Assembly (NCBI GenBank): GCA_028285755.1
Contig: JANQOQ010000008.1
Location: 443,399-507,398 of the forward strand
From: Puniceicoccaceae bacterium
Lineage (GTDB): Bacteria; Verrucomicrobiota; Verrucomicrobiia; Opitutales; JAFGAQ01
Direction of reading: 5' to 3'
Length of the DNA stretch: 64,000 nucleotides
How positions within the stretch are numbered: the first letter of the stretch is position 1; each line of letters starts with the position of its first letter. The notes under the pieces are model-generated. The model worked only from the letters and a program-made list of their open reading frames with translations, was not told where the DNA came from and ran no database searches. The translations under genes and the position numbers were made by a program. Positions 1 to 64,000 of the stretch are shown piece after piece.

Positions 1-1
1 C

Positions 2-157
2 CGCTCTCAATATGGTTGCCATCGGTTATTGCTGATTGCCAAGGGGCTTCAATTTACAGATCCGCAGAACCAGAAAAGGGTGAATGTAGAAACTGATGGA
101 GATGAAGAATATCGGGGTGTGCTTGCTAAGCTAGGACTTGGCTATGCACATCCTTAA
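2..157 (+). CDS. RluA-family RNA pseudouridine synthase, C-terminal fragment
   Basis: This open frame enters from the left edge and stops at 155-157, so only about 51 C-terminal residues are visible. They contain HRLLLIAKGLQFTDP, which resembles the end of RluA/RluC/RluD-type synthases, where an H-x-LLLHA-x-x-L-x-F-x-HP motif closes the catalytic domain. The catalytic Asp lies outside the window. The gene converges on the polyphosphate glucokinase and their 3' ends overlap by 32 bp. The family is inferred from this short motif only, and the RNA target cannot be told. Confidence 0.55.
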   Translation, partial: RSQYGCHRLLLIAKGLQFTDPQNQKRVNVETDGDEEYRGVLAKLGLGYAHP

Positions 158-878
158 ATCGGCAGGCTGCACCGATGATGCCTGCATTGTTTTGCATAGT
201 TGCCGCTTGAACGGGAGTCCTTACCTTAATGCAGTCCATGAATTTTTCCGTTTTACGGCTAACGCCCCCTCCAATAACGAAGAGTGAAGGTGAGAGGATG
301 CGTTCCAGGTGTTTGAGGTACTGATTCACGCGATCTCCCCATTCCTCCCAGGAAAGGTCTTTTTCTTTGCGAATGCGTGCAGCTGCATATTTTTCAGCAT
401 TTTTCCCCCCGAGAATTTCGACGTGTCCAAATTCCATATTAGGTATTAACACCCCGTTATAAAAAAATGCACTGCCGATACCAGTGCCGAAAGTCAGCAT
501 AACGACTAAGCCGCCGGTATCATGGCCCCCAAAGCGAATTTCAGCCAGACCTGCTGAATCAGCATCGTTGAGAAATGTGTTATCCAGCCCGGTTTTCTCT
601 TTCACATGGGTTTCGATATTCATGTCATCCCATTCTGGGCTGAGATTTACGGCGAGCCGTGTGACTCCCTCTTTTACTATGGATGGGAAGCCAGCACCGA
701 GGGGACCTTTCCAGTTGAAGTGATCAATAATTTGTTGGATGACGCCGGTTACGGCTTTGGGGGTAGCCGGTTGAGGGGTTTCGATCTTGTGGCGCTCGGT
801 GATCAATTCGCCCTTTTCGGTATTAACAATGGCACCTTTCATACCTGAACCGCCTATATCTATACCTAGGATTTCCAT
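126..878 (-). CDS. ppgK: Polyphosphate glucokinase (ROK family)
   Basis: The 250-aa protein opens with the ROK phosphate-binding motif GIDIGGSGMKGA. It also has the segment LTFGTGIGSAFFYNG followed by PNMEFGH, which is typical of polyphosphate/ATP-glucomannokinases rather than other ROK sugar kinases or repressors. A catalytic-type Asp sits in LNDADSAG. By family it phosphorylates cytoplasmic glucose to glucose-6-phosphate using inorganic polyphosphate, and usually ATP as well. There is no N-terminal HTH, so it is not a ROK repressor. It is divergent from the histidine kinase across about 200 bp. The ATG at 876-878 fits the expected N terminus. Confidence 0.85.
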   Translation of the reverse strand: MEILGIDIGGSGMKGAIVNTEKGELITERHKIETPQPATPKAVTGVIQQIIDHFNWKGPLGAGFPSIVKEGVTRLAVNLSPEWDDMNIETHVKEKTGLDNTFLNDADSAGLAEIRFGGHDTGGLVVMLTFGTGIGSAFFYNGVLIPNMEFGHVEILGGKNAEKYAAARIRKEKDLSWEEWGDRVNQYLKHLERILSPSLFVIGGGVSRKTEKFMDCIKVRTPVQAATMQNNAGIIGAACRFKDVHSQVLA

Positions 879-1082
879 GAATTGTTAACCAATAAAGGGT
901 ATGGTGCATACGTCAATGATGGATTTTCTCGACCCATCCTAATTGCATTTATTAACTCTATAGGAATCTGCTGATCCGTTAAAATAGTATTGATGTTAAT
1001 AGAAATGGTATTTTCGCTTAGATATGCAGTTTGACTATGGGTTTTTGCTTTAATCTATCCTTTTTAAACCGAATAAGGAGTG

Positions 1083-3299
1083 ATGCGTAGCTCACTACTT
1101 AGAATGCGATACCGGCAGCAATGGTTAATACTACTTCCGGGAGTTATTCTAATAACACTGATCCTATGCTTAAGCTACCTTTGGGTAAGGCCTGCTGTTA
1201 TTGGCCATCTATTGGAGGTAAAGAAAATAGCTTTGAAGGATTTAGTGACTTCGGTATGGTCGATAAGTGAACAGTATCACAAAAAAGTTGAAGCCGGGAT
1301 AATCAGCGAGCAACAAGCTAAGGATATTTTGATCGCGCATATCAATGGTCTTCGCTATGGGCCGGAGTTAAAGGATTATGTGTGGCTGCATAATTTGGAT
1401 GAGCAGATTGTAGTTCACCCTTTTTCAAATATGAAGGATATGGCCCGGTTTAAGGACCTGGACGGCAAGCTGGTGGTGCCGTCTATGAACGAAATCGTTC
1501 GGGAGAGTGGTTCTGGATTTGTAGAGTATTACTGGCAATTGAAAGACAACCCCAATATCCATGAAAAAAAGATATCCTATGTAATGCTTTTTGAGCCCTG
1601 GGGCTGGGTCATAGGTTCAGGTTTTTATGAGAAAGAAACCTACGCATCGTTAGATAAACTCACGCGACAGTTTAACCAATGGGTGGCGTTCGCCATAGCG
1701 ATCATAAGCATAATCATCATTTTTAAAATGAGGATGCTTATGAGAACCTATTCAAAATCTGTCCGGCAGGAGGAGGAGATTGCCATAAGGGAGCAAAGGT
1801 TTCAGGATATGATGGGTTGTGTGGAAATGGGTGTGTGCATACTTAAGGATGATGAATTGGTATTTCATAATCAGAGTGCAGACGAAATTTTGAAGGATGT
1901 TATCGTCAACCCCAATGACCATGATGCAACTATCGAATCAAAACTGAAATATTTGTTGCATTTTGTGCACTATCGAGCCAAACGCCTCTTGGATGAATCG
2001 AATGATTTTGTAGAAAGTTGGTACAATAAGGCGGATGGTAACCGCTGCTTTTTGAGCACGCATGCTATTTACAATTCGCAAGTGAATGAATACTACCTGC
2101 ATATCTATGATAATACACAAGCTGAGCTTCAAAAACTGGAGATCAGACGGTTATCCAAGATTATTGAGGTATGCCCCTTATCTGTAGTGATAACGGATAC
2201 TGGAGGTATTATCGAGTATGTTAATCCCTACGCATCGAAGGTAAGTGGTTATTCTATGGAAGAGCTCCTGGGTGAAAAAACAAATATTTTCAGGTCGGAT
2301 CGCATGCCCAAATACATTTTTCAAGATATGTGGAAGACCATCAAATCGGGGGGTGTTTGGAAAGGTGAGTTGTTGAATGTAATTAAGAATGGAGAGCTTG
2401 TCTGGGAATATACAATTATTTCGCCATTATTTGATGCAGCCGGCAAAATTCACCGTTATTTTGCGTTAAAGACAGATATTTCGGATATAAAGCAATTGGA
2501 AAAAGATCTGAGTGTTGCGAAAATAAAAGCAGAAGAGAGTGACCGTATAAAAACGAGTTTCCTGGAGAATGTGAGCCATGAATTCAGAACACCACTCAAT
2601 GCCATTTCAGGGTTTGTCGATTTAATGGATGAGGCGGATGATGAGGAAGAGCGTCTAGAGTATCGCGAACATATTAAGGATAGCATAAACAATATAACGG
2701 GTCTTGTTGATGATATGCTGGAGATATCGCAACTGAATGCTGGGGATATCCAAGTGGATTATGATTACTGGAATCTAAATGAGTTGATCGAAGAAGTGGT
2801 TGGTGAGGTGCTGCCTGGTGTGGATACCGAAAAGCTAAAAAAGGTTGAAGTAATCATGGACTTTGATAGCGGGCTTGAGGATCCCACGGTAGTCACCGAT
2901 AGAAATCGATTTATGTCAGTAATGATGGAGCTATTGAAAAATGCGTTTAAATACACTGAAGAGGGTTCTGTTCGGCTTGGTTATGAAATCGTTAATCAGG
3001 ATTTAAGGCTGTTTGTAGCGGATACGGGTGTTGGGATTACGGAGGAAGAAGCCCCTTACATTTTTGATCTCTTTTATCACGGAAACTCCCATTATTTCAC
3101 GCTTCATAACGGTACGGGAGTGGGGTTAAACCTGGTTAGCAGAGTTACCAAGCTGATGGGTGGTAGTATCGAATGGTCGTCCGCAGCAGGTGAGGGTACG
3201 CGATTTAATATTATGGGTATTTGTGAATCGCAGGATCGTAATTTGGGAATGAGTGATGGCCCTCAAAAATCTGCCAATCGTAGTAACTGGGCGATTTGA
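1083..3299 (+). CDS. Membrane sensor histidine kinase with Cache and PAS domains
   Basis: The roughly 738-aa protein has a TM helix near residues 17-38 and an extracytoplasmic sCache_2-type ligand domain to about 195, including a DYVWLHN segment and an FEPWGWVIGSGFY ending. A second TM lies near 200-220. A PAS domain follows at about 355-470, then HisKA with phospho-acceptor His near residue 500 (NVSHEFRTPLN). The HATPase part has an N-box (LLKNAFKY), G1 (DTGVGI) and G2 (GTGVGL). By family it senses a small extracellular molecule and autophosphorylates. No response regulator is adjacent on this strand; the nearest is the OmpR-type gene at 5760-6500. The start is uncertain: GTG at 1080, ATG at 1083 (AAGGAG only 2 nt upstream) and ATG at 1104 are all in frame. 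Confidence 0.85.
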   Translation: MRSSLLRMRYRQQWLILLPGVILITLILCLSYLWVRPAVIGHLLEVKKIALKDLVTSVWSISEQYHKKVEAGIISEQQAKDILIAHINGLRYGPELKDYVWLHNLDEQIVVHPFSNMKDMARFKDLDGKLVVPSMNEIVRESGSGFVEYYWQLKDNPNIHEKKISYVMLFEPWGWVIGSGFYEKETYASLDKLTRQFNQWVAFAIAIISIIIIFKMRMLMRTYSKSVRQEEEIAIREQRFQDMMGCVEMGVCILKDDELVFHNQSADEILKDVIVNPNDHDATIESKLKYLLHFVHYRAKRLLDESNDFVESWYNKADGNRCFLSTHAIYNSQVNEYYLHIYDNTQAELQKLEIRRLSKIIEVCPLSVVITDTGGIIEYVNPYASKVSGYSMEELLGEKTNIFRSDRMPKYIFQDMWKTIKSGGVWKGELLNVIKNGELVWEYTIISPLFDAAGKIHRYFALKTDISDIKQLEKDLSVAKIKAEESDRIKTSFLENVSHEFRTPLNAISGFVDLMDEADDEEERLEYREHIKDSINNITGLVDDMLEISQLNAGDIQVDYDYWNLNELIEEVVGEVLPGVDTEKLKKVEVIMDFDSGLEDPTVVTDRNRFMSVMMELLKNAFKYTEEGSVRLGYEIVNQDLRLFVADTGVGITEEEAPYIFDLFYHGNSHYFTLHNGTGVGLNLVSRVTKLMGGSIEWSSAAGEGTRFNIMGICESQDRNLGMSDGPQKSANRSNWAI

Positions 3300-3326
3300 T
3301 AGGCCATCCGATACAGGGGTTCGCAG

Positions 3327-5600
3327 CTACTGTCTGCGAGCATAGGGACGTAATTGATGAAGCAGACTCTCTGTGTAGGAATGCATCAATTGTTCCAATT
3401 GGGTATTATTTAAATAACGGCCGATTGTGCTCGGTGTTGTAAAAGTCACTTCCACCCGCGCCTCGGAATCTACGGCGGTTAATACGGTTTCGGGATAGTT
3501 TTCGCCCATTACCCGATTCATTGAAAGTGCGGGTTGGTTGCCTGAGCCCGCATGGCTAAAGAGATTACCGATGGAATCGTCGGTTTGCCATTTGAAAGTG
3601 ATTATGAGTGGCAAATGGTCGTATTCATTATTTGCACGGTAGATAATCTGATCTGCCATTGAATAGCCTCGGGTTTTTCCCCACCCGTCCATCGGTGCGT
3701 AGATGCGCACTTTATCCCCTCGGATCAAGCTTCTATATTGTTGCCTGAGCGCGGTATAATCGAGCTCGTAGAACGCGATTTGCAGGGGTAGTTCAAGGTA
3801 ACCGAGTGGTTGGGCTCTGGGGCGAGAAGTGTCATTTTGCGTGCTAGTTTCGTTGGAGTAGACAAAGATGCGTATTACCGATCCCTGGGGTAATTCATTG
3901 CCGGCCTGGGGGTATTGGCGGGAGACTGTATTAGTGAGGGCTTTTGTAGGTGGTGTGCCGGACTTTGCCTGCTCTACCCTAAATCCAAAGCTCTTGAGCA
4001 CAGATTCTGCATGTTTGGCATTCAGGCCGGCGACAGAGGGTATGATACGATCAGGCAGCTCAAGTCGGTAAATGCGCAACATCACTTCATCTTCAACATT
4101 TATAGTACCGCCTGCGGGGAATTGTGAAGCGACACGATCTGCAAGTCTTCGATCGATGGTGCTGGGACCGTTGGTAAGAGCTACTTCGTATCCTGCTGCT
4201 TTTAAAGTCTCTGCGGCTTGCGTCGCGGGCATATTTACGACATTGGGTAAGGTCGGTATCGTTTGTGTTTCCACCGGGGCTTGCCGGTAGTTCTGAGTCA
4301 TACTGAGTTGAGCAGTGTCGGATTGACTGTCGCCCGGTTGAGTGGGTTGCAATACTTCTCTGAGACTCGAAGGCAAAGATTCAAGTGTGTTGAAATCTGC
4401 AAATTCCGGATCGTCCAATGGACTGATACGCGGATTTTGTGCACCCGGCAGTTGTTGTGCACGGGTCTCCAGGTTATCCATGGATTCTCTCAGGGTGCTG
4501 AGCTGCTGGGTTAATTCGGTGCGTGCCGGTAGGGGTTTTTCTAAAGATTCCTCGAGTTCCTGTATGATGCCTTCTAGCTGATTTTGAGATATTTTCAGGT
4601 TGTGTATATCTTTTGCCTCAAGCTCGGCAAGCCAGTCTAATACCTGAATGGATTTGTAAGCATCCTGTTCGTCTATCTCTGTATAGTTTTTTCCTGTTGA
4701 AAGGATCGAACCGAAGCGCATCAATGCCGGAACTGGATAAAGATCTATCAGGTGACTGCGTGTATCCAGCAAACGTTCTCTGAAATCCTGAGCCTGGGTG
4801 TCACTAAGCAACCGAAAGCCTGATGAGGCTCCAATGGACTCCGCGATATAGTTATAAGCAGATGAGTAATCACGAATGACGGCATCCGAACGTTTGCGAA
4901 GCGTCATGATTGTTTTGTGACGACTCTCAAAATGTTTAAGCGCCCTTTTAAATTGTATCCACTGCTCTCGCATGTTTTGGAGTGCCTGGGGTGTATCCGT
5001 TAAGTTAATTACCCGATCAAACAGTTGGTGAGAGTCGCGGCAATTTTGGAGGAGGATCTGGCTTATCTCATATTTCTGTTCTGCTTGTTCGAGGCGCACG
5101 CGTGCAAGCTTGGTATAGAAGGCTTCGTGGTAATTCTCATTAAGCGATTGTGCCTCATGGTAAGTCAGGGAGTCAGAATCTGCAGAGCTTTGTGCTTTTG
5201 CGGCAAAATCGGTCAGATCACCGTAATATTTAAAGAATTGAGCCTGAGAGTCTTTGAAAGCCAGCAGGTCTTCCCGATAACGGTCAAACATCGAGTTATA
5301 GGTTACATCTGCGCTTTCAAAGTAACGGGAATCGACGAAAGGAAAGAGTGATTGCAGGTTGAAGTTTATGGCTGCCTGACCCAGCTCGTAAAACTGGTCA
5401 ATCGTGGCCTCATAATCCATGAGGTAGCCTTCTACCTGATCATTGTAGCGCTGCAGGGTTTCGTTACTATGTTGGATACTGTAGGATTCCAGCCGATACA
5501 GTTCAGTATCGATTTGGTAATCGTTCAGAGGTGTTTCCTGATTTGCGAATGCGTATGCTAAGGGAAATACCAACCCAATAAACTGGCGGAATCTAGGCAT
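3327..5600 (-). CDS. Secreted coiled-coil protein with two PASTA domains
   Basis: The 757-aa protein starts with a likely signal peptide (hydrophobic stretch ending near AYAFA, residues 1-19). A long, mostly helical Gln/Glu-rich region reaches about residue 420. Two PASTA repeats follow at about 443-511 (LPNVVNMPATQAAETL, ASQFPAGG) and 512-582 (IPSVAGLNAKHAESVL, SRQYPQAG). A C-terminal region of about 175 aa is unrecognised. PASTA domains usually bind peptidoglycan or muropeptides as the outer part of Ser/Thr kinases or PBPs. Here there is no kinase or transpeptidase domain, which suggests a periplasmic cell-wall-associated protein. It converges on the histidine kinase with a 27-bp gap holding a short hairpin (TCGCAG/CTGCGA at 3321-3339). 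Confidence 0.7.
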   Translation of the reverse strand: MPRFRQFIGLVFPLAYAFANQETPLNDYQIDTELYRLESYSIQHSNETLQRYNDQVEGYLMDYEATIDQFYELGQAAINFNLQSLFPFVDSRYFESADVTYNSMFDRYREDLLAFKDSQAQFFKYYGDLTDFAAKAQSSADSDSLTYHEAQSLNENYHEAFYTKLARVRLEQAEQKYEISQILLQNCRDSHQLFDRVINLTDTPQALQNMREQWIQFKRALKHFESRHKTIMTLRKRSDAVIRDYSSAYNYIAESIGASSGFRLLSDTQAQDFRERLLDTRSHLIDLYPVPALMRFGSILSTGKNYTEIDEQDAYKSIQVLDWLAELEAKDIHNLKISQNQLEGIIQELEESLEKPLPARTELTQQLSTLRESMDNLETRAQQLPGAQNPRISPLDDPEFADFNTLESLPSSLREVLQPTQPGDSQSDTAQLSMTQNYRQAPVETQTIPTLPNVVNMPATQAAETLKAAGYEVALTNGPSTIDRRLADRVASQFPAGGTINVEDEVMLRIYRLELPDRIIPSVAGLNAKHAESVLKSFGFRVEQAKSGTPPTKALTNTVSRQYPQAGNELPQGSVIRIFVYSNETSTQNDTSRPRAQPLGYLELPLQIAFYELDYTALRQQYRSLIRGDKVRIYAPMDGWGKTRGYSMADQIIYRANNEYDHLPLIITFKWQTDDSIGNLFSHAGSGNQPALSMNRVMGENYPETVLTAVDSEARVEVTFTTPSTIGRYLNNTQLEQLMHSYTESLLHQLRPYARRQ

Positions 5601-5667
5601 CGGTAAGATACAAAGGCGTTATTACTCTTATTATCGGCATTTTCAGAGCAACTTAAGTACCAATGCT

Positions 5668-5703
5668 AAAACACCCGGGCTACCTGGGGTGGCTCGGGTG
5701 TTT
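5668..5703 (-). terminator. Rho-independent terminator after the OmpR-type regulator
   Basis: An approximately 12-bp stem (AAACACCCGGGC with GCTCGGGTGTTT, one G-U pair) encloses an 11-nt loop and ends in a short T run on the minus strand. It lies 57 bp past the regulator's stop and before the PASTA gene, so it most likely ends regulator transcription. Confidence 0.7.
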
Positions 5704-5759
5704 ATCCTAACTCTTTAACCTAGTTTTATATTACCTTATCCTATTGGGCAAAAAAGGGG

Positions 5760-6500
5760 TTACGAAGCCTTAATCTCAGCAGGATCGTAGATGTAGCCTA
5801 CACCGTGGATCGTGCGGAACGGATCGAGATTGAGCCCGTGGCGTGAGAATGCATCGCGAATCTTTACGATGTATTGATCCAGCGAGCGGCTTTTAATATC
5901 GGCGTGCACGCCCCATACGGCGTGGATTAAATTCTTGCGGGTGAGAATGGTGCCCTGGTTGGCATAAAGGTAAGCCATGATGCCGAACTCTTTACGACCG
6001 AGTGGCTCAGTCGCTCCATCGGGGAAGGTAATTTCGAGGCGCTGCGTGTTGACCATTGCGCCGCAGAAGTCGAAAGGTTCTTCAGAGAGGGATGAAGTGG
6101 GCGTCACCTGGCTGTCACGTGAAGTTTCTGCGCGGCGTAGAACCGCGTTAATCCGTGCGACAAGCTCCGGAAAGGAGAATGGTTTGGTGATGTAGTCGTC
6201 GGCACCGGTTTCGAGGCCTTTGACTTTCTGAACTTCCGAATCGTTTCCGGTAAAGAAGATAACGGGCATCGTGATGCCTTTTCCGCGAATTTCTTCAAGG
6301 ACGTTAAAGCCGCTGGTGTCCGGCAGGTTTACATCGAGCAACAGCAGGTTTGCGAAATTGTTTTCGAGAAAGATTTTAAGGTTGGCTGCTCTGTAAAAAA
6401 CCTGGGTCTTCATACCAGCCAGCTCCAAGTGCTCTGCAGTGAGGTTTGCGAGTGCTTTATCGTCTTCGACGATGAGGATAAGTGGCTTTGCTGATGACAT
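5760..6500 (-). CDS. OmpR/PhoB-family response regulator
   Basis: The 246-aa protein has an N-terminal receiver domain with acidic pocket E12-D13-D14, phospho-acceptor D56 (LLLLDVNLPD), T84 and K106 (DDYITKPF). A C-terminal winged-helix DNA-binding domain (about residues 140-240) ends in RTIHGVGYIYDP, typical of the family. It is a transcription factor controlled by phosphorylation. No kinase gene is adjacent in the same operon. The closest candidate partner is the Cache/PAS kinase at 1083-3299, an inference from distance only. It is divergent from hisG across about 135 bp. Confidence 0.88.
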   Translation of the reverse strand: MSSAKPLILIVEDDKALANLTAEHLELAGMKTQVFYRAANLKIFLENNFANLLLLDVNLPDTSGFNVLEEIRGKGITMPVIFFTGNDSEVQKVKGLETGADDYITKPFSFPELVARINAVLRRAETSRDSQVTPTSSLSEEPFDFCGAMVNTQRLEITFPDGATEPLGRKEFGIMAYLYANQGTILTRKNLIHAVWGVHADIKSRSLDQYIVKIRDAFSRHGLNLDPFRTIHGVGYIYDPAEIKAS

Positions 6501-6635
6501 ATTTCTAAAATGGTTTGAGTGAATTTCTTTTTTTGTAAATCTAAGAGATTAGAGGGTCTTACGCAATTATTTTACATTTAGTTTTTTACATTTATTGAGA
6601 GTATCGGCAAAAAGTGCTTGTTTTTTAGTAATAAG

Positions 6636-7541
6636 ATGACTTCCGATGAAAATATTATGAGTTTAGACTCGGTTTTAGTAAGAATTGGCTTCCCCAAGGG
6701 CAGCCTGGAAGATGCAACTATTAGGCTTTTTGACAAGGCGGGTTACAATATCCGGAAGAGTTCACGCTCGTATCGGCCTACAATTGACGATCCTGAGCTG
6801 GACGGTCGCTTCATTCGTGCGCAGGAAATCAGCCGTTATGTGGAGAAGGGATTTTTTGACTGTGGACTGACGGGGCAGGACTGGATCGCCGAGAATGAAT
6901 CGGACGTGGTGGATGTCTGTGGACTGGTTTACAGCAAGGTGAGCTCCATCGAATCGCGTTGGGTGATTGCCGTGCCAGAGAACTCGGATATCAACACACT
7001 GCAGGATCTGAATGGCAAGAGCATTGCAACTGAGCTCGTGGGAACGACCAGGCGCTACCTGGAGGAACGCGGGGTGCATGCCGATGTGGAGTTTTCCTGG
7101 GGGGCGACTGAAGTGAAAGTGCCTGAGCTTGTGGATGCAATTGTGGATATCACTGAGACGGGGAACTCTCTGCGTGCGAATAAACTGCGCATCCTGGAGA
7201 CGATGTTTTCCACGCACACACGATTTATTGCAAACAAGGAAGCCTGGGCGAATCCTGAGAAACGTAAGAAGATCGAGAATCTTGCGCTCTTACTTCGGGC
7301 TGCTCTAAATGCGGAAGATAAGGTGGGCCTCAAGCTGAATGCGAGCCGTGCGGTATTGGATCAGATTTTGGAGACCTTGCCTGCTCTTAAAAATCCCACG
7401 GTATCCCGCCTAGCGGATCCCGAGTGGGTGGCGATCGAGGCGGTGGTCAATGAGAAGGTGGTGCGTGAGATCGCGCCGCGACTCAAAGAGCTGGGTGCCG
7501 AGGGGATTGTCGAGTATCCGCTGAATAAGGTTATCCCGTAA
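6636..7541 (+). CDS. hisG: ATP phosphoribosyltransferase, long form
   Basis: The protein (about 301 aa) catalyses the first step of histidine synthesis, joining PRPP and ATP. It contains the PRT core ([35 protein letters not shown] and the PRPP-loop-like [13 protein letters not shown]). A C-terminal domain of about 75 aa (HisG_C-like, ending [13 protein letters not shown]) marks the long hexameric form that binds histidine for feedback inhibition, so no HisZ partner is needed. The frame is open from a TTG at 6618. ATG at 6636 or 6657 is more likely, and the latter gives the length closest to other HisG proteins. No other his genes are nearby. Confidence 0.9.
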
Positions 7542-7743
7542 AGATACCGGTAAACGAAGCATAGTGTAATAACCAACCTATCGGGTGTTTTTAGTGAATC
7601 CGTGGCTTTTGTATTTAAGACTTGCGGTGAACGGTGCTTTGTGCATTATTTTTTAGCTTTTCGTCAAATAAACAGGCGGTTTTCGAACGCTACGGAGGCA
7701 GCCATCACATTAACCACTAACCAATACAAAAACTAACAATCTT

Positions 7744-9399
7744 ATGGGATCAGTAATGGAAGAGTTGCTCGCAGAGAGCACCATTCAGCCATTGGAAGAA
7801 GGCACGATCATAAAAGGCAGAATTACCGAAATTCGACAGAGTGAAGTCATTGTCGACATCGGGGCCAAATCAGAAGGTGCCATACCGCACGTCGAATTTT
7901 ATGATGTCGGAGAACTCGAAATCGGCTCGGAGATAGAAATTTTTCTTGATAAACTGGAAGACAAAGACGGTAACCCTGTTGTCTCCTACGACAAGGCAGA
8001 ACAAAAGAAGAACTGGGAGAACATCCTGGCGAAGTGTGAGGAAGGCTCTATTGTTCAGGGTCGCGTAAAGTCCAAAGTAAAGGGCGGCCTGATGATCAGC
8101 ATCGGTGTGGATTCGTTCCTGCCGGCTTCACAGATCGACATCCAGCCTCCCAAGAATCTGGACCAGTATGTAGGCCAGACTTATGACTTTAAGGTGCTCA
8201 AGATCAATCAGGATCGTAAGAACATCGTGGTGTCACGCCGCGAGTTGATCGAGGAGCAACGCGCTGAGAAACGCCGCACCCTGCTCAAGGAAGTGAAACC
8301 CGGTGATCGCCGCCGCGGTATCGTTAAGAACACTACTGACTACGGTGCATTCGTGGATTTGGACGGTCTCGACGGCCTGCTCCACATCACCGATATGAGC
8401 TGGGGCCGTATCACTCACCCGAATGAAATGGTGAAGACCGGTGAAGAGATCGAAGTGATGATCATCGAAGTGGATTACGACAAGGAGCGTGTATCCCTCG
8501 GCCTGAAGCAGATCACCTCAAACCCGTGGGATAAGATTGAAGAGAAGTTCCCAGTGGGCGCACGTGTGGCCGGTAAGGTGGTCAACCTCGTTCAATACGG
8601 TGCGTTTATCGAAATCGAGGAAGGCGTTGAGGGTCTCGTGCACATCACTGAGATGTCCTGGACCAAGCGCATCACCAAACCGAGCGAAATGCTCAAGATC
8701 GGTGATGAAGTCGAAGCTGTGGTGCTCGGCATCCAGAAGGATGAGCAAAAGATTTCTCTGGGTATCCGTCAGTTGGATGAAAATCCGTGGGATATGGTTC
8801 GCCACAACTACCCGGTGGGCGCGCGTGTGCGTGGCCGTGTGCGCAACCTGACTTCTTACGGAGCTTTCGTAGAGCTTGAAGAGGGTATCGACGGTATGGT
8901 GCACGTATCTGATATGAGCTGGACGCGCAAGATCAACCACCCGAGTGAAATGCTCAATAAGGGTGACGAAGTCGATGCGATCGTGCTCGATGTGGATGCC
9001 AATAACCAGCGCATCTCCCTGGGTATGAAGCAGATTGCGGATGACCCCTGGCTGGAGATCGACAAGTATTTCAAGATGGGCGACGTGGTCAACGGCAAGA
9101 TCAGCAAGATCACTACCTATGGTTTCTTCGTGCAGCTTTCAAACGACATTGATGGCCTCGTGCACATCAGCCAAATCTCCGAGGACCGCATTGAGAAGAT
9201 CAAGGACGTCCATAAGGTCGGTGATGAGGTGACTGCACGTGTGATCAAGATTGATCGTGAGGATCGCCGCATTGGCCTGAGTATCAAGGCTGCTAACTAC
9301 GATGAAGATCAGCTCGCTGCAGAATCTGCAGCATATGATTCACTCAAAGGCGATAGTGATTTCGCCAGCCTGGGTGATATCATGGATGAGCTTAAGTAG
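7744..9399 (+). CDS. rpsA: 30S ribosomal protein S1
   Basis: The 551-aa protein consists of six S1 (OB-fold) RNA-binding repeats. The first two are divergent; the later ones repeat the pattern YGAFV-x-L-E-G-x-x-G-L-V-H-I-T-(D/E)-M-S-W. Length and repeat number match Gram-negative S1 (about 557 aa), which recruits mRNA to the 30S subunit, especially where Shine-Dalgarno pairing is weak. Weak SD sites are common in this window. A 200-bp leader with no obvious SD precedes the ATG, and a strong terminator follows. Codon use is visibly more GC-rich and biased than in its neighbours, as expected for a highly expressed gene. Confidence 0.95.
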   Translation: MGSVMEELLAESTIQPLEEGTIIKGRITEIRQSEVIVDIGAKSEGAIPHVEFYDVGELEIGSEIEIFLDKLEDKDGNPVVSYDKAEQKKNWENILAKCEEGSIVQGRVKSKVKGGLMISIGVDSFLPASQIDIQPPKNLDQYVGQTYDFKVLKINQDRKNIVVSRRELIEEQRAEKRRTLLKEVKPGDRRRGIVKNTTDYGAFVDLDGLDGLLHITDMSWGRITHPNEMVKTGEEIEVMIIEVDYDKERVSLGLKQITSNPWDKIEEKFPVGARVAGKVVNLVQYGAFIEIEEGVEGLVHITEMSWTKRITKPSEMLKIGDEVEAVVLGIQKDEQKISLGIRQLDENPWDMVRHNYPVGARVRGRVRNLTSYGAFVELEEGIDGMVHVSDMSWTRKINHPSEMLNKGDEVDAIVLDVDANNQRISLGMKQIADDPWLEIDKYFKMGDVVNGKISKITTYGFFVQLSNDIDGLVHISQISEDRIEKIKDVHKVGDEVTARVIKIDREDRRIGLSIKAANYDEDQLAAESAAYDSLKGDSDFASLGDIMDELK

Positions 9400-9457
9400 T
9401 CAGTAAAAGATTGATGCTGTGAGCTTTAGTGTTAAGCTGGCAGCATGAAATAATTTA

Positions 9458-9493
9458 AAAAAGGGCAGGAGTTTTGATTCTTCTGTCCTTTTT
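9458..9493 (+). terminator. Rho-independent terminator after rpsA
   Basis: A 14-bp stem (AAAAAGGGCAGGAG with CTTCTGTCCTTTTT, two G-U pairs) closes an 8-nt loop and ends in a T run. It lies 59 bp past the rpsA stop and 12 bp before the next ATG. Confidence 0.85.
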
Positions 9494-9504
9494 GCGTTGT
9501 AGGG

Positions 9505-10113
9505 ATGATTGAGCAGATAGAATCGTACGTGATCGACTACTTTGAGCTGAACGGCTTTTTGGTGCGCCGGGGGCTTGGCGATTTTCCTGTGGTTGCTCAA
9601 AAGTGTTACCCCAGCCTGATCGTGCGCAACTTGAAGGAGGAGAGCCTGGACGAGTTTGAGCCGTCGGGCTTTCAGTGGTTTTCTTCGGATGTGATGAAGG
9701 CTTCGCGCGTGGTGGTTAGCGTGATTGGCACGGAGTTGCTCGAACTGGGTAAACGTGCAATCAGCAGCGATAAGAAAATCCAGCAGGTCGTCCAGAAAAA
9801 GCTCAATGCCAAGCAGGCTCAGCTTTTTCCCTGGGCGGTGGATGAATTTCAACAGACGTTGGATAAACACTGGCATTTAGCGGTTATACCGGTTTTACCG
9901 TTATCAGAGCCGCATCGGACAGACTTGCTCGAGCATTTGAAGGTGTTTGGCGTGGAGGGGGTGATTACGGTGCGAACGATTCTGGATAATCTCGTTCAGA
10001 AGCTTGAGAACCCGACGGACCTCCAGAATAGCCCGAGCCTGAAATCACTGCTGATCCTCAAGCAGCTGGATTTGCTCAAGATTCGCCAAATGGACTTGTT
10101 TTCCGGTGAATGA
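9505..10113 (+). CDS. Conserved-looking hypothetical protein
   Basis: This 202-aa soluble protein has no signal peptide or membrane helix and I do not recognise it. The N-terminal half has a strand-rich pattern around VIDYFELNGFLVRRG and PSLIVRNLKEE. The C-terminal half has DLLEHLKVFGVEGVITVRTIL, reminiscent of a small nuclease-like or winged-helix fold, but no catalytic motif can be claimed. It begins 12 bp after the rpsA terminator and ends 50 bp before lpxA. Codon use matches its neighbours and the frame is long and clean, so it is probably a real gene. Confidence 0.7.
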   Translation: MIEQIESYVIDYFELNGFLVRRGLGDFPVVAQKCYPSLIVRNLKEESLDEFEPSGFQWFSSDVMKASRVVVSVIGTELLELGKRAISSDKKIQQVVQKKLNAKQAQLFPWAVDEFQQTLDKHWHLAVIPVLPLSEPHRTDLLEHLKVFGVEGVITVRTILDNLVQKLENPTDLQNSPSLKSLLILKQLDLLKIRQMDLFSGE

Positions 10114-10162
10114 ACCAGTTTCGCATTGAAAGAGGAGCAGATAAAGTAAAGGTGATAGCATT

Positions 10163-10957
10163 ATGAGTATTCATTCGACTGCACAGGTGAGCCCAGATGC
10201 TCAAATTGGCGAGAACGTTATGATTGGCCCTTACTGTGTCGTTGAGGGGAATGCTGCAATTGGAGATGGTTGTGAATTGCAAAGCCATGTCGTCATCAAA
10301 AAAGAAGTAAAGCTTGGTGAGAACTGCAAAGTTCATCCATTTGCGGTGATCGGGGATGATCCGCAGTATGTGGGTTTTGATACAAACTTGAAAACCGGAG
10401 TGATTGTCGGTGCCGGAACGACGTTGCGTGAGGGAGTTACGATTCATCGCTCGATATACGAGGAAAAAAATACGATTATCGGTGAGCAGAATTACCTGAT
10501 GGCTTATTCCCATGTAGCTCACGATTGCGTATTGGATGAGAATGTGATCCTGACCAATGCCACGCTGCTTGCCGGCCATATCGAAGTGGCTAAAAATGTA
10601 TATATTGGAGGCAATGCAGCGATCCACCAGTATGTGAGGATCGGGGAGGGCGCGATGGTGGCCGGCATGGCGGCGATTACCATGGATGCAGCTCCGTATC
10701 TGATGGTGGCCGAGCGGGATGAAGTCAGCGGGCTGAATCTGGTAGGGCTTAAGCGTCGGGGAGTCAGCCGGGATGCGATCAAGGAGCTCAAAGCGTGTTA
10801 CCAGAGCCTGTTTAAACAGGTAGGTAATGTGCGCAAACAGGCAGCTGCTCTGCTGGAGGAGGGCGCTTGCTGTGAGAGTGAAGAGGCTAAGACCTTTCTT
10901 CGGTTTTTCGAGGGGGGCAAACGCGGCTTTGCGGGTGTCCGGTTGAAAGGTGAGTAA
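10163..10957 (+). CDS. lpxA: Acyl-ACP--UDP-N-acetylglucosamine O-acyltransferase
   Basis: The 264-aa protein shows left-handed beta-helix hexapeptide repeats throughout (for example IGENVMIGPYCVVEG). The catalytic-His segment LMAYSHVAHDC and the family C-terminal helical part around GLKRRGVSRDAIKELKACY follow. It performs the first committed step of lipid A synthesis, transferring a hydroxyacyl chain from ACP to UDP-GlcNAc. An AAAGGTG ribosome site lies about 9 nt before the ATG. The 3' end overlaps pdxA by 8 bp, so the two are probably co-translated. Presence of lpxA shows a lipopolysaccharide-containing outer membrane. Confidence 0.93.
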   Translation: MSIHSTAQVSPDAQIGENVMIGPYCVVEGNAAIGDGCELQSHVVIKKEVKLGENCKVHPFAVIGDDPQYVGFDTNLKTGVIVGAGTTLREGVTIHRSIYEEKNTIIGEQNYLMAYSHVAHDCVLDENVILTNATLLAGHIEVAKNVYIGGNAAIHQYVRIGEGAMVAGMAAITMDAAPYLMVAERDEVSGLNLVGLKRRGVSRDAIKELKACYQSLFKQVGNVRKQAAALLEEGACCESEEAKTFLRFFEGGKRGFAGVRLKGE

Positions 10958-11867
10958 ACCATTGCCCATTGCTATCCCATGTGGGGACCCTGCGGGCGTT
11001 GGCCCTGAGGTGGTTGAAGCGGCATTGAAAGAACTGGATGGTAAGTTCGAAGTAGTTGTCATTTCGGAAAAATCTATGGCTGCGCAATTCGATATCCCTG
11101 GGGTCTGCGAGGTGATTCCGGTCCCGAGTGGAGCTGAGGAAGTCGTAACCGGAGAACCCTCAGAATCGGCTGCCAGGGTGGCGTGGGAGTGCATGGAGCA
11201 TGCGGCAAAAGGTTGTCTTGAGGGCAAATATCGCGCAGTCGTTACCGGACCGGTGAGTAAATACTGGTTGCAACGGTTGGGGTATCCCTACCCCGGTCAG
11301 ACCGAATTCTTTGCGGCCCGTTGGGGCGGAGTGCCCACTATGGCTTTCTATAGTGAAACCCTTAAGGTATCGCTCGTGACCTGGCATGTGCCTTTTAGGG
11401 AAGTTCCTGAGCATTTAACGGAAGCCAACTTGAAGCGAGCGATCCGAAACACGGTTGACTGGTTGCAGCGTCTTGGGGTTGATCTTCCCCGCATAGGCAT
11501 TTGCGGGCTAAATCCCCATGCAGGTGAAAACGGGCTACTCGGAAGTGAAGAGCAGGACGTGTTAAACCTCGTGATTCAATCCGTTCGTGGTGAGGGATTT
11601 AGTCTTTCGGATTGTTTGCCTGCGGATACCCTCTTTTACCGGCATAGTCAGGGAGATTTCGATGCGGTGATTGCTATGTATCATGATCAGGGGCTAGCGC
11701 CGCTGAAGCTGGTAGCCTTCCATGATGCAGTGAATGTGACGCTCGGCTTACCCTATATCCGCACGAGCCCGGATCATGGAACTGCCTACGAGATCGCGGG
11801 CCGGGGGAAAGCAAAACCCGGCAGCATGCTCAGCGCGATCCTCTTGGCTGATCGGTTGAGTCGCTGA
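10950..11867 (+). CDS. pdxA: 4-hydroxythreonine-4-phosphate dehydrogenase
   Basis: The 305-aa enzyme oxidises 4-phosphohydroxy-L-threonine on the DXP-dependent pyridoxal-phosphate route. Family motifs are visible: GDPAGVGPEV at the N terminus, TGPVSKYWL, GQTEFFA, GLNPHAGENG and the metal-binding segment AMYHDQGLAPLK, followed by TSPDHGTAYEIAG. It starts with GTG inside the lpxA coding sequence, with an AAAGG site just upstream. The bacterial family is usually about 330 aa, so this one is slightly short but keeps all motifs. Confidence 0.9.
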   Translation: MSKPLPIAIPCGDPAGVGPEVVEAALKELDGKFEVVVISEKSMAAQFDIPGVCEVIPVPSGAEEVVTGEPSESAARVAWECMEHAAKGCLEGKYRAVVTGPVSKYWLQRLGYPYPGQTEFFAARWGGVPTMAFYSETLKVSLVTWHVPFREVPEHLTEANLKRAIRNTVDWLQRLGVDLPRIGICGLNPHAGENGLLGSEEQDVLNLVIQSVRGEGFSLSDCLPADTLFYRHSQGDFDAVIAMYHDQGLAPLKLVAFHDAVNVTLGLPYIRTSPDHGTAYEIAGRGKAKPGSMLSAILLADRLSR

Positions 11868-11918
11868 GATTGAGATACTTGAGCTTGATTTGTGAGTCGA
11901 TGCCGCTAAATTTCAGGT

Positions 11919-12302
11919 ATGCTACTTGCCAAAGCACAGAAAAAAGTAGAGACCGTTAAAGCGCTCAAAGGAGATGAGCGCCTTATCAAATTGACTGAAG
12001 CCGCCGCTCAAAAATGCCGCCAATTATTCCAGCGTGAAGGGGAAGGAGATTATTTGCGCGTTGCGATTACCGGGGGCGGTTGTAATGGTTTAAGCTACAA
12101 TATGAGTTTTGTAATGTCACCAAAGGCTGGCGATATTGAGGTAACCACTGCCGACACACAGGTACTTGTGGATACCAAGAGTGCGCTTTACCTGAAGGGC
12201 ACGATCATGGATTATTCCGATTCGTTGATGGCCGGTGGATTTAAATTTTCCAATCCGAATGCTAAGTCGAGTTGCAGTTGTGGGGAGAGCTTTAGCGTTT
12301 AA
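11919..12302 (+). CDS. A-type iron-sulfur carrier protein (IscA/ErpA/SufA)
   Basis: The 127-aa protein has the A-type carrier fold, with three conserved cysteines in the canonical spacing: C55 (GGGCNGLSY), then C119 and C121 (CSCG), giving C-x63-C-x-C. It is expected to bind and deliver Fe-S clusters to apo-enzymes. About 20 extra residues precede the usual start, so translation might begin slightly downstream, but no better ATG is seen. It stands alone, without isc or suf genes, between pdxA and a polyprenyl diphosphate synthase. ErpA is a plausible role because that carrier supports isoprenoid enzymes, but this is only inference from position. Confidence 0.85.
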   Translation: MLLAKAQKKVETVKALKGDERLIKLTEAAAQKCRQLFQREGEGDYLRVAITGGGCNGLSYNMSFVMSPKAGDIEVTTADTQVLVDTKSALYLKGTIMDYSDSLMAGGFKFSNPNAKSSCSCGESFSV

Positions 12303-12325
12303 CTGTAGGGTAGCACTCAAGACTC

Positions 12326-13345
12326 ATGAATATTACTAAAGAAACTGACAGCATGCGAACCCGCATTGATTTTAGCGAAATCCTGGTCCACGCCACGGAA
12401 TATGTGCAAAACATCAATGCGTTTTTGCAGGATCAAGTGCAGTCGTTTGAGCCTGAGATTCAGGAGCTGATCGAGTATTGCCTGGTTAAGGGGGGTAAGC
12501 GCATCCGTCCATTATTGGTCTACTTTTCCGGTGTTTCTGAGGATGAGGCTGCCATGGAGGATCTGGTTAAACTGGGCGCGATCATTGAACTGGTGCATAT
12601 GGCAACCCTGGTGCATGACGATATCCTGGACGATGCCAGTGTGCGGCATAAGCGCGAGTCCGTCTACGCGAAGTATGGGGCCAGCGTTGCGGTGCTCCTC
12701 GGGGATGCATTATTTTCGCATGCATTAAAGCTTGCTGCAGAGTTTCCCACTGTAGATATTTGCCGCGAAGTGGCAGCCAGCACGCGTACGGTGTGTGCCG
12801 GGGAAATCCACCAGACCTTTGAGCGGGGTGAGGTGGAGCTGAGTCTGGAGAAATACTACCGGGCGATCGAAATGAAGACTGCTGAGCTTTTCCGTGTGTC
12901 ATGTTTCCTAGGTGCGAAGCTCGGCGGCTATCCGGCGGATTATACGAAAGCAGTTGGGCAATTCGGTTATCACCTGGGGACTGCCTATCAGATATTTGAC
13001 GATTATGCTGATATCACCGGCGATGAAGATCGTTTTGGCAAAACACTCAATACCGACCTGCTGCGTGGAAAATACACCTTGCCGATGCTTTTGCTATTTG
13101 AGGCCATTGAAGTGGATACTCGGCAAAAAATTCTGGATCAATTGAACATAGATAAGTATGTGCCCGTCAAAGAAATAACAGAGCTTATGTCTTTTTACGA
13201 AATCAAGGGTAAAGTAATAGAGCATTTTGAGCGGCAGACCTCAGCTGCTGAGCAACTGCTCGTACCGCACGAAGATAAGATGCCGACCGCACGGCTTCGG
13301 GATATCCTGCATTTTGTAAGTGAGCAGATCCGCGTTTTAACTTGA
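12326..13345 (+). CDS. Long-chain trans-polyprenyl diphosphate synthase
   Basis: The 339-aa protein belongs to the all-alpha isoprenyl synthase family. The first aspartate-rich motif is HDDILDDASVRH and the second is FDDYADITGD. KGGKRIRPLL binds diphosphate and GDALFSHAL matches the family. The two residues before the first Asp-rich motif are small or unobstructive, and the length resembles IspB/HepT-type enzymes that make C35-C50 chains for quinone side chains. The exact product length cannot be read from sequence. It follows the Fe-S carrier by 23 bp and is probably in the same transcript. Confidence 0.87.
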   Translation: MNITKETDSMRTRIDFSEILVHATEYVQNINAFLQDQVQSFEPEIQELIEYCLVKGGKRIRPLLVYFSGVSEDEAAMEDLVKLGAIIELVHMATLVHDDILDDASVRHKRESVYAKYGASVAVLLGDALFSHALKLAAEFPTVDICREVAASTRTVCAGEIHQTFERGEVELSLEKYYRAIEMKTAELFRVSCFLGAKLGGYPADYTKAVGQFGYHLGTAYQIFDDYADITGDEDRFGKTLNTDLLRGKYTLPMLLLFEAIEVDTRQKILDQLNIDKYVPVKEITELMSFYEIKGKVIEHFERQTSAAEQLLVPHEDKMPTARLRDILHFVSEQIRVLT

Positions 13346-13394
13346 ATCCAGCCCGAGTGCATTCCATACTCCTTATCAAGCGTTTAACATATTG

Positions 13395-14009
13395 ATGATA
13401 TCCAACACTTACACTGAAGCCCTTGGGGTAAAAACCCAGAAAGAAGCCGATAATATTTTAATTGATCGGGTGCGTGGGGGTGATGTTGCCGCTTTTGACA
13501 TTTTGGTGCATCAATATCGTGAGCGCATCTACTCAGTAATCTACAATTTGACCTCCAATCGCGAGGATGCCATGGACTTGACCCAGGAAGCCTTTATCAA
13601 GGCTTATCAGTCCATTGATAGTTTCAAAGGCAAATCGTCATTCTATACCTGGATTTACCGCATTGCCGTTAACAATACGCTCAGTCACCTGAAGAAGCAC
13701 CGGAACCGCAAGTTCCTTAGCTTTGACAACCTGACCAATGAGGCATCTCAGAGTGATATTTTTGATGCGATTGCGGCCAAAACGAAGACGGAAAAGGCCA
13801 CTTTGATGAATGAGCTTCAGGAAAAATTGAACGAAGCGCTTCAAAAGCTGTCTCTTAAACATAGAACCGTTGTTGTTTTATTTGAGATTGAAGGATTAAG
13901 CCATGAGCAAATTTCAGAAATTATTAAATGTTCTGTTGGTACGGTGCGTTCTCGTCTTCATTATGCCAAACAACAACTGAAAGTTTATCTCAAAGATTTC
14001 ACTGATTAA
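13395..14009 (+). CDS. ECF sigma factor (RpoE-like)
   Basis: The 204-aa protein has sigma-70 region 2 (AAFDILVHQYRERIYSVIYN, then DAMDLTQEAFIKAYQ and FYTWIYRIAVNN) and region 4 (LSLKHRTVVVLFEIEGLSHE, then IIKCSVGTVRSRLHYAKQQL). No C-terminal extra domain is present. The frame opens at TTG 13392, but the adjacent ATG at 13395 is the likely start. It lies 9 bp before a small membrane protein and then an HtrA-like protein, the usual layout of sigma factor, membrane anti-sigma and envelope sensor. Envelope stress control is therefore likely but inferred. Confidence 0.9.
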   Translation: MISNTYTEALGVKTQKEADNILIDRVRGGDVAAFDILVHQYRERIYSVIYNLTSNREDAMDLTQEAFIKAYQSIDSFKGKSSFYTWIYRIAVNNTLSHLKKHRNRKFLSFDNLTNEASQSDIFDAIAAKTKTEKATLMNELQEKLNEALQKLSLKHRTVVVLFEIEGLSHEQISEIIKCSVGTVRSRLHYAKQQLKVYLKDFTD

Positions 14010-14018
14010 AAGCTGCAT

Positions 14019-14552
14019 ATGGATCAAAAGCCAAACATTGAACTCGAAAAATTGCTAAAGCTGAAGAAATTCGAAAAGCCGGATCCTGAATTCTGGGATG
14101 AATTCGATCACGGGTTGCGACGCAAGTCGATGGAAGCGCTTTCAGAGCAGCGTGGTAATTCATTGAGTTCATTGCTCGGCAATCGCATGTGGCAGCAATT
14201 ATCGGTCGTTGCGGCTCTGGTAGTGTGTGGTGTGCCTGCCTTTCTCGGTTTTCAAAGCCTTTATGTGAAAAATGATACTATCCAGGAAACGATGGTGTCC
14301 AATGTCGAGAATACTGCGAATGTTGCTGACCGTCAGGTGATGCATCAAAACACGCAGGAGCTTTTACGTCAGAAAAATGAAATCGGCAGTATGAACTTTG
14401 TCGTGGATTCCTACACGATCAATCCTTCTGATTTCACGTTTACCGTAGACAATGTGAGCTTGGATTCTGTGGATAAGCGCGTCTACATCAGCGATTCGGT
14501 AAAAGCCTATCCTGCAGATGCGACTTTGCCTGCTGTTCGTTTTGCGAATTGA
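14019..14552 (+). CDS. Single-pass membrane protein, putative anti-sigma factor
   Basis: The 177-aa protein has an acidic/basic N-terminal cytoplasmic part (LEKLLKLKKFEKPDPEFWDEF) and one TM helix at about residues 63-85. A periplasmic tail of about 90 aa follows. It sits directly behind an ECF sigma gene and before an HtrA-like gene, which fits the role of RseA-type anti-sigma factors that hold sigma at the membrane. No zinc anti-sigma motif (HxxxCxxC) is present, so it would be of another class. The function is inferred from position and topology alone. Confidence 0.65.
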   Translation: MDQKPNIELEKLLKLKKFEKPDPEFWDEFDHGLRRKSMEALSEQRGNSLSSLLGNRMWQQLSVVAALVVCGVPAFLGFQSLYVKNDTIQETMVSNVENTANVADRQVMHQNTQELLRQKNEIGSMNFVVDSYTINPSDFTFTVDNVSLDSVDKRVYISDSVKAYPADATLPAVRFAN

Positions 14553-14607
14553 TTAGGGGCTTGCAAAACGTAATGTAGGAGCATACTTGTCTCCAGCATT
14601 ACAATCC

Positions 14608-15642
14608 ATGAAAAGGATTTCTATATTATATGCAGCGCTTCCTTTATTGTTGCTGATAGTCAATACCCCGGTTGTCGCACAGGCGGATTTTCATACCCTT
14701 CAAAATCGGGTCATTGAAATCTATGAAGAGTATAAAGACTCGGTAGTGCGCGTAAATGTGTTCTACGAGCGTGAAAATGACGCAGGTGAGATGCAGCAGG
14801 CCGGCCGGGCCGCAACTGGTTTTTTTGTAAGCAGACTTGGCCATATTTTGACCACCCGCAGTGTGGTCTATCAGGCCACCCGTATTTGGGTAGAGCACAA
14901 CCGTATCGCCTACCCCGCGATTATTTTGGGTGAGGATCGCCGCAGTAATGTAGCTCTCGTCAAGGCAGAGATATTACCTGAGGACTTTACCTTTGTGACT
15001 TTGGATAATAATTTTGAAATGCCCGCGATTGCTTCAACGGTGGTGGGTATATCGCTCCCACTCGAGTTCTCGGCGACACCCTCCATGGGGATGATCACCG
15101 GATATGAAAGCAGTGTCTACACGCAGGAGTTTCCGACGACCCATTTGCGGACGAATATTTTCTTCGGTCTCGGGGAGAGCGGTGCGCTTATCATGGATCT
15201 AAACGGTAATTTTGTGGGCATGAATGTGGTTACCCTTCTGGATATTCCTTCATCGTACATCTTACCTACTCGTGCTTTATTTAAAATCCGTGATGATCTG
15301 ATGTTTGGAGGACGGGTGATCTACAGTTGGTTTGGACTGGAGGCAGTGAATGTCGCTGAGAGGGTCCAGGGCTCCCGTGTGGTAGTGGAAGAAGTGATCC
15401 CCGGAGGTCCCGCCGAGGATGTAGGGATCGAGATGGGAGATCGCATTCTCAGCATTGCGGATACGGATATCCGCCAGCTCAATGATGTGCGGAATGCGAG
15501 CTTCTTTGCGCGTGTTGGCCGATTCGTTCGCGTAAAGGTGCTTCGTGGGGATGAGGAACGGGTTTTCAGCCTCCGCGTAACTGAAATCCCTGCTCAGGAG
15601 CTGCAAATCCGCGCAACTGAAGACGAAATACCATCAGAATGA
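14608..15642 (+). CDS. HtrA/DegP-like protein with degenerate catalytic triad and PDZ domain
   Basis: A signal peptide (residues 1-24, ending VVAQA) leads to a trypsin-fold domain and a C-terminal PDZ domain (SRVVVEEVIPGGPAEDVGI, then GDRILSIADTDI). Aligning the HtrA motifs by eye, the usual His of NHVV is Ser85 (TTRSVV) and the usual Asp of TDLALLK is Asn114 (SNVALVK). The Ser of GNSGGP is retained as Ser191 (GESGAL). With His and Asp lost it is unlikely to be a normal serine protease and may instead be a periplasmic sensor or adaptor that binds misfolded C termini. An upstream in-frame TTG exists at 14587, but ATG 14608 gives a proper signal peptide. The end overlaps nth by 4 bp. Confidence 0.8.
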   Translation: MKRISILYAALPLLLLIVNTPVVAQADFHTLQNRVIEIYEEYKDSVVRVNVFYERENDAGEMQQAGRAATGFFVSRLGHILTTRSVVYQATRIWVEHNRIAYPAIILGEDRRSNVALVKAEILPEDFTFVTLDNNFEMPAIASTVVGISLPLEFSATPSMGMITGYESSVYTQEFPTTHLRTNIFFGLGESGALIMDLNGNFVGMNVVTLLDIPSSYILPTRALFKIRDDLMFGGRVIYSWFGLEAVNVAERVQGSRVVVEEVIPGGPAEDVGIEMGDRILSIADTDIRQLNDVRNASFFARVGRFVRVKVLRGDEERVFSLRVTEIPAQELQIRATEDEIPSE

Positions 15643-16292
15643 CCAGACAGGAACGGGCGGATATCATTTTTGCGGAACTTCAGCAGCGCTTTCCCAAGCC
15701 TGCCGTGCCACTTGATCACAAGGATCCTTATACATTACTCATTGCCGTTCTGCTATCCGCGCAATGCACGGATGTTCGCGTCAATTTAACGACACCACAT
15801 CTATTCAAGCTCGCCGATAATCCGCGAGATATGACCAAACTTTCAATCGAGCAAATACGTGAGATCATCAAGCCATGCGGTCTCTCACCTGCAAAGTCGA
15901 AAAATATCTGGAATCTTTCGCAAATCCTTATCGACCATTATGATGGAGAAGTACCGGCAGACCTTGACGCCTTGGAATCACTGCCTGGGGTCGGACACAA
16001 GACTGCCTCAGTGGTCATGGTGCAGGCCTTCGATACACCGGCGTTTCCGGTGGATACCCACATTCATCGGCTTGCTCAGGTCTGGGGCCTGACAAACGGC
16101 AAAAATGTGAGCCAGACTGAGGCCGATTTGAAAAAGATCTACCCCTCTGAAACCTGGAACGACCTCCACCTTCAAATCATTTATTATGGACGTGAGGTGT
16201 GCACTGCAAGGCAATGCAACCGGATGTATTGTGACATGTGTAAGCGCATGTATCCCGATAGGAAGACCCCTTTTAAAGCAAAAAAGCCATAA
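15639..16292 (+). CDS. nth: Endonuclease III, DNA glycosylase/AP lyase
   Basis: The 217-aa enzyme removes oxidised pyrimidines and cleaves abasic sites. It carries the helix-hairpin-helix with catalytic Lys (LPGVGHKTASVVM) and the catalytic Asp in PVDTHIHRL. The Fe-S loop near the C terminus has four cysteines, C188, C193, C198 and C201. Their spacing (x4, x4, x2) differs from the classical C-x6-C-x2-C-x5-C of the E. coli enzyme. It begins at ATG 15639, overlapping the HtrA-like gene by 4 bp, so it is probably translated from the same message. Confidence 0.92.
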   Translation: MTRQERADIIFAELQQRFPKPAVPLDHKDPYTLLIAVLLSAQCTDVRVNLTTPHLFKLADNPRDMTKLSIEQIREIIKPCGLSPAKSKNIWNLSQILIDHYDGEVPADLDALESLPGVGHKTASVVMVQAFDTPAFPVDTHIHRLAQVWGLTNGKNVSQTEADLKKIYPSETWNDLHLQIIYYGREVCTARQCNRMYCDMCKRMYPDRKTPFKAKKP

Positions 16293-16438
16293 TCATTATT
16301 CCCATTAATATGGGACATTATGTCGCTTCCATTTATTAAGGAAATCTCCATCGGTATTTGTAAAACCCTAATAATCAACAGGTTTAAATCGGCTCCTATG
16401 AGTGGTGAAATCGGTATACTTCCTGCAATCCTTCCAGT

Positions 16439-19051
16439 ATGAATATAGATTTTAATCGATACACCGAAAAATCCCGCGAGTCAGTCATGGAAGCACAAAA
16501 CAGCTCCCGGAGTCGCAAGCATTCTCAGGTGGAAAGCTGGCATTTGCTGCACGCATTGCTGGTGCAGGAAGGGGGTATCGTGCCATCCGTTATCAATAAG
16601 CTCAATCAGGGTGCAAGTGCCATGGTGGTCGCTGCTGAGCGTGAGCTGGATAAACTACCCAAAGCGGAAGGAAATACTGCCGCAAGTGGTATATACATGG
16701 CAGCTTATATGCAGGATGTTTTCAACGTAGCCGAAAAAGAAGCCTCACAGCTAAATGATGACTTCATAAGCACGGAGCACCTTTTGTTAGGATTGCTCAA
16801 AGTTGCAAAGCCGGAATCACTCAAGGCATATTTCAAAACATTCGAACTCACCCGGGATGTCTTCCTGGATGCGCTTAAGCAGGTGCGAGGGAATCAACGC
16901 GTACAATCTGAGAATCCTGAAGCCAGCTATGAAGCCTTGAGCAAATATGGGGAGGATCTCGTCGATAAAGCCCGCAGTAATAAGCTGGATCCTGTCATCG
17001 GGCGGGATGAGGAAATTCGTCGTGTCATACGCATCCTGTCGCGAAAGACCAAGAACAACCCGGTACTCATCGGGGAGCCAGGAGTCGGTAAAACGGCGAT
17101 TGCTGAGGGTCTTGCCCAGCGCATTGTGAGGGGCGATGTTCCGGAAAGCCTGAAGGATAAGACCATCTTTAGCCTGGATATGGGATCCTTGCTGGCAGGT
17201 GCGAAGTATCGTGGTGAGTTTGAAGAGCGCCTTAAAGCAGTGCTGCAGGAAATCAAAGGCAGTGAGGGGCAGATTATACTTTTTATTGATGAGCTGCACA
17301 CGATTGTGGGTGCGGGTAAGGCAGAAGGCGCGATTGATGCCGGAAATATGCTCAAACCCATGCTTGCGCGCGGAGAGCTCCACTGTATTGGAGCAACCAC
17401 GCTAGACGAATACCGCAAATACATTGAGAAAGATGCGGCTCTCGAGCGACGTTTCCAAACGGTCATGGTAGATCAACCGGATGTAGAAGACACCATTTCC
17501 ATTCTGCGGGGCTTAAAAGAACGCTTTGAAGTGCATCATGGCGTAAAAATCCAGGATAACGCGCTCGTAAATGCAGCAACTCTTTCAAATCGTTACATCA
17601 CAGATCGTTTTCTACCGGACAAGGCGATCGACCTCGTAGATGAAGCCTGCGCGATGATTCGTACGGATATGGAGAGCATGCCTGCGGAAGTGGATGACCT
17701 GAACCGCAAGGTGCTCAAGCTCGAAATCGAGGAAGCAGCACTTAAGAACGAGAAAGACAGTGCTTCCAGGGAAAGGCTTTCTCAGCTGACAGAAGAACTC
17801 GCCAACCTACGGGAGAAACTCCATGCCCTGCAGGCCAAGTGGGAGCACGAAAAGGAGCAGCTAAACCAGGGGCAGCGCTTGCGTGAGCAGATCGAGACTA
17901 CCCGTCTGGAAATGGAACGTGCGGAGCGTGCATACGATCTGAATCGGGTCGCAGAGCTTCGGCATGGCCAATTACCGCGTCTGGAGGCAGAGCTTGAAGC
18001 TTTCGAACAGTCGGAACAGAATAACCAGCTCCTCAAGGAGGAGGTTACTTCGGATGAAATCGCTCAAATTATTTCCCGCTGGACGGGTATTCCGGTAACA
18101 AGATTGATGGAAGGAGAGCGTGAGAAGTTGCTGCGCCTGGAGTCGATCCTGCATAAGCGGGTGATCGGGCAGGATGAAGCAGTTACGCTTACCAGCGAAG
18201 CCATTCTGCGTGCCCGCTCTGGTATTAAAGACCAGACAAAGCCGATCGGTAGCTTCCTCTTCCTGGGACCTACCGGTGTGGGCAAGACAGAGCTTGCGAA
18301 AACATTGGCAGAGACTCTATTCGATTCCGAGCAGAGCCTCATTCGTATCGACATGTCCGAATACATGGAGAAGCATGCCGTCGCACGATTGATTGGAGCT
18401 CCTCCCGGTTACGTAGGTTACGATGAAGGTGGGCAGTTAACGGAGGCCGTTCGTCGTAAGCCCTATTCAGTGATCCTTTTTGATGAAATTGAAAAGGCGC
18501 ACCCGGATGTTTTTAATGTATTGCTACAGGTAATGGACGATGGGCGTATCACGGACTCCAAAGGCACGACGGTCGATTTTAAAAATACCATAATCATACT
18601 GACTTCCAATATCGGGAGCCGTTACCTCCAGGAGGGCCTGGTTGATGGAGAGATACCGGAGAGTGTCAGGGAGTCCGTTTACACGGAATTACGACAATCG
18701 TTCCGTCCGGAATTTCTGAACCGCATCGACGATGTCGTGCTCTTTAAATCACTGACTCTCGAAGAAATTGGTTTGATCACGGATTTAATTTTACAAGAGA
18801 TTAACAAACGACTGGAAGAGAAAAGAATCAGCCTAGAATTGACGCAAAATGCCAAGTCATGGGCATCTGATAGAGGATATGATCCTATATATGGGGCTAG
18901 ACCGCTCAGACGCTTTTTGCAAAAACGGATTGAGACCCTGATTGCCAGGCTGATTATCTCCGGAGAGCTGCCGGATGGTTCAAAAATCACGATCGATGTT
19001 GAGAGCGACGAGCTCTCTCATCGCATTGAGCCACCCGCTAAAGAATCCTAA
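16439..19051 (+). CDS. clpB: ATP-dependent disaggregase ClpB
   Basis: The 870-aa Hsp100 chaperone has a double Clp_N domain (about 1-150) and a first AAA+ module (Walker A GEPGVGKT, Walker [14 protein letters not shown]). A coiled-coil middle domain spans about 400-525. The second AAA+ module has Walker [13 protein letters not shown] and sensor region [14 protein letters not shown]. The long M domain marks ClpB rather than ClpA/ClpC. It rescues aggregated proteins together with DnaK. The upstream 146 bp hold no recognisable CIRCE element. Its 3' end overlaps the convergent HAD gene by 14 bp. Confidence 0.95.
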
Positions 19052-19895
19052 GCAGCTGCCTGAGCTCGGTGAGCACTACATCGGGTTCAAGATTTAAGCT
19101 ACGGGGATCATCCTCCCGCAATCGCAGGGAGCGCTGGTCTCCGGCATAGAGCGCCGTACGCATACCGATTTGCGAGGCCGTCCATATGTCATTGAGCATA
19201 TCATTGCCCACGTAGAGCGCTTCGCCGGGTGCTATGGAAAAGGCTGCGAGTTCTTCTTCCAATTTTTGGAAAAGCTCAACTGAAGGTTTGCCCAGGCGTT
19301 CACGGTAGGACCAAACGCATAGATTTTCATCAAACCCGAGTGCAGCCAGAGTTCGATCTGTGAATGCCTCCAGCATGATCGGTGTGTAAAATTGTGCATT
19401 GGATACAATGCCTGTTTTATAACTACGTGCGCGAATTCCCCCTAAGGTCTCATTCAGGCAGGGTATGGGCCATACCGGGTTTACTGCGCATTCAAAACGT
19501 ACTGCGATCTCATCGCGCTTTAGAGGATCGACTGTGATACCAAGTTGGCCGAAAAATTCATCCCATATTTCACGTATATCTACTTCGGGGTATTTTGCAC
19601 CGTCCTCCTTTGTATCGGAATGACTTTTTTGAATGAGCCCATAAAACAGTTCGCTCAGATTTCGCTCGGTTGCGATGGGATCACTTACATGCAGATTCAG
19701 CAGTGTGCGTAGCTCGGCCTCCTTATTGATGGATTGGGCGATGCTAATATCGCCGGTTCCTGATAAAACGAGCGTTCCATAGATATCGAAAATCACAGCT
19801 TTGATGCCGTTGAGCGTTTCAAGCTCTGGGCTGATATCTGTGGATAATGGTTGGAGAGGCTGATTGAGCGTTTGGTAAAGATTGTGGAGCATCAT
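19038..19895 (-). CDS. HAD-superfamily hydrolase in the glucosylglycerate cluster
   Basis: The 285-aa protein has HAD motif I as FDIYGTLV (nucleophile D37), motif II in [10 protein letters not shown], motif III Lys in [10 protein letters not shown] and motif IV GNDMLND. The residue two after the nucleophile is Tyr39, not the Asp used as general acid by most HAD phosphatases. Tyr here is usual in haloacid-dehalogenase-type members. It is the last gene of a four-gene operon and its ATG overlaps the preceding stop (TAATG). A phosphatase acting on glucosyl-3-phosphoglycerate or a related phosphate ester would complete the pathway, but Tyr39 makes that uncertain. Confidence 0.75.
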
Positions 19896-21346
19896 TAGGT
19901 ACGTAATAAATAGAAACGTGCTGGATCTAAAAAGACGCGTAAAACATCCTGGCTATTCAAGTATTTGACATCGCTCACCCTGGAATTACTCAATTTTTTA
20001 TAGAGTTCCGCAAGCGAATTTCCGTAGGATTCCAGGCAAAATTGTTCTGAAATAATAGATCGGTTTGCTGCCTGTTTTTCCTCCGCCAGGGGCTGGTCGA
20101 TGAGTCTGGGTTGAAAGTACGCTTTTTTCTCAGTCGATTGATGGACTTGGCGGATCACCTTGCTTTGTAAGGTTTCGTCCAGTCGTCCGAAATCCACATG
20201 GTCATCTATAATGACGGATTCCAGGCCTTGTTTGAGTATGTCCGCACCTATAGCCTGGCCGTAAGCCTGATAATACTGCCGCAGCTCAGCTTCGAAAGTT
20301 TCTTCGAAGAGTTTACGGTCCACCCAATCCATCGGGATGGGTAGATCCGTATAAAGATTTTCCAGAGTAATACCTACACTTGTAAAATCATGAGTAATCT
20401 CGGGTAAGTTCCTCCCTACCAAAGGCTTGTGGCCGACAAAAGGTTCCAGGAATGCCAAGCCAAACCCTTCTGCGATACTCGTGGTTATAAACGAATCGGC
20501 ACTGGCTACCAGATCGCCAAACGCATGTTTCTTGCCCAGTTCAAATTCAATGGGTAGTTTGAGTTCCTTCACCAACTGCTTCCACAGATTATAAATGGGA
20601 AAGGAATCGGGATTATTCGGGGGCAGTGATGTGCCGAATATCTCATCTCCCTGCGCAAGCGTAGCCCAGAAGATAAACTCTCCCATATTTTTACGCCGAA
20701 TAGAACGCGTGGGGTACAGGATCATGCGCTTGCCACTGAATATCCCCTTGCTGGACTCTGTGGGCTCACCCGGTTCAAACCAGATCGGGTTTGATAGCAC
20801 CTGGCTGCGATCTGAGGGAAGCCCGGCTTTGTGAAGCAGCTTGAGGTCCCGCTGGTTGATTGTCGCATACTCGATATGCGAGCCGGTCGGATACAGCGTC
20901 TCATCCAAGACCTTGATATTATCCTTAGCCAGTTCATCCATGAGGATTTCGTAGTTTTCGGGTCTGCCATCTTCTGCAAAATCATGAACTTGCAGGAGCA
21001 TTTTTTGCCCCTCCTTTGCCCATTCAGAGACCACCCAGGTCAGCATCGGGTTTTTGGCAAGGCAGTGATTATGCACATGCCAGATATCTGGCAATGATCC
21101 CAATTGCTCACGACAGGCATCTTCGAGGTGTCGCTTTAAGTCCCGGGCTTCGATGACATCAAACTCTTTAGAGTAGCCCAGGCTTGGCACACTCGATGAA
21201 TGCCCCGCCAAAATGCCTTTTTTTGCAGCTTCCTCAGCCAGGACCAAAGGTTGTATCTCAAACTGAAGGAGAACTTTGACCGTGTTTTCAATAACACGGG
21301 TGACGCCTCCCGGCTTGATATGATAATGGACAATTGCTACTTTCAA
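19895..21346 (-). CDS. GT4-type glycosyltransferase of unknown specificity
   Basis: The 483-aa protein begins like a GT-B enzyme (MKVAIVHYHIKPGGVTRVIE), where the GGV loop lies in the acceptor cleft. It has the C-terminal E-x7-E nucleotide-sugar motif EGFGLAFLEPF. A basic loop, YPTRSIRRKNM, resembles the donor-phosphate binding region. It carries about 100 extra C-terminal residues. It starts 11 bp after the GpgS gene in a tight operon, so it may extend or modify glucosylglycerate or its phosphate, for example by adding a second hexose. Donor and acceptor are not determinable from sequence. Confidence 0.72.
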   Translation of the reverse strand: MKVAIVHYHIKPGGVTRVIENTVKVLLQFEIQPLVLAEEAAKKGILAGHSSSVPSLGYSKEFDVIEARDLKRHLEDACREQLGSLPDIWHVHNHCLAKNPMLTWVVSEWAKEGQKMLLQVHDFAEDGRPENYEILMDELAKDNIKVLDETLYPTGSHIEYATINQRDLKLLHKAGLPSDRSQVLSNPIWFEPGEPTESSKGIFSGKRMILYPTRSIRRKNMGEFIFWATLAQGDEIFGTSLPPNNPDSFPIYNLWKQLVKELKLPIEFELGKKHAFGDLVASADSFITTSIAEGFGLAFLEPFVGHKPLVGRNLPEITHDFTSVGITLENLYTDLPIPMDWVDRKLFEETFEAELRQYYQAYGQAIGADILKQGLESVIIDDHVDFGRLDETLQSKVIRQVHQSTEKKAYFQPRLIDQPLAEEKQAANRSIISEQFCLESYGNSLAELYKKLSNSRVSDVKYLNSQDVLRVFLDPARFYLLRT

Positions 21347-21357
21347 GGCAGCTACGA

Positions 21358-22332
21358 TTAGAGCGAATACTTCTCCCGATATTCCTGAATGGTGGACATG
21401 GGAGGGCGTTCCTCTTCCTGGATTTTATGTTCAACCAAGGTGTATTTGCTCTCCTGTGCCTGGAAGTGCTTATAGATTTTATTCAGCTCAGGCAGTTGAT
21501 CGATACTGCCATCCATTTCCAGGCGTTTGAAAAAGCTCTGTAAAATCCCGAACGACATCTTGCCGAGCGCGATCGTGCTCTGGTTGCGGTGGATACGCTG
21601 ATCCAGATCCGTCTGGGCAAACGCACTCATCCCCCACTTTCTGTAAACATCCAGAATATGTGAGGTTTCCACCCCGTAACCAATCGGGAAAGGGATATCC
21701 TGCAAGACTTCACGCCGTACAGCATATTCGCCGGAGAGGGGCTGAATGATCGATGCCAGCTCCGGGTAAAACATCGCAAAGAGCGGGCGGATCAAAATCT
21801 CGGTTACGCGCCCGCCGCCCGAGGGTCGGATACCCTGCGAAAACGCAAGCGGCCGGTCATAGAAGGCCTTCACATACTTGATCTTTTCATCGTAGATCAG
21901 AGGTGCTACTAGCCCATACACGAATCGCGGGTGGATATTTTTAATATCTGCATCCACATATACGATGATATCGCCCGTTAACTGGTAGATCGCCTTCCAG
22001 AGATTTTCCCCTTTGCCCGGTTTAAACCCTTGAGACGGCAAAATATCCTTTGAGAGGTAGGTGTCAGCCCCGTAGGATGCTGCGATCTCGAGCGTTTTGT
22101 CCGAGGAACCACTGTCGATCACCGCGATTTCGTCCAGCAGTGGATACCGCTTCATGAGCTCTGATTTAAAGATCACGATCTCCTTACCGATCGTCTTTTC
22201 CTCATTCAGAGTGGGGATGCAAAGTGAAATTTTTAGCCCCTTCTCTTCCTTAGCCTTAATCAGTTTCAGCAGATCCCAAAAATCCGAATGATGATAGGTG
22301 TTTGTATCCAGCCAGCTTTTTTTCTTACTCAT
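21358..22332 (-). CDS. gpgS: Glucosyl-3-phosphoglycerate synthase (GT81)
   Basis: The 324-aa GT-A enzyme has a nucleotide-binding start (SLCIPTLNEEKTIG), a DSGSSDKT segment and a metal-binding DxD in VYVDADIKNIHP. The family-typical PLSGEYAVRR and GYGVETSHILD motifs are present. GpgS transfers glucose from an NDP-glucose to 3-phosphoglycerate, the first step to glucosylglycerate, a compatible solute. I chose ATG 22332 because a good GGAGGA site lies 7-8 nt upstream; an in-frame ATG at 22350 would lack one. The 5' end overlaps the M20-like gene by 8 bp. Confidence 0.87.
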   Translation of the reverse strand: MSKKKSWLDTNTYHHSDFWDLLKLIKAKEEKGLKISLCIPTLNEEKTIGKEIVIFKSELMKRYPLLDEIAVIDSGSSDKTLEIAASYGADTYLSKDILPSQGFKPGKGENLWKAIYQLTGDIIVYVDADIKNIHPRFVYGLVAPLIYDEKIKYVKAFYDRPLAFSQGIRPSGGGRVTEILIRPLFAMFYPELASIIQPLSGEYAVRREVLQDIPFPIGYGVETSHILDVYRKWGMSAFAQTDLDQRIHRNQSTIALGKMSFGILQSFFKRLEMDGSIDQLPELNKIYKHFQAQESKYTLVEHKIQEEERPPMSTIQEYREKYSL

Positions 22333-23491
22333 CACAAAGTCCTCCATCAATCGCCTCTAATACACCGATGAGCTGGGCCACCCCGGCAAAAATCGGTTCC
22401 AACTTCACCCCCTCTTCGTTGGTATGCAGCGAGATCGCATGGGTGATACCCATCGTTACACCCGGGATTTTCTTGTCTATCAAGGCTGAAAGCTCGCCGA
22501 CACTGGGCGAAATGATCGGGTTCACTCCAAGGCTCTCCATCGTTCGCCGGGCGATTTTGGTGAGCGGGTGGCTAAACCCGATGCCCCCGGGCGTTCGCCG
22601 GGAAACAATTTCCAGATTCACCTCAGTCTGAAACTTGGAGGATACCTCATCCACAATCTCTTCGAGTTGGTGATTCAATGACTCGATCATTTCTGCACTC
22701 TCGGATCGAATCTCAAACCTCAATGATCCGCTCGTGGGTATTTTGTTGTATGATTTTCCGGCATGCACCGCTCCAAAAGTGATGGTAGTCTTGGGCTTAG
22801 TGGGCATCGGAATTGCCTGCATCAGACTGATGATCTCGTTGAGCAGGTTAATCGCACCGGAAGAGTTAAACTCCGTCCAGTCATATTCATCCGGAATCTT
22901 ACAGGTGATCTCTCCGCGCAACATACCCAGCGACGAAAAACTCAAACGCCCCAGCTCTGCCCCCTCGATCATGATCCCGTGGTCGATCGGTTTATTAAAG
23001 TTATCCAGAAAAAAGCGGATTCCGGTTAAATCTCCACGGCCTAAGCCCTTGGTCACCCCCACCAGGATGACATCTGATTTCAGCTTCAGCCCAATATGCT
23101 TCAAAACATTTGGCACCGTCAACATCACCGCGCACCCCAGGCTATTATCGGCAACCCCGGGTCCAACGATCTGTGAACTGGTAATCCGCACCGAATGGTC
23201 TACCGTGTCATCAAACACCGTGTCTACATGGGCTGCAAGCAGGATGGTCTTCTCACCCTCCGTACCTCGGATCAGCCCGATCGCGTTGCCCGATTCATCA
23301 CGGGACATATCGTCCAGGTCGGACTCCGTAAAACGATCGAGTATAAATTGCACCCGGCGCTCCTCGCCAAAAGTGGGGGCCGGTATCTCGCTAATCATGA
23401 CCAGATTGGCGAGTAGGATTTCACGCATTTCCTTGATTTTATCCTTATAGGAAACGGCTTTGAGTAGTTGTTGATTCAGGGGATTTGCCAC
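22325..23491 (-). CDS. M20-family metallohydrolase lacking the catalytic Glu-Glu pair
   Basis: The 388-aa protein has the M20/PepT-like fold. Zn-site residues are H88 and D90 (AAHVDTVF), D115 (GPGVADNSLG), E176 (MIEGAELG) and H356 (SLHTNEEG). At the position where active members have EEGLG (general base and Zn-ligand Glu pair) it reads VTKGLG, T147-K148. Ordinary peptidase chemistry is therefore doubtful. A dimerisation-type insert lies in the middle. It is the first gene of the gpgS operon, starts with GTG and faces the divergent glycosyltransferase across 153 bp. A regulatory or altered hydrolytic role in solute metabolism is inference. Confidence 0.75.
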   Translation of the reverse strand: MANPLNQQLLKAVSYKDKIKEMREILLANLVMISEIPAPTFGEERRVQFILDRFTESDLDDMSRDESGNAIGLIRGTEGEKTILLAAHVDTVFDDTVDHSVRITSSQIVGPGVADNSLGCAVMLTVPNVLKHIGLKLKSDVILVGVTKGLGRGDLTGIRFFLDNFNKPIDHGIMIEGAELGRLSFSSLGMLRGEITCKIPDEYDWTEFNSSGAINLLNEIISLMQAIPMPTKPKTTITFGAVHAGKSYNKIPTSGSLRFEIRSESAEMIESLNHQLEEIVDEVSSKFQTEVNLEIVSRRTPGGIGFSHPLTKIARRTMESLGVNPIISPSVGELSALIDKKIPGVTMGITHAISLHTNEEGVKLEPIFAGVAQLIGVLEAIDGGLCDE

Positions 23492-23644
23492 GTGGTCTAT
23501 ATTACAAATATTTTGATTTTTAAAAAGGATGCTTTATCGTGGCACTATTTTAGCTTTGTTTAGGTATCAGTTTGCAAGCACCTATTCTAAAATTTTGAAG
23601 ATTAGCATCATCTTTTACTCTGCTGACACACAACGCAAAAAGTC
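23492..23644. promoter_or_regulatory. Divergent promoter region of the glucosylglycerate cluster
   Basis: This 153-bp AT-rich gap separates the outward-facing operons 23491-19038 and 23645-26690 and must hold both promoters. Runs such as CTATTTTAGC and TTCTAAAATTTTG are AT-rich enough for -10 elements. I could not place a convincing -35/-10 pair or an operator on either strand. Confidence 0.4.
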
Positions 23645-24946
23645 ATGACTCCACCGGAAGAACCCAGATTGACCTACAATAGCTCCAAGAATATTGGTTT
23701 TATTTCCACACGATTTTCGGGGACGGACGGAGTCACCCTGGAAAGCGCAAAATGGGCTCAAGTCCTCTGGGATGATAAAAACATCAGCTACTGGTATGCC
23801 GGTAAGCTGGATCGCCACCCATCTATCAGCATGTGTGTGCCGGAGGCTTTTTTTGGCCATCCACAGAACCAGTGGATCAACGAGCGTATTTGGGGAACAA
23901 CCTATCGTAGTCGTGCAGTGACTGACCGTATTCGCGTCATGGCTGACTACCTGAAATCCACACTCTATGACTTTGTGGAGAAGTTCAGCATCGACATCAT
24001 TGTACCCCAGAACGCATTGACCATTCCGATGCACCTGCCTCTGGGCATTGCGATTACCGAGTTTCTGAACGAGACTCACATGCCGACCATCGCGCACCAC
24101 CACGATTTTTATTGGGAACGCACCCGATTCTCAGTCAATTGTGTTCGCGACTATCTGGATATGGCTTTCCCCTGCACGGGCAAAAACGTCCGCCACGTCG
24201 TAATCAACCAATCCGCTGAGGAACAGTTGGCACTCCGTAAAGGAGATGGCTCGCTGCTCATTCCTAATGTCTTTGACTTTGATAACCCGCCCCTTGAAGT
24301 CGATGAATATGCCGCAGATGTCCGGGAGGAAATCGGCCTGGCACCCGACGACCTGTGTATTTTGCAGCCCACGCGCATCGTTCCGCGCAAGGGTATCGAA
24401 AACGCGATCAAGCTCGTCGGCATGCTAAATGACCCGCGCTGCAAGCTGGTGATTTCGCACGATGCGGGTGACGAGGGTTTTGAGTATAAAAACATGCTCC
24501 TGGAGCTGGCAAAGGAAGAAGGGGTGGAGATTATGTTTATCGCTGATCGGGTTTCAGAAGTCAGGCAGCGCAATAAGGATGGCAAAAAAATGTATACCCT
24601 CTGGGATCTTTATCCGCATGCGGACCTGGTTACTTACCCCAGTATCTATGAGGGCTTCGGTAATGCGCTTCTTGAGGCATTCTACTTTAAAGTTCCGATT
24701 GTGGTTAACCGTTACTCCATATTCATCGAGGATATCGAGCCCAAAGGCTTCCGCGTGCCGGTGATGGACGGTTTTGTGACGAATTCATTGCTCAACCAGG
24801 TCAGACGCCTCCTGAGTGAGCCGGACTATCGCGCTGAAATGGTCGATCATAATTACGCAATTGCACGCAAGTTCTACAGTTACTCTGCCCTACGCAGAAG
24901 CTTGCGCACACTCATTACCGGCCTGACTGGTTTAAGCTCCGATTAA
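23645..24946 (+). CDS. GT4 glycosyltransferase, candidate mannosylglucosylglycerate-type synthase
   Basis: The 433-aa GT-B protein opens with NIGFISTRFSGTDGVTLES, a glycine-rich acceptor loop. It carries the donor-site loop LQPTRIVPRKGIENA and E-x7-E in YEGFGNALLEAF. Its overall form recalls GT4 enzymes that add mannose or glucose to glucosylglycerate or its phosphate in bacteria making mannosyl- or glucosyl-glucosylglycerate. That resemblance is from memory and not tested. It lies 4 bp before the GH13_18 gene, is divergent from the gpgS operon, and probably acts in the same solute pathway. Confidence 0.75.
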   Translation: MTPPEEPRLTYNSSKNIGFISTRFSGTDGVTLESAKWAQVLWDDKNISYWYAGKLDRHPSISMCVPEAFFGHPQNQWINERIWGTTYRSRAVTDRIRVMADYLKSTLYDFVEKFSIDIIVPQNALTIPMHLPLGIAITEFLNETHMPTIAHHHDFYWERTRFSVNCVRDYLDMAFPCTGKNVRHVVINQSAEEQLALRKGDGSLLIPNVFDFDNPPLEVDEYAADVREEIGLAPDDLCILQPTRIVPRKGIENAIKLVGMLNDPRCKLVISHDAGDEGFEYKNMLLELAKEEGVEIMFIADRVSEVRQRNKDGKKMYTLWDLYPHADLVTYPSIYEGFGNALLEAFYFKVPIVVNRYSIFIEDIEPKGFRVPVMDGFVTNSLLNQVRRLLSEPDYRAEMVDHNYAIARKFYSYSALRRSLRTLITGLTGLSSD

Positions 24947-24950
24947 TGCT

Positions 24951-26690
24951 ATGACTCCACTCGTTGATAAAGCTCAGATAGAAAGAATTAAGCGCCGTTT
25001 TTACCGCCTCTATGGGGATGAGGCTGAGCGTTGTATCGAGCGCCTGCTCATGATGATCGGCTCCTATGGAGTTGGTTTACAACCCCATGAACCCAACCAA
25101 CTCTGGAACGAGAAGGACGTGGTATTGATAACGTACGGCGATTCCGTGAAGAATGACCAGGAAGCGCCATTGGCAACACTGAACCGCTTTTGCAGCAGGC
25201 ATCTCAAGGGGGTAATCAATCTGGTTCACATTCTGCCCTTTTATCCGTGGTCTTCGGATGACGGCTTTTCGGTGATCGACTACCGACAGGTGGATGATGC
25301 GCTGGGCGATTGGCAGGATGTAGATACGCTGTCCAACGAATTTGATCTGATGTTTGACCTGGTGCTGAACCATTGCTCCAGCAAGAGCGGTTGGTTCGAA
25401 GAGTATATCGAGTGTGTGCTGCCTTATCTCGACTTTTTCAAGGAGTCAGATCCCAAGAAAGATCACTCGGAGGTCGTCCGCCCCCGTACTTCTGACTTGC
25501 TCACCGAGTTTGAAACTAGGGATGGCCCCAAGCATGTATGGACGACCTTCAGCGCCGACCAGGTCGATCTGAACTGGGAAAACCCGGACGTTTTTTTTGA
25601 GTTTCTGGATATTCTCTTTTTCTATGTGTCCCACAAGGCTCGAATTGTTCGCCTGGATGCGATTGCATTCATTTGGAAAACGATTGGAACATCCTGCATT
25701 CATTTGCCTGAGACTCACGAAATCGTGAAGCTCTATCGCGATATTCTCGAAATGGTTGCTCCCCAACTTATCTTATTGACGGAAACTAACGTCCCTCATG
25801 AAGAAAATATCAGCTACTTTGGCAATGGGGATGAAGCCCATATGGTCTATCAATTTAGCTTGCCACCGCTGTTGCTACACGGGCTTTTAAGCGAAAACTC
25901 TCAATACCTGACGGATTGGGCAAAATCTCTGCCGGATTTACCCGATAAATGCACCTATTTCAATTTCACATCCTCCCATGATGGAGTGGGGGTTCGCCCA
26001 TTGCAGGGCCTGCTACCTGATGATGAGTTCGACAAACTCATCAAAGCAGTGGACGAGCGAAAAGGCCATGTGAGCTATAAGGCCAATTCAGACGGTTCCA
26101 AAAGCCCCTATGAGCTGAACATCACATACTTCGAGGCGCTCTCCGTCCCGGATGATTTAAATGACCCGCTGGGCATTGCCCGTTTCTTGACGTCCCAGTA
26201 TGTGGCAGCTTCCCTGCAGGGCGTTCCCGCAGTTTACATCCACTCGATTACCGCATCGCCCAATGATCACGAGGGCGTTATCAGTTCCGGGATAAACCGG
26301 CGCATCAATCGCCGTAAATGGGACGAAAATACGATTGAAGCACTGATTAAGGATGAGAGCACTCCCCAGTCTCAGGTCTTCAAAACCTACAGTAGAGTCT
26401 TGAGGCGGCGTGCCAACTACCCGGCGTTCCATCCGGATGCCGATCAACAGATTGTGGAATTGGGCAACGACTTTTTCGGAGTCATTCGTACAACCCCCGA
26501 TATGGGACAGCGCATCGCTTGCTTGAGCAACTTTACCGCTTCCAGGCAAACCATAACCAATATCTCCAAATACTTGAATGTGCCTGAATTCAACAGCTTA
26601 AGGGATATCATCTCTGGCAAGAACATTGCGGTGGAGGCAGATGCATTAGAATTTGCTCCCTATCAGACCATTTGGTTCGTCGCTTCCTAA
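24951..26690 (+). CDS. GH13_18 glycoside phosphorylase, probably glucosylglycerate phosphorylase
   Basis: The 579-aa (beta/alpha)8 enzyme has the catalytic nucleophile in VRLDAIAFIWK, acid/base Glu in LLTETNVPH and the third carboxylate in SSHDGVGVR. It also has the subfamily start LITYGDSV and ILPFYPWSSDDGFSVIDY. GH13_18 contains sucrose phosphorylase, sucrose-6'-phosphate phosphorylase and glucosylglycerate phosphorylase. The neighbouring gpgS favours phosphorolysis of 2-O-alpha-glucosyl-glycerate to glucose-1-phosphate and glycerate, which would recycle the solute when osmolarity falls. Specificity is therefore from context; the family assignment is firm. Confidence 0.83.
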   Translation: MTPLVDKAQIERIKRRFYRLYGDEAERCIERLLMMIGSYGVGLQPHEPNQLWNEKDVVLITYGDSVKNDQEAPLATLNRFCSRHLKGVINLVHILPFYPWSSDDGFSVIDYRQVDDALGDWQDVDTLSNEFDLMFDLVLNHCSSKSGWFEEYIECVLPYLDFFKESDPKKDHSEVVRPRTSDLLTEFETRDGPKHVWTTFSADQVDLNWENPDVFFEFLDILFFYVSHKARIVRLDAIAFIWKTIGTSCIHLPETHEIVKLYRDILEMVAPQLILLTETNVPHEENISYFGNGDEAHMVYQFSLPPLLLHGLLSENSQYLTDWAKSLPDLPDKCTYFNFTSSHDGVGVRPLQGLLPDDEFDKLIKAVDERKGHVSYKANSDGSKSPYELNITYFEALSVPDDLNDPLGIARFLTSQYVAASLQGVPAVYIHSITASPNDHEGVISSGINRRINRRKWDENTIEALIKDESTPQSQVFKTYSRVLRRRANYPAFHPDADQQIVELGNDFFGVIRTTPDMGQRIACLSNFTASRQTITNISKYLNVPEFNSLRDIISGKNIAVEADALEFAPYQTIWFVAS

Positions 26691-26755
26691 TAATAATTAG
26701 CGATTCTCTTAATTTTGATTGATGTTTACAGGCTGGCATTTAATAAAGCCAAGTT

Positions 26756-30019
<3,264 letters not shown>

Positions 30020-30021
30020 GG

Positions 30022-30783
30022 TTAGCTCTTCACTTCCATTCGGAAAGGAATTTCAAAACGATGCGCCTTCCCATCCGGGGGAGGCGTTGTTTTTTTAAAC
30101 TTTGAGAGCACTGTGGCTATGGAGGCATCAAACTCGGCATTCCCCGAACGTCTTAGAAATCGTGCAGAGGTTACCACTCCGGTTGAAGATACTTCAAATT
30201 CGATCCGGACAAGCCACACTCCGGGGGGTAATCCTTCGGGTTGATCCCAAAGCACATTCAATCTGCTCCGCAATTGGCTGATGTATCGGTTTAATCGGGT
30301 CGCTGGGGTTGATGCACTGACATCTACAGATTCTGAGGCATCATCCAGCAGATCCGCAATCGCCTCACTCACATCCTGGATGCGTGTATCCGGTTCCCGG
30401 GGCTGCGGTTTGGGTTTAGGCGGCTGAGGTTTAGGCTTGGGTTGTGGGTTTTCGCGAGTAAAGTCGGTGTAGCTGACGAGTTCCGGAGTGGGCTCGGGCT
30501 TAGGCTCCGGTTTTCGCTCGACAGGCTTCGGTTCCGGTTTCGGTTGTTCGGGCTGGGGCTTCGGTTCAGGTTCGGGTTCTTCTTGCGGGGTTTCGCTTGG
30601 AGGCTGAGGAGCTGCAGCCCTTGGGGTTACAGGGGTAGGTGCCGAAACCAGGGAAAACACATGCACCTTTTCGGGTGCCTTGCGTGTGCACGAAGATACC
30701 AGAGCAAAAATACCCATTACTAAGATCAGCGCCACATGTGCGCCTGTAGTGTAGAGTAGGGTTTTGTTAAACGTCCATTTCAT
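30022..30783 (-). CDS. TonB/TolA-like energy-transducing protein
   Basis: The 253-aa protein has one N-terminal TM helix (about residues 10-31) and a long Pro-Glu/Pro-Lys-rich segment (about 55-125) able to span the periplasm. A C-terminal domain has the TonB/TolA pattern (VWLVRIEFEVSSTGVVTSA, then RSGNAEFDASI). With the ExbB/TolQ and ExbD/TolR genes upstream it would carry proton-motive energy to outer-membrane partners. TolA is favoured over TonB by the gene order Q-R-A, but no tolB or pal follows. It overlaps the ExbD-like gene by 4 bp. Confidence 0.8.
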   Translation of the reverse strand: MKWTFNKTLLYTTGAHVALILVMGIFALVSSCTRKAPEKVHVFSLVSAPTPVTPRAAAPQPPSETPQEEPEPEPKPQPEQPKPEPKPVERKPEPKPEPTPELVSYTDFTRENPQPKPKPQPPKPKPQPREPDTRIQDVSEAIADLLDDASESVDVSASTPATRLNRYISQLRSRLNVLWDQPEGLPPGVWLVRIEFEVSSTGVVTSARFLRRSGNAEFDASIATVLSKFKKTTPPPDGKAHRFEIPFRMEVKS

Positions 30784-31205
30784 TCCACCTGGGTATCGAG
30801 GCTGATTTGGGTTAAATCTCGTTGCTTGATCGCATCAATCACGCGGATCACTTCCTGATAGGCGATCTGCCCATCTCCCCTTATATTTAGCACGGGGGGA
30901 TCGGTTTGCTCGGATAGCCGGTCCAGATATTCCAGCAATGTTGAAAAATCGATTTGCTGGTCTCCCCAGAAATATTCCAGATCCCGATTGATTGAAATGC
31001 TCTGAAAATTGATATCCTCGTTCTGCGATTGATCACTTTGCGATTCCCTGGGCAAATCCAGTGGAATCGTTTGCTCCAGTAAGGGTGTTGCAATGATAAA
31101 AATGATGAGCAAGGCAAAGGCTAAATCAATCAGCGGAGTGATATTGATCGAAGAGACGGTGGTCAGCGAGCGGTCTTTCCTTAAGAATTTAGCGCGGTGC
31201 TTCAT
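30780..31205 (-). CDS. ExbD/TolR-family protein
   Basis: The 141-aa protein has a short cytoplasmic N terminus and a single TM helix at about 22-44. The essential membrane Asp is in ITPLIDLAFALLIIFII. The periplasmic part includes the pattern VLNIRGDGQIAYQEVIRVID. It forms the peptidoglycan-facing stator with the ExbB/TolQ protein. ATGA overlaps of 4 bp with both neighbours show translational coupling of the three-gene operon. Confidence 0.9.
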   Translation of the reverse strand: MKHRAKFLRKDRSLTTVSSINITPLIDLAFALLIIFIIATPLLEQTIPLDLPRESQSDQSQNEDINFQSISINRDLEYFWGDQQIDFSTLLEYLDRLSEQTDPPVLNIRGDGQIAYQEVIRVIDAIKQRDLTQISLDTQVE

Positions 31206-31933
31206 AGGCGATTAGGAGTCTCGGTTTCAGCCAGACTCAGCTCGATTTCAATCTGCTCCGAGAGCTCGCTCGCATCGTTTTCGATCTCGGTGCTCATTTC
31301 CTTAATCATCCCGATCAGGTAGTTATACCCAAATACCGAAGGAATCGCCACCAATAGTGCGGCTACCGTAGTCAGCAGTGCGCCGGATACACCGGGTGCC
31401 AGATTTTGCAAAGTTGCGGATCCCCCTCCGGCGACACCCCCAAAGGCATCCATTACGCCCCATACGGTGCCGAGCAGTCCCAGAAATGGCGCCCCCGTAA
31501 CTATTGAGCCCAGCGTCACCATCTTGGACTCATAGTAGAGCTGAATCTCAGAAAGCTTGCGCGCCATTGCATTCTCAACTGCTTTCATGCAGCGTGCTTG
31601 TGATAACTCATCCTCCGGATGCCCGAAAGACATGAGCTCCTTACTATAGGCTGACAGTGCCGCAAAAAGGATTTCGTAGAGTCCATAATTTCCCCTTTTT
31701 CCGGTCGGTCGGCTATTTGCGATTTCCAATAAACTGCGTTTTGCCAGTAAATCCTTCTTCTGAGAACGAGCCTGATCCCGCATTTGGCTAAGTTCCCAGT
31801 ACTTCCACAGCATCACAGTCCAGGCAATAATAGAAAAGCTGAATAGCAGTACAACTACAATTTTTCCTGCGAGGTTGGATTGCATGAAGTACACCCCGGG
31901 ATTCGTGGTATTGGCAAACAATAATTCAATCAT
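31202..31933 (-). CDS. MotA/TolQ/ExbB-family proton channel protein
   Basis: The 243-aa protein has three TM helices at about 24-44, 140-165 and 180-205. The family core is GSIVTGAPFLGLLGTVWGVMDAF, then TTVAALLVAIPSVFGYNYL. It forms the inner-membrane proton channel with the ExbD/TolR protein encoded next. It is the first gene of the operon; its promoter must lie in the 165 bp that also hold a 12-bp inverted repeat and the edge of an IS remnant. Confidence 0.9.
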   Translation of the reverse strand: MIELLFANTTNPGVYFMQSNLAGKIVVVLLFSFSIIAWTVMLWKYWELSQMRDQARSQKKDLLAKRSLLEIANSRPTGKRGNYGLYEILFAALSAYSKELMSFGHPEDELSQARCMKAVENAMARKLSEIQLYYESKMVTLGSIVTGAPFLGLLGTVWGVMDAFGGVAGGGSATLQNLAPGVSGALLTTVAALLVAIPSVFGYNYLIGMIKEMSTEIENDASELSEQIEIELSLAETETPNRL

Positions 31934-31967
31934 CTATATAAGCTACAGGCTCTTTAAAACCTATAAT

Positions 31968-32076
31968 GTTAAGCAAAGCGAGAAAGTATTAATAATTAGA
32001 ATACAGGTATTCCCTGAAAATCAAGCAAACAACGTTGAACACGCTATGGTTCTAAAGGCTGAGTGCTTTGCTTAAC
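31968..32076. repeat. Perfect 12-bp inverted repeat bounding a 109-bp stretch
   Basis: GTTAAGCAAAGC at 31968-31979 recurs as its exact reverse complement at 32065-32076, with 85 bp between. No gene lies inside. It sits between the Tol/Exb operon start and the IS3-type remnant. It may be the ends of a tiny non-autonomous element, or paired sites of a regulator of the operon. Confidence 0.5.
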
Positions 32077-32097
32077 AGCCTACTTATGATTGTATTT

Positions 32098-32394
32098 CTA
32101 AGAAGGTAAGCATCCGGTTTCCTTGTATTCCTTAGAAACCATTTCCAGGAGCAAACGTTTATCCAGGCTTAAATCAGCAACGAGTTTGCGCAGGTTGGCA
32201 TTTTCATGCTCAAGGATTTTTATCTTCTCAAGAATGGGTTCTCCGTTACTTGCATACTTACGTTTCCAGCGGTAATAACTCCGTTCTGTAACTCCTAGGT
32301 CATTGCAGACTTCAGAGATTTTTCGTCCGTTGTCTACTTGCTGAAGTGCATAAAGGATCTGTTCTTCTGGATAGTGTTTTTTTCTCCTGGTCAT
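32098..32394 (-). mobile_element. IS3-family transposase OrfA remnant
   Basis: The 98-aa frame is an IS3-type OrfA. It has an HTH (EEQILYALQQVDNGRKISEV, then DLGVTERSYYRWKRKY) followed by a leucine-zipper segment (KIKILEHENANLRKLVADLS, then DKRLLLEMVSKEYK). The partner OrfB with the DDE catalytic domain is missing. Only about 160 bp separate its stop from the next gene, and they encode no transposase part. No intact terminal inverted repeats or target duplications were recognised. It is probably an immobile relic marking the edge of an accessory region. Confidence 0.8.
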
Positions 32395-32476
32395 TGAGCT
32401 TGGTCCTTTCTTGAGATATGTTCACAAAATTAGCATACTTATGGCTGAATCGGATAGATGGAGGTATAAGCTTATC

Positions 32477-33655
32477 CTATGACTCACCAAGGGGATGTTT
32501 CAGGTATTGAAAAGCAAGATGCCGGGTAGGCCCACTGAAGGTCCTCTTAACCTTTATAGGACCAACAAATTTGTAGTAGCCGTTTTTTAAATGAGAACCG
32601 TCGGTATAGTGAATATCACGGTTCCTCGTGATTAGTATCCGGTCAGATAGCTCTCCCTGCTCTGCGATTATATCGCTGATTTTATAAACAACGAAATCAC
32701 TCAGGGTCTGTTGATAATCGAATCGATCGCCATCAGAAATCTCGATTAAGAAGTTTTTTCCTTCGGAAATGTTTAGCTTACTATGATTGATTTCGTTTAT
32801 GAAATCAATCAATGAACCTGGGTAAAGTTCGCTAAGTCCGTATTCCATGGTTAGCAGCCATTGCATTTCTGCTTGTCCCCTTTGCTGAATCATTGCCTGT
32901 GCCTCTAATTCGTCAAATACCCCCAATGTTTCGACTAGTTTATTGAATGTCTTCTCAACCCGATCAACAGGCTCCTGTATACGGTGAGCTATGAAGTTGA
33001 ACATCATTTCCTGATCCACCAACCCTTTGGGGTCAGTAAAGAGCTCTCGATTGCTATACCAGAGAGTTAGTATCGTACGCTCCTGATTATTTAGCCTCTG
33101 ATTGGAAAATTGATAATTCCAACCATTGGATAGATACTCACGCGGAAGTTCCTTTGCCTCTCGATTATAAAATATTTTGTCCTGTATAAACCCCCAGCCT
33201 GCTGTCTCCTTTACGGGATAGTGGTGAACTTCCAGATAGTCTGCGTTCTTTTTTGTCTGAATGTGCTTAGCGATATAAGTCAGGATTGCTTCCTTATTCT
33301 CTAAATATTCAGGTTTAATACTGGCAGAAATTTGATAACTACTTTTTGAATCATGGTTTAAATTGTGTATTTGTAAAAAATTTACTGCCTCTGAAAGTCT
33401 TGATATAGGCGGGCTTTCTATGTGAGATAGGTTTGGGGTGGGTGAGAGAGTTGACCATACTAAGACTCCAGCAGCTCCAACAATAATAGCTAAAGATGCT
33501 ATAATAGGGTGTTTTTTTCGGTTTTTCGGAATATCCTCTAAACGAAAATGAACACCATGGTGAGGATTATAAATATAGGTATATCTTTTTTTATTCCTCC
33601 TTCTTCTGTGAAGCTTTGGCTGATAAAGTGTGTTCGTTGAGTATCTCTGATTCAT
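32477..33655 (-). CDS. Unknown single-pass membrane protein
   Basis: From the ATG at 33655 the protein has about 392 aa; the frame also extends to an ATG at 33712. A basic N-terminal stretch (KLHRRRRNKKRYTYIYNPHH) precedes one TM helix about 50-75 residues in. A large, mostly hydrophilic C-terminal domain follows, with no motif I recognise. The gene is AT-rich, lies next to an IS remnant, and is divergent from a small XRE regulator. A perfect 20-bp palindrome sits between them. It is plausibly horizontally acquired and regulated by that neighbour. The function is unknown. Confidence 0.65.
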   Translation of the reverse strand: MNQRYSTNTLYQPKLHRRRRNKKRYTYIYNPHHGVHFRLEDIPKNRKKHPIIASLAIIVGAAGVLVWSTLSPTPNLSHIESPPISRLSEAVNFLQIHNLNHDSKSSYQISASIKPEYLENKEAILTYIAKHIQTKKNADYLEVHHYPVKETAGWGFIQDKIFYNREAKELPREYLSNGWNYQFSNQRLNNQERTILTLWYSNRELFTDPKGLVDQEMMFNFIAHRIQEPVDRVEKTFNKLVETLGVFDELEAQAMIQQRGQAEMQWLLTMEYGLSELYPGSLIDFINEINHSKLNISEGKNFLIEISDGDRFDYQQTLSDFVVYKISDIIAEQGELSDRILITRNRDIHYTDGSHLKNGYYKFVGPIKVKRTFSGPTRHLAFQYLKHPLGES

Positions 33656-33718
33656 AAATAACAGAATGTTAATTTTAATACTAGAGATATCAGAAAAATA
33701 GCCGATGTCCATTAAAAA

Positions 33719-33738
33719 ACACCTTCAATTGAAGGTGT
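33719..33738. promoter_or_regulatory. Perfect 20-bp palindrome between divergent genes
   Basis: ACACCTTCAATTGAAGGTGT equals its own reverse complement. It lies 31 bp before the XRE gene's ATG and just upstream of the unknown membrane-protein gene. That placement suits an operator for a dimeric XRE repressor. Read on the minus strand it forms an 8-bp stem with an AATT loop followed by TTTTTT, so it could instead be a terminator or attenuator in the leader of the membrane-protein gene. Confidence 0.6.
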
Positions 33739-33739
33739 A

Positions 33740-33749
33740 ACAATATTGT
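33740..33749. promoter_or_regulatory. Short palindrome ACAATATTGT before the XRE gene
   Basis: A 10-bp perfect palindrome lies immediately downstream of the 20-bp one and ends 20 bp before the ATG. Extended to ACAATATTGTAA, the same 12-mer occurs at 50067-50078, also about 31 bp before a start codon. It may be an operator or part of a promoter -10 region. Confidence 0.3.
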
Positions 33750-33769
33750 AAAATCAACTATATTTACGA

Positions 33770-33976
33770 ATGGAGATCAAGGAGAGGCTGATACGAAAAA
33801 TCAAAAGTATGAGGCATGAATACTCCCTTACTCAAGAGCAGGTTGCCGAGCTGGCAGACATCTCCTACAAGCATTACCAGGCGATAGAAGGGGGTAAGCG
33901 CTCTGATATTCGTATATCCACTTTAGAAAAGCTGGCCAAAGCATTTGGCAAGGAGCCCTGTGACTTGGTGAAATAA
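33770..33976 (+). CDS. Small XRE-family (Cro/CI-type HTH) transcription regulator
   Basis: The 68-aa protein is essentially one HTH_XRE domain: MRHEYSLTQEQVAELADIS (helices 1-2) and YKHYQAIEGGKRSDIRISTL (recognition helix and after), closing with KLAKAFGKEPCDL. It has no second domain, as in phage or mobile-element repressors and restriction-modification controllers. The intergenic palindrome at 33719-33738 is a natural candidate operator, and the divergent unknown gene its likely target. No restriction gene or toxin is recognised next to it. Confidence 0.87.
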   Translation: MEIKERLIRKIKSMRHEYSLTQEQVAELADISYKHYQAIEGGKRSDIRISTLEKLAKAFGKEPCDLVK

Positions 33977-34009
33977 TTTAGCCTCCTGATTGTTTATTGC
34001 AGCGAACAC

Positions 34010-34498
34010 TCAAATGCCCCTGTAGTTGGTGCTTTTGATAAACGTTTTCACAAAGATCTCCACCTCACGGCTCATCTTATTTATCTCCTCCAGTGCAAGC
34101 TGAGGTTTGTCGAACATCAGGCTCATTCCGGGGTGATCATTTAATAGGCTTTTGCGACTGGTCTTTTTAAAAGCCAGCTGGTAGTCAGGAAAATCACGCT
34201 TGTGCTTGGGCTTGGACCAAATGATCTGCATGTTTTTATGACGATCATCCACACTGATACGACTCATAAGATGCTCTAACTTATCTTCAGGCCCTTCGAG
34301 AATACCCATAATATTACCTTCAGCAAACATAAGTAAACCCGTGATTTTACGCGCTTTATTACGCTTACGAGAGGATTCGATAAGTTCCGCTAATTCCTTC
34401 TCATCCAGACGTTCGGTTGCCGAGCTTATATAAACGATTTGGTGAAGATTTTTGGAGGTTGAATCGCTCATCGCTAGGCTATCGACAATTTGTACCAT
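34010..34498 (-). CDS. BLUF-like domain protein lacking the photoactive glutamine
   Basis: The 162-aa protein has a BLUF fold over about residues 17-115 and a short C-terminal tail. The conserved Tyr (Y23, QIVYISS) and Asn (N47, RNKARKITG) of the flavin pocket are kept. Aligning the segment before LEG with classical BLUF proteins (FLQ-x-LEG), the Gln essential for the light-driven hydrogen-bond switch is Gly65 (IMGILEG). The LEG motif and DDRH are intact. It may be a non-photochemical flavin or redox sensor, or a degenerate protein. Start is ATG 34498, with ATG 34471 as an alternative. It is divergent from a chemoreceptor. Confidence 0.8.
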   Translation of the reverse strand: MVQIVDSLAMSDSTSKNLHQIVYISSATERLDEKELAELIESSRKRNKARKITGLLMFAEGNIMGILEGPEDKLEHLMSRISVDDRHKNMQIIWSKPKHKRDFPDYQLAFKKTSRKSLLNDHPGMSLMFDKPQLALEEINKMSREVEIFVKTFIKSTNYRGI

Positions 34499-34656
34499 TA
34501 GATAAATTGCAAGCCTTATCTATTAGAAAAAATTATAATCAAATAAAAATATTTAATAAATAAGCATTAACATTTTTATATCCCAAAAAATACGAAAGTT
34601 ATTAATTAAGTAACCGAAATAAAGAATTGTTAATGTATACTATTGATTTTAAGATT

Positions 34657-36690
34657 ATGAAAGTTTATAAAAACCTCAGTTTCGGCAAAAAATTGTGGAT
34701 TTTTGCCACCTCAATGATCCTCATCCTCTTGGTCTTTTCGACTTTCGGCTATTTCAATTCCCAGAAAGTTAAAAAATCCAGTGAAGATTATGCTGCCCTA
34801 GTGGATGCCAATGAAAATTTCCTGCTTCGCAAGATCGACCATCTCAACTGGGCAGATAAAATCAGTCAGGCAATCAATACCAATGCACCGAAAATTGAAG
34901 TGCAAACGGATCCTACCAAGTGCAATCTGGGTAGATTTCTCAACAGTGATGAGAATCAACATTTGTGTGATCATCACCCCCAGTATGCTAATTATATAGA
35001 TCACCTTCATGAAGCGCATGATCATCTGCATGGGACAGCTGTTGAAGTGATTGATGAATGGAGGCAAATTCACCCTGGTTTGGAAAAAATGCTTCTTCAG
35101 CGTTTGGATGATCACCGCCGGTCCATGGCAAGTCTTGCGGACTCACTATTGTCGGATTCTCCCATCACCATAGAGACGGATCCCGTGCAGCATGAATTCG
35201 TGCGTTGGATTGAGAGTGAAGAAGCGATGAAATTAGCCGGTGACTGGCCCGAATTTGCTAAAATGAAGCGATCATTGATAGAACCCTACAACCGTTTGCA
35301 TGCATCCGTAACGAAGATTCAGCAAATCCAAGATCGGGAACAGAAGATAAGCATCTATCAGGCTGAAATCAAACCTACTGCTAATGAAATCGCCGGGTAT
35401 TTCCTTGAGCTCGTCGATATGGAGTCACAAAATGTGCTACAACAAGGAACCGCAAAAACCGTTTTTGAAAATCAGACCTTAGCTGCTCTCAATACTACTC
35501 AGGAGCATCTTGAGAGTATCTCAGGCTATCTGACGGATAAACAAATGTCATTGCAGGATGGCATGTCTTCAACGCTAAGACAGTCCATGGTCTTTAATAT
35601 TATCATCACACTACTCGGGGTTATCCTTGCCATAGCCATAAGCATTATCCTCATACGCTTGGTCACGGGCCCGATTCATAAGTGTGTGCAATTTACGGAA
35701 ATGCTGGGTCAAAAGGATTTTACAGGTTCTGTAAATATCGACCAGGAGGACGAAATGGGGGTACTTTCGAGAACACTCAATATAACCGTTGGGGCGATTA
35801 GGACCGGTTTTACTAAAATTAAAGAAGGTGTGAATAGCCTCGCATCATCTACAACTGAGCTTAGTGCAATTTCCGTTCAGCTAAATCAGAATGCCAAAAG
35901 CACGAATGACATTTCTGAGTCGGTAGTGAGTGCCGCTGAGATCTGTAGTGACAATGTTAATACGGTCGCAGCCTCCGTAGAGCAGGTAAACCAAAATTTG
36001 AGGACGATTGCATCCTCTTCGGAAGAAATGTCAGCGACCATTCAGGAAATTGCAAAAAACACGGATCGATGCCGAAACATAACCGGAAACGCAGTAAGCC
36101 GCGTGAAACATACTTCCGAGCAGATGGATATTCTCGGCAATGCTGCGAAACACATTGACTCAATCACTGAGACTATTCGTGGTATTTCGGATCAGACAAA
36201 TCTGCTCGCCCTCAATGCCACCATAGAGGCAGCCAGTGCCGGTGATGCAGGTAAAGGCTTTGCCGTCGTGGCAAACGAGATTAAGGAGCTCTCACGCCAA
36301 ACGGCTCTGGCTACCGAACAGATCACTAAGAGCATCGAAGGCATTCAAACCACAACAGGGCATAGCATTTCGGACATAAGTGAGGTCGTTGAGGTCATTG
36401 AAGAAGTGGATCAAATTACAATGCTGATTGCCTCAGCGGTGGAAGAACAGTCCAACACCACCACGGAAATATCGTCGAATGTCGCACAAACGGCAGACGG
36501 TGTGCAGGAAGTGAGTCAAAGTTTCAACAATATCGACCAGGAAACGGCACGCATTGCGCAGGATATCGTTCAGGTCAATCAGGCTGCTGTCGAGTTGGTT
36601 GCGGCCAGTAGTCAACTTAGCTCTAGTGCCGGCGATATTTCCCATTTTGCAGAAGAGCTTAACACCATAACCGGCAGTTATAAGGTCTGA
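34657..36690 (+). CDS. Methyl-accepting chemotaxis protein with extracytoplasmic CZB-like segments
   Basis: From ATG 34657 the receptor has about 677 aa (in-frame ATG 34633 and TTG 34627 lie upstream). TM1 spans about 10-35. A periplasmic helical region of about 270 aa follows, then TM2 near 310-330, HAMP and the signalling hairpin with the tip [20 protein letters not shown]. The periplasmic region holds a CZB-like unit ([24 protein letters not shown]) with His/Cys zinc-type ligands. A second, related unit ([15 protein letters not shown]) has lost several of them. Most CZB domains are cytoplasmic. A zinc or oxidant sensing role is inferred. It is divergent from the BLUF-like gene. Confidence 0.87.
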
Positions 36691-36763
36691 ACTCCTGAGT
36701 ATTTCAGTTTCTTAAAGAACAAGCATTGAAATTCACTCTCTGATTACTCTATATTGGAGGCTT

Positions 36764-37420
36764 ATGACAGATGAAGTTGAGAACCAGAGAGGCCTGCTGA
36801 TTTCGTTCGAAGGTGCAGAGGGTAGTGGTAAAACTACACAGATCGCCCGTTTGAAGGATCGATTTGAAGCGCTCGGCCATAAAGTGGTTTTAATCCGCGA
36901 ACCCGGCGGCACAGACGTTGGCGAAGAAATTCGGGATTTGCTCAAGCATAACGATACGGGCGACACCATATTTCCAGAGACGGAATTGCTGCTCTTTGCT
37001 GCCAGCCGTGCCCAACTCGTACGTGAAAAAATACTGCCCGCTCTGGAAGCCGGCAAGGTCATCCTGTGTGATCGTTATCTTGATTCTACGACTGTGTATC
37101 AGGGAGTTGCCCGCCAGCTCTCCGAAGATCCGGTTACTTACATCAATGAATTTGCAGTGGGCAACCTGATGCCTGACCTTACCGTAGTTCTTGATCTGGA
37201 GCCCGAGCTCAGTATGCAGCGCGTTAAAGAACGCAACTCAGGCAAACCCGATCGTATGGAGCGAGAGAATATTGAATTTTACCGTGCAGTGCGGGAGGGT
37301 TATCTCTTGTTGGTTCGTTCACTTCCGGAACGCTTTTCTGTGTTTGATGGCAGTTTGTCCAAGGAGGCGATTGAATTAGCGATTTGGAACGAAATCAACC
37401 AGCGTTTCTTTGATGATTGA
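36764..37420 (+). CDS. tmk: Thymidylate kinase
   Basis: The 218-aa enzyme phosphorylates dTMP to dTDP. It shows the P-loop FEGAEGSGKTTQ, the REPGGT dTMP-binding motif and DRYLDSTTVYQGVAR with the DRY segment. A lid region around RNSGKPDRMERE is present. It begins 73 bp after the chemoreceptor and overlaps the delta' subunit gene by 8 bp, the common tmk-holB arrangement. Confidence 0.95.
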   Translation: MTDEVENQRGLLISFEGAEGSGKTTQIARLKDRFEALGHKVVLIREPGGTDVGEEIRDLLKHNDTGDTIFPETELLLFAASRAQLVREKILPALEAGKVILCDRYLDSTTVYQGVARQLSEDPVTYINEFAVGNLMPDLTVVLDLEPELSMQRVKERNSGKPDRMERENIEFYRAVREGYLLLVRSLPERFSVFDGSLSKEAIELAIWNEINQRFFDD

Positions 37421-38342
37421 TCGCGGCAGCCAATCGCTGGATGTCATCAATCAGGCCATTGAGGCCAACCGGCTAACGCACGCCCTGTTACTCAAAGGCA
37501 GGAACTTGCATGCGCTGACGGATGCAGCAAACCAAATCGCAGGCAAACTACTCAGTCGTGACCCACAGCAAGTCGCTCACCATCCCGACTACTCAGTGCT
37601 CCAGCCGACGAACCGCATGCGCCAGATCAATGTGGAAAATACCCGTGAACTCATCCGCAAGATTCAGCATACACCTAACCAGGGAGATCGCAAGGTGGGC
37701 ATTGTGTTGGAAGTGGACCGTATGAACCGGGAGTCTGCTAATGCATTCCTCAAAACTTTGGAGGAACCACCCCTTAATACGAACCTCATCCTCATTACCA
37801 CCCGACCCTATGCACTTCTGGATACCATCGTGAGCCGATGCCTGAGCTTTTGGTTTACGCAACCGGAATCTCCTATCGAAGATGCCGGTTGGCAGCTGTG
37901 GAAGCAAAAGTACCATGCATGGCTCAGTAGCCTGCAACAACCGATCCAGGAGAAATCTGCAATCGCAGATCGTATGTTTACGCTGTATCACTTATTGGAG
38001 GAATTTACGAAGACAGAAGAAAACCGGGTTGCTAGTCTCTGGGCGCAAGAGAAGGAACAACTCGATGAGAACCTGAGTGATGAAGAGCTCATCGCGCGGG
38101 AAGTGGGGCTTGCAAAATGGACCCGTAACCAACTCCTCGCAGAAGTTGAGTATAGTTTGCGTGATTTTGCGGTTACAGCCATAAATCAGTCTCCTGGGCA
38201 GACTGAAGAAATTGCAGTGCGTCTGGAAGACTCTGTAAAGGAGCTTGAAAAATTACGCAGTTTATTGGAGTTGAACCTCAATCAATCCAAAATGCTTGAA
38301 GCATTTTTCTTAAAATCATTGAGAATTTGGTCTCAACGATAA
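37413..38342 (+). CDS. holB: DNA polymerase III delta' subunit
   Basis: The approximately 309-aa protein has the clamp-loader AAA+ fold: HALLLKGRN in place of a functional Walker A, VDRMNRESANAFLKTLEEPP (SRC-type helix region) and TIVSRCLSFWF. The loss of the ATP-binding P-loop is normal for delta'. The zinc-module cysteines common in DnaX and some HolB proteins are absent. It serves in the replication clamp loader. The first ATG is 37413; a TTG at 37410 is also in frame. The overlap with tmk supports the assignment. Confidence 0.82.
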   Translation: MIDRGSQSLDVINQAIEANRLTHALLLKGRNLHALTDAANQIAGKLLSRDPQQVAHHPDYSVLQPTNRMRQINVENTRELIRKIQHTPNQGDRKVGIVLEVDRMNRESANAFLKTLEEPPLNTNLILITTRPYALLDTIVSRCLSFWFTQPESPIEDAGWQLWKQKYHAWLSSLQQPIQEKSAIADRMFTLYHLLEEFTKTEENRVASLWAQEKEQLDENLSDEELIAREVGLAKWTRNQLLAEVEYSLRDFAVTAINQSPGQTEEIAVRLEDSVKELEKLRSLLELNLNQSKMLEAFFLKSLRIWSQR

Positions 38343-38393
38343 AATTTTGCGAATATTTTTAGGACCCGATGGTTTAATGAGTATAAATCCATC

Positions 38394-38945
38394 ATGAACG
38401 AAGAAACTGCCATCCATCTATGCCTCGAAAAAAAGGATCCGCGTGGCTTTGATTTCCTCGTAAAACAATATCGCCGGGAAGCGATGGCGCATGCACTCGG
38501 TTTTATGGGCAACCGGGAAGACGCACTGGATATGTGCCAGGAGTCATTCAAGCGGGCATTTATTGCCATGCCGAAGCTGCAGAGGCTGGAGCAGTTCTAT
38601 CCTTGGTTCTATACCATCCTTAAGAATTGCTGCCTGAATACCATAGCACGCAAAAACACGGCGATCCGACACTTCGAAAATGTTCAGATCACTCAGAGTC
38701 AGAATCATCCTAGTGAATCTCCATTGCTCGCACTTCAAAAAACTGAAGAGCGGGAAGGTGTCTGGTCTATTTTAAGTCAATTGTCAGAGGATCACCGGGA
38801 GATCCTCATCCTGAAATACTTCAAGGATATGAAGTATGAGCAAATTTCTGAAACACTGGGTATCCCCAGAGGCACCGTTATGAGCCGACTCTTTGCTGCC
38901 CGCAAATCGTTTGCTGACCATTTCCCCCCTAAGGGAGTGAGCTGA
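38394..38945 (+). CDS. ECF sigma factor
   Basis: The 183-aa protein has region 2 (GFDFLVKQYRREAMAHALGF, then DALDMCQESFKRAF and FYPWFYTILKNCCLN) and region 4 (LSEDHREILILKYFKDMKYE, then TLGIPRGTVMSRLFAARKSF). The two cysteines in the region-2 helix (KNCCLN) are unusual but harmless. It is followed after 2 bp by a membrane protein and then a YbjQ-type gene in a tight operon, a second sigma/anti-sigma-like set distinct from that at 13395. Confidence 0.88.
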   Translation: MNEETAIHLCLEKKDPRGFDFLVKQYRREAMAHALGFMGNREDALDMCQESFKRAFIAMPKLQRLEQFYPWFYTILKNCCLNTIARKNTAIRHFENVQITQSQNHPSESPLLALQKTEEREGVWSILSQLSEDHREILILKYFKDMKYEQISETLGIPRGTVMSRLFAARKSFADHFPPKGVS

Positions 38946-38947
38946 TC

Positions 38948-39415
38948 ATGAGCGAAGTTGAACGCAAGCAGCAATTGCTGATGGGCCTCATTGACGGGGA
39001 GCTCAATGATAAGGAACGCATTGAAATTACGGATACTCTCAGACGGGATGCACAACTACGCGAAGAGTATGATCAATTGCTTCAGGCAAGCGGTATATTG
39101 GAGAATATGAACTCCTTTGAACTTTCGGAGCATGAGATCCGCAAACTCTGGCGAAATCCCTATAGAAAGTGGGTGATCGGTTTGGCCTATTTGCTTATGG
39201 GCATCGCATTCATTGTCATCGGCGGAATTGTTGCCTTTTCCTATTTAATATCGGTATCCGAACATGTGGTATCCGGAGAAATCTTCACAACTGCATTTAT
39301 CGTTAAAGCAGTCATCGGCTCATTTGTTATTGGGTTGATGCTTCTCTTTTATATGGCGCTACGCGATCGCCTCAAAATCGTGAAAAACGACCCCTATAAA
39401 GACGTTGAAATATGA
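38948..39415 (+). CDS. Two-pass membrane protein, putative anti-sigma factor
   Basis: The 155-aa protein begins with a cytoplasmic segment LLMGLIDGELNDKERIEI, resembling the start of zinc-less RseA/anti-sigma N domains (LxDGEL). Two TM helices follow near 77-100 and 112-135. It starts 2 bp after the ECF sigma stop and its own stop overlaps the next ATG (ATGA). The anti-sigma role is inferred from the DGEL motif, topology and operon position. I see no protease-site or sensor domain. Confidence 0.68.
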   Translation: MSEVERKQQLLMGLIDGELNDKERIEITDTLRRDAQLREEYDQLLQASGILENMNSFELSEHEIRKLWRNPYRKWVIGLAYLLMGIAFIVIGGIVAFSYLISVSEHVVSGEIFTTAFIVKAVIGSFVIGLMLLFYMALRDRLKIVKNDPYKDVEI

Positions 39416-39732
39416 TTACAGCCACATCTGATAACATTCCTGGTAAACGCATCGTGAAAACGCTAGGTCTCGTGCGCGGCAGCACGATTCGGGCAGCCCA
39501 CTTAGGCCGGGACATTCTCGCAGGTTTTCGCGGTATTGTGGGGGGAGAGCTTCACGAGTATACAAAGCTCATGGGGCAAGCCCGTGAGCAGGCAATGGAT
39601 CGCCTGCACGCCGAAGCACGGTCAATGGGCGCGAATGCGGTAGTCAGTCTGCGGTTTTCAACCTCGATGATCACCAACCAGGCAGCAGAAATTCTCGTTT
39701 ACGCAACCGCTGTTGTAGTCGAAGAAGATTAA
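39412..39732 (+). CDS. YbjQ/UPF0145-family protein
   Basis: The 106-aa protein matches the YbjQ fold, proposed to be a pentameric heavy-metal-binding-like protein. GLVRGSTIRAAHLGRDIL and GGELHEYTKLMGQAREQAMD are followed by MGANAVVSLRFSTS. The biochemical function of the family is not established. It is translationally coupled to the putative anti-sigma gene by a 4-bp overlap, so it is probably a member of that stress regulon. It overlaps the convergent hydrolase by 4 bp. Confidence 0.85.
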   Translation: MITATSDNIPGKRIVKTLGLVRGSTIRAAHLGRDILAGFRGIVGGELHEYTKLMGQAREQAMDRLHAEARSMGANAVVSLRFSTSMITNQAAEILVYATAVVVEED

Positions 39733-40505
39733 CCCTCCTGAATAAAGCGATCGACTGACTCGTAAAATGCTTGGCGTGCATCGATGTGCACATTATGCCC
39801 CGCATTCTCCAGCGTGATCTGCTGGCTGTTCGGAAAATACTGCTGAATCACAGGAGTATCTTCGGCACTTATAAAATCGGATTTTGCCCCTGCTATAAAT
39901 AGCATTTGCCCTCCGTACATCTCATCTTCCGTCAGCGGATTTGCCGATAATACCGGAAGCGCATTTGAAATCGCAGCCAGGTTGACTTGCCAGACAAATT
40001 TACGATCCTCAGATCGTTTCAAATTCGTTAATACAAATTGGCGCGTGCCTTCATCATCCAGGTAAGGCTTGAGTGCTTCATCCACTTCGGTGATACGAGT
40101 GTATAGCGAAGGATCGACCGCGCGCATCGCATCAAAAACATCCTGGTAGTGAGGCGGGTAGGGTTTGGGTGCGATATCCGCTACCACTGCCTTACGAATG
40201 AGGTTGGGGTGCCCGCTTGCGAGCTTCATGAGTACTTTCCCTCCCATACTATGCCCGATGAAGTGCGCGTTTCGAATTTCTCTCATGGCCATCCAGTCAA
40301 TAATATCCTGCACCATCGTAGGGTAGTCCATGGGCTCCATATGTGGAGATTGCCCATGATTGCGCAAATCGACTGCAAATACACGATACTTTTCTGCAAA
40401 CAATCGACTGACCGTCACCCAGTTACGTGAGCTGCCCAGCAGTCCGTGCATCAGGATCAGGGGTTCCGCATGTTCATCACCAAACGTTTGAAAATGGAGT
40501 TCCAT
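39729..40505 (-). CDS. Alpha/beta hydrolase, YbfF-like esterase
   Basis: The 258-aa protein shows the oxyanion region LMHGLLGSSRNW, nucleophile elbow GHSMGG, an acid in FIAGAKSDFI and the catalytic His in NAGHNVHID. The VDLRNHGQSPH motif is typical of YbfF/epoxide-hydrolase-like esterases. It is cytoplasmic, with no signal peptide. The natural substrate is unknown; small acyl esters or thioesters are usual for the group. It lies 4 bp downstream of the RidA gene. Confidence 0.85.
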   Translation of the reverse strand: MELHFQTFGDEHAEPLILMHGLLGSSRNWVTVSRLFAEKYRVFAVDLRNHGQSPHMEPMDYPTMVQDIIDWMAMREIRNAHFIGHSMGGKVLMKLASGHPNLIRKAVVADIAPKPYPPHYQDVFDAMRAVDPSLYTRITEVDEALKPYLDDEGTRQFVLTNLKRSEDRKFVWQVNLAAISNALPVLSANPLTEDEMYGGQMLFIAGAKSDFISAEDTPVIQQYFPNSQQITLENAGHNVHIDARQAFYESVDRFIQEG

Positions 40506-40509
40506 AATC

Positions 40510-40887
40510 TTATCTACACTTGGCGATCACTTCGATTTCAAGTTTCATCCGCTCATCATACAATTCCGCAAGCACCATGGTCGCTGCGGGCGGATTATCG
40601 CCAAAATACTTTTTAAATACCGGCCAGCATGTTTTGAAGTCTTCCCGACTGGTGAAAAGATAATTCACTTTTACGACTTGAGTAAAATCCACGCCTGCCT
40701 CTTTTAACGTAATCCCGATGTTCTTGAAGCACTGATCTGCTTGTTCAACAACATCCTCGCTGATGGTCATGTTCTCGTAGTCAAAGCCCGTTGTTCCGGA
40801 TATGAAAACAGTGTCCCCATCCACGACTGCGCGCGAATAACTCATCGCCTCCTCAAAGGAGGACCCGCTTGAAATGCGTTTGATCAC
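40510..40887 (-). CDS. RidA/YjgF-family protein
   Basis: This is a 125-aa member of the RidA superfamily (YSRAVVDGDTVFISGTTG, VKVNYLFTSREDF and PPAATMVLAELYDERMKLEI). RidA proper deaminates reactive enamine/imine intermediates. The usual Arg of the active site is not in its standard R-x-x-x-x-V context, so it may be another subgroup. I place the start at GTG 40887 because the frame upstream runs through the cysK terminator hairpin. It is followed by the hydrolase after 4 bp. Confidence 0.82.
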   Translation of the reverse strand: MIKRISSGSSFEEAMSYSRAVVDGDTVFISGTTGFDYENMTISEDVVEQADQCFKNIGITLKEAGVDFTQVVKVNYLFTSREDFKTCWPVFKKYFGDNPPAATMVLAELYDERMKLEIEVIAKCR

Positions 40888-40892
40888 AATAA

Positions 40893-40920
40893 AAAAGCCC
40901 GCTGTTGCCAACGAGCTTTT
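40893..40920 (-). terminator. Rho-independent terminator after cysK
   Basis: On the minus strand AAAAGCTCGTTG pairs with CAGCGGGCTTTT (two G-U pairs) around a GCAA tetraloop and runs into six T. It begins 15 bp past the cysK stop and ends just before the RidA start, so it separates the two genes. Confidence 0.82.
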
Positions 40921-40935
40921 AAAATTATTCGGAGA

Positions 40936-41901
40936 CTAAGCGACTTCCTGTGTCTCCAACGCTTGTGCTTCCTCCAGAGCTTTTTGTGCGAGCAGGGTGC
41001 TCACATAACGCTCACCGAAGCTACAGCCTACCGTTACGATGCGCTTACCCGCAAACTCGGGTTTGGCAGCGAGTTGAATCGCTGACCATACGTTCGCTCC
41101 GGTTGAAATTCCGCCAAGTACACCTTCTTTTTGGCCAAGCATCTGTGCCGTTTCCAGAGCATTCTCGTTGGAAACCTGGATAACGCTATCAATGATATCG
41201 GTATTACAATTCTTGGGGATGAATCCGGCACCGATTCCCTGAATTTTGTGCGGTCCGGGGTTGCCACCGGAAATCACCGGGCTTGCCTCAGGCTCTACCG
41301 CTACCGTATGTAAATCCTTGCGGGATTTAATGACCTCCGATACACCGGTGATGGTTCCGCCCGTGCCTACTCCGGCGACAAAGGCATCAATATCACCTTC
41401 CATATCCGCCCAAATTTCTTCGGCAGTAGTCTTGCGGTGCACCTCCGGATTTGCCGGATTTTCAAACTGCTGCGGCATAAATGCCTGGCTGCCATGTTGC
41501 TCTGCAATCTCCTGTGCCTTCTTGATCGCGCCACCCATACCCTTGGGTCCGGGAGTCAATACCAGCTCAGCCCCCAAAAGCCTGAGTAATACGCGTCGCT
41601 CCATCGACATGGTCTCCGGCATCGTAAGCAAGCAGCGATATCCTTTGGCTGCGCAAACAAATGCGAGCGCGATACCTGTATTACCGGAGGTCGGCTCTAC
41701 GACGACGCTGTCCGGCCCGAGTTTGCCGTCAGCCTCAGCGGCTTCGATCATTGCTTTGCCAATACGGTCTTTTACGCTTGCGAGCGGATTAAAAAATTCG
41801 CCCTTCAAAAAGATTTCAGCGCCAACTTCCTTGGAGATTTTTTCCAACTTGATCAGCGGCGTGTTTCCAACAGATTCAATGATGTTATGTGCAAGTGCCA
41901 T
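40936..41901 (-). CDS. cysK: Cysteine synthase (O-acetylserine sulfhydrylase)
   Basis: The 321-aa PLP enzyme has the family start [14 protein letters not shown], the PLP lysine in [11 protein letters not shown], and the substrate loop [12 protein letters not shown]. The glycine-rich phosphate loop is in [13 protein letters not shown]. It makes cysteine from O-acetylserine and sulfide. The C terminus is compatible with the CysK subgroup. Its promoter lies in the 76 bp after infA, and a terminator separates it from ridA. Confidence 0.93.
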
Positions 41902-41977
41902 GATTCTTAATAGGGTTCTAAGTTAGTATTGTATAAGTTCTAGTAGAAATCGAATATCGTGATATGTAAAGTCGACC

Positions 41978-42253
41978 CTAGCGTTTGCGGTTTCGAGGGC
42001 CGTAGCTTCGAATCGGAGCATTCCGGTTGGAATCTGCATTGCGCACCCGGTAAATGATCCGTGCCTTATTAATGTCCGTCGGGTTCATCACCATCTTTAC
42101 CGTATCGCCCGTGGTGATTTTGATGAAGTTCTTGCGCAGCTTACCCGATATGTGAGCGAGCACCCGGTGCCCGTTTTCCAGCTCCACGCGGAACATCGTT
42201 CCCGGTAGGACGGATACTATCTTGCCATTTACTTCAACTTCATCGTCTGCCAT
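41978..42253 (-). CDS. infA: Translation initiation factor IF-1 with C-terminal extension
   Basis: The 91-aa protein is an S1-like OB fold with the IF-1 core [34 protein letters not shown] and [23 protein letters not shown]-1 is usually about 72 aa. Here a basic tail of about 20 residues follows ([14 protein letters not shown]) and might add RNA contacts. It assists 30S initiation-complex formation. It is divergent from tadA, with a plausible promoter just upstream. Confidence 0.92.
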
Positions 42254-42271
42254 AAAAAAGTAGGTATATTA

Positions 42272-42299
42272 TGTATATTTGCGGAATTAACTTTGTAAA
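42272..42299 (-). promoter_or_regulatory. Candidate sigma-70 promoter of infA
   Basis: On the minus strand TTTACA (42299-42294) and TATACA (42277-42272) are separated by 16 bp, with the infA ATG 19 bp further on. The match to the consensus is fair; the spacing is 1 bp short of ideal. Confidence 0.4.
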
Positions 42300-42405
42300 C
42301 AAAGGGCGCATTAAGCACCACTCTGCCTAAAAAATCAATGGAAAAGCCGTGTAGGCGCTTTTGTTTGCTTAACTATTCGAAATACTGCTCAATCCATAAC
42401 GCACT

Positions 42406-42957
42406 ATGAGCACAAGCGATTGCCCTTTTCCCAAACTGCACCCTTCTCAATTAATCCGGGACGATGCCTTTTTCATGTCGCTTGCTTACAATCGTGCGAT
42501 CGATGCATGGCGGGTGGAGGAAGTGCCGATCGGCGCTGTGGTTGTACATGATGGTGAGGTCGTGGGCTCCGCATACAATCAGGTGATCACCACCGGCGAT
42601 GCGACCGCCCATGCAGAAATGCTTGCCATCACCCAGGCTTCCCGGGCAATTGGGGATTGGCGCCTGACGGATGCCACACTTTATGTTACCAAAGAGCCTT
42701 GCCCCATGTGCTCCGGCGCTGCCATGATGTCGCGCCTTTCACGAGTCGTCTACGCATTTAGCGATCCGCGGATGGGGTGCCTGGGTGGCGCTACGAATAT
42801 CAACGACCTCCCTGAAGCCTGGCACCACTTTGAAATCACTACGGGTGTCCTCGAGGAAGAATGCCGCAGTCTCGTCCAGGCCTTCTTCGAAATGCGCCGG
42901 GCTGAGAATAAAGAGAACAAAAGTCCAAATTTAATTGAGAGCGAATATGATTCGTGA
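42406..42957 (+). CDS. tadA: tRNA-specific adenosine deaminase
   Basis: The 183-aa zinc deaminase has the HAE motif (ATAHAEMLAI) with catalytic Glu and zinc His, and the PCPMCSGA zinc cysteines. VPIGAVVVHDGEVV and RVVYAFSDPRMG are typical of TadA, which converts A34 to inosine in tRNA-Arg(ACG). About 20 extra N-terminal residues precede the usual start. It overlaps the GNAT gene by 11 bp. Confidence 0.92.
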   Translation: MSTSDCPFPKLHPSQLIRDDAFFMSLAYNRAIDAWRVEEVPIGAVVVHDGEVVGSAYNQVITTGDATAHAEMLAITQASRAIGDWRLTDATLYVTKEPCPMCSGAAMMSRLSRVVYAFSDPRMGCLGGATNINDLPEAWHHFEITTGVLEEECRSLVQAFFEMRRAENKENKSPNLIESEYDS

Positions 42958-43408
42958 ACTGGAATTGAGTGATCTTGAGTCTCTCTTAGCACTTTACACT
43001 CATTTGCATGAATCGGATGACCCATTGCCCGAAGCGATTGAACTCCGGGCTATTGGGGAGGCAATTATGGCTGATCCAAACATTACCTACTTCGGTATTG
43101 ATCATCAGGATCATGTAATTGCATCCTGCCATCTGGTGATCGTTCCCAATCTCACCCGTGGAGCAAAACCATATGGGCTCATCGAAAATGTGGTCACCCA
43201 TCCGGATTATCGCAGGCATGGCCATGCGACTCAATTACTCCGTCATACTATCGATTATGCATGGCAGCAAGGATGCTATAAAGTCATGTTAATGACCGGT
43301 CGTCAGGATGACTCAGTCTACAATTTATACGAAAAAGCAGGATTCCGGCAGAATATAAAAGAAGCCTTTATTGCCTACCCAAAGAAGATAGCCTCCGACA
43401 ATGCCTGA
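42947..43408 (+). CDS. GNAT-family N-acetyltransferase
   Basis: The 153-aa protein has the acetyl-CoA-binding pyrophosphate loop in THPDYRRHGHATQLLRH (R-x-x-G-x-A) and the beta-bulge segment VMLMTGRQDDSVYNLYEKAG. The substrate is unknown. The ATG at 42947 lies inside the tadA end, indicating coupling; a TTG at 42935 is less likely. Its 3' end overlaps the convergent opcA-like gene by 34 bp. Confidence 0.87.
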   Translation: MIRELELSDLESLLALYTHLHESDDPLPEAIELRAIGEAIMADPNITYFGIDHQDHVIASCHLVIVPNLTRGAKPYGLIENVVTHPDYRRHGHATQLLRHTIDYAWQQGCYKVMLMTGRQDDSVYNLYEKAGFRQNIKEAFIAYPKKIASDNA

Positions 43409-44367
43409 GCGGGCGGGAAGGCGCTGACGACGACGGTGCTTTCTATTTTGCGATTGCCGATCTGGATCGAGATCTCCGAGTGTTTATGATCGCCGCAACG
43501 TTTCCAGTTAAATCGCTGGTCATTGTCGTAGTCAAAATTCAGCTCAAATTCCGCGCCGCCGACTTCACATTCTTTGAGTTCGATTACCAGCCCTGCCCTG
43601 ATTTCTTCACTGACCATCGGATCATCCAGGCATTTTTCCAGCCACTTCTTAATCTGGGTCGCGCTGCCCTTGAAGTTAGGCTGATAAATGATGGTCATGC
43701 CCTTGAGCCCCTCAAAGATTTGTTCCAGTTGAAATGTGCTCAGGATTTGCCCGATGGATTGCTTATAGGGTAGGATACGAGCATCCGCAAGGTCGCGTAG
43801 GTTTTCGATGCCATCAATATCGCCGCATTCCGAGTTCTCACAATCCACCTCCGAGTCATAGATCGCACGTTTACTGCGCTGGATAAATTCTGTGTATTTG
43901 GTGGTGACCACTTCGAGCGGCAATTTATGAAACCAATGATAAGTCGGTAGGTCACTCTCCAGCCAGATGGATACCTGATTAAAAAGCGCCTCCGGTTCAT
44001 CCACGGAATATTCAAGTAGCAATACTTCACAGCAGCAGCGTTCACGCAGGCTTTTACCAATATAACACTGGGTAAACAGCTTCCCGGTCAGCTCATCGTG
44101 GCTTGCGGGATCTGTTGTCGGGCAGAGAAAGATGATTCTGCAGGGATAGCGCTGGGCTAAGTCGATCCCTGTGTTAAAAAGTTCTTCAGCTTCCTCTACC
44201 GTTACTCCAAGGCCCATCTGGATGACCAGATTCATCTGCGACGCACGAAAATCGGAGGGTGCGGCGGCGTTCGGCTCAAGCTCGCCTTGCCACATGCGGC
44301 TAAGCTTCTTGGAGATTTCGCTGACGGGCAGGGAAATGCCTGGAAGTTGTGTGATGATATCAGCCAT
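43375..44367 (-). CDS. opcA: Glucose-6-phosphate dehydrogenase assembly protein OpcA
   Basis: The approximately 330-aa protein resembles OpcA, the allosteric partner of glucose-6-phosphate dehydrogenase known from cyanobacteria and actinobacteria. The family-type segments are RASQMNLVIQMG, RYPCRIIFLCPT and the ESDLPTYHWF motif. Several cysteines (CCCEVLL, DCENSEC) are in positions that could support redox control. The ATG at 44367 starts 5 bp after the zwf stop, so the two are co-transcribed, which supports the call. An upstream in-frame start at 44394 would overlap zwf. Confidence 0.83.
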   Translation of the reverse strand: MADIITQLPGISLPVSEISKKLSRMWQGELEPNAAAPSDFRASQMNLVIQMGLGVTVEEAEELFNTGIDLAQRYPCRIIFLCPTTDPASHDELTGKLFTQCYIGKSLRERCCCEVLLLEYSVDEPEALFNQVSIWLESDLPTYHWFHKLPLEVVTTKYTEFIQRSKRAIYDSEVDCENSECGDIDGIENLRDLADARILPYKQSIGQILSTFQLEQIFEGLKGMTIIYQPNFKGSATQIKKWLEKCLDDPMVSEEIRAGLVIELKECEVGGAEFELNFDYDNDQRFNWKRCGDHKHSEISIQIGNRKIESTVVVSAFPPAQALSEAIFFG

Positions 44368-44372
44368 GGTAG

Positions 44373-45920
44373 TTAGTTTCCGGGCCTGCGCCACTCATGC
44401 TTATTCTCCCAGAGCAATCGCTCAGATGCAAGGGGTCCCCAGGATCCGGCTGTGTAATGCTCCAGTCCTGTCTTACCATACTCCTTCCAAAAATCCAGAA
44501 GCGGCGTGATGATCCGCCAGGACTCCTCCGTCTCATCCCCACGGATAAACAGTGTGCTGTCCCCGATCATCGAGTCCAGGATCAGGCGCTCGTAAGCCTC
44601 CGGTGTATTGGAGCCATAGGTGGTAGAGTAGTTAAAGTGCATCTTAACGGGTTGCGTGCGGGTTTCCAGTCCGGGCACTTTCGAATTCATGATCAACGTC
44701 ACCCCTTCATCCGGTTGGACACGGATCACCATCACATTGGAGGTGATATCGTACTTATTTCCTTCGCCAAACAAAATCCCCGGTGGCTGTTTGAATTGCA
44801 CTGCAATCTCGCTGATTCGCCGTGCCATGCGCTTACCGGATCTCAGATAGAAGGGCACTCCCTTCCAGCGCCAGTTATTAATCGATAGGCGCAACGCGGA
44901 ATAAGTCTCAGTAAATGAACTTGCCGGCACGCCCTCTTCTTCCATATAGCCCGGCACCCGTTTGCCTTCTACCAGACCCTCTGTGTATTGCGCGCGGATA
45001 GCATCCCCGCCTTCGTGTTTAAGTTTCAGGGGTTGAATCGCCTTGAGCACTTTTACTTTTTCATCGCGGATAGACTCGGGGTCGAGTGACACAGGCGGTT
45101 CCATTGCGGTTAAGGAGAGTAGCTGCATGGTATGATTCTGGATCATATCGCGCAGTGCGCCGCTCTGGTCATAGTAACCTGCTCGCGTTCCCACACCCAA
45201 TTGCTCAGCGACCGTAATCTGCACATTGCTCACATACTCACGGTTCCAGATCGGCTCAAAAATCGAGTTAGCAAAGCGCTGCACCAAAAGATCCTGCACC
45301 GTCTCTTTTCCGAGGTAGTGGTCGATCCGGTAGATTTGCTCTTCGCGGAAGTGTTTGGCGATAATGGTGTTGAGAGCCCTCGCAGATTCCAGATCCTTAC
45401 CAAAAGGTTTTTCGATTACGACCTTAGGTATGAGCTCTTCATCGCTTCCGTGATTGGCCAGTCCGCACTCACCCAAATGGGTGATGATCGGTTCAAAAAC
45501 ACTCGGTGGAGTCGATATGTAAAACAATAGTTGGAAGCGACGGTTGTATTCTTTCTCGATTTCGAGTATGCGATTTTGCAGACCCTTGAATGCCTCGAGA
45601 TCGTCGTAGGCCCCACAGTGATATTCAAAATTTGATTCAAGCCCTGCCCAGGTATCCGCATCCATGGCACGCCTGGAAAAGTCGTCGATCGATTTGCGCG
45701 AGAACTCGCGGAAGTCTTCATTCGGCATTTGCTTTCGCCCGAAGCCGATAAACTTAAAATCCGCCGGCAGCAGATTGTCCACACTCAGATTATAGAGTGC
45801 CGGAATGAGTTTGCGCATCGTAAGGTCCCCGGATGCCCCAAAGATAACGAGGATGGTCGGTTTCGCGCCGCGGTGTTTGCTAAGTCCCGTTAGGAAAGGA
45901 TGTCTGCTGCTCTCTGACAT
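44373..45920 (-). CDS. zwf: Glucose-6-phosphate 1-dehydrogenase
   Basis: The 515-aa enzyme oxidises glucose-6-phosphate to 6-phosphogluconolactone at the entry of the oxidative pentose-phosphate pathway. It has the dinucleotide fold IFGASGDLTMRKLIPALYN and the active-site signature RIDHYLGKETVQ. Substrate-loop KPFGKDL is present. It is followed by opcA in an operon. The polyphosphate glucokinase near the left edge could supply glucose-6-phosphate, though the genes are not linked. Confidence 0.95.
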   Translation of the reverse strand: MSESSRHPFLTGLSKHRGAKPTILVIFGASGDLTMRKLIPALYNLSVDNLLPADFKFIGFGRKQMPNEDFREFSRKSIDDFSRRAMDADTWAGLESNFEYHCGAYDDLEAFKGLQNRILEIEKEYNRRFQLLFYISTPPSVFEPIITHLGECGLANHGSDEELIPKVVIEKPFGKDLESARALNTIIAKHFREEQIYRIDHYLGKETVQDLLVQRFANSIFEPIWNREYVSNVQITVAEQLGVGTRAGYYDQSGALRDMIQNHTMQLLSLTAMEPPVSLDPESIRDEKVKVLKAIQPLKLKHEGGDAIRAQYTEGLVEGKRVPGYMEEEGVPASSFTETYSALRLSINNWRWKGVPFYLRSGKRMARRISEIAVQFKQPPGILFGEGNKYDITSNVMVIRVQPDEGVTLIMNSKVPGLETRTQPVKMHFNYSTTYGSNTPEAYERLILDSMIGDSTLFIRGDETEESWRIITPLLDFWKEYGKTGLEHYTAGSWGPLASERLLWENKHEWRRPGN

Positions 45921-46118
45921 AATTAAAATGGTATCAAATAACTAATTGATATATGTGCAACGTTTCAATGCAGTCTGCAAATGCATTGATTGATTTAAGC
46001 AAGGTTTGATACTTAGCCGCACAGATCTGACTGAGCATTGTTACTTTTTGGTCACATACGGATTGTTTCGTTGATTCCCAAAACGAGTCCTTGCTAATCA
46101 CTACCGAACACACACCGA

Positions 46119-47432
46119 ATGAAAGTTATAAACCTGTCTCTCGTAATCTCTGCTTGGGCGCTTGCCCTTGTATTCAACGCCAGTGCAGCCAAGCATCCAA
46201 CCGGTAATGCGATCTTTCTTCACCCGGATGGGGTGGGTATGGCCAACTGGGTGGCAGTACGAATGCTTGAGCATGGCCCTGATGGGATGACCCATTGGGA
46301 TAAGCTCGAAACCACTGGCCTTTATCGCGGTCACCAGCGGGATTCACTCAACACATCCAGCCACGCGGGAGCAACCGCGCACGCCTATGGCATACGCGTA
46401 CCGACCGATTCCTACGGCATGTTTGGCAAAGAGCCCCTGAAAGCGCGTTCCGGTTTCGAGGGGAGCATCCTGCAGGAGGCAAAATCCAAAGGGTTAGTGA
46501 CGGGCATCATTAACTCAGGCCACATTGCTGAGCCCGGCACAGGGGTTTACGCGGCAAGCTCTCCCTCACGTGGTGACACTGACAGCATCGCCGAGCAGAT
46601 CATCCTCAGCGATATGGATATCATAATGAGCGGTGGTGAAATTATGCTCCTACCCGAAGGCATTATCGGCAAACACGGCAAGGAAGGGGAACGTAAGGAT
46701 GGACAAAACCTGATCGAAGTTGCAAAATCCAAGGGTTACACGGTGATCTACACGCGCGACGAATTGCTCAATCTAGACTCATCTACCGATAAAGTCCTGG
46801 GTGTATTTGCGGCTGAGCACACGTTTAACGACGAACCCGAGGAAGTACTCAAAGAACAAGGGCTGCCCAACTTTAACGAGGGCGCACCCACTATTGCAGA
46901 GATGACTGCCAAAGCCCTCGAAATCGTAGAGTATAAGGGTAAGCAATACTGCCTGATCATTGAAGAAGAAGGTACGGATAACTTTGCCAACAAAAACAAT
47001 GCAAACGGAGCTCTGCAGGCTCTCAGTTATGCAGACCAGGCAATCGGCGTCATCTTAGAATATTTAGAGAAGCATAAGGACACACTGCTTATTATGGCAT
47101 CCGACAGTGAAGCAGGCGGACCTGAAGTGATCAGCCCTGCGCGTGATTCGGAATACTATTTCCCGGAGGGACAGCCACTCCCGGAAAGAGTTTTTAATGG
47201 AGCCCCGCTGGATGGAATTGAAGGTACCAATACGCCCCCATTTGTATCAAAGCCTGATCGTTTCGGAGAGACCCACACCTTCGGGATTTCCTGGGCGACT
47301 TTTGGAGATATTTCGGGTGGAGTGATTGCCCGCGCACATGGCTTTAACGCGGAATCATTGCCCAAACACGTGGAAAACATAGACATCTACCGGGTCATGT
47401 ATCACACCCTCTTCGGTGTCTGGCCTGAATAA
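46119..47432 (+). CDS. Secreted alkaline phosphatase (PhoA-like, atypical site)
   Basis: The 437-aa protein has a signal peptide (cleavage near NASAA-KH) and an alkaline phosphatase fold. The start IFLHPDGVGMANW carries the first metal Asp. The nucleophile Ser is in SSHAGATAHAYG, where E. coli has DSAASATAWSTG. Against E. coli PhoA, D101 becomes Ser and A103 becomes His. The zinc segments read EEEGTDNFANKNN (H331 becomes Asn) and SDSEAGG (H370 becomes Ser), and a THT His is retained. It therefore belongs to a divergent periplasmic clade that releases phosphate from organic esters. No Pho box was recognised in the 200 bp upstream. A strong terminator follows. Confidence 0.82.
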   Translation: MKVINLSLVISAWALALVFNASAAKHPTGNAIFLHPDGVGMANWVAVRMLEHGPDGMTHWDKLETTGLYRGHQRDSLNTSSHAGATAHAYGIRVPTDSYGMFGKEPLKARSGFEGSILQEAKSKGLVTGIINSGHIAEPGTGVYAASSPSRGDTDSIAEQIILSDMDIIMSGGEIMLLPEGIIGKHGKEGERKDGQNLIEVAKSKGYTVIYTRDELLNLDSSTDKVLGVFAAEHTFNDEPEEVLKEQGLPNFNEGAPTIAEMTAKALEIVEYKGKQYCLIIEEEGTDNFANKNNANGALQALSYADQAIGVILEYLEKHKDTLLIMASDSEAGGPEVISPARDSEYYFPEGQPLPERVFNGAPLDGIEGTNTPPFVSKPDRFGETHTFGISWATFGDISGGVIARAHGFNAESLPKHVENIDIYRVMYHTLFGVWPE

Positions 47433-47461
47433 AACCGCCTCCAACTTCACTTCCTATCATT

Positions 47462-47491
47462 AAAAACCCTCCTGAATAAAGGAGGGTTTTT
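47462..47491 (+). terminator. Rho-independent terminator after the alkaline phosphatase
   Basis: AAAAACCCTCCT and AGGAGGGTTTTT form a perfect 12-bp stem around GAATAA, followed by T residues, 29 bp past the stop codon. Confidence 0.92.
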
Positions 47492-47652
47492 TGTTAATAT
47501 AAATGCTTATTTAATAAACAAATAGAAGTGATTTTAATTTGTTAATAAATTTAATCTAATAGTTAATAAAAGTTTAACTACATATTGAAGGTCAATTTAA
47601 AGATATTTCGTGTTTTTGTTAAGCCTCTGAATGTGATGCCGTAAAGCACCTT

Positions 47653-49827
47653 ATGAAATTCTCCTCCATTAAATATAAGATATTGTTGTTAGCTGTTATG
47701 TCCATCGTGGTAACTACCGTTTTCCAGCTGGTCATACTCATACTGGAACGTGCTGAAGTGGCAAAATCCACTGATAAGGCGGAAGGAAAAATAAAAGAAT
47801 TGGTGCTAACTTATGCCGAAACGGAGACATCAAAGATTGCGAATGATGTCTATCTCATGTGCCAAAGTGTTCAGAACATGTTGAATTTAGCACGGTTTCA
47901 GGACGACGCAGTATTTAAGGAGGAAACCAATGCTAAAGAACTCATGATGGCAGATCCTGAAGTGATTTCCGTATTAAGTGATAGTATTATGAATATTACT
48001 GTGGGGAAAACAGGCTATGTATACGTGCTCGGTGCTAAAGGAGAGGATAAGGGCCATTACATTATATCAATGGGTGGAACGCGAAATGGCGAAAGCATCT
48101 GGGACGCCAAAGATTCATCTGGAAATTACTTTATACAGAATGTAGTCAATTCTGCTGTTGGGCTTGATCGTCGCACAGGCAATGATATGGCATTTGTCCG
48201 CTACCCGTGGAAAAATGAGGGAGAAGCTGAAGCACGCATGAAAATCGCTGCAGTTTCTTATTTTGAAGCATGGGATTGGGTGATCGTAGCGGGTGCCTAT
48301 GAAGATGACTATCAGGATATACTACATATTGTGGAAAATGATTTCGATTACATTCATGGAGCACTCGCCAGTATGCAGAGTCAAATTCTCTATTTTTCGC
48401 TTATCTCTATTTTAGTAATTGCATGTATTGCTTACTGGCTTGCGAGCAGAATGGCGCAGCCCATTAATCATGCAGTAGAAGTCATCAAAAAGGTCACGCA
48501 AGGAGATTTGAAACAACGCCTCCGTGTGAAAACGTCTGACGAAGTAGGCGTAATATCTGATTCTATTAATCACCTCACAGAGCAACTGCAGAAAATTATT
48601 CATGAGGTTAAATCATATACCGGCACATTAAGTGTCACATCCAAGGGGTTTCTGGATAATGCCAAGCAGCTCGCTTCTGCTGAAGAGCAAATCAGTCATC
48701 AAACCGACGCAGTCGCGGTTGCAGGTCAACAGCTTTCAAGTAACGTACAAGGAGTGGCCAGTACTGCTGAGGAGTTATCTGCAGCCGCCAATAATGTGAG
48801 CGCATCGATCGAAGAAATGAGTGCATCCATTGATGAAGTCGCCTCGAATTGTGAAAAGGAAAAATGCGTTGCCGAAAGGGCTAATATTAAAGCAAAGGAA
48901 ACCTCGGAAGTAATGTCGGCATTGGGCAAGTCTGCAGACGAAATAGGGTCAGTGATTCAATTGATCAGTAATATTGCTGATCAGACCAATTTGCTTGCGC
49001 TGAATGCTACAATAGAAGCGGCAAGCGCCGGTGAAGCTGGCAAGGGGTTTGGGGTTGTCGCCACTGAGGTAAAAGAACTGGCCAGACAAAGTGCAGATGC
49101 CACAGACAAGATTTCTGCAAGTATTGAGAACATTCAGGCATGCACCCGTGACTCAGTACACCAAATTACTGAAATCACATCTGTCATTGATGAAATGTAC
49201 GAAATATCCAACAGCATAGCAGCTGCTGTGGAGCAACAAAGCGCTGCCGCAAACGAAATATCTAAAACGGTGGCAAACGTTTCTGCTGCCAGTGTTGAAT
49301 TATCGATGAGCGTTAACGAGAGCTCTTCGGCCGCCGATGAGGTCGCTCATAATATCGTTGGCGTAAGGGAAGCCTCTGCTGAGAGTGCAGTCGCCACTCT
49401 TGAGAATGAAACCACTTCCTACGATATTGCGCGTATGGCCGAAAGGCTCACTGCCATAACCTCAGGTTTTAACTCAGGTGAGGCTGCCTTCAATATCGCT
49501 GAGATTAAGAGTGCTCACATGCAGTGGGTATCACGCTTAAGTCGGGTGATGCTCGGTAAACTCGATATGAAGAGCGAAGAGGTGGCCTCAGACCAGGAAT
49601 GTGCATTTGGCAAATGGTTTTACAGTGACGCGGGTAAAAGTATGTCCAAACATCCGGCTTATGCTGAAGTAGAAAAACATCATAGCAAAATACACAGTAT
49701 CGCTCGCGAAATCGTTGGCTTGATCGAGAACAACCGTAAGGATAAAGCTGAGCTTATGATGCATGATTTTGAGGAAACCCGACGGTCTTTGTTTCTCTCC
49801 CTGGATCAGCTCTATACGGCGTATTAG
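47653..49827 (+). CDS. Chemoreceptor with Cache sensor and C-terminal CZB zinc domain (copy 1)
   Basis: The 724-aa receptor has TM1 at about 9-28 and an extracytoplasmic sCache-type domain to about 240 ([28 protein letters not shown]). TM2 is near 245-265, then HAMP and the signalling domain with tip [22 protein letters not shown]-terminal CZB domain runs from about 620, with candidate zinc ligands H622, C650, H677 and H681. CZB domains bind zinc through a redox-sensitive Cys and report hypochlorite or zinc. The next gene is a paralogue of the same layout, so the pair arose by tandem duplication. No che genes are in the window. Confidence 0.93.
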   Translation: MKFSSIKYKILLLAVMSIVVTTVFQLVILILERAEVAKSTDKAEGKIKELVLTYAETETSKIANDVYLMCQSVQNMLNLARFQDDAVFKEETNAKELMMADPEVISVLSDSIMNITVGKTGYVYVLGAKGEDKGHYIISMGGTRNGESIWDAKDSSGNYFIQNVVNSAVGLDRRTGNDMAFVRYPWKNEGEAEARMKIAAVSYFEAWDWVIVAGAYEDDYQDILHIVENDFDYIHGALASMQSQILYFSLISILVIACIAYWLASRMAQPINHAVEVIKKVTQGDLKQRLRVKTSDEVGVISDSINHLTEQLQKIIHEVKSYTGTLSVTSKGFLDNAKQLASAEEQISHQTDAVAVAGQQLSSNVQGVASTAEELSAAANNVSASIEEMSASIDEVASNCEKEKCVAERANIKAKETSEVMSALGKSADEIGSVIQLISNIADQTNLLALNATIEAASAGEAGKGFGVVATEVKELARQSADATDKISASIENIQACTRDSVHQITEITSVIDEMYEISNSIAAAVEQQSAAANEISKTVANVSAASVELSMSVNESSSAADEVAHNIVGVREASAESAVATLENETTSYDIARMAERLTAITSGFNSGEAAFNIAEIKSAHMQWVSRLSRVMLGKLDMKSEEVASDQECAFGKWFYSDAGKSMSKHPAYAEVEKHHSKIHSIAREIVGLIENNRKDKAELMMHDFEETRRSLFLSLDQLYTAY

Positions 49828-50063
49828 CATAGCATTCCACGACTGCTTTTTAGGGGGCGATATCATCCGCGTGGGTAGATCTTTATGTGGGTTACCAACC
49901 AAATTCCATTGCTAATCTTGTCGATAAGATCCTCTAATGTCGGGGTGGATTATTTCGTATATCAAAATAATGAATTAGTGAAAAACTACGGGTTTAAATA
50001 GGGATTTTCATAAATTGCCACATTCATTAAGGTGTCTTCTTTGTTCATATAGAAATCCTTAAA

Positions 50064-50079
50064 GTTACAATATTGTAAC
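50064..50079. promoter_or_regulatory. Perfect 16-bp palindrome before the second Cache-CZB receptor
   Basis: GTTACAATATTGTAAC is its own reverse complement and ends 18 bp before the ATG. It contains TACAAT, a plausible -10 element, so a bound dimeric regulator would block the promoter. Its core ACAATATTGTAA recurs at 33740-33751. No such site precedes the first copy of the receptor. Confidence 0.5.
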
Positions 50080-50097
50080 GTCGAATGTTCCTACATT

Positions 50098-52239
50098 ATG
50101 AAGGACTTATCGATTAAATACAAAATCGTAATACTCGTTGTCGCGACTGTTGTCATCACCACACTATTGCAAATGGCTCTCTTGGTCTATGAGAAAAACG
50201 AGGTGCAGCACTCCACAGATTTAGCTGAAGAAAAATACAACGAAATTGTGATGGGGTATGCGGAAACGGTAACCGCAAAAATCGCAAAAGATGTATACCT
50301 CATGTGCCAAAGCGTGAAGGATATCGTTCAAAAACAAGGCAACCACCAATCCGTAGAGTCAATAGCAAAGGATCCTGAAGTATTCGATACTTTGAGCGAG
50401 AAGATGATGGAAGTGGTTGTGGGTAAGACCGGCTACGTATTTGTGCTGGGGGCTAAGGGGGATGACCGTGGCCACTATATTATTTCTCATCAAGGCAAAC
50501 GAAACGGTGAGAATATCTGGTCTGCTCAGGATTCGTCGGGAAAATATTTTATACAGGATATGGTAAACAAGGCACTCAATTTGAGCCCCGAAACCGGGAA
50601 TGCGATCGATTACATCCACTATCCCTGGCAAAATGCAGGTGAGCCGGAACCGCGTATGAAATTGGCTGCAATCACGTATATGCCTGAGTGGGATTGGGTA
50701 ATTGTTGCAGGCGCATATGAAGACGATTACACCGAAATGCTTAGTGTAGGCACAGAATTCAACAGCATTCGTGATTCTCTGTCCCTGATGCAATGGATAT
50801 TCATCATTGCGGGGGTTGTATCAACCCTGGTCTTTGCGTGGGTCGGGTATATCATGGCGGGAATTCTGGTGAGGCCATTGAAGAAGGCTGTTAAGACGAT
50901 TCAGAAGGTTACAAAAGGAGATTTAACCGAGCGCGTAGATGTTGATAGTAAAGATGAAGTGGGCGTTATCGCGCTCTCATTCAATCAATTGGTTGATCAA
51001 TTGCAGGCTATTATCCACGAAGTAAAATCCTATTCGGGGACCCTTAAGATTACGGCTTCTTCCTTATTGGATAATGCAGAGCAATTGGCTACAGCAGATG
51101 AACAGATCGGTAATCAAACCAACGCAGTAGCAGCAGCGGGAGAGGAACTGTCGGTTAACATTAATAGCGTAGCTACCACTGCTGAAGAATTATCTGTTTC
51201 CGCAAACAATGTTGCTGCGTCTATAGAAGAAATGAGCGCTTCGATTAATGAAGTCGCCTCCAACTGCGAGAAGGAGAAAAATGTCGCTGAAAAAGCGAGT
51301 TTAAAGGCGAAAGAAACTTCTGAGGTGATGACCTCATTGGGCAAATCGGCCGAACAGATTGGTTCGATCGTTCAATTGATTAATAGTATCGCCAGTCAGA
51401 CCAATCTACTCGCATTGAACGCCACTATCGAAGCGGCAAGCGCAGGTGAAGCGGGAAAAGGCTTTGCGGTAGTCGCCAGTGAGGTTAAAGAATTGGCCAA
51501 ACAAAGCGCAGATGCCACGGAGCAGATAGATGCCAGTATTCAGGGAATACAGGATTCGATCCGAAACTCTGTCGATCAAATAGTGGAAATAAATGAGGTC
51601 ATTGATGAGGTTTACGAAATTTCCAATAGCATTGCCGCTGCCATTGAACAACAAAGCTCGACTACCAATGAGATAGCCAGAACAGTAAATAATGTTTCGG
51701 AAGCGAGTGTAGAACTCTCCAGGAATGTCAATGAAAGCTCTAATGCTTCGAGTGAAGTGTCTCAAAACATTCTGGGCGTAAAGCATGCCATGGCGGACAC
51801 CAGTATCGCAATGACTCAAAACAAAACGACTTCTTTCGACATTACCCGTATGTCGGATAGGCTCGCTGATTTGACTTCAGGCTTCAATTCCGGGCAAGCC
51901 TCTTTCGATATAGCCGAAATTAAGCAAAAACATATGCAATGGGTGAGCCGTTTGAATGGAGTCATTTTGGGCAAAGTCAAAATGAGTTCAAATGAAGTCG
52001 CCTCAGATACTGAGTGTGATTTTGGAAAATGGTTCTACAGTGAAGAAGGGAAATCATTCTCTGATCATGCCGCCTATGCTGATGTGGAAAAGCACCATCA
52101 CCGAGTGCATGAGATCGCACTGGAAGTGGTAAGTCTAGTTGAAAACCATCAAAACGACAATGCTAAGGAGCGAATGTCCGATTTTGAAGATGCGCGCCGT
52201 TCACTGTTTGTTTCCCTGGATAATCTTTATGCTGCTTAA
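50098..52239 (+). CDS. Chemoreceptor with Cache sensor and C-terminal CZB zinc domain (copy 2)
   Basis: The 713-aa protein has the same architecture as its upstream neighbour: TM1, extracytoplasmic Cache domain ([28 protein letters not shown]), TM2, HAMP, signalling hairpin and CZB domain. Candidate zinc ligands are H612, C640, H667 and H671. Cytoplasmic parts are nearly alike in the two copies, while the sensor domains differ more, for example in the loop before the Cache core. Ligand specificity may therefore have diverged while downstream signalling stayed shared. A 16-bp palindrome sits in the promoter region of this copy only. Confidence 0.93.
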
Positions 52240-52246
52240 AAGCAGC
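52231..52246 (+). terminator. Weak hairpin overlapping the receptor stop codon
   Basis: GCTGCT and AGCAGC pair around TAAA, with the stop codon in the loop and CTCTTT after it. The T run is poor, so termination here is uncertain. Confidence 0.3.
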
Positions 52247-52294
52247 CTCTTTGTGCCGAATATTAGCGGTATCTGCAATATATAGACTCATTAC

Positions 52295-53644
52295 ATGACA
52301 CTAAAAAACTTACACCGAATCACTTGTGCAGTCATCTATATAAGTGTATCAGTTATAACATCAGCTGTCGCTGATACATCATCAGAACTTGCAGAGCTGA
52401 GAGCCATGGTGCTGGCTTTGCGCGATGAGGTCACCGATCTCAAGCAGCAGCTCGCAGAAAAGGAGGCCCAACGGGATGTTGCTCCTGCTCCCAAATTGGA
52501 GACCGATTCACCCGTTCGCCAACCGGTTACCACCCCCGCGATCGCAAGTGTATCTTCTCGCTACGGCTTGAGTTTATATGGCTATTTCAAGCTCGATACC
52601 TTTTATAACAGCGGCCTCAGTTCGAAACAGGAAATTCCGTATTGGGTATTGCCGGATTCCGGTATCAACCAAGGTGACTTCGACCTAACGGCTAAAGAGA
52701 CCCGCATTGGTATGGATTTTGCCGGGCCTGAAGTCATGGATGGTAAAGTCTCTGGTAAACTGGAACTGGATTTTTATGGTCAAATCAATTCACCCACGAA
52801 TCTAGCCAAAAATCATGCATACACTCCCCGGAGCCGCCATGCCTATCTGAATTGGGACTTTGGGGATTGGACTGTCCTGGCAGGTAAGACCTGGGAGCCC
52901 TATATAGTGATATCCCCTCAATCACTTAATTTTGCATATTACAACTTTCAGGGGCAATTGGGGTTGCGCAAAACCCAACTGCGGCTCACACGCAAATTGA
53001 AGTCCGGGCTCGATATTGTGGGTGCAGTCATTGAATCGGTAGGAGGTGTACACGGGGCTGATCTTGATGGGGATTTACAGGATGACGGATCCGATTCGGA
53101 GTTCCCATCCTTTGCAGCAAAATTTGTTTATCGCCGTGCTACTGAGGTGCAAAAAGACTTTGTGCTGGGAATGTCCGTCGTATATGGTCAGGAGCAATTG
53201 GATTTACTGCCTAATGCTTCGGGTAAGCGATTTGATGCCTGGGCGGTGACCGCAGCTTACGAACTCCCGGTTAGTGAATGGCTAACTATGAAAACCAACG
53301 CATTCATAGGCTCAAACATGGATAGCTACTGGGGAGGCGTCGGGCAGGGTATCAACCTCCAGACTCAGGAGGAAATTGCTGGCTGGGGAATGTGGTCTCA
53401 GCTCCAGTTTCAACCCACGGATGCATGGTCTTTAAATGTGGGTTATTCCATCGATAATCCGGATGATGCAGACTTGAACTTTGGGAATCGCACGAAGAAT
53501 GAAACCTGGCTAATCAATACCTATTACAACTTCCATCCCTCCCTTATCTGGGGGCTGGAATACATGCGCGGAAGTACGGGATATCTCGGTCTGGGCACAG
53601 CCGACAATGACCACATTCATAGTTCCCTGATCTACAAATTTTGA
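52295..53644 (+). CDS. Outer-membrane porin-like beta-barrel protein
   Basis: The 449-aa protein has a signal peptide (about 1-26, ending SAVA) and a short coiled coil (LAELRAMVLALRDEVTDLKQ). A beta-barrel follows, starting SLYGYFKLDTFYNSG and ending with the outer-membrane signature SSLIYKF (terminal Phe). Alternating aromatic/hydrophobic strands run throughout. The N-terminal coiled coil before the barrel is common in porins of marine and PVC bacteria. Substrate unknown. It is followed by a terminator and the convergent yraN gene. Confidence 0.82.
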   Translation: MTLKNLHRITCAVIYISVSVITSAVADTSSELAELRAMVLALRDEVTDLKQQLAEKEAQRDVAPAPKLETDSPVRQPVTTPAIASVSSRYGLSLYGYFKLDTFYNSGLSSKQEIPYWVLPDSGINQGDFDLTAKETRIGMDFAGPEVMDGKVSGKLELDFYGQINSPTNLAKNHAYTPRSRHAYLNWDFGDWTVLAGKTWEPYIVISPQSLNFAYYNFQGQLGLRKTQLRLTRKLKSGLDIVGAVIESVGGVHGADLDGDLQDDGSDSEFPSFAAKFVYRRATEVQKDFVLGMSVVYGQEQLDLLPNASGKRFDAWAVTAAYELPVSEWLTMKTNAFIGSNMDSYWGGVGQGINLQTQEEIAGWGMWSQLQFQPTDAWSLNVGYSIDNPDDADLNFGNRTKNETWLINTYYNFHPSLIWGLEYMRGSTGYLGLGTADNDHIHSSLIYKF

Positions 53645-53646
53645 TC

Positions 53647-53666
53647 AATGCCTATAAGGCATTTTT
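53647..53666 (+). terminator. Rho-independent terminator after the porin gene
   Basis: AATGCC and GGCATT form a 6-bp stem around TATAA, followed by TTT, 3 bp past the porin stop. It overlaps the last codons of the convergent yraN gene. Confidence 0.6.
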
Positions 53667-54059
53667 GAAGTGGTGAATTTCCGGTTCGCCATCTCCATGG
53701 CGCACCTCAACTACATCCCAGCGATACGTCCGGGGCTTTTGCTTGAGTGCTTTGAGATAATACTGACCCGCCTTTTGTAGATGCTGCTTTTTGGACTGGG
53801 ATAAGGTGGCATACCCCGGCACTTTGCTTTGTATCGCCCGGGTTCTCACTTCTACGAAGACCAATACGGCTTCGTCCTGCATGATGAGATCGATCTCGTA
53901 TTTTCCTTTGCGCCAGTTCTGTTTTAATAACCGTAATCTGGTCTGTTTCTTCAAATAATCGCGGGCAAGTTTTTCACCCTTCGCCCCCGTTTTTAAATGC
54001 TCAGGCCATTTATCTTTCTGATGTTTTGGTAACCATTGTCTGATCCATCTGATATTCAT
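53652..54059 (-). CDS. YraN/UPF0102-family nuclease-like protein
   Basis: The 135-aa protein has the UPF0102 pattern: GAKGEKLARDYLKKQ, then a PD-(D/E)xK-like core GKYEIDLIMQDEAVLVFVEVRTR with candidate metal residues E/D and E-x-R. QSKKQHLQKAGQYYL follows. The family resembles Holliday-junction-resolvase-type nucleases, but no cellular role is established. It lies 7 bp downstream of the TSUP permease gene. Confidence 0.85.
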   Translation of the reverse strand: MNIRWIRQWLPKHQKDKWPEHLKTGAKGEKLARDYLKKQTRLRLLKQNWRKGKYEIDLIMQDEAVLVFVEVRTRAIQSKVPGYATLSQSKKQHLQKAGQYYLKALKQKPRTYRWDVVEVRHGDGEPEIHHFKNAL

Positions 54060-54066
54060 TGTCCAG

Positions 54067-54825
54067 TTACCAGATCAGCATCTTAAGCCCGGCAACCACA
54101 ATGAAGAACCAAACCAGAATTTCAAAAGTCTTTTGTGGGATATACTTAACGATACGGGGAGTAATGAGCCCGGCTATGATTGCAAAAATTCCCAGAAACA
54201 GGCTGATCTTGAGCGTTTCCCAATTGAGGTTATCCAAACTTACCTGAACCGGGAGCTTGATTACATTGATGATAAAAAAGAACCAGGCAGCGGTGCCGAT
54301 AAATGCATATTTGGGGAGCCCCACGGCGAGCAGATAGATCGCTACGACCGGTCCGGCTGCATTTGCCAATAGGGTGGCTATCCCCCCGAAAATTCCGGTA
54401 ACCCCAATAAACCAAAGCGAATGTTTTTGCTCCGCTTCCGAATTTTCTAGATCCTTTACCATCCGCTTGCGAATAAAATGCACCGCAACCATTAATAACA
54501 AAATACCTCCAATCACCTTGGAGAGTAATCCATCATCCATTCTACCAAATAGTAGTGCTCCAAATCCGATCCCGATAGTTACCCACGGAAGTAATTTTAA
54601 TAAGTACTTCCATTGCGTATGGCGCTGGTAGACTGCTATCGCTACGATATCTGCGCAAATCAATACCGGTAGCAAAATACCCACTGACGCCTTGGTGGGG
54701 AAGGCCATTGCGAAAAGGATGATCGAGAGATTTCCCGCTCCGGGCAGCCCCCCCTTACCCATACCGACAAATAGCGCTCCTAAGATTGCAATGGCCCATG
54801 CCTGGTTATCCAGCTCATATAACAT
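54067..54825 (-). CDS. TSUP (TauE/SafE) family permease
   Basis: From ATG 54825 the protein has 252 aa and about seven to eight TM helices, with the family start GALFVGMGKGGLPGAGNLSI and a repeated second half beginning GVTGIFGGIATLLANAAGP. TSUP members export or import sulfite, sulfoacetate or other small sulfur or carboxylate anions. The substrate is unknown here. An in-frame ATG at 54873 would leave only 27 bp before the divergent thioredoxin-like gene, so I prefer the shorter start. Confidence 0.85.
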   Translation of the reverse strand: MLYELDNQAWAIAILGALFVGMGKGGLPGAGNLSIILFAMAFPTKASVGILLPVLICADIVAIAVYQRHTQWKYLLKLLPWVTIGIGFGALLFGRMDDGLLSKVIGGILLLMVAVHFIRKRMVKDLENSEAEQKHSLWFIGVTGIFGGIATLLANAAGPVVAIYLLAVGLPKYAFIGTAAWFFFIINVIKLPVQVSLDNLNWETLKISLFLGIFAIIAGLITPRIVKYIPQKTFEILVWFFIVVAGLKMLIW

Positions 54826-54900
54826 GGCTAGCAGCCTGAATGGGATTTCTTCAGCGCTCAAGGCTTGAATCAAGACAAACTAAATATTAAACCTTTGGAT

Positions 54901-55758
54901 ATGAAGTGTTTCATAGCCCCCATTCTGATCTGTTCTCTCTGCGCTTTCCTTCAAGCCCATCAAATTCAGAAGGGGGATCCGGTTACCGCTGTTCTGGATG
55001 CCCTTGGTCAGCCCGAAGGGATTATTGAGGTTAACGGGGTTGAAGCTTATAGTTACCCACAGGGAGTTATTAGGATTCAAAATGGAATCGTGATGAGTGT
55101 TAGTGATGACTTCTATTCGGAGTCAGGCATTTATGAAGTTGAAGCAGATTCCCTAGAAACCAATTCAAAACCACCACCCAATTCTCTACAACTGACGCTA
55201 GGAGCCAACGAACCGGAAGAAGTAGTAGCTGCGGTACCTGAATTTCGCTGGTTTCAAAACTATGGAGAGGCACGCGTGCTGGCACAACAAACGCAACGTC
55301 CGCTGCTCCTTTTTTTTACAGGGTCTGATTGGTGTGGATGGTGCCATCGATTACAGGACGAAGTGCTAAAAACATCCCAATTTAAAGACTTTGCGAAAGA
55401 TAAACTGATTCTCGTAGAAGTCGATTTCCCTAACGGCTTTAGGCTACCTCGCAATATCTCCGAACAAAATGAAAAACTTAAGAATACATGGAGTGTTCGC
55501 GGGTTTCCAACGATAGTTTTATTGGATGCGCAAGAAAACTATTTAACCCGTGGCGGATATGCAAGAGGCGGAGCTCAACCCTTTATTGAATGGCTCGCGA
55601 GTAATATTCCAGGCAGTCCTAATTATCAAGGACCTCAATCACAGTCGCAGGGTCTCGCTTTGTTTGGTATTTCACTGACTTCCCCGGCAGGTTTGCTAAA
55701 AATAGCGCTCATCGGCATAGGTATTCTCATCTTGCTCAACAAAGTATTCCGCAGATAA
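54901..55758 (+). CDS. Membrane-anchored thioredoxin-like protein with N-terminal SmpA-like repeat
   Basis: From ATG 54901 the protein has 285 aa. A signal peptide (about 1-19) is followed by a 50-residue unit (KGDPVTAVLDALGQPEGIIE) resembling SmpA/OmlA-like repeats. A thioredoxin fold has active site C145-G-W-C148 in SDWCGWCHRLQDEV, the Thioredoxin_7 type, and a cis-Pro in VRGFPTIVLLD. A C-terminal TM helix (LLKIALIGIGILILL) closes it. It would work in the periplasm as a disulfide reductase or isomerase. The frame upstream to TTG 54865 is unlikely to be used. Confidence 0.83.
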   Translation: MKCFIAPILICSLCAFLQAHQIQKGDPVTAVLDALGQPEGIIEVNGVEAYSYPQGVIRIQNGIVMSVSDDFYSESGIYEVEADSLETNSKPPPNSLQLTLGANEPEEVVAAVPEFRWFQNYGEARVLAQQTQRPLLLFFTGSDWCGWCHRLQDEVLKTSQFKDFAKDKLILVEVDFPNGFRLPRNISEQNEKLKNTWSVRGFPTIVLLDAQENYLTRGGYARGGAQPFIEWLASNIPGSPNYQGPQSQSQGLALFGISLTSPAGLLKIALIGIGILILLNKVFRR

Positions 55759-55761
55759 AAA

Positions 55762-55798
55762 ATGAGGCGTGCTTCGTGAACTGCGAAACACGCCTCAT
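55762..55798 (-). terminator. Terminator shared by two convergent genes
   Basis: ATGAGGCGTG and CACGCCTCAT pair perfectly, and the stem continues inward with one mismatch (CTTCG/CGAAA). On the minus strand it ends in TTTTTT, fitting the gene at 55802-56299. The + strand lacks a T run, so it works less well for the thioredoxin-like gene. Confidence 0.78.
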
Positions 55799-55801
55799 CT
55801 C

Positions 55802-56299
55802 TTAGGGTAACTCATTAGCTGCAAGCAGAGCAACCGGGAGGTTCCTGTCTTCCCGAATGACTCCGACAGCCACTGCGTATATGAGATCCTCCCCGACGGG
55901 GAATGGATCTTTAACCAGATTATTGTCACCCTTGGTGGTTAAATATAATCTGTTTCTGTATACGACCCGATGGCATACGAGGGTAGGATTCTCTTTCCGG
56001 CTGGAAGGATCGCGAAACAGGACAATATCGCCGATCCGGATATCCTCGAACTCATAATCTTTCGTATAAAGAACCAGATCATAATCCAATAGCGTCGGAA
56101 CCATTGAGCCTGTGGGTGCTAACAATGCACCATAGAGTTTACCCGTGTTGGGTAACAGTTTCAGGGGTTCCGATGGGCCAACCAGCGAGGAAGCCGGGTT
56201 GACCGGAAGCGCTGTGTTGTGTGTAGGATTCCGATGAGATACACACCCCAACAGCAGCATTGAAAGGGCAAGCGCCCCGACAAGTCCATAGTATTTCAT
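55802..56299 (-). CDS. Lipoprotein with S24/S26 signal-peptidase-like domain
   Basis: The 165-aa protein begins with a lipoprotein signal (LLLGC, lipid Cys19). Its C-terminal part has the S26 pattern: nucleophile Ser65 in PTGSMVPTL, IRIGDIVLFRDP, His110 in LVCHRVVY and TTKGDNN. The Ser/His arrangement recalls the S26B (SipW/Sec11) type rather than the Ser/Lys bacterial LepB. Signal peptidases are normally anchored by TM helices, so a lipid anchor is unusual and would place the protein in the periplasm or outer membrane. Its substrate is unknown. It is transcribed toward a strong terminator. Confidence 0.72.
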   Translation of the reverse strand: MKYYGLVGALALSMLLLGCVSHRNPTHNTALPVNPASSLVGPSEPLKLLPNTGKLYGALLAPTGSMVPTLLDYDLVLYTKDYEFEDIRIGDIVLFRDPSSRKENPTLVCHRVVYRNRLYLTTKGDNNLVKDPFPVGEDLIYAVAVGVIREDRNLPVALLAANELP

Positions 56300-56374
56300 G
56301 GTTCTGTTGAGTGATGGTTATCATCGTCAGATTTGAATCTGATTATTTGTTAATTTTGGCAGATTTTCTACCTA

Positions 56375-56436
56375 TTGAGAAAGAACAAGATAAGCTACTT
56401 TTGTAGCTGATGCTACATAATCGGCTTATTTCTCAA
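56375..56436. other. Structured intergenic region with competing hairpins
   Basis: Outer arms TTGAGAAA (56375-56382) and TTTCTCAA (56429-56436) pair perfectly, and TAAGC (56391) pairs with GCTTA (56424). Inside, GCTAC (56394), GTAGC (56403) and GCTAC (56412) can form either of two exclusive hairpins. It lies 120 bp upstream of mutS and 76 bp upstream of the lipoprotein gene. It could be an RNA switch, attenuator or protein site; no known riboswitch class is recognised. Confidence 0.35.
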
Positions 56437-56556
56437 AAAACTCAAGTACTTTTGCGATTTAATTAATTTAACTAATCACCTCTATTAGTCTCCTAATCAT
56501 AAGAAAGTATTGCGCTTCATAGGGCTTCCGTTTTCCTTGAGCTATTACACTCATCT

Positions 56557-59106
56557 ATGGCTTCAAAATCGCTCACTCCCATGATGCGCCAGTACCTCGA
56601 GATCAGGCGCGGGCTTCCGAAGAATACGCTTCTGCTATTTCGTTTGGGCGATTTTTACGAGATGTTTGGTGAGGATGCAGTCCTGGGCTCACGGGTTTTA
56701 GGCATTACACTGACCAAGCGTAATGATCAGCAAATGGCCGGTATTCCTTACCATGCGGGTGAAACCTATATAGCGAAAGTCCTCGATGCTGGAATGAAGG
56801 TTGCGATTTGCGAACAGACCGAAGCTGCAAAACCAGGCAAGCTGGTCAATCGCTCGCTGGTGCGCATCCTGACTCCCGGAACAACGCTCGAAGAGAACCG
56901 GCTCAATGATAAGAAAAACCATTACCTTTTAGCACTTAATCATACAAAAAGCTGCTGGGTGGCTTCCTGGCTCGATCTGAGCACCGGGAATTTTCAAATC
57001 ACACAAGATGAGCAGATAAGTGATCTCTTGCCGATTATCCATTCGCTCGATCCGGCTGAGCTCCTGTTACCCGAATCCTTGAATGACGCGTTAAATGAGA
57101 ATGAGCTGGATGAATCCCATCAGGCGCTTTCAGAAATCGCACGTGCAGTTACTACTACCGATATTCCCGATTACCATTTCGATCTGGATATTGCCTCGAA
57201 GGCAATCAAGGAAGCACTCGGCATCCTCAGCCTGGATGGTTTTGGCATAACCGAGGATGAGCTGGCATTGGGCCCTGCGGGTGCCTTGATCTATTACGCG
57301 ACCGAGATGCTCTGCGCAAAGCCCAACAATCTGATCGCTCTCAAGCAATATCAGGTGCAGGACAGTCTACTGATTGACCCTGCAACCCAAAGAAATCTGG
57401 AGATTTTTAAGGCAAGTGACGGTAAGCGTGCCGGGAGTTTAATGGCAGCCATAGACTATACGACCACCTCTGCGGGAGGGCGTTTATTGGAACAATTTTT
57501 GGCTGAACCCCCGTTGGATATTGATGAGATTTCCCGCCGTCAGAATCTTGTTGAGGCCTTCTTGTTGAGCCAAAGTTTAAGTTCCGAGCTAACAACTGCT
57601 TTGGGTAAGGTATATGATATCAAGCGTATACTGGGGCGCCTGCAAAACCGCATACGCAACCCAAGGGAGTTGGGGGGAATCCGTAACACTATCGCGGTGC
57701 TTCCGGATATTAAGCATATCCTGGCAATATTCCAACAAACGGAAGTCGTTGAGCTGAATGGTCGCATATTAACTTTTGATGATCTATCTGCTCTGCTGGA
57801 CTCTGCTCTCAATGACGAGCTGCCCTCGAATCTGCAGGATGGCGGGGTTATCAAGAGCGGTTATGATGCGGAGCTCGACCGCTTGCGATCACTGGATAAT
57901 GATAACAAGACCTGGATATCCGATCTGGAGAATCAAGAGCGTGAGCGCACAGGCATCAAAACCCTCAAGGTTAAGTATAATGGTGCGTTTGGCTATTTTA
58001 TCGAGGTCACGAAGTCGAACCTCGACCTGGTTCCGGAGGACTACATCCGTAAGCAGACCATGGTTAATGCAGAGCGCTTCTACACCAATGAGCTTAAGCA
58101 GAAAGAGCGCGAAATTTTCCACGCTGAGGAGATGAGCATTGCACGGGAAGAGCTGCTCTTTAAGGAACTGCTTGAGCAAATTATTGCCCACTCCAGCAAA
58201 CTTATGGAAACCGCCTCGGCCCTCGCTGAGCTGGATGTTGTGCTCGGTTGGGCAACCCTTTCCCAAGAGTGGGACTACTGCAAACCCGAGGTCATTGGGG
58301 ATAGTTTCGTGCTCGAAATCCAGCAGGGCCGCCACCCAGTCATTGAGCAGGCACTGCGTGATAACCCACAGGGACTCGCGGGCACGCATTCATTTATTCC
58401 GAATGACTGCAGTCTCAGTGCAGATCAAGAACAGATTGCCATTATCACAGGTCCGAATATGGCGGGTAAGTCCACCTATATCCGCCAAAATGCGGTGATC
58501 GCACTCATGGCACATATAGGCTGTTGGGTCCCGGCAGCCTCCTGCCGAATGGGTGTGGTGGATCGTATATTCTCACGGGTCGGCGCGAGTGATGAGCTCG
58601 CACGTGGCAATTCTACATTCATGGTGGAAATGAACGAGACGGCTAACATCCTGAATAATGCGACCGAGCGCAGCCTCATCATTCTGGATGAAATCGGCCG
58701 CGGTACATCAACTTATGATGGGGTCAGTATCGCGTGGGCAGTAGTTGAGTATTTACATGGAGAAAAGGAATTGGGCTCACGCACGCTCTTTGCGACTCAC
58801 TACCACGAGCTTACTCAGCTGGAATCCGTTTTGCCACGTCTGAAGAATCTCTGCGTGGCCGTCAAGGAATGGAATGACGAAATAATATTTGTGCGGCAGG
58901 TAGTCGAAGGTGCGGCAGATCGTTCATATGGTATCCAGGTGGCACGTCTTGCTGGGCTCCCAAAAACGGTGATTAAGCGCGCGCAAACCATCCTGGATAA
59001 ACTGGAAGCAACCGGTGAAGAAGATACCGGTAAAGCGCTGCCCAAAGACCAGCCCAAGGTCAAAAAACCGAAGATTCCTCAAAATCAGCTAAACTTATTC
59101 GGTTAA
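56557..59106 (+). CDS. mutS: DNA mismatch repair protein MutS
   Basis: The 849-aa protein has the mismatch-reading N domain with the Phe-x-Glu motif in GDFYEMFGEDA. Connector, lever and clamp domains follow. The ATPase has Walker A GPNMAGKSTYIRQN, Walker B LIILDEIGRGTSTYDG and the ATHYHEL switch. This is canonical MutS1, which recognises mismatches and recruits MutL. MutL is not in the window. The C terminus ends with a beta-clamp-type motif (QNQLNLFG). Confidence 0.96.
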   Translation: MASKSLTPMMRQYLEIRRGLPKNTLLLFRLGDFYEMFGEDAVLGSRVLGITLTKRNDQQMAGIPYHAGETYIAKVLDAGMKVAICEQTEAAKPGKLVNRSLVRILTPGTTLEENRLNDKKNHYLLALNHTKSCWVASWLDLSTGNFQITQDEQISDLLPIIHSLDPAELLLPESLNDALNENELDESHQALSEIARAVTTTDIPDYHFDLDIASKAIKEALGILSLDGFGITEDELALGPAGALIYYATEMLCAKPNNLIALKQYQVQDSLLIDPATQRNLEIFKASDGKRAGSLMAAIDYTTTSAGGRLLEQFLAEPPLDIDEISRRQNLVEAFLLSQSLSSELTTALGKVYDIKRILGRLQNRIRNPRELGGIRNTIAVLPDIKHILAIFQQTEVVELNGRILTFDDLSALLDSALNDELPSNLQDGGVIKSGYDAELDRLRSLDNDNKTWISDLENQERERTGIKTLKVKYNGAFGYFIEVTKSNLDLVPEDYIRKQTMVNAERFYTNELKQKEREIFHAEEMSIAREELLFKELLEQIIAHSSKLMETASALAELDVVLGWATLSQEWDYCKPEVIGDSFVLEIQQGRHPVIEQALRDNPQGLAGTHSFIPNDCSLSADQEQIAIITGPNMAGKSTYIRQNAVIALMAHIGCWVPAASCRMGVVDRIFSRVGASDELARGNSTFMVEMNETANILNNATERSLIILDEIGRGTSTYDGVSIAWAVVEYLHGEKELGSRTLFATHYHELTQLESVLPRLKNLCVAVKEWNDEIIFVRQVVEGAADRSYGIQVARLAGLPKTVIKRAQTILDKLEATGEEDTGKALPKDQPKVKKPKIPQNQLNLFG

Positions 59107-59190
59107 ATCCGAAATGGGTTCTCCTTATTATTGAGGGTAAGTCTCGCACTCATCATTGATTTTTTCGCTATTGTGCTTCTTATCGGCGCT

Positions 59191-59712
59191 ATGGCTAACA
59201 TCATTATCAGCACTAGCCTCAAGCCCGAGGGCTCTAAAAGCCTGACTCTCGCAAAATATGCGCAGGAATACGCCGGTAGTCAGGGCTATGACTTTAAGCT
59301 CGTCGATTTGAAGGATTACGACATTCCCATGTGCGATGCTTCCGGCAGTTACGACCATCCGAAGGTTCTGGAACTTCAGGGTATTTTTAAGGAGGCTACC
59401 GGATATCTGGTCGCTACACCTATCTATAATTTCACGATCAATTCTGCATTGAAAAACTTGGTAGAACTCACCGGTCGCACCTGGTCAGGCAAGCCGGTTG
59501 CTTTTATGTGTGCAGCGGGTGGAAACAGTAGTTATATGGCGATCATGAGTATTGCCAACAGCCTGATGCTCGACTTTCGTTGCCCCATCGTTCCCAAGTT
59601 TGTTTACGGCGGTCCGGGTTCCGTTTTTGAGGATGGCAACCTCGAGGAAGATACCCAATCCCGGGTGGATGAATTGATCGACACCCTCCAGCACTGGTCT
59701 AGCGTGCTGTGA
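59191..59712 (+). CDS. NAD(P)H-dependent FMN reductase-like flavoprotein
   Basis: From ATG 59191 the protein has 173 aa and a flavodoxin-like fold. The phosphate-binding start IIISTSLKPEGSKSLTLA and ATPIYNFTINSALKNLVEL (FMN loop) are typical of the SsuE/azoreductase group. A third loop is in CAAGGNSSYMA. It likely transfers electrons from NAD(P)H to FMN or quinones. The frame extends upstream to 59131, but that stretch would encode a spurious hydrophobic leader. Confidence 0.85.
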   Translation: MANIIISTSLKPEGSKSLTLAKYAQEYAGSQGYDFKLVDLKDYDIPMCDASGSYDHPKVLELQGIFKEATGYLVATPIYNFTINSALKNLVELTGRTWSGKPVAFMCAAGGNSSYMAIMSIANSLMLDFRCPIVPKFVYGGPGSVFEDGNLEEDTQSRVDELIDTLQHWSSVL

Positions 59713-59783
59713 TGCCTCTATCACAGTTAACGCAAAATCTCTCGACTGCATCTTTATGTTCTTCTTTGGAATCAGACACTTGC

Positions 59784-61112
59784 TTAGAAGAAGCGCCTGA
59801 GCTCAATCGCCAAGAAGGAATCATTGCGAAAGAAGAATAGGGGATCCCCCACATCTTCGTTCGCAGTGGTTTGGCCTTCGACTATGATCGTATAATTATC
59901 GCCGAGTCGGCGTGAAAATTCGACACGGTAACTCTGGGAGCCATTATACATATCGAAAAAGCCCCCTATAAGTAGGGCAGTGTCCGCCGTGTCGTTGGGT
60001 GTGATGCGTGCCCCCCAGAATAGATCATTATTAAAGGGTCTCAGAGAGTCTCTGCCAATCGATTCGTAGTGATACTCGGCGAGCACCCCCACATCATAGT
60101 CACTCCCGAACACACCCACAAAGGTATACTCGAACCCGCCTACCACTGCTCCAAAATCATCAAACGCTTCAGAACTAAAAAAACCGGGTCCGAAAAATTG
60201 TAAAGACTGAGGATCAATTCGATTAATGCCTTTCAAATAGTTTCGGTATATTCCTTCCAGCTTCCACAGCCAGCCGCCCTGGGTTAGCTGAAAATCGAGC
60301 CCGAATTGTTCCACTTTACGATAACGCGGTTCGAATGCCAGTGTGTAATTAGGGGGACTCCAAGGATCATCAAATCGGTAGTCAAGAACGGCCGGCAATA
60401 ATTCCGCTTCCCGGTTCATTCCCCGAAAATAGCTGATACCAAAATCCACACTGCCGATGTAATGGCTGTAGCGGACTGCAAAATCTGCAAAATCATTTTC
60501 CTCCGTTCTACGAAATCTAAGCTCCTGTCCATTCTGGATCACGGGTAAGTTAGCTCTTAACCGGCCTTCCGCCCCGGGAAACGTGCGCTCCCGAAAGTAG
60601 GGCATGATAAAAAGATCGATCGTGCCCCAATCCGGCAGCAGAGTCAGCTGAATCATGGGTTGACCGAGCTTATCCTCGCCGTCCGGGTTTTCCACGAGGT
60701 CGGTCTGGTTGATGATGTCTACCAGGTGCTGGGATTCGGTGACCCCCCAGAATATCTTTTGAAGCCCTAGGGTGAGCTCCCAGTAGCTCTGAAACGTGCG
60801 AAAATGGAATTCCCTAAAGTCAAAGTGTGTCCGCGCCCCATCCGTAAAGTCGTGCCGGTAAAACGGTTTTGCGGTAAACTCCCAGTTGCCATCAATGAGC
60901 GGCACAAACCACTCGGCCTCAAATACGAATGAATTTTGCCAGGTATCCAGCTGATCCGGAAATGCAGGCGATTCCGCGTATATTCGTGTTTCATTACCGA
61001 TCTCATAGTCCAGCTCTGAGCCTGACCAATCGATGATGTCCGCATGGATATTGAGGAGACTCGTCAGAGCGAGGACCGCCCCGACGAGTTTATAGGAAGA
61101 TTTACCGGTCAT
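59784..61112 (-). CDS. Outer-membrane beta-barrel protein partnered with the RND exporter
   Basis: The 442-aa protein has a signal peptide (ending near NIHA) and an almost purely beta-strand body rich in aromatic residues, with a C-terminal Phe (AIELRRFF). It resembles the DUF1302 or alginate-export-like barrels often next to MMPL-type RND genes, a comparison made from memory. It starts 6 bp after the exporter gene, so both are in one operon and probably form one envelope transport system. Substrate unknown. Confidence 0.75.
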   Translation of the reverse strand: MTGKSSYKLVGAVLALTSLLNIHADIIDWSGSELDYEIGNETRIYAESPAFPDQLDTWQNSFVFEAEWFVPLIDGNWEFTAKPFYRHDFTDGARTHFDFREFHFRTFQSYWELTLGLQKIFWGVTESQHLVDIINQTDLVENPDGEDKLGQPMIQLTLLPDWGTIDLFIMPYFRERTFPGAEGRLRANLPVIQNGQELRFRRTEENDFADFAVRYSHYIGSVDFGISYFRGMNREAELLPAVLDYRFDDPWSPPNYTLAFEPRYRKVEQFGLDFQLTQGGWLWKLEGIYRNYLKGINRIDPQSLQFFGPGFFSSEAFDDFGAVVGGFEYTFVGVFGSDYDVGVLAEYHYESIGRDSLRPFNNDLFWGARITPNDTADTALLIGGFFDMYNGSQSYRVEFSRRLGDNYTIIVEGQTTANEDVGDPLFFFRNDSFLAIELRRFF

Positions 61113-61118
61113 ATTGCC

Positions 61119-64000
61119 TTAACGAATACGGTTCAATGCGTTTCGTGTAAATAGATTTTCCTCCAGGCCTTGAGAAAAGACGTAGTCGTTGAATTGCAGT
61201 TCGGTGGATTTTCCGGTTTGGTGATTCACCATGGTAAACTTATCCGCACGCCAGTGCTTGTCCTTATACTGCTGGTAGCCGGACATGGTCAGCGTCTTCA
61301 GGAGCTCGTTCTTGCGATCGTAGAACTCAGTTTTGATCGTGCGGTAGTGCTCCTTGTCGATCCAGACCAACTGCTTGGTATATCCGCTGTTTTCGTCAAC
61401 AGGAGTGAACTCCACCAAATAGCAATCCTGGCCATCAACCACTTCGTCTCGCAGGTAGATGTATGTGTATTTCTCCACTTCCTGGGAAGCGAGGTCCTCA
61501 TAGGCAAACTCACTGCCAACAAAAGGCCCTGATTGGTTATTGGAAGCGATACGCTTTACACGTCTCAGGGCGGGTAAATACAGCCACTGATCATCATCCT
61601 TTTCCTTGTAGGTGTAGCTTAAAAAGGCGGTGCCTTCCACATCGCGTGGACTGTCAAATACGGAAAGTCGCTTATCCCCTTCGTCTTCGGTCTCCAGTGA
61701 CATGAAACGCATCTCGCGTGTCGAGGATTGCCCATGTCGATTGGTAAGCACCATGTAAAGTGATGCGCTCCAGTCCCCGTATCCGGCGTCCCTGAGGTCC
61801 GCCTCGCGTGCAATCGCAAGCCCTTTCTCTTCTGGAGTTTCTGCCTGCACATCCGGCGTGAATGCCAGTAGCGAGATCGCTGCCAGGGCGATCGCGGAAG
61901 CACCCGCCAGGCCTGGCTTGGCAAAGCTTCCCCCAAGTGTTTTTACAGTATGTGTCTTTTTATCGAATATCATAAGAAAAGCAGGTAAGAATAAGAAATC
62001 AAAGATCAGGGCTGCAGCGATGATGATTGCCGTAAGCTGCCCCATCCACGAGTTAAGCTGGAAAGTGGAAGTGCCTAAAAGCAGGAAGCCGACCGTCAAC
62101 ACCAGAGTGGTAACCACGAGCGCACGTCCCACCGTCGCAAATGCATAACGGATGGCATCCTCAGCATTATAGCCCTTCTCACGGCGTGCCCTTAGGTATT
62201 TGGATAGGAAGTGCACGGTATCATCCACCACTATCCCGAGTGTCATCCCCAGTACGGGAGCAATGGACATACCGATCTGCCCCCGGAAGAGTGCCCAGAT
62301 TCCGAGCCCGATGGCCATCGGTGCCAGGTTCGGTATGAGGCTGAATGCGCCCATGCGAACGCTGCGCAATACCAGCGCGAGCACAAATGAGATGATGAAA
62401 ATCGCAATGGTGGTGCCGATGACCATGCTCTCCACGTTGCGCTTGGAGATGTATACAAACATCGTGATGGGGCTCGAAGGCAGCGAATGAAACGTTTCGG
62501 GAGTATTTTGAATCAACCAGGCGTCCGCGCGATCGATGAGACTGCGGATTTCCTGGGTAGTTTGGTCCTTAAGCGTAACCGTCATGCGGGTGGCCGATTT
62601 ATCCACATTGATCTGGTTATTGAGATCCAGGCCATAGGGCAGAGACATTTCAAACAGCAGCAGGTATTGGGCGGCAAGGTCACGCTCATCGGGTATGCGG
62701 AAGTAGCTTTCGTCATCCCCGTGCATGTTTTTGTTCAATCGCTTCATCGTGTCTGCGAGTGAATTTACCTGCACCACTTCCGGCTGACCACGCATCCAGA
62801 CTGCAAAGTTTTCCAGATGAGTCAGATAATCCGGATTGCTGATCCCTCCCGATTCTCCGGAGCTCAGGTTGTAATCCAGATTATAGAATCCGGTGAGGTG
62901 TTCAGTGATAAAATCGGTATCCTGACGGAATTCGGTAGCCTCGCTGAAATACTGAACAAATTGGTCATTGAGCTTATTCATGGGTAGGAATAGCGCCAGC
63001 CCAACAGTTACGATCGTCGTCATTATCAACACGGGGGTCTTCCAGCGAATGACCCATTCCGCGAAACCTGTGGTCTCCTTAACTTCGCCTTCCCGGATGC
63101 GGCTTCTTGCCTTAATCGGAAATAGCGAAAGCAGAACTGGCAAGAGCACGATTGAGAAGAACCAGGCGGCCGTCACTCCTACGGCTACGATATTTCCCAG
63201 GTCACGGTAGGGAGGTGAATCGCTGAAATTAAGGCTCAGAAAACCGATGACCGTGGTTAAGCTGGTGATGGTGATCGGCTGGAAGTTGATGCGCATACTT
63301 TCCTTGATCGCTTCGTTGCGTGTCTTGCCTGTTCTGAGATTTTGAATAAAGGTAATCAGGAAATGAACGCTATCGGCGACCGCCAGAGTCATCACCATGA
63401 TGGGAATTGAACTCGTAACGCCATTCATCGACATACCCAGCCAGCCCAGGGTGCCCATGGCGATCATCGTGGATGTAATGATAATGATCACTGTTGCCAC
63501 AGTGCTTAGCATAGACCGCAGCAGGATCAGCAGCATAATAATGATAGCCAGATACATGAGGGGTATGAGCGTGCTCATATCCCGCATAGCGGATTGGCTG
63601 AAGGCGCTGTTTAGCATGGCAGTACCTGTGAGCTTCACCTGCATCCCCAGGTGCTGCGTTTCGATGCGGTCTCCCAGCTCACGAGCTGCAGCCGCGACGA
63701 TATCTGCTTCGTTCATATCCTTACCCGGAAACAGAAGCGTGACTGCCACCGCTGCTGTATTCGGGTCTTCACTGATGGCCCGGTTCCAGATGATGGGTTC
63801 ATTGCGCGCGACGTTCTCGATTTTATCGAGATCCGCTTGCGTCAGATTTTCCGGATTTGGGACGAGATCCTCAACAATCAGATCATCCTCAAAGGCTTCG
63901 GTATTTTGAAAATTGGTGAGCGAGTCCACCCGGGTGGAAAAGGGGAGCTTCCAGGCCTCATCGGTTGTGTATGCGATGGTTGCAATAAAAGACTGGCTGT
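61119..64000 (-). CDS. MMPL/RND exporter fused to a C-terminal LolA-like domain (5' end beyond window)
   Basis: About 959 residues are visible; the frame runs past 64000 (KLPFSTRVDSLTNFQ precedes the first ATG/GTG-type codon near 63929), so the N terminus is cut off. The exporter part has two sets of TM helices with sterol-sensing-type segments (ADSVHFLITFIQ and DDTVHFLSKYLR). From about 61910 a hydrophobic stretch ending TPDVQA resembles a signal peptide. A 240-aa periplasmic domain (61122-61841) of the outer-membrane lipoprotein-sorting (LolA-like) type follows, with WLYLPALRRVKRI. In relatives the two parts are usually separate genes. It probably moves lipid-like molecules to the outer membrane. 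Confidence 0.85.
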   Translation of the reverse strand, partial: SQSFIATIAYTTDEAWKLPFSTRVDSLTNFQNTEAFEDDLIVEDLVPNPENLTQADLDKIENVARNEPIIWNRAISEDPNTAAVAVTLLFPGKDMNEADIVAAAARELGDRIETQHLGMQVKLTGTAMLNSAFSQSAMRDMSTLIPLMYLAIIIMLLILLRSMLSTVATVIIIITSTMIAMGTLGWLGMSMNGVTSSIPIMVMTLAVADSVHFLITFIQNLRTGKTRNEAIKESMRINFQPITITSLTTVIGFLSLNFSDSPPYRDLGNIVAVGVTAAWFFSIVLLPVLLSLFPIKARSRIREGEVKETTGFAEWVIRWKTPVLIMTTIVTVGLALFLPMNKLNDQFVQYFSEATEFRQDTDFITEHLTGFYNLDYNLSSGESGGISNPDYLTHLENFAVWMRGQPEVVQVNSLADTMKRLNKNMHGDDESYFRIPDERDLAAQYLLLFEMSLPYGLDLNNQINVDKSATRMTVTLKDQTTQEIRSLIDRADAWLIQNTPETFHSLPSSPITMFVYISKRNVESMVIGTTIAIFIISFVLALVLRSVRMGAFSLIPNLAPMAIGLGIWALFRGQIGMSIAPVLGMTLGIVVDDTVHFLSKYLRARREKGYNAEDAIRYAFATVGRALVVTTLVLTVGFLLLGTSTFQLNSWMGQLTAIIIAAALIFDFLFLPAFLMIFDKKTHTVKTLGGSFAKPGLAGASAIALAAISLLAFTPDVQAETPEEKGLAIAREADLRDAGYGDWSASLYMVLTNRHGQSSTREMRFMSLETEDEGDKRLSVFDSPRDVEGTAFLSYTYKEKDDDQWLYLPALRRVKRIASNNQSGPFVGSEFAYEDLASQEVEKYTYIYLRDEVVDGQDCYLVEFTPVDENSGYTKQLVWIDKEHYRTIKTEFYDRKNELLKTLTMSGYQQYKDKHWRADKFTMVNHQTGKSTELQFNDYVFSQGLEENLFTRNALNRIR

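Follow-up and report, generated by a model that had tools for sequence, protein, structure and literature searches.

The window, by which we mean the whole stretch of 64,000 nucleotides analyzed here, encodes on its minus strand an S26-like peptidase with a predicted lipoprotein signal (P0001, Table 1). The coordinates given in the sequence-only reading do hold this open reading frame; no strand was named there, and the minus strand is new. The Met1-Lys2 start of P0001 is shared by a syntenic relative from another Opitutales genome (G004), which is 51% identical to P0001. The gene stands alone, with a thioredoxin-like gene convergent on one side and, on the other, a divergent gene that we take from its sequence to be mutS. 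An operon with a substrate gene was rejected on this arrangement, and inspection of the locus, partly by eye, revealed no conserved substrate-like or regulator neighbor. Scans for promoters and terminators gave nothing clearly above chance. A mobile origin was also rejected, since searches of plasmids and phages came back empty at E ≤ 0.01 and viral contigs contained no relative.

Table 1 Features of the P0001 gene and its convergent neighbor in the window.
Feature	Coordinates	Strand	Details
S26-like lipoprotein peptidase CDS (P0001)	55802..56299	-	165 aa; ATG 56299, stop 55802
Signal peptide of lipoprotein type (predicted), residues 1-18 (MKYYGLVGALALSMLLLG)	56246..56299	-	From lipobox pattern and hydropathy; genome has Lgt and LspA
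Cys19 codon, predicted lipidated mature N-terminus; +2 = Val	56243..56245	-	Kept in syntenic relative
Linker, residues 20-57 (~38 residues)	56129..56242	-	Less conserved than core
S26 core, residues 58-149	55853..56128	-	Limits by eye from profile matches
Ser65 codon, predicted nucleophile (PTGSMVPT)	56105..56107	-	S in 149/151 family members
His110 codon, predicted general base (VCHRVV)	55970..55972	-	H in 151/151
Asp125 codon (KGDNN)	55925..55927	-	D in only 24/151
Asp131 codon, predicted third catalytic residue	55907..55909	-	D in 150/151
Thioredoxin-like protein (Thioredoxin_7/_2), convergent neighbor of the P0001 gene	54865..55758	+	Signal-like N-terminus by eye

The gene order in G004 runs from the S26 gene through a DMT-like gene (by eye) to a thioredoxin-like gene whose product is 33% identical to that of the window. 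Beyond the thioredoxin-like gene, both loci continue with TauE- and YraN-like genes (by eye), of which those in the window are confirmed by Pfam (TauE and UPF0102/YraN). The DMT-like gene is inserted in G004 relative to the window, and the other flank of the S26 gene differs between the two. A close relative of P0001 was found only in G004 among the four other genomes of its taxonomic family, the rest holding more distant members. By eye, the thioredoxin-like protein has a hydrophobic stretch at its C-terminus in addition to a WCGWC motif, and it is encoded near an S26 lipoprotein gene in two genomes. Elsewhere in the window are two adjacent genes for similar proteins, by eye methyl-accepting chemotaxis-like with a C-terminal extension (47653..52239, plus strand), and a gene for a 757-residue protein with PASTA domains (PF03793; 3327..5600, minus strand).

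We compared P0001 to profiles of the S26 and S24 peptidases. Pfam Peptidase_S26 (PF10502) scored 26.6 bits against a cut-off of 22.9, and the archaeal-type signal peptidase model TIGR02228 reached 50.8 bits (1.6e-13), just under its cut-off of 51.85, which leaves P0001 outside that equivalog. The NCBIfam model of bacterial signal peptidase, TIGR02227, came behind (6.1e-7, 29.4 bits, cut-off 47), and PF00717 (Peptidase_S24) gave no match to P0001 itself. At the level of sequence profiles the S26 core is therefore real, with Ser65 and His110 where the sequence-only reading had placed them; Asp131 and Asp125 are our additions. Searched singly against solved structures, P0001 matched SEC11A at 0.0027, and a nine-sequence profile of P0001 and eight relatives matched SEC11A at 7.1e-12 and SEC11C at 1.2e-11. 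In the SEC11A alignment the counterpart of Asp131 is the second Asp following KGDNN, presumably the catalytic Asp of that enzyme. These profile and structure-sequence matches indicate that P0001 is of the Ser-His type found in the ER, archaea and SipW, not of the usual bacterial Ser-Lys type, a contrast among signal peptidases drawn in PMC10269814. An AlphaFold model built from two sequences (the window protein and L045) had a pLDDT of 44.2; Foldseek returned nothing for it at E ≤ 0.001, and the hits at E ≥ 0.2, mostly ATPases and ribosomal proteins, were treated as meaningless.

The triad is nearly invariant in the family. The two exceptions at Ser65 are one Asp and one truncated frame, and the single exception at Asp131 is a Glu. 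The member with Asp at the Ser position has a lipobox and is possibly an inactive form (L035:1492-2214, minus strand). His occupies the S26B base position, which we take to be the position of Lys in LexA/UmuD, in 151/151 members, so the Ser-Lys dyad of S24 peptidases is absent. In SEC11A the S1 pocket is formed by Met57, Phe61, Val52 and Val95, as described in PMC13385932, and in an alignment read by eye these correspond to Met66, Leu70, Ala61 and Cys109 of P0001; position 66 is Met in 149 of the 151 members. The equivalence suggests that P0001 may prefer small residues at P1 and P3. Cys109 adjoins His110 and is, besides Cys19, the sole Cys of the mature protein, a Cys being found at this position in 10/151 members. 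Redox control of Cys109 by the neighboring thioredoxin-like protein is only an idea.

The lipobox ALALSMLLLGC (residues 9-19) fits PROSITE pattern PS51257 in the form that we take it to have. The signal peptide is short, with one Lys, and has the n-region, h-region and lipobox of a lipoprotein signal. Gly18-Cys19 is retained at the same position in the syntenic relative, and the LLGC lipobox with Cys19 seen in the sequence alone is thus borne out by both pattern and conservation. The genome of the window encodes Lgt (6.1e-65) and LspA (1.7e-36), and a search of it for classical LolA (PF03548) found none. A study that characterizes a verrucomicrobial lipoprotein reports that lolA and lolB are absent from one Verrucomicrobiota group, while other Verrucomicrobiota have LolA without LolB (PMC10260701). 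As a separate observation, the window encodes an RND/MMPL-type exporter fused to a C-terminal LolA_like domain (PF17131, 1.2e-66; 61119..63929, minus strand). In a genome with no PF03548 match, such a fusion could be relevant to the transport of lipoproteins or lipids.

In P0001, hydropathy over 19 residues peaks at residues 3-21, with a Kyte-Doolittle mean of 1.78, and windows starting after residue 25 do not exceed 1.09. The only hydrophobic segment is the signal peptide, and no TM anchor like that of S26B enzymes is seen beyond it. It could be argued that P0001 is an S26B protease held by a single uncleaved TM helix, its lipobox being accidental, and the value of 1.78 would indeed pass for a marginal TM helix. 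The sequence-only reading had named an uncleaved helix as one of two findings that would overturn it, the other being a lack of the S26 fold, against which the sequence profiles speak. Only 18 residues precede Cys19, however, this Cys is kept at 51% identity, and many relatives have canonical lipoboxes, though the tree described below forces few separate origins for them. We therefore regard an uncleaved anchor as quite improbable. The same genome also holds an ordinary signal peptidase I, a 417-residue frame with hydropathy up to 2.49, which by eye is of the Ser-Lys type with a strong hydrophobic helix.

Next, we explored the extent of the family. With P0001 alone as query, 8 of 52 relative genomes matched, its own included. 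A 15-row profile matched at least 77/372 genomes of the order, at least 62/286 in a search of the class and 5/5 of the taxonomic family, counts that are no full census since at most 10 to 16 candidates were scored per genome. We kept 151 distinct members from 179 matches in fetched loci, and 149 of them are from Opitutales. Outside the order, the class search matched two genomes at 4.7e-18 and 3.6e-14; the remaining matches, at 3.7e-7 or weaker, were partial and are taken as probable ordinary signal peptidases. Of the 90 genomes matched when the phylum was searched, 56 lay outside the class. None of 20 fetched matches from these has an N-terminal hydrophobic segment by scan and eye, the only window found lying inside the core (L170), although the scan is not strict and also finds no window in 18/60 family members. 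Because they lack this segment and some are fused, we take these frames to be of a different kind. They are S26-like frames with no evident export signal (L166-L185), and the fused examples, such as L171, L179 and L182, have partners that are presumably nucleotidyltransferase- or PqqD-like.

All 60 members chosen for comparison match TIGR02228 at E ≤ 0.01, 45 match the SipW model (NF046067) at the same threshold and 37 match PF00717. In none of the 60 does a hydrophobic window of 19 residues begin beyond residue 50, which argues that they have no TM helix beyond the export signal. Thus, the earlier proposal of a lipid-anchored S26-type form is supported as regards the predicted anchor, the catalytic residues and the distinction from the TM-anchored signal peptidase I, and the action suggested there, on exported proteins or on itself, would be a putative function. 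P0001 is no isolated oddity, for it belongs to a large family drawn mostly from Opitutales.

Family members differ in their predicted anchor. A strict lipobox rule, which adds conditions on start codon, charge and hydrophobicity, classed 57/151 members as lipoproteins, 4 more weakly and 90 not. Among the other genes of the fetched loci, 640 in all and none of them S26, the same rule selected 19, and in the window it selected 3 of the 51 genes, P0001 among them, so the lipobox is more frequent in the family than expected by chance. Asp does not occur at +2 in any of 56 members labelled lipidated by the strict rule. For a tree of 150 sequences, we dropped one truncated frame, moved eight members by eye to the lipidated class and L003 to the free class, giving 68 lipidated and 82 free, where free denotes the lack of a lipobox and most such members show an ordinary export signal by eye. 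In this quick tree of 94 columns, with many forks unresolved, a minimum of 11 label changes is needed, where shuffled labels average close to 50, and well-supported branches force only three changes.

Where a locus holds two members, they are nearly always of different form. A lipidated and a free member are paired in 27/28 such loci, which are interrelated and not independent, and likewise in 23 of 24 divergent close pairs; the exception among the 28 is L061, with two free members. Six of the 27 lipidated labels are weak or by eye (L004; L068, L073, L076, L081, L083), and the strict rule alone gives 21/28. P0001 pairs with its syntenic relative in the tree (97), then with L097 (87), and falls in a branch of 20 rows (91), separate from the majority of the paired members.

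We examined the neighbors of the S26 genes in 80 loci (L060-L139). In 27/80, a LuxR-type response regulator of one close subfamily (>280 bits) is encoded no more than 250 bp from the S26 frame, with distances taken between open frames and from stop to stop for S26 frames. The examples scanned have Response_reg and GerE domains. A slightly more distant LuxR-type regulator is found at 884 bp in L079 and a more distant one at 20 bp in L139. No further regulator match above 200 bits was found in the flanks of these loci, up to ~4 kb a side, and the remaining loci have no regulator, or other two-component genes that are further off or of a different kind. The paralogue of P0001 in its own genome (L011) lies 116 bp from a response-regulator gene of another type: its product carries an HD domain and is not LuxR-like, and the gene comes after a kinase-like one. 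A two-component link was looked for at the P0001 locus and none was found. Since P0001 lacks such a neighbor and its branch is apart, the regulator link speaks for the family and not directly for P0001.

These arrangements might indicate that the S26 core serves for a single cleavage of itself or a partner, or for binding only, for example as a sensor or switch in the periplasm that is coupled to a two-component system. Self-cleavage has a precedent in LexA/UmuD, members often adjoin response-regulator or histidine-kinase genes, and the regular pairing of lipidated and free paralogues would suit such a device. The near-invariance of the triad across 151 members is instead as expected of an enzyme, and the P0001 gene has no two-component neighbor. 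We give the idea of a switch little credence.

We propose, with moderate confidence, that P0001 is a lipid-tethered periplasmic serine endopeptidase acting on dedicated envelope substrates and not a housekeeping signal peptidase. The proposal builds on the computed gene and its lipobox, the conservation of the triad, the family, the synteny with one relative and the presence of the processing enzymes. P0001 would be exported by Sec, after which Lgt would lipidate Cys19 and LspA would cut, and its soluble core would hang on the ~38-residue linker on the periplasmic side of a membrane. There, Ser65, activated by His110 and Asp131, would attack after small residues at A-x-A-like sites. Lipidation, activity, small-residue specificity, the membrane location and an envelope substrate are what we consider most likely for P0001, judging from its sequence and its relatives. 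In SEC11A the h-region of the signal peptide is held in a membrane window, partly by the enzyme's own TM helix (PMC13385932). P0001 lacks a SEC11-like helix. It is therefore unlikely to process signal peptides in general, and a better guess is that it acts on dedicated envelope substrates. The genome already has a general signal peptidase.

P0001 could instead be a dedicated signal peptidase at the outer face of the inner membrane, in which the lipid replaces the TM helix and only a few specific preproteins are cut. Its closest characterized relatives are signal peptidases, and many chosen members match the SipW model, P0001 itself lying far below the cut-off. SipW, as described in PMC10269814, offers the precedent of a dedicated ER-type peptidase, for TasA in Bacillus. 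However, TM1 and the other membrane parts that hold the h-region in SEC11A (PMC13385932) are missing here, 82/150 members have no lipobox label, and by eye no candidate substrate gene adjoins P0001. The lack of Asp at +2 would also point to the outer membrane by the E. coli rule, which may not hold in these bacteria. We consider a dedicated signal peptidase rather unlikely, and prefer the lipid-tethered endopeptidase.

S26 signal peptidases are seen as working in the inner (or ER) membrane, where TM helices position them. Among the open-licence PMC papers returned by our searches, no title or abstract opening dealt with a lipid-anchored or TM-less exported signal peptidase. A family with a near-invariant Ser-His-Asp triad in which a lipid, or nothing at all, has taken the place of the helix suggests that the core is usable elsewhere in the envelope, and makes what the TM helix adds to specificity testable. 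The pairs of lipidated and free paralogues, often beside response regulators, suggest regulated proteolysis in Opitutales, of which the same searches yielded no description. More tentatively, we raise the possibility that the core was freed of its helix and duplicated into lipid-tethered and diffusing forms, often beside a LuxR-type regulator, as a system of regulated envelope proteolysis. If so, the same chemistry would operate at the membrane surface and in the periplasmic space, perhaps under the LuxR-type regulator, and P0001 would be a lipid-tethered member that stands alone and branches deeply.

Comparison with known systems places P0001 among, and apart from, several peptidase types. 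It has in common with SEC11 and archaeal signal peptidase I (MEROPS S26B, TIGR02228) the GSM-P motif, the His base, KGDNN and the trailing Asp. In contrast to these enzymes, it has a lipobox and no TM helix beyond the export signal, scores below the curated cut-off of TIGR02228 and is not known as part of a complex. As with P0001, Bacillus SipW (NF046067) is a Ser-His enzyme whose host encodes an ordinary Ser-Lys signal peptidase as well, which makes an accessory role plausible, but P0001 reaches only 24.1 bits against the SipW cut-off of 190, and SipW is membrane-anchored. Bacterial signal peptidase I (LepB, TIGR02227) shares the superfamily and the motif around Ser, but has a Ser-Lys dyad and TM helices, and the genome of the window has its own copy. 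Finally, LexA/UmuD (PF00717) resemble the family through the PF00717 matches of 37/60 chosen members; they are cytoplasmic and are described as Ser-Lys proteins, whereas P0001 has His and an export signal.
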